IMG/VR virus record: IMGVR_UViG_3300017749_000112 | Location: 1-26,426 of that record | Origin: a virus | Length of the DNA: 26,426 nucleotides | Direction: 5' to 3' (one strand) | In this document: positions 1 through 26,426 of the stretch, one piece after another | Numbering within the stretch: the stretch's first letter is position 1 | How the letters are laid out: the number at the start of each line of letters is the position of its first letter | Translations under genes and position numbers: made by a program | The notes under the pieces: generated by a model | What the model was told of the DNA's origin: nothing | What the model saw: the letters and a program-made list of their open reading frames with translations, nothing else | Databases searched by the model: none

Positions 1-245
1 ATAGAAGTTATATAGTAATAGATTTAAGCGATACAGACAAAGTGCTTTTTTCTCAAGTAAATCAATCTTCTGCACAAAGTATGAGAAGAAACTTAGCAAA
101 CACTCAAGGTTTATTAAGCTATAGTGTTACACCAAGTTTTATTTCAAATGATTCAATTGTACCTGTAGGAGATGTTATGAACCAAACAGAAGCTCTTGAA
201 TTATTAGCAACCTCTGCTTGGAGCGAGCCAATGCCAGAAGAATGA
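1..245 (+). CDS. Small conserved phage protein, 5' partial
   Basis: The reading frame is open from the first bases of the window (frame of base 3) to TGA at 243-245, giving about 81 visible residues with no start codon that looks genuine; a GTG at 42 is internal. The visible N-terminus (SYIVIDLSDTDKVLF) and the pattern SSAQSMRRNLANTQ followed by a short acidic C-terminus resemble a family of ~80-90 aa hypothetical proteins I recall from Bacteroidota phages. If so, only a few N-terminal residues are missing. The stop overlaps the next start (ATGA at 242-245), so the two genes are probably translationally coupled. No function is known to me; placement beside a lysis cassette does not prove a lysis role. 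Confidence 0.6.
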   Translation, partial: RSYIVIDLSDTDKVLFSQVNQSSAQSMRRNLANTQGLLSYSVTPSFISNDSIVPVGDVMNQTEALELLATSAWSEPMPEE

Positions 246-562
246 ATTATTTAAAAACAGTAAGAATGGATGACCACAATTTGTTATTAGCATTAGCTGG
301 TATTATATCAGCATTTGGACTTAAAGAAATATGGACAATTATCCAAAAGAAAATGGATATAGGTGCAAAGAAAGAAGAAAGAGAAGAAAGTTTATACACT
401 AAACAGATTGAAATTCTTACTAATAAAATTACACAACTAGAAACAAAGATAGAGGTGCTTATTGAAGAGAATGTTAGGCTAAGAGTAAAAGTTGTTAAAA
501 TGGAAGCACGATTAATAAATAGTGCTAAAAAAAAAGTAAACAAAAGAAATGAAACTAAGTAA
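242..562 (+). CDS. Single-TM coiled-coil protein, spanin- or holin-like
   Basis: This 106-aa protein has one hydrophobic segment near the N-terminus (about residues 12-34, LLLALAGIISAFGL then a short amphipathic stretch). A long charged, heptad-like helix follows (about 40-95) and then a very basic tail. That architecture, N-terminal anchor plus coiled coil, matches inner-membrane spanins (Rz type) and also some small phage holins or holin regulators. The gene sits directly before an endolysin and overlaps its start, which supports a role in lysis. The start at 242 is chosen because it gives an ATGA overlap with the preceding stop; ATG at 266 is an alternative that still keeps the membrane segment. 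No separate outer-membrane spanin lipoprotein was recognised. The role is inferred from topology and neighbours. Confidence 0.65.
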   Translation: MNYLKTVRMDDHNLLLALAGIISAFGLKEIWTIIQKKMDIGAKKEEREESLYTKQIEILTNKITQLETKIEVLIEENVRLRVKVVKMEARLINSAKKKVNKRNETK

Positions 563-1046
563 AAACTTATCCCTTTCTGAAATGCTGAAAAGCGATACCG
601 CCAAAAGAAAAGGTATAGATAATATTCCAACAGAAGAACACATAGAGAATATGAAGGTTTTAGCTGAGAACATATTCCAACCTATTAGAGATCATTTTGG
701 GGTTCCTTTTGGTATTAGTAGTGGTTATCGATCAGAGGATTTAAATAAAGCTATTGGAGGGGCTCATAAATACATAGATGGCAAGTACGTAGCTACTTCA
801 CAACATTGTAAGGGAGAGGCAATTGATTTAGACAGGGATTATGCCAGTGCTCCAAACAATGCAGAAGTGTTTCACTTCATTAAAGATAATTTAAATTTTG
901 ACCAGTTAATTTGGGAGTTTGGAACAGATGATAATCCTTCTTGGGTACACGTTAGTTACAGCACTACTCGAACTCAAAGAAACAGAATATTAGTAGCATA
1001 CAAAGATGACAACAACAAAACTAAGTATAGAATATATGGAAGGTAA
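549..1046 (+). CDS. Peptidase M15-family endolysin (D,D- or L,D-carboxypeptidase-like)
   Basis: A 165-aa zinc peptidase of the M15 type (M15_3, as in many phage endolysins), predicted to cut the peptide part of peptidoglycan at the end of infection. The signature is complete: ISSGYRSEDLNKAIGGA at 56-72, then SQHCKGEAIDLD at 84-95 with zinc ligands His86 and Asp93, then IWEFG at 121-125 (probable catalytic Glu123) and WVHVSY at 132-137 with the third ligand His134. The length is typical of a single-domain enzyme. There is no separate cell-wall binding domain and no signal peptide, so export would depend on a holin. The gene overlaps the 3' end of the upstream membrane protein by 14 bases, and its own 3' end overlaps a 47-aa reading frame, within a compact lysis cassette. 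Confidence 0.9.
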   Translation: MKLSKNLSLSEMLKSDTAKRKGIDNIPTEEHIENMKVLAENIFQPIRDHFGVPFGISSGYRSEDLNKAIGGAHKYIDGKYVATSQHCKGEAIDLDRDYASAPNNAEVFHFIKDNLNFDQLIWEFGTDDNPSWVHVSYSTTRTQRNRILVAYKDDNNKTKYRIYGR

Positions 1047-1149
1047 ATCAACAGAGTTTGAAAAAATGTTAGATAGATTGGAAAAAGAACCAGTTCCTGA
1101 AAGAACTTGTAACATAGATGATGAAAATTGCGAAAGCTGTAGTGGATGA
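1006..1149 (+). CDS. 47-aa mini-protein with C-terminal cysteines in the lysis cassette
   Basis: A short reading frame starts at ATG 1006 inside the end of the endolysin gene and stops at TGA 1147-1149, overlapping the holin start (ATGA at 1146-1149). It encodes 47 residues: a charged helix-like N-terminal half and a C-terminal cysteine cluster (Cys35, Cys42, Cys45). It fills the 100-base gap between endolysin and holin, and both ends show the tight coupling seen for the other genes here; this is the main reason to call it real. An internal ATG at 1036 would give 38 residues. No homolog or function is recognised. It lacks a membrane segment or lipobox, so it is not an obvious spanin; a lysis regulator is possible but not shown. 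Confidence 0.5.
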   Translation: MTTTKLSIEYMEGKSTEFEKMLDRLEKEPVPERTCNIDDENCESCSG

Positions 1150-1586
1150 AAAAGTTAAGAGATACTAAAATAGGTATATTACTAAAAGAGAAAGCTCCTA
1201 AAGTATTAGATATTATTGGTGATGTTTTACCTTCCAGTGGCACAATGGGAATATTAAAAAACATTATTTCTAAAGACCCTGAGCTTACACCTGAACAAAA
1301 AGCAGAACTACATAACCAAGTTACAGAGTTATATAAGTTAGAAGTAGCAGATAGAGATTCAGCTAGACAACGTGAAGTTGAAATGGCTAAAGCCGGTGGT
1401 AATGATTGGATGATGAATGTAACAGGTGTTATTGGTTTGTCTTGTTTTGTTTTTATAATATATGCAGTTGTATATATACCTAGAGTTTTAGAAAATGAAT
1501 TATTTATTCATTTAATGGGTATGGTAGAGGGTGTTGTTATTGGAAATATATTTGCTTTTTACTACGGAACAAGTTCAAAAAAATAA
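1146..1586 (+). CDS. Phage holin, 3TM gene-transfer-release-like family
   Basis: A 146-aa protein with a soluble N-terminal half and two strong hydrophobic segments at about 92-112 and 121-141, ending in a short charged tail (GTSSKK). The segment LEVADRDSARQREVEMAKAG (about 66-83) followed by the two membrane helices is characteristic of the family named 'holin of 3TMs, for gene-transfer release'. It is expected to form lesions in the cytoplasmic membrane that let the M15 endolysin reach the cell wall. Its start overlaps the stop of the 47-aa gene, and it is the last gene of the lysis cassette. A candidate promoter for the next operon begins five bases after its stop. The family name fits the sequence style, but only two helices are clear. 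Confidence 0.8.
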   Translation: MKKLRDTKIGILLKEKAPKVLDIIGDVLPSSGTMGILKNIISKDPELTPEQKAELHNQVTELYKLEVADRDSARQREVEMAKAGGNDWMMNVTGVIGLSCFVFIIYAVVYIPRVLENELFIHLMGMVEGVVIGNIFAFYYGTSSKK

Positions 1587-1590
1587 TGAT

Positions 1591-1598
1591 TATCTTTG
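1591..1598 (+). promoter_or_regulatory. Candidate Bacteroidota -7 element
   Basis: TATCTTTG fits the TAnnTTTG -7 consensus of Bacteroidota primary sigma factors. It lies just after the holin stop and 19 bases before the ATG at 1618. No clear -33 TTG was found at the usual spacing, so the call rests on the -7 box and its intergenic position. Confidence 0.5.
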
Positions 1599-1617
1599 TG
1601 AAGATAAATCAAATCAA

Positions 1618-1851
1618 ATGAAATTAGAAGAAAAAGAATTAAAATCTTTGAGGGACTTAAACTCCGAGTTTCAATCACTTAAAGTACAATTAGGAGAACT
1701 GTCAATACAGAAAAACTCAGTTCTTAAAAGAGTGGATTCAATAAGAGTTGAATTTGAATCTCTTGAAAATGGATTAATAAAAAAATACGGAGAAAACTCT
1801 GTAATTAATTTAGAACACGGAACAATAACACAAAATGGCAAAAATAAGTAA
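1618..1851 (+). CDS. Small coiled-coil phage protein
   Basis: The 77-aa product is nearly all helix: a Lys/Glu/Leu-rich N-terminal two thirds with heptad spacing (LKSLRDLNSEFQSLKVQLGE), then a short segment ending in KYGENSVINLEHGTITQ. It resembles small hypothetical proteins I recall from Bacteroidota phages, where they sit beside structural genes. The frame stays open upstream to a GTG at 1531, but that would lie inside the holin gene. ATG 1618 is preferred because it follows the A-rich leader AAATCAAATC and the TATCTTTG box. The 3' end overlaps the fibre gene by 17 bases. It may be a chaperone or assembly factor for the fibre; that is only a guess from position. Confidence 0.7.
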   Translation: MKLEEKELKSLRDLNSEFQSLKVQLGELSIQKNSVLKRVDSIRVEFESLENGLIKKYGENSVINLEHGTITQNGKNK

Positions 1852-3316
1852 CACCACCACCTACCCAACCAAAGCAAGTCCCTCAAGTACAGATTATGTA
1901 ATAGGTACTGATGCGTTGTCTAAAGAAACAAAGACATTTACCTTACAGAGTATAGCAAATCTTTATGCGGGTTCTGGTTCGGGTACAGTTACTAGTGTTG
2001 GCTTAAATAGCGGCACAACAGGTCTTACTATAACAAGTGACACAACCAACCCAATAACTACAACAGGGACATTTACATTAGGTGGCACTTTAGTCGTAGC
2101 TAATGGAGGAACAGGACTAAGTGCTTTAGGAACTAGAAGTCAAGTTATGGCTGTTAATGACGGAGGCAATGCATTAGAGTTTATAGACCCAAAAGTTATT
2201 GAAACAATAGAGGCGAATGAAGCAATATCAAAAGGGGACCCTTTATATATAGTATCCTGGAACAATGGTACTTCTACGGCAGTAGTTGGAAAAGCAGACG
2301 CTTCAAACCCTGCTAAAATGCCTTGTGTTGGTTTAGCTCAAGAAAATTTAACAACAGGAGCTACAGGTTCTATGATGGTAGTTGGAGTTTTAGATCAGTT
2401 AGATGTAAATGCAATTCCCTCTTCCGGACCAAATCCTTTAGTTAATGATGTTATATATGTAGCAGCCGGAGGTGGTTTAACATCAATCAAACCAACAGGA
2501 ACTAACTTAATACAAAATATAGCCATAGTTTTAAATGCTAGTGCTCAAGGAACATTACAAATAACAGCTATTGGAAGAACCAACGACTTACCTAATTTAC
2601 CAGAGGGAAGTATTTGGTTAGGGGATTCAAATGGTGTGCCTTCTGCTTTAGGTATAGGAGCTAACACTTACGTTTTAACATCTGACGGCACTACAGCATC
2701 GTGGGCTGCTGCTGCAGGAGGTGGTTCAACTATATCCGTTCAAAACAGTGGAGGTACTCCTGTAACTGGAATTTCAACATTAAACTTTGCTGATAATCTA
2801 TCTGTAGCTACAGCACCAGGTGGTATAGCTACTATCGACTCATCTAAAGCAGGTATTTCCCCTTTTCCTATATATCAAGCTACAGACTCTGTTTCTACAG
2901 GAGGTCAAACAATCATTAGACAAAGCGTTTGTGAATCAGATGTTACTTTAAGTAAATTAGAATACTTCTCAATTGGAGCATCAGCTAATCCTATAAATTT
3001 TGCTATATACGCAGGTAAAATAACATCAGCTGGATCAGCAAACCTTAGAGTTTCAGGAACCAATGCTACATCAGTTGATGGTATAAATATTATAACTTTT
3101 TCATCACCTTACACTATTTCAGCAGGACAAGATATAGTAATAGTTGTCTCTTCTCAAGATACTCAATCTTTAGCTGGAAGCACATCTTTACTTAGCAACA
3201 CAAGTATATCTAGAGGAGGAGCCGGATACACTAGCTCTTTTCCAGGTACTTTAGATGGTTTAACAGACACTTACGCAAGTTCTGTTGCTACGGGTGTATG
3301 TACACATATTTATTAA
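1835..3316 (+). CDS. Tail fibre / virion surface protein
   Basis: A 493-aa, Gly/Ser/Thr-rich, almost cysteine-free protein of the type found in phage fibres and appendages. The N-terminal 100 residues contain GTVTSVGLNSGTTGLTITSD and VVANGGTGLSALG, a repeat style common in marine phage fibres. Residues about 125-250 form a compact beta-rich domain (EAISKGDPLYIVSWNNG onward). A second short repeat (GSIWLGDSNGVPSALGIG, about 250-268) links to a C-terminal beta domain (about 345-493) that could be the exposed binding head. There is no signal peptide, no enzyme motif and no intramolecular chaperone signature. It lies between a small coiled-coil gene and the packaging genes, away from the main tail block. 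A capsid-attached fibre is an alternative to a tail fibre. Confidence 0.7.
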   Translation: MAKISNTTTYPTKASPSSTDYVIGTDALSKETKTFTLQSIANLYAGSGSGTVTSVGLNSGTTGLTITSDTTNPITTTGTFTLGGTLVVANGGTGLSALGTRSQVMAVNDGGNALEFIDPKVIETIEANEAISKGDPLYIVSWNNGTSTAVVGKADASNPAKMPCVGLAQENLTTGATGSMMVVGVLDQLDVNAIPSSGPNPLVNDVIYVAAGGGLTSIKPTGTNLIQNIAIVLNASAQGTLQITAIGRTNDLPNLPEGSIWLGDSNGVPSALGIGANTYVLTSDGTTASWAAAAGGGSTISVQNSGGTPVTGISTLNFADNLSVATAPGGIATIDSSKAGISPFPIYQATDSVSTGGQTIIRQSVCESDVTLSKLEYFSIGASANPINFAIYAGKITSAGSANLRVSGTNATSVDGINIITFSSPYTISAGQDIVIVVSSQDTQSLAGSTSLLSNTSISRGGAGYTSSFPGTLDGLTDTYASSVATGVCTHIY

Positions 3317-3321
3317 ATGAA

Positions 3322-3540
3322 ATGGAAATTAGAAAAATATCAATTGGTCCTGACTATAAGTCTGGGGCTATGCACTACCTTGTCGGGCAAGATGTTCTAG
3401 GGGGGAATTACACTATACACCATATAAGACAAGAAAAAAATTGTTTTAAAATATGGATTATTAGAGAAAACGAGATTGTCCTTTGGAAAAGTTTTAATGA
3501 AACTATTCCAGTATCTGTAGAATACAATATTAACTTTTAG
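3322..3540 (+). CDS. Small conserved phage protein of unknown function
   Basis: A 72-aa protein reading MEIRKISIGPDYKSGAMHY at its start, followed by alternating hydrophobic strands (TIHHIRQ, FKIWIIR, IVLWKSF) and ending EYNINF. The pattern suggests a small beta-sheet domain. I recall similar short hypothetical proteins in other Bacteroidota phages, but no function. ATG 3322 is chosen because it lies just after the fibre stop at 3316; ATG 3298 would add eight residues and overlap the fibre gene by 19 bases. The next gene starts one base after the stop. A role in fibre or head assembly is possible from position only. Confidence 0.65.
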   Translation: MEIRKISIGPDYKSGAMHYLVGQDVLGGNYTIHHIRQEKNCFKIWIIRENEIVLWKSFNETIPVSVEYNINF

Positions 3541-3541
3541 T

Positions 3542-4105
3542 ATGAAGTCACCTTTTGGTTTTATTGTAACTCCGGTTAATGATACTCGGTACGATAATGT
3601 AAAAAAAATAGGAGAGGTTGACTTTATTACTAGCTCCTCTAAAGAAGACCATACTGTATCTAATCGTTTTGCTAATGTTATTGCTACGCCAATTAATTAT
3701 GATGGGGACGTAAAGGTAGGTGACATATTGGTGGTGCACCACAATGTGTTTAAGTATTATAACGATATGAAAGGCAGAGAAAAAAGTGGTAGGAGTTTTT
3801 TAAAAGACAATCTATTTATAGTAGAACCTAATCAGTTTTTTATGTACAAACAAGATGGTAAATGGAAGTCTCATTTAGATTATTGCTTTGTTAAGCCTTC
3901 TAATAAAGAAGAATCTGTTATATTTAATAGTGATAAATACCAAGCTCTTACAGGGACTATTGAAGTTACTAATCCAGAGTTAACTTCTTTAGGTGTAAAA
4001 GAAGGAGATAGGGTTTGTTTTAAGCCAGAGTCTGAGTATGAGTTTAAAATAGATGATCAAACTCTTTACAGAATGAAATCAAAAAATATAACTATGGCAT
4101 TATGA
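3542..4105 (+). CDS. GroES-like co-chaperonin, apparently two fused cpn10 domains
   Basis: The 187-aa product reads as two GroES/cpn10 units in tandem. Unit 1 (about 4-103) has an N-terminal strand, a polar stretch at 27-41 where the GroEL-binding mobile loop would be, the hallmark VKVGDILVV (57-65) and a closing FIVEPNQFFMY (92-102). Unit 2 (about 116-187) has FVKP, the hallmark VKEGDRVCF (152-160), then YEFKIDD and the terminal YRMKSKNITMAL (176-187), close in form to the GroES C-terminus (VKVGD, then KID, then an SDIL-type tail). GroES caps GroEL during folding; phage versions (T4 gp31 type) help fold capsid protein. The position before the terminase and head genes fits such a role. The fold and duplication are inferred from motif order, and sequence identity to bacterial GroES is low. 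The stop overlaps the next start (ATGA). Confidence 0.55.
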   Translation: MKSPFGFIVTPVNDTRYDNVKKIGEVDFITSSSKEDHTVSNRFANVIATPINYDGDVKVGDILVVHHNVFKYYNDMKGREKSGRSFLKDNLFIVEPNQFFMYKQDGKWKSHLDYCFVKPSNKEESVIFNSDKYQALTGTIEVTNPELTSLGVKEGDRVCFKPESEYEFKIDDQTLYRMKSKNITMAL

Positions 4106-4368
4106 GTAGAGAAATTAAATTAAAAATAATAAAAGCGGGTAGAGCAGCGGTAGAGCAACTAATAAAAGTAGCTCAAGAAAAAATTATTAAGCCTGACCCA
4201 GATGATGAGTTAGCGGCAGATAGATTAAAGAATGCAGCAGCGACTAAGAAACTAGCAATATTTGATGCGTTTGAAATACTTAATCGTATTGATGCAGAAG
4301 AAGAGGCTTTAAATAGTGTAAATAAAACAAGCAGTAATCAAGGATTTGCAGAGAGAAGGTCTAAATAA
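4102..4368 (+). CDS. Probable terminase small subunit
   Basis: The 88-aa product is highly charged and helical: a basic N-terminal helix (KLKIIKAGRAAVEQLIKVAQ), a turn with DPDDELAADRLKNAAATKK, and a helix AIFDAFEILNRIDAEEEAL. It sits immediately before the large terminase and is coupled to the gene before it by an ATGA overlap. A small subunit recognises phage DNA and hands it to the large subunit. I see no clear helix-turn-helix, so the assignment rests mainly on position, size and helical character; similar proteins occur before terminase genes in Bacteroidota phages as I recall them. Its 3' end may overlap the large-subunit gene by 23 bases if that gene starts at TTG 4346. Confidence 0.5.
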   Translation: MSREIKLKIIKAGRAAVEQLIKVAQEKIIKPDPDDELAADRLKNAAATKKLAIFDAFEILNRIDAEEEALNSVNKTSSNQGFAERRSK

Positions 4369-6571
4369 AGTTTTACAAGATGTTGTGCCAAAAACAGCTA
4401 TGGCTAAGAAAAACAAAGCCAAAAACTGGGAGTATGGTTACAATGAAAAGTATGACATTGTAGTTATTTCCAAAGATGGAACACTAGGTGACATATATGA
4501 AATTCAAGGGTTAAGAATAGGACTACCTAAAACACCTTCCAAGTGTTATTCTAATAAAGAAAAATGTTGGCAACCTTTTGAGTATCCAAAATCATTATCT
4601 AAAATAAAATCTATATTTCAATGGAACGAAATGTCTTCTGATTTTAAAGATGCTTGGGTAGGTTATATTGAACAGGAGTTTGACAGGAGAGAGGAAGGTT
4701 TTTGGTTTAATAACAACGGCAACCCTACTTATATTACAGGTACTCATTATTGTTATTTACAATGGACCAAGATTGACGTAGGACACCCTGAGTTTAGGGA
4801 AGCTAATAGAATATTCTTTTTATTTTGGGAAGCTTGTAAAGCAGATAAGAGAAGTTTTGGAATGTGTTATTTAAAAATAAGACGTTCTGGTTTTTCATTT
4901 ATGGGCTCATCTGAAACTGTAAATACTGCTACTATATCTAAAGATGCAAGAATAGGAGTGCTGTCTAAAACTGGAACAGATGCTAAGAAAATGTTTACAG
5001 ATAAAATAGTTCCTATTTCTAATAACTATCCATTCTTTTTTAAGCCCATCCAAGATGGTATGGACAAACCAAAGACAGAACTATCCTATCGTGTTCCTGC
5101 AAGTAAGATTACCAAGCGTAATATGTATCTATCTGATAATCAAGAACTTGAAGGCTTAGATACCACAATAGATTGGCGTAATACTTCTGACAACTCTTAT
5201 GATGGAGAGAAACTTCAACTATTAATACACGATGAAAGTGGTAAGTGGGAAAAGCCTGAAAACATACTTAATAATTGGCGTGTTACAAAAACTTGTTTAA
5301 GGTTGGGTAGTAAAGTTATTGGAAAGTGTATGATGGGTTCTACTTCTAATGCGTTGGATAAAGGTGGTGCTAATTTTAAAAAGCTATACTACGATTCTGA
5401 CGCTAAGTCAAGGAACGCCAACGGGCAAACTAAATCTGGGTTGTATTCTTTATTTATTCCTATGGAGTGGAATTTTGAAGGTTATATAGATAAGTTTGGT
5501 ATGCCTGTTTTAAAAACCCCAGAAAAACCTATTGAAGGCAACGATGGTGAGCACATTACTACAGGAGCTATAGATTACTGGGAAAATGAAGTTGACTCTT
5601 TAAAAAATGATGCAGATGCATTAAATGAATTTTATAGACAATTTCCGAGAACTGAGTCTCACGCATTTAGAGATGAGAGTAAGCAGTCATTATTTAATCT
5701 AACTAAGATATACCAGCAGATAGATTATAACGATGGGTTAATGAAGGCTAAGTACCTGACTAGAGGTAGTTTTCATTGGGAGAATGGAATAAAAGATTCT
5801 AAAGTAATATGGACTCCAAATAAGACAGGGAGGTTTTTAGTTAGTTGGATACCTAAATACGAATTGCAAAATAAAAAACAACTTAGAAACGGAAAGTATT
5901 ACCCTGGAAACGAGCACCTTGGCTCATTTGGTTGTGATAGTTACGACATTTCAGGAACGGTTGGTGGAAAAGGATCTAATGGTGCTTTGCACGGGATGAC
6001 TAAATTTAATATGGATGACGCCCCAAGTAATGAGTTTTTTTTAGAATATGTAGCTAGACCTCAAACAGCAGAGATATTTTTTGAAGAAGTGTTGATGGCT
6101 TGTGTGTTTTATGGTATGCCAATCCTTTGTGAAAATAATAAACCAAGACTTTTGTATCATTTTAAAAATAGAGGTTATCGAGGCTTTTCCACCAACAGAC
6201 CCGATAAAAGCTTTAACAAACTGTCTAAGACAGAAAGAGAATTAGGTGGCATTCCTAATACTTCAGAAGATGTTAAGCAGTCTCACGCATCTGCTATTGA
6301 GTCTTACATAGAGAAATATGTTGGGCTAGATATGGTTAGTGAGTTTAGAGCAATGGATGAGATGGGGTCAATGTATTTTACTAGAACTCTAGAAGATTGG
6401 GCTCGTTTTGATATTAATAAAAGAACTAAATTTGATGCTTCGATTAGTTCTGGTTTAGCTATAATGGCTAATCAAAAACATTTGTACACTCCTGTCAAAA
6501 AAGAGTCAAAAATAAGCATTAACTTTGCAAGATATGCTAACAAGGGGAATATAAGCGAATTACTGAAATAA
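4346..6571 (+). CDS. terL: Terminase large subunit (packaging ATPase and nuclease)
   Basis: A 741-aa motor protein that would pump DNA through the portal and cut it. The ATPase half has an unusual Walker A-like segment IRRSGFSFMGSS starting at 178 in place of GxxxxGKT, a Walker B LLIHDESGKW with Asp296-Glu297, and a coupling motif MMGSTSNALDKGG. The C-terminal RNase H-like nuclease shows FGCDSYDIS with Asp531, a strand ending in CENN with Glu596, and a late acidic residue, probably Asp697 in FDASISS. Size and motif form match terminases of crAss-like phages. The start is uncertain: TTG 4346 is chosen because LNKVLQDVVPKTA upstream of the first ATG looks coding. ATG 4400 would give 723 aa and leave a 31-base gap. 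The stop abuts the portal start directly. Confidence 0.9.
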   Translation: MQREGLNKVLQDVVPKTAMAKKNKAKNWEYGYNEKYDIVVISKDGTLGDIYEIQGLRIGLPKTPSKCYSNKEKCWQPFEYPKSLSKIKSIFQWNEMSSDFKDAWVGYIEQEFDRREEGFWFNNNGNPTYITGTHYCYLQWTKIDVGHPEFREANRIFFLFWEACKADKRSFGMCYLKIRRSGFSFMGSSETVNTATISKDARIGVLSKTGTDAKKMFTDKIVPISNNYPFFFKPIQDGMDKPKTELSYRVPASKITKRNMYLSDNQELEGLDTTIDWRNTSDNSYDGEKLQLLIHDESGKWEKPENILNNWRVTKTCLRLGSKVIGKCMMGSTSNALDKGGANFKKLYYDSDAKSRNANGQTKSGLYSLFIPMEWNFEGYIDKFGMPVLKTPEKPIEGNDGEHITTGAIDYWENEVDSLKNDADALNEFYRQFPRTESHAFRDESKQSLFNLTKIYQQIDYNDGLMKAKYLTRGSFHWENGIKDSKVIWTPNKTGRFLVSWIPKYELQNKKQLRNGKYYPGNEHLGSFGCDSYDISGTVGGKGSNGALHGMTKFNMDDAPSNEFFLEYVARPQTAEIFFEEVLMACVFYGMPILCENNKPRLLYHFKNRGYRGFSTNRPDKSFNKLSKTERELGGIPNTSEDVKQSHASAIESYIEKYVGLDMVSEFRAMDEMGSMYFTRTLEDWARFDINKRTKFDASISSGLAIMANQKHLYTPVKKESKISINFARYANKGNISELLK

Positions 6572-9007
6572 ATGAAAGACGTTGAATTATTAATAAACCC
6601 CGCAGGTTTTCCAGATCAATTTGCCACTGATGTTGAAAAAGCAACAATGGAATATGGATTACAGGTAGGTCAGGCCATTCAATACGAGTGGTTTAGAGAA
6701 GGTGGAGGAAGCTGTAGATATTATAGCCAACTTCAATCTTTTAATAAACTAAGGAAATATGCAAGAGGTGAACAATCTGTTGCTAAGTATAAGAATGAAT
6801 TAGCTGTTGATGGTGACTTATCGTACCTCAACCTAGATTGGACTCCAGTTCCAATACTTCCTAAGTTTGTGGACATTGTGGTTAATGGAATGTCAAACAG
6901 ATTATTTCACGTTAAGGCATATGCTCAAGACGCTTTATCTAGCGAGCACAGAAATAAATACCAGAAGTTAGTAGAAAGAGATATGTTGAATAAAGATATC
7001 TTTGCTGACTTTCAAGAGTCTTTTGGTATTAATCCATTTATGACAAATGTAGAAGATCTTCCAGAAAATGATGAAGAACTTGAACTACATATGCAATTAA
7101 AATATAAGCCATCTATTGAGATTGCTGAAGAAGAGGCTATTAATACAGTTTTAGAGGAAAACCATTATCAAGACATCAAAAAGAGGATTGATTACGATAT
7201 GACTGTTCTTGGTGTTGGTATGGCTAAACACCAGTTTCTACCAGGGAGTGGTGTTCAAGTAGATTATGTAGACCCTGCTAATGTGGTGTATAGCTATACG
7301 GAAGACCCTCATTTTAAAGATTGTTTTTATTGGGGTGAAGTTAAAACACTTCCAATAACTGAGTTAATTAAGATTGACCCTAGCTTAACTAGTGATGATT
7401 TAAAAAAGATATCTCAATATAGTCAAACTTGGTATGATCATTACAATGTAAATAGGTTTTATGAGAATAGTTTGTTTTTCAAAGACACAGCTACACTTAT
7501 ATATTTTAATTACAAGACCACTAAAAAGTTTGTATATAAGAAAAAAATATTAGAAGGTGGTGGAGAAAGAATGATTGAGAAAGACGATACTTTCAATCCA
7601 CCTGAAGAGATGATGAAGGAGGGTAAGTTTGAGAGAGTTGAAAAAACTATTGAGGTTTGGTACGAAGGTATAATGGTAGCTGGATCTAATATTCTTCTAA
7701 AATGGGAGTTAGCTGAAAATATGGTTAGACCAAAGTCCGCTTCTCAACACGCAATGCCTAATTACGTGGCTTGTGCCCCTAGAATGTACAAAGGTAATAT
7801 TGAGTCTTTAGTTAGGAGAATGATTCCTTTTGCAGACCAAATTCAAATAAGCCACTTAAAACTACAACAAGTAGTTGCTAAGATGGTTCCAGATGGTGTG
7901 TTTATAGACGCAGACGGACTGAGTGAAGTAGACTTAGGCACAGGGCAAGCATACAATCCAGAAGATGCATTAAAGCTATACTTTCAAACAGGTAGTGTAG
8001 TTGGTAGAAGTTATACTCAAGATGGTGAGTTTAACAATGCTAGAGTTCCAATACAGCAATTAAACACCAGTAGTGGTCAATCTAAAATGGCTGCACTTAT
8101 TGGAAACTACAATCATTATTTAGGAATGATTAGAGCGGTGACTGGATTAAATGAAGCTAGAGATGGTTCAACACCTGATCCAAATGCGTTAGTTGGTGTT
8201 CAGAAGTTAGCAGCTCTTAATTCTAATACAGCTACTAGACATATATTAGAAGGTAGTTTATATATTAGCAGAACACTTGCAGAAGGTTTATCATTAAGAA
8301 TAGCTGATTTACTAGAGTACGCTGACTTCAAAGAAGAATTTGCTAATCAAATAGGTAAATACAACGTAAAAAGAATAGAAGATATTAAAGACTTATATCT
8401 ATATGACTTCGGTATATTTATTGAAGTTGCTCCTGATGAAGAAGAAAAAGCAATGTTGGAACAAAACATTCAAATGGCTTTATCTAAAAATGACATTAGC
8501 CTAGAAGATGCGATTGATATTAGGGAGGTTAGAAACTTAAAGATGGCTAATCAGCTATTAAAGCTTAAGAGAAAAAGAAAACAAGACGCTGATAGAGAGG
8601 CTGCTGCAATGCAACAGCAAATGACTGCACAAACTCAGTTCCAATCTCAAAAGATGGCTTCAGATGCTGCGATGCAAAAGATACAATTAGAGGGTGAGAT
8701 GAAAATGAGAGAGAAACAAGCGGAAGTAGCTTTTGAAATAGAGAAGTTGAAAAACGAAGCAGCTCTTAAACAGCAATTAATGACATATGAGTTCCAACTT
8801 AATATGCAATTAAAGGGAGTTGAAGAATCAGCTATCAATACAAGAGAAACAAAAAGAGAAGAGGCTAAGTCTGAAAGGATAAGCCAACAAAATACTGAGC
8901 AATCAAAATTGATTCAACAGAGGCAAGAAAAGTTACCTCCAGTTAACTTTGAGTCAAAAGAAGATAGTTTAGACGGGTTCGATTTGGCAGAGTTTGAACC
9001 TCGATAA
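6572..9007 (+). CDS. Portal protein
   Basis: The 811-aa product is the expected dodecameric ring at the capsid vertex through which DNA passes. It follows the terminase with no gap. The N-terminal part includes VPILPKFVDIVVNGMSNRLF (about 88-107), typical of portal clip and wing regions. The central part has FADQIQISHLKLQQVVAKMV and then VPDGVFIDADGLSEVDLG, and a later RAVTGLNEARDGSTPDPNA loop, a segment that recurs in portals of this class. From about 665 to the end the sequence becomes a Gln/Lys/Glu/Met-rich helix lacking proline until the last 25 residues, probably a long coiled coil. The protein is larger than classical portals (about 450-700 aa) but normal for crAss-like phages. A candidate promoter follows its stop. 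Confidence 0.85.
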   Translation: MKDVELLINPAGFPDQFATDVEKATMEYGLQVGQAIQYEWFREGGGSCRYYSQLQSFNKLRKYARGEQSVAKYKNELAVDGDLSYLNLDWTPVPILPKFVDIVVNGMSNRLFHVKAYAQDALSSEHRNKYQKLVERDMLNKDIFADFQESFGINPFMTNVEDLPENDEELELHMQLKYKPSIEIAEEEAINTVLEENHYQDIKKRIDYDMTVLGVGMAKHQFLPGSGVQVDYVDPANVVYSYTEDPHFKDCFYWGEVKTLPITELIKIDPSLTSDDLKKISQYSQTWYDHYNVNRFYENSLFFKDTATLIYFNYKTTKKFVYKKKILEGGGERMIEKDDTFNPPEEMMKEGKFERVEKTIEVWYEGIMVAGSNILLKWELAENMVRPKSASQHAMPNYVACAPRMYKGNIESLVRRMIPFADQIQISHLKLQQVVAKMVPDGVFIDADGLSEVDLGTGQAYNPEDALKLYFQTGSVVGRSYTQDGEFNNARVPIQQLNTSSGQSKMAALIGNYNHYLGMIRAVTGLNEARDGSTPDPNALVGVQKLAALNSNTATRHILEGSLYISRTLAEGLSLRIADLLEYADFKEEFANQIGKYNVKRIEDIKDLYLYDFGIFIEVAPDEEEKAMLEQNIQMALSKNDISLEDAIDIREVRNLKMANQLLKLKRKRKQDADREAAAMQQQMTAQTQFQSQKMASDAAMQKIQLEGEMKMREKQAEVAFEIEKLKNEAALKQQLMTYEFQLNMQLKGVEESAINTRETKREEAKSERISQQNTEQSKLIQQRQEKLPPVNFESKEDSLDGFDLAEFEPR

Positions 9008-9025
9008 AATAAAAAAAATAATTAG

Positions 9026-9033
9026 TAACTTTG
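9026..9033 (+). promoter_or_regulatory. Candidate Bacteroidota -7 element before scaffold and MCP genes
   Basis: TAACTTTG fits TAnnTTTG. It stands in the 45-base gap between portal and scaffold genes, 19 bases before ATG 9053. The leader between them is AT-rich and ends in AAATCAAATTAAATG. The nearest upstream TTTG lies about 30 bases away, too far for a standard -33 box. Confidence 0.5.
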
Positions 9034-9052
9034 CATAATAAAATCAAATTAA

Positions 9053-10198
9053 ATGGAAATTAAAGTAAAAGAATACGATTCTGGACCTCAGAAGTCAAAA
9101 GCACAAGTAGAGGAAGAATTGTTACAAAAGCACGAAGCCGAAGTAAGTGGTGAGAGTGTAGAAGAGAATAAGGTAGAAGCAGTTAAGGTAGAAGCAACTG
9201 GACAAACAGAAGAACCTATTAAAACTGAAGAACCAATTAAAGAAGAACCTGTAGTGGGGAAAAAGCCACAAATGGGTGAACAAGAAGTTCTTTCATTTAT
9301 TAGAGAGAAATACAGTAAGGAAGTTAATTCTATTGATGACCTGCTTGCTAAAAGAGAGCAAGAAGAGTTACCATCAGATGTAGCGACTTACTTACAGTAT
9401 AAAAAAGAGACTGGTCGTGGATTTGAAGACTTTGCTAAAATTAGTAGAGATTATAGTAAAGAAAGTCCTGATCAAGTATTATCTATGTATTATTCAGAAG
9501 TTGAAGAAGGCTTAGACAAGGAAGAAATAGATTATTTACTTAATTCTAGATTCGGAACTGACCCTGAAGTTGATTCAGAAGATGAAATAAAAAAGAAAAG
9601 CATAGATAAGAAAAAAGAGCTTGCAAAGGCTTTAAAACACTTTGAAAGTCAAAAAGAAAAATATAAAGTTCCTGTTGAGTCAATGGGCACTACGTTTTCT
9701 GATGAAGACCAACAAAGGTTTAAGGCTTATCAAGAACAAATGGAGAAATCCAAGGAGGCTCAAAGTTTGGCACAAAAACGAGCAGAGAGCTTTCAGGAAA
9801 ACACCAATAAATTGTTTACTGAAGAATTTAAAGGTTTTAAGTTTAACATCAGTGATAAAGAATATGTTTATTCTCCTGGCGATTTCAACGAACTGAAGAA
9901 GTCTCAATCTGACATTATGAACTTTATATCAAAGTTTACTAATGACCAAGGAGAGATATCGGATGTAGTTGGATATCACAAGTCGTTGTCAATGGCAATG
10001 AATCCTGAAAAGTTCGCAAAGTATTTTATCGAGCAAGGGGTGGCATCAGCTGTTAATGAGTCTGCTAAAAAATCTAAAAATATAAACTTAGATATGAGGC
10101 AAACTCCGCAGGTGACATCTAAACAAGGGTTTACTGTTAAGGCTACGACACCCTCGTCTAGGCGAGGATTGACAATTAGGTCACCAAAAAATAAATAA
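9053..10198 (+). CDS. Probable head scaffolding / assembly protein
   Basis: A 381-aa, very charged protein between the portal and the MCP, the usual place of a scaffold. The first 85 residues are Glu/Lys/Val-rich and repetitive (TEEPIKTEEPIKEEPVVGKK at about 55-74) and are probably disordered. The middle (about 90-300) is helical and acidic, with coiled-coil-like stretches such as QQRFKAYQEQMEKSKEAQS. The C-terminus turns basic (TTPSSRRGLTIRSPKNK), as in scaffolds that touch the coat protein with a basic tail. No protease motif is seen. A minor capsid or cargo protein is the alternative. It has its own candidate promoter and is followed by the MCP after 24 bases. Confidence 0.6.
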   Translation: MEIKVKEYDSGPQKSKAQVEEELLQKHEAEVSGESVEENKVEAVKVEATGQTEEPIKTEEPIKEEPVVGKKPQMGEQEVLSFIREKYSKEVNSIDDLLAKREQEELPSDVATYLQYKKETGRGFEDFAKISRDYSKESPDQVLSMYYSEVEEGLDKEEIDYLLNSRFGTDPEVDSEDEIKKKSIDKKKELAKALKHFESQKEKYKVPVESMGTTFSDEDQQRFKAYQEQMEKSKEAQSLAQKRAESFQENTNKLFTEEFKGFKFNISDKEYVYSPGDFNELKKSQSDIMNFISKFTNDQGEISDVVGYHKSLSMAMNPEKFAKYFIEQGVASAVNESAKKSKNINLDMRQTPQVTSKQGFTVKATTPSSRRGLTIRSPKNK

Positions 10199-10222
10199 GT
10201 TAAACATTAAAAACAAAAAACA

Positions 10223-11665
10223 ATGAGTTTAAATATACCGGGGTTTGCTCTACAGCCAAGTGCTACTAGAGTGCCAACCGCAACAAACTATATGACAAGT
10301 TTTGATTTTTTAAATCAATATTTGCCAGACACATACGAAAAGGAATTTGAGAGATATGGAAACAGAACTCTTTCTTCTTTCTTAAGAATGGTAGGTGCTG
10401 AGATGCCTTCTAATTCTGACCTTATTAAATGGGCAGAACAAGGCAGATTACACATTAAATATACAGATGTAAGTACTCCTGCAGCAGCTGCTGCAACGCA
10501 AGCTACATTTACAGTTGCTGATACTTTGATTCCTGCAAACCAAGTGATGGGCGAACAGCCTTTTGCTCCTGGAACTAACCAAGCATCACAAATAGCTATC
10601 AGAAAAGGTCAAACAGTTATGATATCTGGAAACACTGGTTATGCTGGGATTTCTAACAAAGGTATTGTTACTGGTGTTTCGGCTACCACTTTTGATGTAA
10701 AGTTCTTTGAAGCTGGTGGATACACTGGTGTAGGAACAGGAGTTACTGCTGCTGAAAAAGTAAGTGTTTTCATTTACGGTTCTGAATTTAAAAAAGGAGA
10801 TCTTGGAATGGAAGGTTCTTTAGAGCCATTTGACACGATTCTTGAAAACAATCCTATCATCATCAAAGACAACTACGCTGTTAATGGTTCTGATATGGCT
10901 CAAATTGGGTGGATAGAAGTATCTACTGAAAACGGAGCCAATGGATACCTATGGTATTTAAAAGCAGAGCACGAAACAAGAATGAGGTTTGAAGATTACC
11001 TAGAAACTGCAATGGTAGAAGCTGTAAAAGCTGGTGCTGGATCAGGCGCTATTGGCGAAGGATTTTTAGGTTCTGAAGGATTATTTTCTGCTATTGAGTC
11101 AAGAGGTAATATCTACACAGGTTCTATTACTGCTTTAGAGAATTTTGATTCTATTATCGAAAGACTAGATAAGCAAGGAGCTATTGAAGAGAATGTTCTT
11201 TTCTTAAACAGACAAACATCTTTCGAGATTGATGATATGTTAGCTGCTCAGAACTCTTATGGTAATGGTGGTTCATCTTACGGATTATTTGATAATGACG
11301 AAGAGATGGCATTAAACCTAGGATTTTCTGGATTTAGAAGAGCATATGATTTCTACAAGACAGATTGGAAATACCTTAACGATCCTACTATGCGAGGTGG
11401 TTTAGTTGGCGGAGCTATTGATGGTGTATTAGTACCAGCAGGCACAACTAATGTTTACGACCAAGTATTAGGAAGAAACGTCAAGAGACAATTCTTACAC
11501 GTAAGATATAGAGCTTCTGAAACAGAAGACAGAAAATATAAGACGTGGATTACTGGTTCTGCTGGTGGTGTTGCTACTAGCGATAGAGATGAGATGAGAG
11601 TTAATTTCTTATCAGAAAGAGCACTATGTACTATGGGTGCAAACAATTTCGTATTGTTCAAATAA
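10223..11665 (+). CDS. Major capsid protein, HK97-type
   Basis: The 480-aa product is identified by position after the scaffold, by size and by an N-terminal region (FERYGNRTLSSFLRMVGAEM, about 49-67, then IKWAEQGRLHIKY) that I associate with MCPs of crAss-like phages. Such proteins take the HK97 fold and form the icosahedral shell. A probable long helix is at LKAEHETRMRFEDYLETAMV (about 249-268), and a C-terminal part contains GGLVGGAIDGVLVPAG and FLHVRYRASETEDRKYKTW, typical of P-domain and axial strands. Residues about 125-190 look like an inserted beta module (KGQTVMISGN, then IVTGVSATTFDVKF, then KVSVFIYGSE), possibly a surface decoration. A strong terminator follows closely, in keeping with high expression. 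A gene symbol is not assigned. Confidence 0.85.
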   Translation: MSLNIPGFALQPSATRVPTATNYMTSFDFLNQYLPDTYEKEFERYGNRTLSSFLRMVGAEMPSNSDLIKWAEQGRLHIKYTDVSTPAAAAATQATFTVADTLIPANQVMGEQPFAPGTNQASQIAIRKGQTVMISGNTGYAGISNKGIVTGVSATTFDVKFFEAGGYTGVGTGVTAAEKVSVFIYGSEFKKGDLGMEGSLEPFDTILENNPIIIKDNYAVNGSDMAQIGWIEVSTENGANGYLWYLKAEHETRMRFEDYLETAMVEAVKAGAGSGAIGEGFLGSEGLFSAIESRGNIYTGSITALENFDSIIERLDKQGAIEENVLFLNRQTSFEIDDMLAAQNSYGNGGSSYGLFDNDEEMALNLGFSGFRRAYDFYKTDWKYLNDPTMRGGLVGGAIDGVLVPAGTTNVYDQVLGRNVKRQFLHVRYRASETEDRKYKTWITGSAGGVATSDRDEMRVNFLSERALCTMGANNFVLFK

Positions 11666-11678
11666 TAGTATAATTTAT

Positions 11679-11706
11679 GGAGGGGAGCAATCCCCTCCTA
11701 TTTTTT
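11679..11706 (+). terminator. Rho-independent terminator after MCP
   Basis: A perfect 8-bp stem GGAGGGGA / TCCCCTCC (11679-11686 and 11691-11698) closes a GCAA tetraloop, a GNRA loop that stabilises hairpins. It is followed by TA and six T residues. In a very AT-rich genome this GC-rich stem stands out clearly. Confidence 0.9.
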
Positions 11707-11725
11707 AAAGTTTAAATTAAATCAA

Positions 11726-12469
11726 ATGAAAAAAAACAAAGAAATAAAAGACCGTATCTATAAGTTAAGAAACGGCTACCAACCATTAAGTTTTACACTT
11801 AATTCTAGAAACTCAAGAAGAAAGCCATTATTATATTTTGATGGCACTCACAATAGACCTTTGCGTTATGCATCTAATCAGAAGAGCCCTTTTGAAGATG
11901 ATCAAGACAAAAACGTAATATTAGACCCAATTATTTTTGAAGATGGAATGTTGTTTGTTCCTAAAAACAACCCTGTATTACAGGAATTTTTACATTATCA
12001 CCCAGACAATGGTTCTGTTTTTGAAGAGGTAGATAAAGAAGCAGATGCTCAAAGAGAGGTAGATTATTTAGAGGTTGAGGCAAAAGCATTTAAACAAGCT
12101 GCTGAATTAACTTTAGACCAAATGGAAACTTTAGGCAGAGTATTCTTAGAACTTAGAGTAGGCAATATGACTACCGCTGAATTAAAAAGAGACATTATAC
12201 TATTTGCTAAAAACCATCCGGAAGACTTCTTAGATGCTCTTAATGATCCAATGTTAGAGCTACAGGACACTGTAGTGAAAGTGTTTGACAAGGGATTATT
12301 AAGTTTAAGAAACAACGGCAAGGATGTTTATTATAATCTAAAAACTAAGAAGACTAAACTTTTAACTATTCCTTTTGGTGAAGACCACATTCAAACAGTG
12401 GCATCATTCTTCCAGAAAGATGAAGGCATTGATATATACAAAGCCTTCCAAGATATGTTAGAAAAATAA
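11726..12469 (+). CDS. Conserved head-tail region protein of unknown function
   Basis: A 247-aa protein isolated between two terminators. The N-terminal third is basic and contains RKPLLYFDGTHNRPLRYASN (about 32-51) and LQEFLHYHPDNGSVFEEVDK (about 91-110). The middle is an acidic helix (REVDYLEVEAKAFKQAAEL), followed by a helical region with LDQMETLGRVFLELRVGNMTTAELK. I recall similar proteins just after the MCP in other Bacteroidota phages but know no function. Candidates are an auxiliary capsid protein or a head-completion protein. It begins 20 bases after the MCP terminator, behind the leader AAATTAAATC, and no TAnnTTTG box is visible there. Expression may therefore come from read-through of the MCP terminator or from a promoter inside the MCP gene. 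Confidence 0.7.
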   Translation: MKKNKEIKDRIYKLRNGYQPLSFTLNSRNSRRKPLLYFDGTHNRPLRYASNQKSPFEDDQDKNVILDPIIFEDGMLFVPKNNPVLQEFLHYHPDNGSVFEEVDKEADAQREVDYLEVEAKAFKQAAELTLDQMETLGRVFLELRVGNMTTAELKRDIILFAKNHPEDFLDALNDPMLELQDTVVKVFDKGLLSLRNNGKDVYYNLKTKKTKLLTIPFGEDHIQTVASFFQKDEGIDIYKAFQDMLEK

Positions 12470-12483
12470 ATTATGTAATCAAC

Positions 12484-12516
12484 AAGAGCTTCTACAATTA
12501 GAGGCTCTTTTTTTTT
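12484..12516 (+). terminator. Rho-independent terminator
   Basis: A 10-bp stem (12484-12493 with 12500-12509, one G-T pair) has a six-base loop ACAATT and is followed directly by a run of nine T residues (12508-12516, the first two shared with the stem). It lies 15 bases after the stop of the 247-aa gene. Confidence 0.9.
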
Positions 12517-12519
12517 GCT

Positions 12520-12527
12520 TATCTTTG
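12520..12527 (+). promoter_or_regulatory. Candidate Bacteroidota -7 element before tail genes
   Basis: TATCTTTG, identical to the box at 1591, begins four bases after the T-run of the terminator and lies 16 bases before ATG 12544. The upstream -33 region would fall inside the terminator hairpin. This marks the start of the connector/tail operon. Confidence 0.6.
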
Positions 12528-12543
12528 TATCAAAAGATTTTAG

Positions 12544-13473
12544 ATGATAAATTCTGTTAGAAATACTGTTCTTTCTATACTGAATAAAAATAATTACGGA
12601 TACATCTCTCCAGCTGACTTTAACCTTTTTGCAAAACAAGCACAGCTAGATATATTTGAAGATTACTTTTACCAGTATAATACTCAAATAAACAAAGAGA
12701 ACAATAGACTAGGTAGACTATCCGGTACAGGTTATGCAGATATTAAAAAGGGATTAGAAGAAGTATTAGATAGTTTTTCTGTAACTTCATTTTTAACAAG
12801 AGTAAATGCGAATACATACTCCCTACCATTAGACTATTATCTTATTAATAAAATATTCTATTACCCTAATCAACTAACTTCAGGAACCACAACAGGAACT
12901 ACCGCAGGAAAACTAGATGATGTTGATGCTAATTTTTTAGGTGTTGTAAGTGTAGGTGATATAGTAATTAACACTACTGACTCCACGTCTGCTTTTGTAA
13001 CAGCAGTAGCTAACACCTCATTAGTTTTAAGTAGTGATATAATGGTTACTGCAGAAAACTATGCAGTTTATAACAATAAAAATATTGCAGAGGTAGAAAG
13101 AGTAAGTCAAGATAAAATATTTTATTTAACTAATTCTAACTTAACAGCTCCCACTACACAATATCCTGCTTATGTGTTAGAGGCTAATAATATTACTGCT
13201 TATCCAACTACTATATCTGGAGTGTCTGACTTACAAACTCAATATGTTAGATATCCAAAAGACCCTAAATGGACTTACCAAACCTTAACAGGAGGTCAAC
13301 CATTGTTTGACCAATCTCAATTAGACTTTCAAGACTTTGAATTACCTTTATCTGATGAAACAGATTTGGTTGTTAACATCTTAAAGTATGCTGGACTATC
13401 AATTAGAGAGGCTGAAGTTGTTCAAGCGGCAACCACACAAGAAAATCTAGAAACCATACAAGAAAATAGCTAA
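12544..13473 (+). CDS. Connector / ring protein (head-tail junction) 1
   Basis: The 309-aa product starts with a helical segment (MINSVRNTVLSILNKNNYGY, then FNLFAKQAQLDIFEDYFYQY) typical of phage adaptor proteins that bind under the portal, as in gp4-like and tail-tubular-A-like proteins. The next part is beta-rich (NTYSLPLDYYLINKIFYYP). An apparent insert at about 120-180 contains VGDIVINTTDSTSAFVTAV and ENYAVYN and looks like a small beta-barrel module. The end returns to a helix-rich segment with LPLSDETDLVVNILKYAGL, usual in this class. It overlaps the next gene by one base (TAATG), and the next product has a similar plan. I infer that the two form stacked rings; the exact ring cannot be assigned from sequence alone. 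Confidence 0.6.
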   Translation: MINSVRNTVLSILNKNNYGYISPADFNLFAKQAQLDIFEDYFYQYNTQINKENNRLGRLSGTGYADIKKGLEEVLDSFSVTSFLTRVNANTYSLPLDYYLINKIFYYPNQLTSGTTTGTTAGKLDDVDANFLGVVSVGDIVINTTDSTSAFVTAVANTSLVLSSDIMVTAENYAVYNNKNIAEVERVSQDKIFYLTNSNLTAPTTQYPAYVLEANNITAYPTTISGVSDLQTQYVRYPKDPKWTYQTLTGGQPLFDQSQLDFQDFELPLSDETDLVVNILKYAGLSIREAEVVQAATTQENLETIQENS

Positions 13474-14390
13474 TGGCATATATATCACAATATCAATATT
13501 ATGAAAATGGAGGCAATACTCCTTCAAATGCTAACTGGGGTTCTTATCAGTATGTTTCTTTGCAAGATATTGTAAACAACTATATGTTAATGTATGTTGG
13601 TAACAACCAGCTTATTAATAATATAGATAGATATCAAGTTTTGTTTCACGCTAAAAGAGCAATACAAGAACTTAATTATGATGCGTTTAAAGAAATTAAA
13701 ATACTTCAACTAAATGTTGGTGACAACTTAAGATACATATTACCTTCTGATTTTGTTAACTGGGTTAGAATATCTATATATCACAACGGAACTTTGTTTC
13801 CTTTAAGTGAAAATGTTCAAACTAATTATGCTTCTGCTTACTTGCAAGACAATAACAACAACTTATTGTTTGATTCAAATGGTAATGTGCTAAGTCCTGA
13901 AAACTCTAAGATTACACAAGACAGAATAGCCGGCCTTACTAGAAGCCAATACTTAAATGAGACTAGCCCTTATTACGGATACTATGGCTTTTGTTTAGAA
14001 GGGTGTTGGTATTTTGACTTTTCTATTGGTTACGGATTAAATACAGAAACAGCAAATGCTTTACCTACTTTTAAAATAGATAAAAAAGGTGGCGTAATTA
14101 ATTTTAGTTCTGGAGCTGGTAATAAGTCAGTTGTATTAGAATATGTTTCTGACGGTATGGAAAATGGAGATGATTCATTGGTAACTGTCAATAAAATGTT
14201 TGAAGAGTTTTTGTATTCTTATATAACTTACTCTATATTAAATACAAAACTAAATGAACCAGAGTACATTATAAATAGATACAGAAAAAGCAAATCAGCA
14301 CTATTAAGAAATGCCAAAATAAGAATGAGTAACATTCACCCAGGGAGACTACTTATGAATTTAAGAGGTCAAGATAAGATTATAAAGTAA
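13473..14390 (+). CDS. Connector / ring protein (head-tail junction) 2
   Basis: The 305-aa product has the organisation of phage tail-tubular or adaptor proteins: an N-terminal helix region (LQDIVNNYMLMYVGNNQLIN, then RYQVLFHAKRAIQELNYDAF), followed by a beta part with VGDNLRYILPSDFVNWVRIS, where a tyrosine/proline-rich strand defines the surface. The C-terminus is helical and basic (EEFLYSYITYSILNTKLNEP, then RYRKSKSALLRNAKIRMSN). It is coupled to the first connector gene by TAATG and followed after one base by the muzzle gene. In crAss-like phages two or more ring proteins lie between portal and muzzle; this protein and the previous one are the best candidates. The function is inferred from context and general architecture. 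Confidence 0.6.
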   Translation: MAYISQYQYYENGGNTPSNANWGSYQYVSLQDIVNNYMLMYVGNNQLINNIDRYQVLFHAKRAIQELNYDAFKEIKILQLNVGDNLRYILPSDFVNWVRISIYHNGTLFPLSENVQTNYASAYLQDNNNNLLFDSNGNVLSPENSKITQDRIAGLTRSQYLNETSPYYGYYGFCLEGCWYFDFSIGYGLNTETANALPTFKIDKKGGVINFSSGAGNKSVVLEYVSDGMENGDDSLVTVNKMFEEFLYSYITYSILNTKLNEPEYIINRYRKSKSALLRNAKIRMSNIHPGRLLMNLRGQDKIIK

Positions 14391-14391
14391 T

Positions 14392-17300
14392 ATGCAATTA
14401 AATAGTTTTTTCTTCAAAGGCATAATGAATAAGTCTAGTGACGAAAGGATACTACCTCCTGGAGAGTATGTAGACGCACTAAACGCTAGACTAGGCTCAA
14501 CAGAAGATTCTGAAATAGGAAGTGTAGAAAACACTAAGGGCAACACAAAACTAACCAACATCACTAATCAAGGAGTGGCATTAAGTTCTAATGCTGTTTG
14601 TATTGGTTCTTATGCAGATGAAAGTGATGAAACTATTTATTGGTTTGTGACTGATCCTTCAGTAGTTGACTTAATTATTTCTTTCAATGTAAAAACATCT
14701 GTTACTGTATACCACATTATATCTACTAGTGTATTAAACTTTAACCCAAGTAATTTAATAACAGGGGTTGAGTTAATAGATAGGTTTTTAATATTTACAG
14801 ATAATTTAAATCCACCTAGAAAAATAAATGTAGATAGGTCTTATGATTTTCCTGTTGGTGGGGTAGACCAAATAACAGAAGAAGAAATTAATCTTATAGT
14901 TAAGCCACCCATTAGCCCACCTAGTTTTACTTTGTCTAGTGCTGATGGTGATGATCAAAGTTTTTTTACAGACAAGTTTATTTCTTTTGCTTATAGGTTT
15001 AAGTATGAAGATGGAGAGTACTCTGCGCTATCTCCATTTAGCCTTCCTGCTTTTGCACCAATTACTACTAGACCTTTTCAGGTTGACTTTAACTCAGTCA
15101 AGAACGAATCAATGGTTAATGAATTCAATGCGGCAACTGTGTTTTTTAATACGGGTTCTAATTTAGTCAAAGAAATAGAAGTTTGTTATAAAGAAAGTTC
15201 AAGCACTGTTATTAAAGTAATAGACAAGTACAGTAAGTCTGATTTAGGATGGGCTGACAACTCAACACAATCTATATTTTTTAGAAACAAAGAAGTATTT
15301 AGAGTGTTATCTGCTAATGAAAGTTTAAGACTGTATGATAATGTTCCTTTAAAGGCGAAAGCTTTAACTAGTTCTGGAAACAGATTAATGTTTGGAAATT
15401 ATGTAGATGGATACGATATGAAGTCTGCTGACGGAAACGATGTTAAGTTAAATTATGTTACGAGCTTGGTAAATCCTGCTGAAAATTCTACTGTTATTCC
15501 TGGTCAGTTTGTTTCTTCAGATTACCAAGTCTTAAATGGTAGTTCTACACCAAGTACGATAAGTGTGGAAAATTCAAAAGCTGTTTTTGATTTTGGGCTA
15601 ACACAATTTACTCAAGGGTCTATTGTAAGTTTTAGTGCTTCATTAAAAAGTTTTGCTTCAGGTGGAAATTTTTATAACCAAAACACTGCTGTTTTAAACC
15701 TATCTAGAGCAACTGGTGGAGCAACATTTAATATAGCTGCATCTGTACAATTAAATAATTCATACTCAGACGTGGCTTCTTTTGTAGGTGGCCCTGATTT
15801 TGAAAGGTTAATTGGAACTGGATTAGCTACAGCAACTCCTAATTATCAACCCTTTGCTAATGCTGTTGATGGGGTAACAGCAACCGATATTTTAAATAAT
15901 TCTGTTATACAAACTCCAGCGACTAATAGTGTAGGAGGGGCTAATGTTACAGCTGTTAATTCAGCTGTTCCAAATGCAGCAGCATCTGATTCTACAATAA
16001 CACCTCCCGCTACTTACCCAACTGGTCAAACTGGTTTTTTAGAATCTTTTGACATTGCTAATCCTACAATAATAAATATACAATCACTAATGATGGTATA
16101 TAAAGTAGGTAGCACTAAGTCTTTTGAAGGGTTGGAATTTTTAAGTGCTTCATTTAGTGTTGAAACCGGCAAATCTTTAGAAAGCTTACACAGTAATAGA
16201 GATTATGACTTAGCTATGATTTATATGGATGAATATGCTAGGTCAAGTACTGCTTTAGTTAGTTTAGATAGTAGTATTAATATTCCTGCTTCTAATTCCA
16301 TTGACTTTAACAAAGTACAGGTAAATATACCTACTAGTCAAAAAGCACCATCTTGGGCTAAGCATTATAAGTTTGCCATTAAGCCATCTAAATTAAATTA
16401 CGACACCTTGTTCTTGTTGAGGGCAGAACCAGACTTAGACAATTCAGAAGAGTTTTGGTGTTTACTAGAAGGGGAGACTGCACAAAAAGTTGCTGAAGGC
16501 GAAACTTATGTAGTAAAAAAAGATATTGAGGGTCCAATGCCAAACTATACAGAAGCTACTTGTTTAGCTAAAAGCACTACTCCAAATTTAGATACAGATG
16601 CACCTTCATACCCAGGCCCTGGTGTTTATGCAAAGTTTGCTCCTGGAGGGAGTTATGAACTAAATAATCCAAACATAACAAAAGAGGTAAATGTAAGCAC
16701 TAATCAAACATCAGTACCATTAAACGGAATAGAAGGAGAATTAAGTTTAGCGACAGCTTCTGGTTCAGACCCTTTGTTTCCTACACAGACTATAGGAGAG
16801 GGCACTTCGGTTACATTAAAAATAACTTGTGAAAGAAATTCAGCTGGTTTATTTAGGGCGGCTTCTATTAAAGAAGATGAGTTAAAACTAAAATACAGTA
16901 AATTAACAGCTACTAGAACAGCTAACAGATCTTACGACACTCACGCCACTCTTCAAGCTAACCTACAAGAAATGGTCCAGGAACAATTTGTTAATGAAGA
17001 TGATTTTTTTGCTGTTTCAGAAACTGATTATTCTGGTAATAATGGTCTTGAGTATAGGTTTAAATTAGATAATTCAGTTTTAGTTACTGACGGAACTAGA
17101 TATCCTCTTACTGATGAACCTATTGCAGAAGCAGATGCTTTTCATATTGTTTCATTTTATACTGCAGGAACTAATACAATAGGTGCTATTGACAGGTTTC
17201 CAGCCTTAGCTCGATATGCTAATGATATTGGGGTGTCCAGATTAAAAATAAAAGTATCTATAACTAATCAACCTGACGGTTTAGTGGTGTTAGAAACAGA

Positions 17301-19422
17301 TGGTGAAGATACTGCAAGTGAATTTTACTATGAAGGAAATGAAGTGTTTGACATAAACGGTGACTTACACGATGGTAACCTACAAAACCAAAACACTTGG
17401 GCTTTTTATGATAATGCACAAAACAACGCTTATAGAAGCTCTCAAGGATTGCCTGCCTCACAATTTTATGGTGTAAATTTAGCTTTAACCACCACAGGTG
17501 GAACTGGAGATGATGCACCATTTTCTGTAGGTGACATAGTAAACGTACAACAAACTAATTTATCGCCAACCAATCCACAATACAATGGGCAACACACAGT
17601 AGTAGAGAAACCAGACGCCAATACCATAGTATTAGACGTTGCTTTTGGAACTGCAACTCCTGTTGAAGGAGGGTCAGTTAATGCAGATGCTATTGTGCTT
17701 ACTAACTTTTTTAACTGTTACTCTTGGGGTAATGGTATGGAAAGTTGTAGGATTCAAGACTCATTCAAAGAAGATGCTCTTAATATTGGTGAAAGAGTAT
17801 TTACTTTATCTGAGGGTGAGTTTAGACAGAAACGAAGAAACGCTTCTATTACTTATAGTGGTATATATAATGATGAAACTAAACTAAATAGAACTAACGA
17901 ATTTAATTTAGGTATACTTAACTTTAAAGATTTAGACGAAGACTTTGGTAATATAGAATTACTTAAAGCAAGACAGAATGATTTATTAGTATTGCAAGAA
18001 GATAAGATATCTTATGTATTAGTAAATAAAAACGTACTTACTTCAGCAGATGGTTTATCTAACGTGACATCAACACCTACTATATTAGGAAATCAAGTAT
18101 CTCGTTTAGAAGAATATGGTATTAGCCATAATCCAGAAAGTTATGCAGAGTTTGGTTATGATAAGTATTTTACGGATGCAAAGCGTGGTGCAGTAATTAA
18201 GTTAAGTGGTAGCTCTTATTCTAATGAATCACTAGAGGTTATATCTCAGGCTGGAATGAGGTCATACTTTAGAGATTTATTTATAGATGATTTTAATACT
18301 CAAAAAATAGGAGGATATGATCCTTATATGAATGAGTATGTATTAAGTAGCAATAACAGGACATTGCCAGTAGAACCTCAGACTGTAAACTGCGGATCAG
18401 AGCTAGAGTTTAACAACCAAACCGTGAGCTTTACCTATACTGTTAAGTTAGGGGCTTCTATAGGAACTACGGATATTGACTACAATGTAACCAGTGGAAA
18501 CATAAACATATCAGTTACTTATAATGGAGCCACTACTAATTCAGGAAGTGTTACAGGAAGCGGAACTTTTCAATTTAACAAAAACATTCCTTCTATTGAA
18601 ACTGCTGTTGTAACAGTAGCGGTAGTAGGGGTGTCTGTAGATTATTCAATCACTACTCAATGTCCAAACGCAGCTGTTATAAACGTATATCAAATATGTT
18701 TGAATAGTGGGTTTACAGGATTAGCTCCAACCATACACAATCAATATGAATGGTCTTCTGATAATCTAACGCCTTCCGTGTCTAGTCCACTTATAAACCA
18801 ACCTGTGACTTTTACAAATGTAGCAACAGGTACGGGTGTTGGAACACAAAGAGTGGCTCAATATCAAGTGTATGCTTCTCAAGTAGCTGTTGGAACAACA
18901 CCAACCCCTGAGGCGGTTTTTACGGTTAGGTCAGCTAAAACAGGTTCTGATTCATTTGATTTTAATACTAATAACGGAAATAGATTATTACACTTATTAA
19001 GTAATACTACTTACGCAAATACTCAAGCGGATATTATTTCTTTGTTGGCTGCTAGTACTAATTTAACCATATCTAATACATCAAGCGGTGTATTTGAAGG
19101 GTCGTTTAATTACAGTAACACAGGAGGAACACCAGTATCTAATTTGTATTTAATATACGACTACAGAAGTTCAACTCAAGTTAATTTATCTTTTGGATCA
19201 ACAGAAGGTATAGTTTGTGGAGGTACTGGAACACTAGGACCATACTTCCTAGACGCAGTAGTTCCTTCGGAAGCAACAGTCGTTTACAACGATGCTGCAA
19301 TGACAGTACCTGCAGCTGATGGTTATTATTTATATGTTAATCCAAATCCAACAGTAGTTGATACATATTGGTTAAGACAAGACAACGGAAGAATTGTTCA
19401 AGTAAGTGAATGTTCAAGTTAA
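14392..19422 (+). CDS. Large tail muzzle / stabilisation protein
   Basis: The 1676-aa product is the largest in the window. Residues 16-51 (DERILPPGEYVDALNARLGS, then SEIGSVENTKGN) match the N-terminus of proteins annotated as stabilisation or muzzle proteins in crAss-like and other short-tailed phages, which form the distal tube and hold packaged DNA. The centre is beta-rich with fibronectin-like and propeller-like stretches. Near 1100-1330 are conserved-looking segments (NCYSWGNGMESCRIQDSF, SYAEFGYDKYFTDAKRGAV, QKIGGYDPYMNEYVLS). From about 1333 the sequence changes to Thr/Asn/Ser-rich Ig-like repeats (SGNINISVTYNGATTNSGSV), perhaps an added surface module. About 1031-1106 holds a VGDIV-type beta insert. 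The start ATG 14392 lies one base after the previous stop. No enzyme motif was seen. Confidence 0.75.
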   Translation: MQLNSFFFKGIMNKSSDERILPPGEYVDALNARLGSTEDSEIGSVENTKGNTKLTNITNQGVALSSNAVCIGSYADESDETIYWFVTDPSVVDLIISFNVKTSVTVYHIISTSVLNFNPSNLITGVELIDRFLIFTDNLNPPRKINVDRSYDFPVGGVDQITEEEINLIVKPPISPPSFTLSSADGDDQSFFTDKFISFAYRFKYEDGEYSALSPFSLPAFAPITTRPFQVDFNSVKNESMVNEFNAATVFFNTGSNLVKEIEVCYKESSSTVIKVIDKYSKSDLGWADNSTQSIFFRNKEVFRVLSANESLRLYDNVPLKAKALTSSGNRLMFGNYVDGYDMKSADGNDVKLNYVTSLVNPAENSTVIPGQFVSSDYQVLNGSSTPSTISVENSKAVFDFGLTQFTQGSIVSFSASLKSFASGGNFYNQNTAVLNLSRATGGATFNIAASVQLNNSYSDVASFVGGPDFERLIGTGLATATPNYQPFANAVDGVTATDILNNSVIQTPATNSVGGANVTAVNSAVPNAAASDSTITPPATYPTGQTGFLESFDIANPTIINIQSLMMVYKVGSTKSFEGLEFLSASFSVETGKSLESLHSNRDYDLAMIYMDEYARSSTALVSLDSSINIPASNSIDFNKVQVNIPTSQKAPSWAKHYKFAIKPSKLNYDTLFLLRAEPDLDNSEEFWCLLEGETAQKVAEGETYVVKKDIEGPMPNYTEATCLAKSTTPNLDTDAPSYPGPGVYAKFAPGGSYELNNPNITKEVNVSTNQTSVPLNGIEGELSLATASGSDPLFPTQTIGEGTSVTLKITCERNSAGLFRAASIKEDELKLKYSKLTATRTANRSYDTHATLQANLQEMVQEQFVNEDDFFAVSETDYSGNNGLEYRFKLDNSVLVTDGTRYPLTDEPIAEADAFHIVSFYTAGTNTIGAIDRFPALARYANDIGVSRLKIKVSITNQPDGLVVLETDGEDTASEFYYEGNEVFDINGDLHDGNLQNQNTWAFYDNAQNNAYRSSQGLPASQFYGVNLALTTTGGTGDDAPFSVGDIVNVQQTNLSPTNPQYNGQHTVVEKPDANTIVLDVAFGTATPVEGGSVNADAIVLTNFFNCYSWGNGMESCRIQDSFKEDALNIGERVFTLSEGEFRQKRRNASITYSGIYNDETKLNRTNEFNLGILNFKDLDEDFGNIELLKARQNDLLVLQEDKISYVLVNKNVLTSADGLSNVTSTPTILGNQVSRLEEYGISHNPESYAEFGYDKYFTDAKRGAVIKLSGSSYSNESLEVISQAGMRSYFRDLFIDDFNTQKIGGYDPYMNEYVLSSNNRTLPVEPQTVNCGSELEFNNQTVSFTYTVKLGASIGTTDIDYNVTSGNINISVTYNGATTNSGSVTGSGTFQFNKNIPSIETAVVTVAVVGVSVDYSITTQCPNAAVINVYQICLNSGFTGLAPTIHNQYEWSSDNLTPSVSSPLINQPVTFTNVATGTGVGTQRVAQYQVYASQVAVGTTPTPEAVFTVRSAKTGSDSFDFNTNNGNRLLHLLSNTTYANTQADIISLLAASTNLTISNTSSGVFEGSFNYSNTGGTPVSNLYLIYDYRSSTQVNLSFGSTEGIVCGGTGTLGPYFLDAVVPSEATVVYNDAAMTVPAADGYYLYVNPNPTVVDTYWLRQDNGRIVQVSECSS

Positions 19423-19425
19423 ATT

Positions 19426-20178
19426 ATGGCAGAAGTAACCTTATCATATAGCCCAGCAGTAAAAGGATGGCCTTCCTTTTATTCATTTATACCAGAGTAT
19501 ACTCAAGGTATGAACAACTATTTATATACATTTAAGAATGGTCAACTGTATAGGCATAATACCAATGCTTTACGAAACAACTTTTATGGGGTTCAATACA
19601 ACACCACTATTAAAAGTGTATTTAATAAAGGACCATTAGAAAGTAAATTATTTAAAACACTTACTTTAGAGTCAGACAATCCTTGGTCAGCTACTTTAGC
19701 AACTGACTTACCTCAAGTAGGTAGTATTTTAGATACTTATTTTGAAAAGAAAGAAGGGAATTATTTTGCTTTTATCAGGTTTCTAGAAACAGATATTAAT
19801 TTATTAATGAGATATGCTAACGGAATAGCAGATGTAGATACTGTTGACGCTGCTGTCCCTGCTGTAACTACCCTGACTTTTGCTAGTTCAGTAAATATAG
19901 GCAGTATTATTAGTATAGGAGATATGCTTTATTATGGTTCAACTCCATCATTAGGTGGTGTAGTGACAGGTGTTAGTGGTCAAGTTATTACTATAGACAC
20001 AACAATAACAGGTGCAAGTGCACCTAGTAATGGAGACTTTATACTATATGTTAAGAATACGGTAGCAGAATCTCACGGTGTAATGGGGCATTACTGTGAG
20101 TATGAACTAACTAATGCTTCAACTTCTAAAGTAGAATTATTTTCAGTAAGTTCTGAAACAATGAAAAGTTTCCCGTAA
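19426..20178 (+). CDS. Conserved tail structural protein
   Basis: The 250-aa product begins with VTLSYSPAVKGWPSFYSFIP and NGQLYRHNTNALRNNFYGV, a strongly patterned region that I associate with a conserved structural family found right after the muzzle gene in crAss-like and related phages. The first 140 residues are beta-rich with aromatic residues. Residues about 146-210 form a separate beta module (IGSIISIGDMLYYGSTPS, VVTGVSGQVITIDTTI, FILYVKN). The final strand EYELTNASTSKVELFSVSSE closes the fold. It starts three bases after the muzzle stop and probably belongs to the tail hub or muzzle collar. It is the last gene of the tail operon; a candidate promoter for the next group overlaps the few bases after its stop. 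Confidence 0.65.
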   Translation: MAEVTLSYSPAVKGWPSFYSFIPEYTQGMNNYLYTFKNGQLYRHNTNALRNNFYGVQYNTTIKSVFNKGPLESKLFKTLTLESDNPWSATLATDLPQVGSILDTYFEKKEGNYFAFIRFLETDINLLMRYANGIADVDTVDAAVPAVTTLTFASSVNIGSIISIGDMLYYGSTPSLGGVVTGVSGQVITIDTTITGASAPSNGDFILYVKNTVAESHGVMGHYCEYELTNASTSKVELFSVSSETMKSFP

Positions 20179-20183
20179 TTTAG

Positions 20184-20191
20184 TATATTTG
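20184..20191 (+). promoter_or_regulatory. Candidate -7 element for a leaderless transcript
   Basis: TATATTTG fits TAnnTTTG and ends only three bases before ATG 20195. In Bacteroidota transcription starts about 4-8 bases after this box, so the mRNA would begin at or beside the A of the start codon. The call is tentative because AT-rich DNA yields such boxes by chance. Confidence 0.4.
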
Positions 20192-20194
20192 CAT

Positions 20195-20947
20195 ATGGAT
20201 CCAGCTACAATGTTAATTATAAGCGGAATCACTAAAGGGGCAGGTGCCCTTTTCAGCCTAGGTCAAGCAGCTAGAGCTAAAAGTGATTTGAAAACCGCTA
20301 CAGATCAAGCTCAAAAATATATAGACAAAGCATATCAAAGCGCAGACGTAAACACTCAAAGAATGAGGTCTATTGATACTAGTTTGTATGATACTGCTAG
20401 TGAACAAATAAGTCAAGATTTATCTACTATATTAGATGTCACTGCAGGTGAAGACCCAAGATTGGCTGCGGCTCAAGGAAGTAGGCTAGCACAACAGTCT
20501 GCAAAACAAAGACAAGCTTTGGAGATGCAGAAAAGAAAAGATATTCAAGACTTAGAAAAAGATATTGCAGAAGGTGAACAAGCTAGATTAGGCAGAATAC
20601 AAACTTTAGATGAGGCTCAAGCAAAAGGGTTTCAGCAACAAGCTGCTGAAGCACAACAAAGAATGACTCAAGCAACACAACAAGCTTTACAAGCTCCCGC
20701 TTCTTTAGTAGGGGATTACACAGGAATGATAACAGCAGGTGTTTCTCCAATGCAGATTCAAAAAGGGTTTGAAGGAATGTTTGCTGGCAGTCAGCAAGCT
20801 CCACTTACTTCAGTAGGAGGTACAAGTGTGTTACCCGCTAGAACTGTAACAGGTGGTTCAGGTATGGGGTCTTTAATGAGGGGAAATGATTTACAGTTTT
20901 TGCCTGATGGAAGAATCTATGACCCTATAACAGGAAGTTTTATATAA
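20195..20947 (+). CDS. Internal virion (ejection) protein, gp14-like architecture
   Basis: The 250-aa product starts with a hydrophobic segment (ATMLIISGITKGAGALFSLG, residues 4-23). A long Ala/Gln/Lys/Glu helix with almost no beta-forming residues follows (about 25-165, including QQAAEAQQRMTQATQQALQA) and then a flexible Gly/Ser/Pro C-terminus (about 185-250) ending IYDPITGSFI. This plan resembles the smallest member of the internal-protein sets of short-tailed phages, such as T7 gp14, which leave the head and enter the envelope during infection. ATG 20195 is preferred to the TTG at 20189. Two larger proteins of similar helical character follow, which supports an ejection cassette. Sequence similarity to T7 proteins is not claimed; only architecture and position are used. 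Confidence 0.6.
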   Translation: MDPATMLIISGITKGAGALFSLGQAARAKSDLKTATDQAQKYIDKAYQSADVNTQRMRSIDTSLYDTASEQISQDLSTILDVTAGEDPRLAAAQGSRLAQQSAKQRQALEMQKRKDIQDLEKDIAEGEQARLGRIQTLDEAQAKGFQQQAAEAQQRMTQATQQALQAPASLVGDYTGMITAGVSPMQIQKGFEGMFAGSQQAPLTSVGGTSVLPARTVTGGSGMGSLMRGNDLQFLPDGRIYDPITGSFI

Positions 20948-20956
20948 TTATTAATA

Positions 20957-22945
20957 ATGGCAGCACCAGGATTAGGTTACGTAAAAAGAGATGTTGAAAA
21001 GACTACCGTTGATTGGGGAGCAATTAGTGGTGGCTTAACTACAGCACTAGGTGGAGCATTCGCTGCAGGCGAAAAACAAAAGGCAGAAGTAGCAGAAAAA
21101 AATCAATCTGTTAGTGCTGAAATACAAAAACTTCCAAGGGGAGCAACTCCAGACCAAACAAAATATTATGCTAGTATTATTCAAAAAGTTGGTGACGGTA
21201 ATCAAAAAATAAAAGATCAGTATGACAACGGTGAAATTAGCTATACTCAATATAAAATTGCAACAAACGCATTAACTAGCCAGTATCAAATATTAAAAAA
21301 TAATTTAGTTAATTATCAATCTTCTTATGATAAACTACAAGAAAACGTATTAAAAGAAGGAACTGGAAATGTTTCTTTATCGATGGCTGATATACAAACC
21401 ACAGTAGGAGACCTTGCAAATAGAACTGTTGATTGGAATATGGATTCTATGATGTTGGAATCTGTTACTAATGTAAATGGTCAAATAATTAAACAGCCAG
21501 TTGCTAATGACTTAGGTGTTATGAACTTCTACAACAAGGAGTTTAATGATAAAGTTATTACTAATGCTAATAATGTTTTTGCTAAAAAAGTTTTTGAAAC
21601 TGTAGATGCAGAAGGTAATGTAACTTACCGTGCTAATTATAAAAGTAAAGAATTTGAAAGTGCTTTAAATAATTATGTAAACTCAAAAATTAGTGATGCA
21701 AATGGTATAGATGCTTTAGAATATCTATCTAGTCCAGGAGGAAAGAAGTTAGTTTGGGGTACACCAAAAAATGATAATGAAATACAGCTTTTAATAGATA
21801 ACGACACAAAAAAGCCTATGGCTGCTAATTTAAGTGAAGTAGTTAAAAAAGCAAAAGATGGTTTAAAGAAAGATATAATAGCTCGTTTAGATACTACTTA
21901 CAGAACAAAAGAATCAGGTAAACAGTTTGAAGTAGATTTTGTTCCTAATAAAGAGATAACAATGGGGTTAGTTTCCGGAGTAAAAACTGTAGATGATTAT
22001 GTAAATCATTTAGACAGGTTTAAACCAGGTACTTATTTAAGTAAAAGTGAAATGGCTAAATCTTCTCAACCTTATAAAGTTGTTATTGATGGGGATGAAC
22101 AAGTAGTAAGTGCAGCTGAATATGTAAAATCAAGACCTGAAGCAACTTTCTTTGAGATAGATAAACAAGGAAGACCAAGACCAGTTGTTTTAAATACTTT
22201 TGAAGACTTTTTTAGTTTTGCTAATCAAGCAGCTGGAATGAATGACAAACAAATATCTGCATTCAGAAAAAAAGAACAAGGTAGAAAATATTTTGTAGAA
22301 AATGGAGAGATAAAATTTGATACCCCTGCAACCATAGCTACAAAAAGAGAAAAAGGGATTGCCTTGCCTGAATACATTAAAGGTAATAAAATTATTCAAG
22401 CAGCTTCTTCAACTGGAGCAGCTTCTTCAACTGGTTCAGCAGCAGGGTTTAACTTAAATGTATCTCTCGATAGAATAGATTTGCTTAATTCAAAAACTGA
22501 TAAAACACCTTCAGAACAACAAGAATTAAACAACTTAACAAATCAAGTAGCTGACATTTATCCTACATATGCAACTAGTTATGACGCAAGTGGTAATCCT
22601 CAAGGTATAGATACAAAGCAAGCACGAAAAGTAGTGGGGGAACAAGTTGATAAGCTTCAGTCTCAAATTAATGATTTAGAAAAAGAATTAAATTCTTATC
22701 AATTAGAGTTACAAAAGAAAGATGGTGAGTTTGTAAAAGAAGTTAGATTACAAGGAAAAACAGGATCAGAAATTAAATCATTTGAAAAATTATCGGATAG
22801 TGAGGTAGCAAACAGAAGAAGAAAAAGAAAAGAAATACAAGATAAAATAGATAAAATAAAAAACCAAATATCTGAAACTAAAGGAGAGCAGATAATTAAA
22901 CCTGTATTTGATACTTCTGTTAGGATAGATTACTCAAATAAATAA
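20957..22945 (+). CDS. Internal virion / cargo protein, helical
   Basis: A 662-aa protein, mostly helical and soluble. The N-terminus has a short Gly/Ala stretch (WGAISGGLTTALGGAFAAGE, about 20-39). The body (40-470) is Lys/Asn/Glu-rich with no recognised enzymatic motif. A low-complexity linker ASSTGAASSTGSAAG (about 483-497) precedes a C-terminal coiled coil (about 560-650) with DKLQSQINDLEKELNSYQLE and a basic segment RRRKRKEIQDKIDKIKNQIS. It follows the gp14-like gene after nine bases and precedes the 689-aa protein by two bases. A second ejection protein (gp15-like in position) or head cargo protein is the likely role. The N-terminal Gly/Ala part may be a contact for membrane or partner proteins. 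Confidence 0.55.
   Translation: MAAPGLGYVKRDVEKTTVDWGAISGGLTTALGGAFAAGEKQKAEVAEKNQSVSAEIQKLPRGATPDQTKYYASIIQKVGDGNQKIKDQYDNGEISYTQYKIATNALTSQYQILKNNLVNYQSSYDKLQENVLKEGTGNVSLSMADIQTTVGDLANRTVDWNMDSMMLESVTNVNGQIIKQPVANDLGVMNFYNKEFNDKVITNANNVFAKKVFETVDAEGNVTYRANYKSKEFESALNNYVNSKISDANGIDALEYLSSPGGKKLVWGTPKNDNEIQLLIDNDTKKPMAANLSEVVKKAKDGLKKDIIARLDTTYRTKESGKQFEVDFVPNKEITMGLVSGVKTVDDYVNHLDRFKPGTYLSKSEMAKSSQPYKVVIDGDEQVVSAAEYVKSRPEATFFEIDKQGRPRPVVLNTFEDFFSFANQAAGMNDKQISAFRKKEQGRKYFVENGEIKFDTPATIATKREKGIALPEYIKGNKIIQAASSTGAASSTGSAAGFNLNVSLDRIDLLNSKTDKTPSEQQELNNLTNQVADIYPTYATSYDASGNPQGIDTKQARKVVGEQVDKLQSQINDLEKELNSYQLELQKKDGEFVKEVRLQGKTGSEIKSFEKLSDSEVANRRRKRKEIQDKIDKIKNQISETKGEQIIKPVFDTSVRIDYSNK
22400..22435 (+). 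repeat. Two 18-bp direct repeats in the cargo gene
   Basis: GCAGCTTCTTCAACTGG followed by A or T occurs twice head to tail, encoding two A-A-S-S-T-G units. The near-identity at DNA level suggests recent duplication within a flexible linker. Confidence 0.8.
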
Positions 22946-22947
22946 AA

Positions 22948-25017
22948 ATGGACGAGGAGGTATTACAGGATTTATATAGTAGAGCTCAGTCTAAAGGTTA
23001 TACTAAATCTTTTGAAGATTTTGTTGTTTTAATACAAGGAGACACAGATGTTCAAAACGATATGTTTTCATATGTTCAAGAACAAGGGTATCAAAAGAAC
23101 ATAGAAGATTTTCAACAGTTAATAGGTGTAAAAAAAAAAGATTCAGATTTGCCTGTTCAAGAGGAAGTTACGGAGTCTATTACAGAGGTGGAAACGCCAG
23201 ATACTTCTTTGGTATCCTCAGAAAGCTTAATATTTGAAGAAGAGCCATCTCAAGAAAAAGACACACTAATAGAAAGAACATTTGGTAAAAATGTAGTTAC
23301 TGACTTTTTAGGAGATTTATATCGTTCAGCAACACAAGGATTAGGTCAAGCACAAACAGTAGATGATGCTTTGGAAATATTTACCAAAGGATCAACAGCA
23401 ACTGATGAAGATTTAACAGATTATATAAAAGCCATACAAGAATCAGAGTCTTATCAAGAAACAGATGAGATGAGAGATTTTTATAAAACCTATCAAGAAG
23501 AAGGAGAAGGTTTGTTTGGTGTATTAAAAGGTATTGGAGAAAACCCAAGTATATTACCTCAAATACTAACATCATCCATATTCTCTATGTTTAATCCAGC
23601 AGTGGCAGCTGGTGCAGGAGCAGGTGCAGGCGCAGGAGCATTAACAGGAGCAGCCGCTGGTGCAATAGGTGGTCCATTAGCTGCAATCACCGCAGGAGGA
23701 GGTGCAGTAGCTGGAATGATTGGAGGTGCTACTACCACTTTAGAAACAGCATTAACCTTTAATGAATTACTTAAAGAAGAGTTAGGTGGATTACCCTTTA
23801 CTAAAGAAAATGTTAGGGCTGTTTTAAATGACCCTGAAAAATTAAGCAGGCTTAGAAATAGAGCAGCAGGAAGAGGAGCTGCGATTGGAACAGTAGATGC
23901 TATTACTGGTGGGTTAGCAGGAAAAGCTACTACAGCTGTTCTAGGAAAAACAGCTAGAAAAGTAACTCAAGCAGGCGCTAAAAAATTAGGACAAGGAAGT
24001 AGATTAGCTGCAACAGGAACTGGATTAGGAGTAGAAGCAGTTGGTGGTAGTTTAGGAGAAGTAGCGGGAAAAGCAGTTGCTGGTCAAGAAATGGATGTAG
24101 CTGACATTGCTTTAGAAGCAGTTGCTGGATTAGGATCAGCACCAATTACATTAGGCAGGTCATTGTTTTCTAATCAACCTATTTACACTATTAATGGTGT
24201 GGAGAAAACAAAACAAGAAATGCAGGAAATTATTAAAGATATGACGGATGAAGATATTGCTTCTTCAAAAGCAAAAATAATTATTAATAATGACCCTGTT
24301 ACATATAATTTATTAAAAGATAAACTAGATAATTATACCACTAAAAAGAAAGAAACCGAAAGTGTACAAGAAGTGGAAGAAGAAGCAGTAATAAAAGACT
24401 CTCAAATTCCAACAAGTAAAGAAATATATACTCTTGAAACAGAGGAAGGTGAAGGAGTTAGAACCGTAGAAATAACTATTAATAAAGACGGAAGTAGAAC
24501 TGTAGTTCAAAAAGTAGATGGAAACATTGCTAGTAGTGAAAGGTTGTCAAAAGACAACACTCTTAGTAATAAAGAATATGTAGAAAACGCTTATGACAAT
24601 ATAGTTGGGGAGCCTCAAATATTACCAATGGAAGAGGTTATGAATCCTAAAATGAAGGAGAAATTAACCACCCAGAAAAAACAAGAGTTAGGTATAGATG
24701 AGGAAGGTCCTAGTTTTACTTTAGAAGACTATGAACTATCTGAAGACCTTAAGTCTAATGAGGATTTTGTAGAAACATACAATAAAAACATAAATAAAGC
24801 AATTGAAAATAAGGTAAATCCAGAACAATTACGTAAACTTGTAGAAGATAATTTAAAGCAGAATAAGATTTTCAAGAAGCCAGTTCTAAAAATGAACTTC
24901 ATAACTAAGTTAGAACTTACAAAGTCTAAAAATATAGAACAAACTAACTTAAAAAATATAGAAGCTAGAGAAAATTTTAAAGAAGTTAAAAAACTTATAG
25001 ATTGCTTATGGAAATAG
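22948..25017 (+). CDS. Internal virion / ejection protein with glycine-zipper membrane regions
   Basis: The 689-aa product starts with two copies of a short helical repeat: LYSRAQSKGYTKSFEDFVVL at 9-28 and MFSYVQEQGYQKNIEDFQQL at 39-58. I recall this repeat at the N-terminus of very large internal proteins of Bacteroidota phages. An acidic linker follows. Residues about 215-266 are Ala/Gly-rich (AVAAGAGAGAGAGALTGAAA) and about 305-381 contain more small-residue runs (GGLAGKATTAVLG), good candidates for membrane-inserting glycine zippers. The rest (about 440-689) is acidic and Lys/Glu-rich. No catalytic motif was seen. By position it is the third member of an ejection set. Its 3' end overlaps the next gene by 10 bases. 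A run of ten A residues (23130-23139) follows the repeats. Confidence 0.6.
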   Translation: MDEEVLQDLYSRAQSKGYTKSFEDFVVLIQGDTDVQNDMFSYVQEQGYQKNIEDFQQLIGVKKKDSDLPVQEEVTESITEVETPDTSLVSSESLIFEEEPSQEKDTLIERTFGKNVVTDFLGDLYRSATQGLGQAQTVDDALEIFTKGSTATDEDLTDYIKAIQESESYQETDEMRDFYKTYQEEGEGLFGVLKGIGENPSILPQILTSSIFSMFNPAVAAGAGAGAGAGALTGAAAGAIGGPLAAITAGGGAVAGMIGGATTTLETALTFNELLKEELGGLPFTKENVRAVLNDPEKLSRLRNRAAGRGAAIGTVDAITGGLAGKATTAVLGKTARKVTQAGAKKLGQGSRLAATGTGLGVEAVGGSLGEVAGKAVAGQEMDVADIALEAVAGLGSAPITLGRSLFSNQPIYTINGVEKTKQEMQEIIKDMTDEDIASSKAKIIINNDPVTYNLLKDKLDNYTTKKKETESVQEVEEEAVIKDSQIPTSKEIYTLETEEGEGVRTVEITINKDGSRTVVQKVDGNIASSERLSKDNTLSNKEYVENAYDNIVGEPQILPMEEVMNPKMKEKLTTQKKQELGIDEEGPSFTLEDYELSEDLKSNEDFVETYNKNINKAIENKVNPEQLRKLVEDNLKQNKIFKKPVLKMNFITKLELTKSKNIEQTNLKNIEARENFKEVKKLIDCLWK
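23611..23640 (+). repeat. GGNGCA hexanucleotide tract coding (Gly-Ala)5
   Basis: Five tandem GGNGCA units, varying only at the third base of the Gly codon, encode alternating Gly and Ala inside the hydrophobic zipper of the 689-aa protein. Such tracts can change length by slippage. Confidence 0.7.
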
Positions 25018-25358
25018 AAAGTGACTTAGAAGGTTTTATAATAGAAGAAAAAAGACACAGAGAGTTAATAAACACTATTAATAATGTTGTTAAAGAAATA
25101 CCTGAAACTAATTTAGATTTATCTTCGTTAGAGGAAATTAAGAATTCTTTAAACGACATTCTAAACAAAGAAGAAAATAACTTCAGTGATGTTAATCTAG
25201 TAGAGTCTATTAATAAACTAAGCCTTAAGGTGGAAGAAAATATTAACAGTTTGAAAGATCTTATAAAAGAACAAAGCAAACCAAAAGAGTATTCGTTTGA
25301 CATCGAAAGAAGTAAGGCCAATAATTTTATTAAAAAAGTAAATGTAATAGTTAAATAA
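25008..25358 (+). CDS. Small coiled-coil protein before the spike gene
   Basis: A 116-aa acidic helical protein with heptad-like leucine/isoleucine spacing (SLEEIKNSLNDILNK, SINKLSLKVEENINSLKDLI) and a C-terminal patterned end EYSFDIERSKANNFIKKVNV. Endings of this FDIER-x-FIKKV type occur in small phage proteins next to tail genes, as I recall them, but their function is not established. ATG 25008 is chosen over an upstream TTG at 25002; it overlaps the end of the 689-aa gene by 10 bases, and its stop overlaps the spike start (TAATG at 25356-25360). Coupling to both neighbours suggests that it works with the internal protein or the spike, for example in attachment or assembly. Confidence 0.65.
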   Translation: MEIESDLEGFIIEEKRHRELINTINNVVKEIPETNLDLSSLEEIKNSLNDILNKEENNFSDVNLVESINKLSLKVEENINSLKDLIKEQSKPKEYSFDIERSKANNFIKKVNVIVK

Positions 25359-26426
25359 TGGCAACAATCACTTCAACAAGCACAAGAATAACAATAAGTG
25401 GAGGTTATAAGGATTTTACAGGTGGTAGTGGAAACACAACAACAGTAATTCAATATAGTTCAGGTGATGCACCTGTTAGTGGTGATGCTGGTCGTTTCTT
25501 GCTTTGGAAAAATGGCGCTAATACTGGTGATTGGGAAATACGATTTATAGAAAGCGCAACATCTTCTAGCGTAACAGTTACAGATGGTGGTTTTAGTTCT
25601 GCTCCTTCTAATGGAGAAGATTTTGTTATTAGTACAAATTTAGAAGATGTACATACAGCAGTTTCTTCAGCTTGTACTAAACAAGGTAATTCTTATGCTT
25701 TTGTTGATAGAGATTTTGAACTTTCTTCTGGTGCTTTTTTAGGAGATACAAATGTAAATTTAACAACTAAATCTACTCAAACAGGTAGTGGTTTTATTCC
25801 AACTTACCCTGTAGCAAATGGTTGTGCATTACAATTTGGAAGATTAATTGGTGGTGAAGCTAATGATTCTGTTGAAACTATTGGAGGTTGTAGCGTACAG
25901 TTTGAGGTTTCTAACGATACTTTAATATTCACTAATCAGGGTTCATATAATACTGCTGGACCTGTATTGAACTTTTATGGTTGCTTAATAGAATCTTTTG
26001 GAAATGGATTTAGTCCTTTTATAAGAAGTGCTGGACCAATGAGAATCATAGGTACAATAGCAGATGGTCCAATGGGAGGTAGATTGTATTCACCAGCATC
26101 GGAGTTAGTAGATACAAGATTTAGTGGTAATTTATCTGGAGGTATAGCTTGGTCGCTAGGTGGTACATTTACAAGACCAATTAACAATGTTTTCTTTTTT
26201 CAAAACAATACTGCAATTAAAGCGTTTGAAGATTTTCAAGGTGTTTTTAGCAATACAACTTTTGCAGATTCAAACACAAATATTATTAATTCATCTGGCG
26301 CAGCACCTTCCTTGTTATTTACTTTTATTGATTGCACAACATTTCCCGATAACAAAATCACCAATACAAAAGGAAAATATAAACAAGCTAAGTCTATAAA
26401 ATATACAATAACTGATTCTAGTGGTA
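25358..26426 (+). CDS. Beta-rich tail spike / fibre protein, 3' partial
   Basis: The frame opens at ATG 25358 and has no stop to the end of the window, giving 356 residues of a longer protein. It starts ATITSTSTRITISGGYKDFT and is rich in Gly, Ser, Thr, Asn and Phe. An N-terminal beta module at about 41-93 (FLLWKNGANTGDWEIRFIES, then SVTVTDGGFSS, then EDFVIS) may attach it to the virion. From about 130 onward short strands follow one another with turns of N/G (VLNFYGCLIESFGNGFSPFI, MRIIGTIADGPMGG, FSNTTFADSNTN), which looks like a parallel beta-helix. It is probably the receptor-binding or depolymerase spike. No catalytic residues can be assigned because the protein is incomplete. Confidence 0.65.
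   Translation, partial: MATITSTSTRITISGGYKDFTGGSGNTTTVIQYSSGDAPVSGDAGRFLLWKNGANTGDWEIRFIESATSSSVTVTDGGFSSAPSNGEDFVISTNLEDVHTAVSSACTKQGNSYAFVDRDFELSSGAFLGDTNVNLTTKSTQTGSGFIPTYPVANGCALQFGRLIGGEANDSVETIGGCSVQFEVSNDTLIFTNQGSYNTAGPVLNFYGCLIESFGNGFSPFIRSAGPMRIIGTIADGPMGGRLYSPASELVDTRFSGNLSGGIAWSLGGTFTRPINNVFFFQNNTAIKAFEDFQGVFSNTTFADSNTNIINSSGAAPSLLFTFIDCTTFPDNKITNTKGKYKQAKSIKYTITDSSG

Follow-up and report, generated by a model that had tools for sequence, protein, structure and literature searches.

What is the role of a 689-residue ejection-type protein that stands where related phages carry giants, and what does the repeat at its N-terminus do? The protein, P0001, is encoded at 22948..25017 (+, ATG start) of a metagenomic IMG/VR record (G000). 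The entire record of 26,426 bp was analysed and is referred to as the window. Its source is marine phage material, and we read the phage as short-tailed and of the Bacteroidota type.

Gene neighbourhood and layout of P0001

In the window, a short open frame is followed by lysis-type genes, the terminase, portal and capsid-type genes (profile matches phrog_6681, phrog_6547 and phrog_13704, respectively), a muzzle-type gene and a three-ORF ejection cassette. The muzzle-like tail protein (14392..19422, +) sets the context. It matches Pfam crAss_MUZ (PF25731) with 47.9 bits at a cut-off of 27 (E 8e-13, best stretch residues 2-280), and a crass-type muzzle protein, a Crassvirales trait, is thus present. 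The cassette consists of a gp14-like ORF (20189..20947, +, 252 aa) and a gp15-like ORF (20957..22945, +, 662 aa), both labelled by position and size, and of P0001 as the third ORF (starts at 20189, 20957 and 22948), which takes the place of a T7 gp16-like giant. The relatives have the same order.

Downstream, a fibre-type ORF (25358..26426, +, 71% identity to locus L009) is open at the contig end, which cuts it after 1.07 kb. Unrelated genes adjoin this fibre family in most of 20 loci (L012-L031), a spread that would be that of a mobile host-range module. As it adjoins unrelated genes, the fibre gene was ruled out as a partner that tracks the short protein.

P0001 begins with a head of two 30-residue repeats (residues 1-60; 22948..23127, +), which AlphaFold2 predicts to form a four-helix domain. 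The motif KKKD (residues 62-65; 23131..23142, +) follows directly. Linker, membrane zone and next domain (23125..24356, +) have 96-97% DNA identity to L002/L003 in blastn. The profile phrog_32588 (1,686 positions) matches residues 52-477 only (E 1.7e-80). A weak but significant match of residues 51-282 to phrog_342, 'internal virion protein with endolysin domain' (E 1.1e-6, 27.9 bits), covers profile positions 156-390 of 1235; the profile has no match in P0001 before position 156.

Two glycine-zipper zones had been proposed from the letters, and both stand. Zone 1 (about residues 201-260; 23548..23727, +) is G/A-rich, has 0 charged residues in 201-250 and a GxxxG cluster at 222-256. Zone 2 (about residues 306-378; 23863..24081, +) is also G/A-rich, with GxxxG at 310, 321, 357, 366 and 370. 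Residues 206-400 contain 13 GxxxG motifs vs 6.7 expected, a count reached by 25 of 5,000 shuffles. As no 19-residue Kyte-Doolittle window exceeds 1.6, no classical transmembrane helix is predicted in P0001.

Next comes an exchangeable beta-rich module (about residues 476-590; 24375..24716, +) with 82-83% DNA identity to L005-L008 and 76% to L117. The SQIPTSKEIY module of P0001 is present twice in tandem in the L006 giant. Residues 606-689 (24763..25014, +) form the C-terminal tail, which ends LIDCLWK and is related to the end of the L009 protein. An acidic tail stopping at residue 689 had been described; the length is correct, but the acidic part is at residues 451-600 (35 D/E vs 19 K/R), and basic residues prevail in the final 89 (13 D/E vs 20 K/R). 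The model of full-length P0001 is weak (mean pLDDT 59.4, pTM 0.30), with blocks of pLDDT 86-95 in residues 491-570. VIA-align with this model gave a best Z of 5.2, which is uninterpretable.

The N-terminal head and its occurrence

The two repeats of P0001 (residues 3-30 and 34-60) have an exact spacing of 30 residues and are identical at 13/30 positions. Aligned with each other, they reach a BLOSUM62 score of 62 at a shuffle mean of -22, which 0 of 100,000 shuffles reached. A single-repeat HMM found exactly two copies in the window, both in P0001 (E 1e-14 and 8e-13), and none in the other window ORFs of at least 60 aa. The two copies seen in the sequence-only reading are thus real, while the 20 residues that it gave as the unit make up the core of a 30-residue repeat. 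Given 58 natural heads as input, AlphaFold2 predicts one compact four-helix domain (helices 3-15, 22-31, 33-45 and 52-58; mean pLDDT 91, pTM 0.73).

We found no convincing sequence relative of the head in Pfam, PHROG or PDB. PF05396 (T7 capsid assembly protein) matched with E 7e-4 and 20.5 bits, below the cut-off of 27.1, and at E up to 1 in 4/18 heads; we judged this to be chance-level. Single heads against PHROG gave a best E of 5e-4 with scattered families, and the best PDB sequence match was albumin (E 0.14); both were rejected. Foldseek gave no relative in the PDB (best E 5.7). The best six BFVD matches are viral proteins without a name (TM 0.62-0.91, E 5e-5 to 0.18), two of them single chains of 315 and 686 residues. 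The head is without match in the family libraries searched. The literature searched, including sections of PMC10172136, PMC7886860, PMC8954989 and PMC11054128, gave no description of the head repeat or of a split giant.

The occurrence of the head was determined with a DNA pattern of two GY.K..[DE].F units at a distance of 30 codons, which is blind to gene position. Over 2.9 million viral contigs, it found 83 stretches, 80 of which were returned as loci. The unit is at the N-terminus of an ORF in 80/80 loci, with GY at residue 16 (4), 17 (75) or 19 (1). The pattern is rare in bacterial and archaeal genomes (2/84,980, 2 contigs), and in cell genomes of the class the head HMM matched 1/395, that one being the search centre. 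Because the pattern itself demanded G, Y, K, D/E and F, the invariance of these residues is no evidence; of the positions that it left free, only L28 and L58 are the same in all 67 unique heads.

Such repeats had been described as heading very long internal proteins in Bacteroidota phages, and for related phages the counts agree: the head-bearing open frame has at least 1,000 aa in 59/82 carrier records, several others being cut by contig ends, and carrier frames reach 3,876 aa. Seventeen pattern ORFs end within their locus. Twelve have 1,499-3,587 aa, and five have 109, 134, 249, 319 and 760 aa. Four of these short carriers (G045-G048, loci L120-L123) have the head on ORFs of 109-319 aa and the rest of the giant in other frames; sequencing errors, decay or frameshifting are possible causes of the breaks. 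The fifth, G016 with 760 aa, is clean and without frame breaks.

The repeat had also been read as a tag that other virion proteins carry. Over whole records, the head HMM found one strong match per record in 81/82 carriers, including the circular record MW202828.1, so that a shared tag is excluded for most carriers. In G020 and G028, a weak second match lies within the same giant. The eight other records searched (L002-L008 and the L009 contig) gave no strong match over their whole length; G004 has one weak match elsewhere. The exception is G083, the only record of 82 with two head-bearing proteins. Its second head-bearing ORF (523 aa; L149 12802-14373 = G083:26801-28372; head HMM E 1.9e-21) is inserted between cassette genes 1 and 2, 3.3 kb before the usual carrier. 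As most carrier records are fragments, a second carrier may lie outside them. In this sample, where the repeat is absent from the other virion proteins of nearly all carriers, the shared-tag part of the earlier proposal fails.

The proposed fusion to virion RNA polymerase found no backing either. Crassvirus giants are RNA polymerase parts in the literature sections consulted, whereas the catalytic motif DFDxD occurs here in 1/91 head-bearing or related proteins, a lone match to a motif in a set with many cut proteins, the window too being a fragment. Other domains were observed in the giants. A HExxH zinc-peptidase-like motif lies mid-giant in 28/91 head-bearing or related proteins and is absent from P0001 and L002-L008. 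Residues 1489-1580 of the L048 giant match the methyltransferase domain PF13489 (28.8 bits, cut-off 27). The segment 'YKG.GGKRDA.GNL.TRHPGAKGSFFS' in the L002, L003, L004, L005 and L108 giants may correspond to an ADP-ribosyltransferase fold.

In tblastn of four other heads against 50,697 phage records, one head had no match, the others led to MW202828, and one of them also matched PhiPA3 (two records) and one faecal contig. The 3,859-aa giant of MW202828.1, annotated by name only as 'reticulocyte binding/rhoptry protein', has the same head (33% over 67 aa), and its gene follows tail and ejection genes in a circular record of 60,850 bp. It differs from P0001 in being a full giant. In PhiPA3, the likeness is to collagen-linked 'SAYEIAVEHGYTGTEQEWLTSL' repeats, for example in gp165, annotated as tail sheath (HQ630627), with a similar Y..A...GY......[FW]..[SL]L pattern. 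These repeats are different in that they are internal, adjoin collagen-like Gly stretches and occur in three copies. One head matches them with E 4e-5 in tblastn, and the single-repeat HMM with E 4.1 only. SAYEIAV..GYTGTE.EWL.SL collagen-linked repeats of HQ630627 gp165 and MT837718 are weakly like a single head repeat.

Mosaic make-up and the shortened form

When 71 proteins with 400 aa or more are compared beyond residue 100, their bodies fall into 13 BLASTP groups, some with other heads. The count is rough as many proteins are cut, and the pool includes the window, L002-L009, MW202828 and the second G083 protein (11). Among the close relatives that share the linker, three head types are clearly distinct, and a further head (L007) is of a diverged GY type. 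L108 and L005 have 90% identity along some 1,950 aa, but the score between their heads is 40, when a head against itself scores about 300. At the level of sequence, these comparisons show the head confined to protein N-termini, on bodies without BLAST-detectable similarity, and exchanged as a cassette.

P0001 itself is, as judged from its matches, a four-source mosaic. Its body is 97% L002 in DNA, whereas the first 91 residues are 86% L108, and head and linker are L108-like with 82% DNA identity over 22925-23223. The gene before the P0001 body (20205-22944) has only 80% DNA identity to L002/L003. Further on, 24375-24706 is L005-L008-like (82-83%), and 24966-26426 is L009-like (71%). The left joint lies within a shared run of 23-26 bp, which fits a recombination event in the linker; an assembler could also be misled by it.

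All 14 relatives found with a P0001-like protein carry giants of 1,360-2,183 aa. Eight have 1,475 (L002), at least 1,360 (L003), 1,687 (L004), 1,954 (L005), 1,943 (L006), 1,739 (L007), 1,699 (L008) and 1,953 aa (L108/G042). The open frames of six further relatives have 1,733, 1,822, 1,702, 1,859, 2,145 and 2,183 aa, the last two matching in short stretches only. With 689 aa and without the conserved C-terminal part, P0001 falls short of giant length. The C-terminal halves of the relatives do not align to it; in their place are residues 606-689, which have 39% identity over 84 aa (E 1e-11) to the end of the 1,201-aa L009 protein. Behind the giants of L002 and L004-L007 is a 125-126-aa ORF, presumably HNH endonuclease-like, which is missing behind the short P0001.

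A 116-aa ORF (25008..25358, +) starts within the end of P0001 and has 62% identity to its L009 and 29% to its G016 counterpart. The overlap of stop and start is likewise seen in L009. The small ORF occurs in 3/90 records (window, L009 contig and G016), and the ejection protein of the same three ends LI[DN]CL; the ends of contig-cut giants are unreadable. A search for LI[DN]CLWK ends found 21 stretches, with L138, which is the L009 contig, as the sole case of an ejection-type protein. The searches with the C-tail and the small ORF found nothing beyond the L009 contig. Set against its relatives, P0001 has shed its C-terminal half, and the tail at its end is accompanied by the overlapping 116-aa gene.

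The same layout is present in G016, a 70-kb contig, where the 760-aa head protein ends LIDCLNS and is followed by a 122-aa relative of the small gene and by tail-type genes. Its body matches the front of the giant L093 (35% over 504 aa). A separate 1,432-aa ORF (L119 3857-8155), followed by genes which we take to be lysis-type, matches residues 1,939-3,030 of the 3,080-aa giant L085 (27%, E 9e-77), and in 12 further records its counterpart is fused to the head in a single open frame. Hence, G016 has a split giant. The G016 C-terminal part as query had no match in the window, which ends inside the next fibre gene. The sequence-only reading that P0001 was separated from a larger ancestor thus has support in form: giants occur in 14/14 relatives, and G016 combines the short layout with a separate C-terminal gene.

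The short protein could instead be an assembly chimera of two phages joined near 24.7-25.0 kb or an interrupted giant gene, which we consider quite unlikely. The record is metagenomic, giants are found in 14/14 relatives, and G045-G048 show that broken giants occur in such data. In addition, GC falls to 25% in 24707-25358, and the right part is 71% identical to L009 while the left part is 80-97% identical to other loci. However, the joint region shares no exact run above 16 bp with L009, so it was not stitched from L009 sequence, and a stretch of about 250 bp that separates the matched parts resembles neither side at the nucleotide level. Furthermore, the frame stays open, the overlap between its end and the next gene belongs to a conserved layout, and G016 has this layout independently.

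Possible roles of the head: docking, loading or leading tip

With somewhat better than even confidence, we regard P0001 as a reduced version of the largest among the ejection (internal core) proteins in a short-tailed phage of the Bacteroidota type, with the head as a docking foot. Its position, the phrog_342 match and the charge-free G/A-rich zone fit an inner-membrane ejection protein of the gp16 type. In the literature sections consulted, the gp16-type proteins of T7 and P22 likewise come from an ejection cassette of three genes, of which theirs is the last and the largest, and they have a membrane-active middle, a wide size range, mosaic domain exchange and a basic C-terminal end. They differ in that P0001 lacks the phrog_342 part before position 156 and has the four-helix head in its place. 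Furthermore, head carriers reach up to 3,876 aa, while P0001 is shortened to 689 aa and has another C-tail. As the sizes given in part of a review start at 609 aa (609-1337 aa), with domain swapping (PMC8954989), the short form is not without parallel.

The head may serve docking or loading because it has a fixed place, is rare outside these phages, has a compact fold and is exchanged between bodies. In the proposed mechanism, it would anchor P0001 to a conserved structure inside the virion, be it portal, core or tail lumen, and the docked protein would be loaded and leave first. The charge-free G/A-rich zone would then enter the inner membrane of the host in the manner of gp16-type proteins, and the basic C-tail would contact the 116-aa partner. 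The C-terminal cytoplasmic part may be dispensable in the window phage or may come from a separate gene beyond the contig end, as in G016. Several observations count against this reading: the hydropathy of P0001 stays below the usual threshold for a classical transmembrane helix, its full-length model is weak, and the C-terminal half is absent from the contig. In addition, looser single repeats occur in collagen-like tail proteins of other phages, and the A-type head is found beside a long gp15-type gene in the window (662 aa) and beside a short one in L108 (469 aa).

The crassvirus cargo proteins gp45/gp46 of PhicrAss001 provide a comparison. As in the window, a muzzle-type protein is encoded upstream; this cargo is stored in head and tail. 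Unlike here, no head repeat is mentioned in the sections of PMC10172136 consulted. According to the same sections, the N-terminal part of the cargo protein gp45 is placed in the tail, ready to leave first (PMC10172136). This would also suit a head that is the leading tip and meets the host envelope after ejection, its swapping then being host adaptation. The head is always at the extreme N-terminus, and near-identical phages have different heads, as such a tip would have. The sole point that separates this from docking is a weak one, namely that sequence and fold searches with the head brought up no related host protein. We hold the envelope tip to be rather doubtful.

KKK follows within 45 aa of the head in 52/62 unique heads, where shuffling expects 1.4, and D or E comes next in 56/67 loci with KKK. 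P0001 has this family trait, with KKK[D/E] behind a double GY-K repeat head at the N-terminus; the lysine motif had gone unnoticed in the first inspection of the letters. Head and KKK[D/E] together might be a procapsid-loading peptide which a maturation protease cuts at the lysines. We know of no protease site for these phages, which counts against this reading, as does the same linker joining other head types in L002-L008. The common linker of the close relatives is KKK-[DE]-[SL]-D-[LF]-PVQEEVTESI, and as it is common to these other head types, it could be a plain charged hinge. A cleaved loading peptide appears rather unlikely. A tentative proposal, to which we give slightly more room, is that head and KKK[D/E] form a portable loading signal that would be sufficient for virion entry. 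It would have been moved onto the unrelated 523-aa protein of G083 and would enable a two-part giant, as in G016 and as predicted for the window phage.

The choice and order of the proteins that phages inject before their DNA is an open question for most podoviruses. A compact N-terminal domain that is almost always on one cassette protein is a concrete candidate for a loading or docking signal. With the natural head swaps and the split giant, nature offers experiments that could tell the loading part from the part that crosses the membrane and from the part that can be provided in trans.
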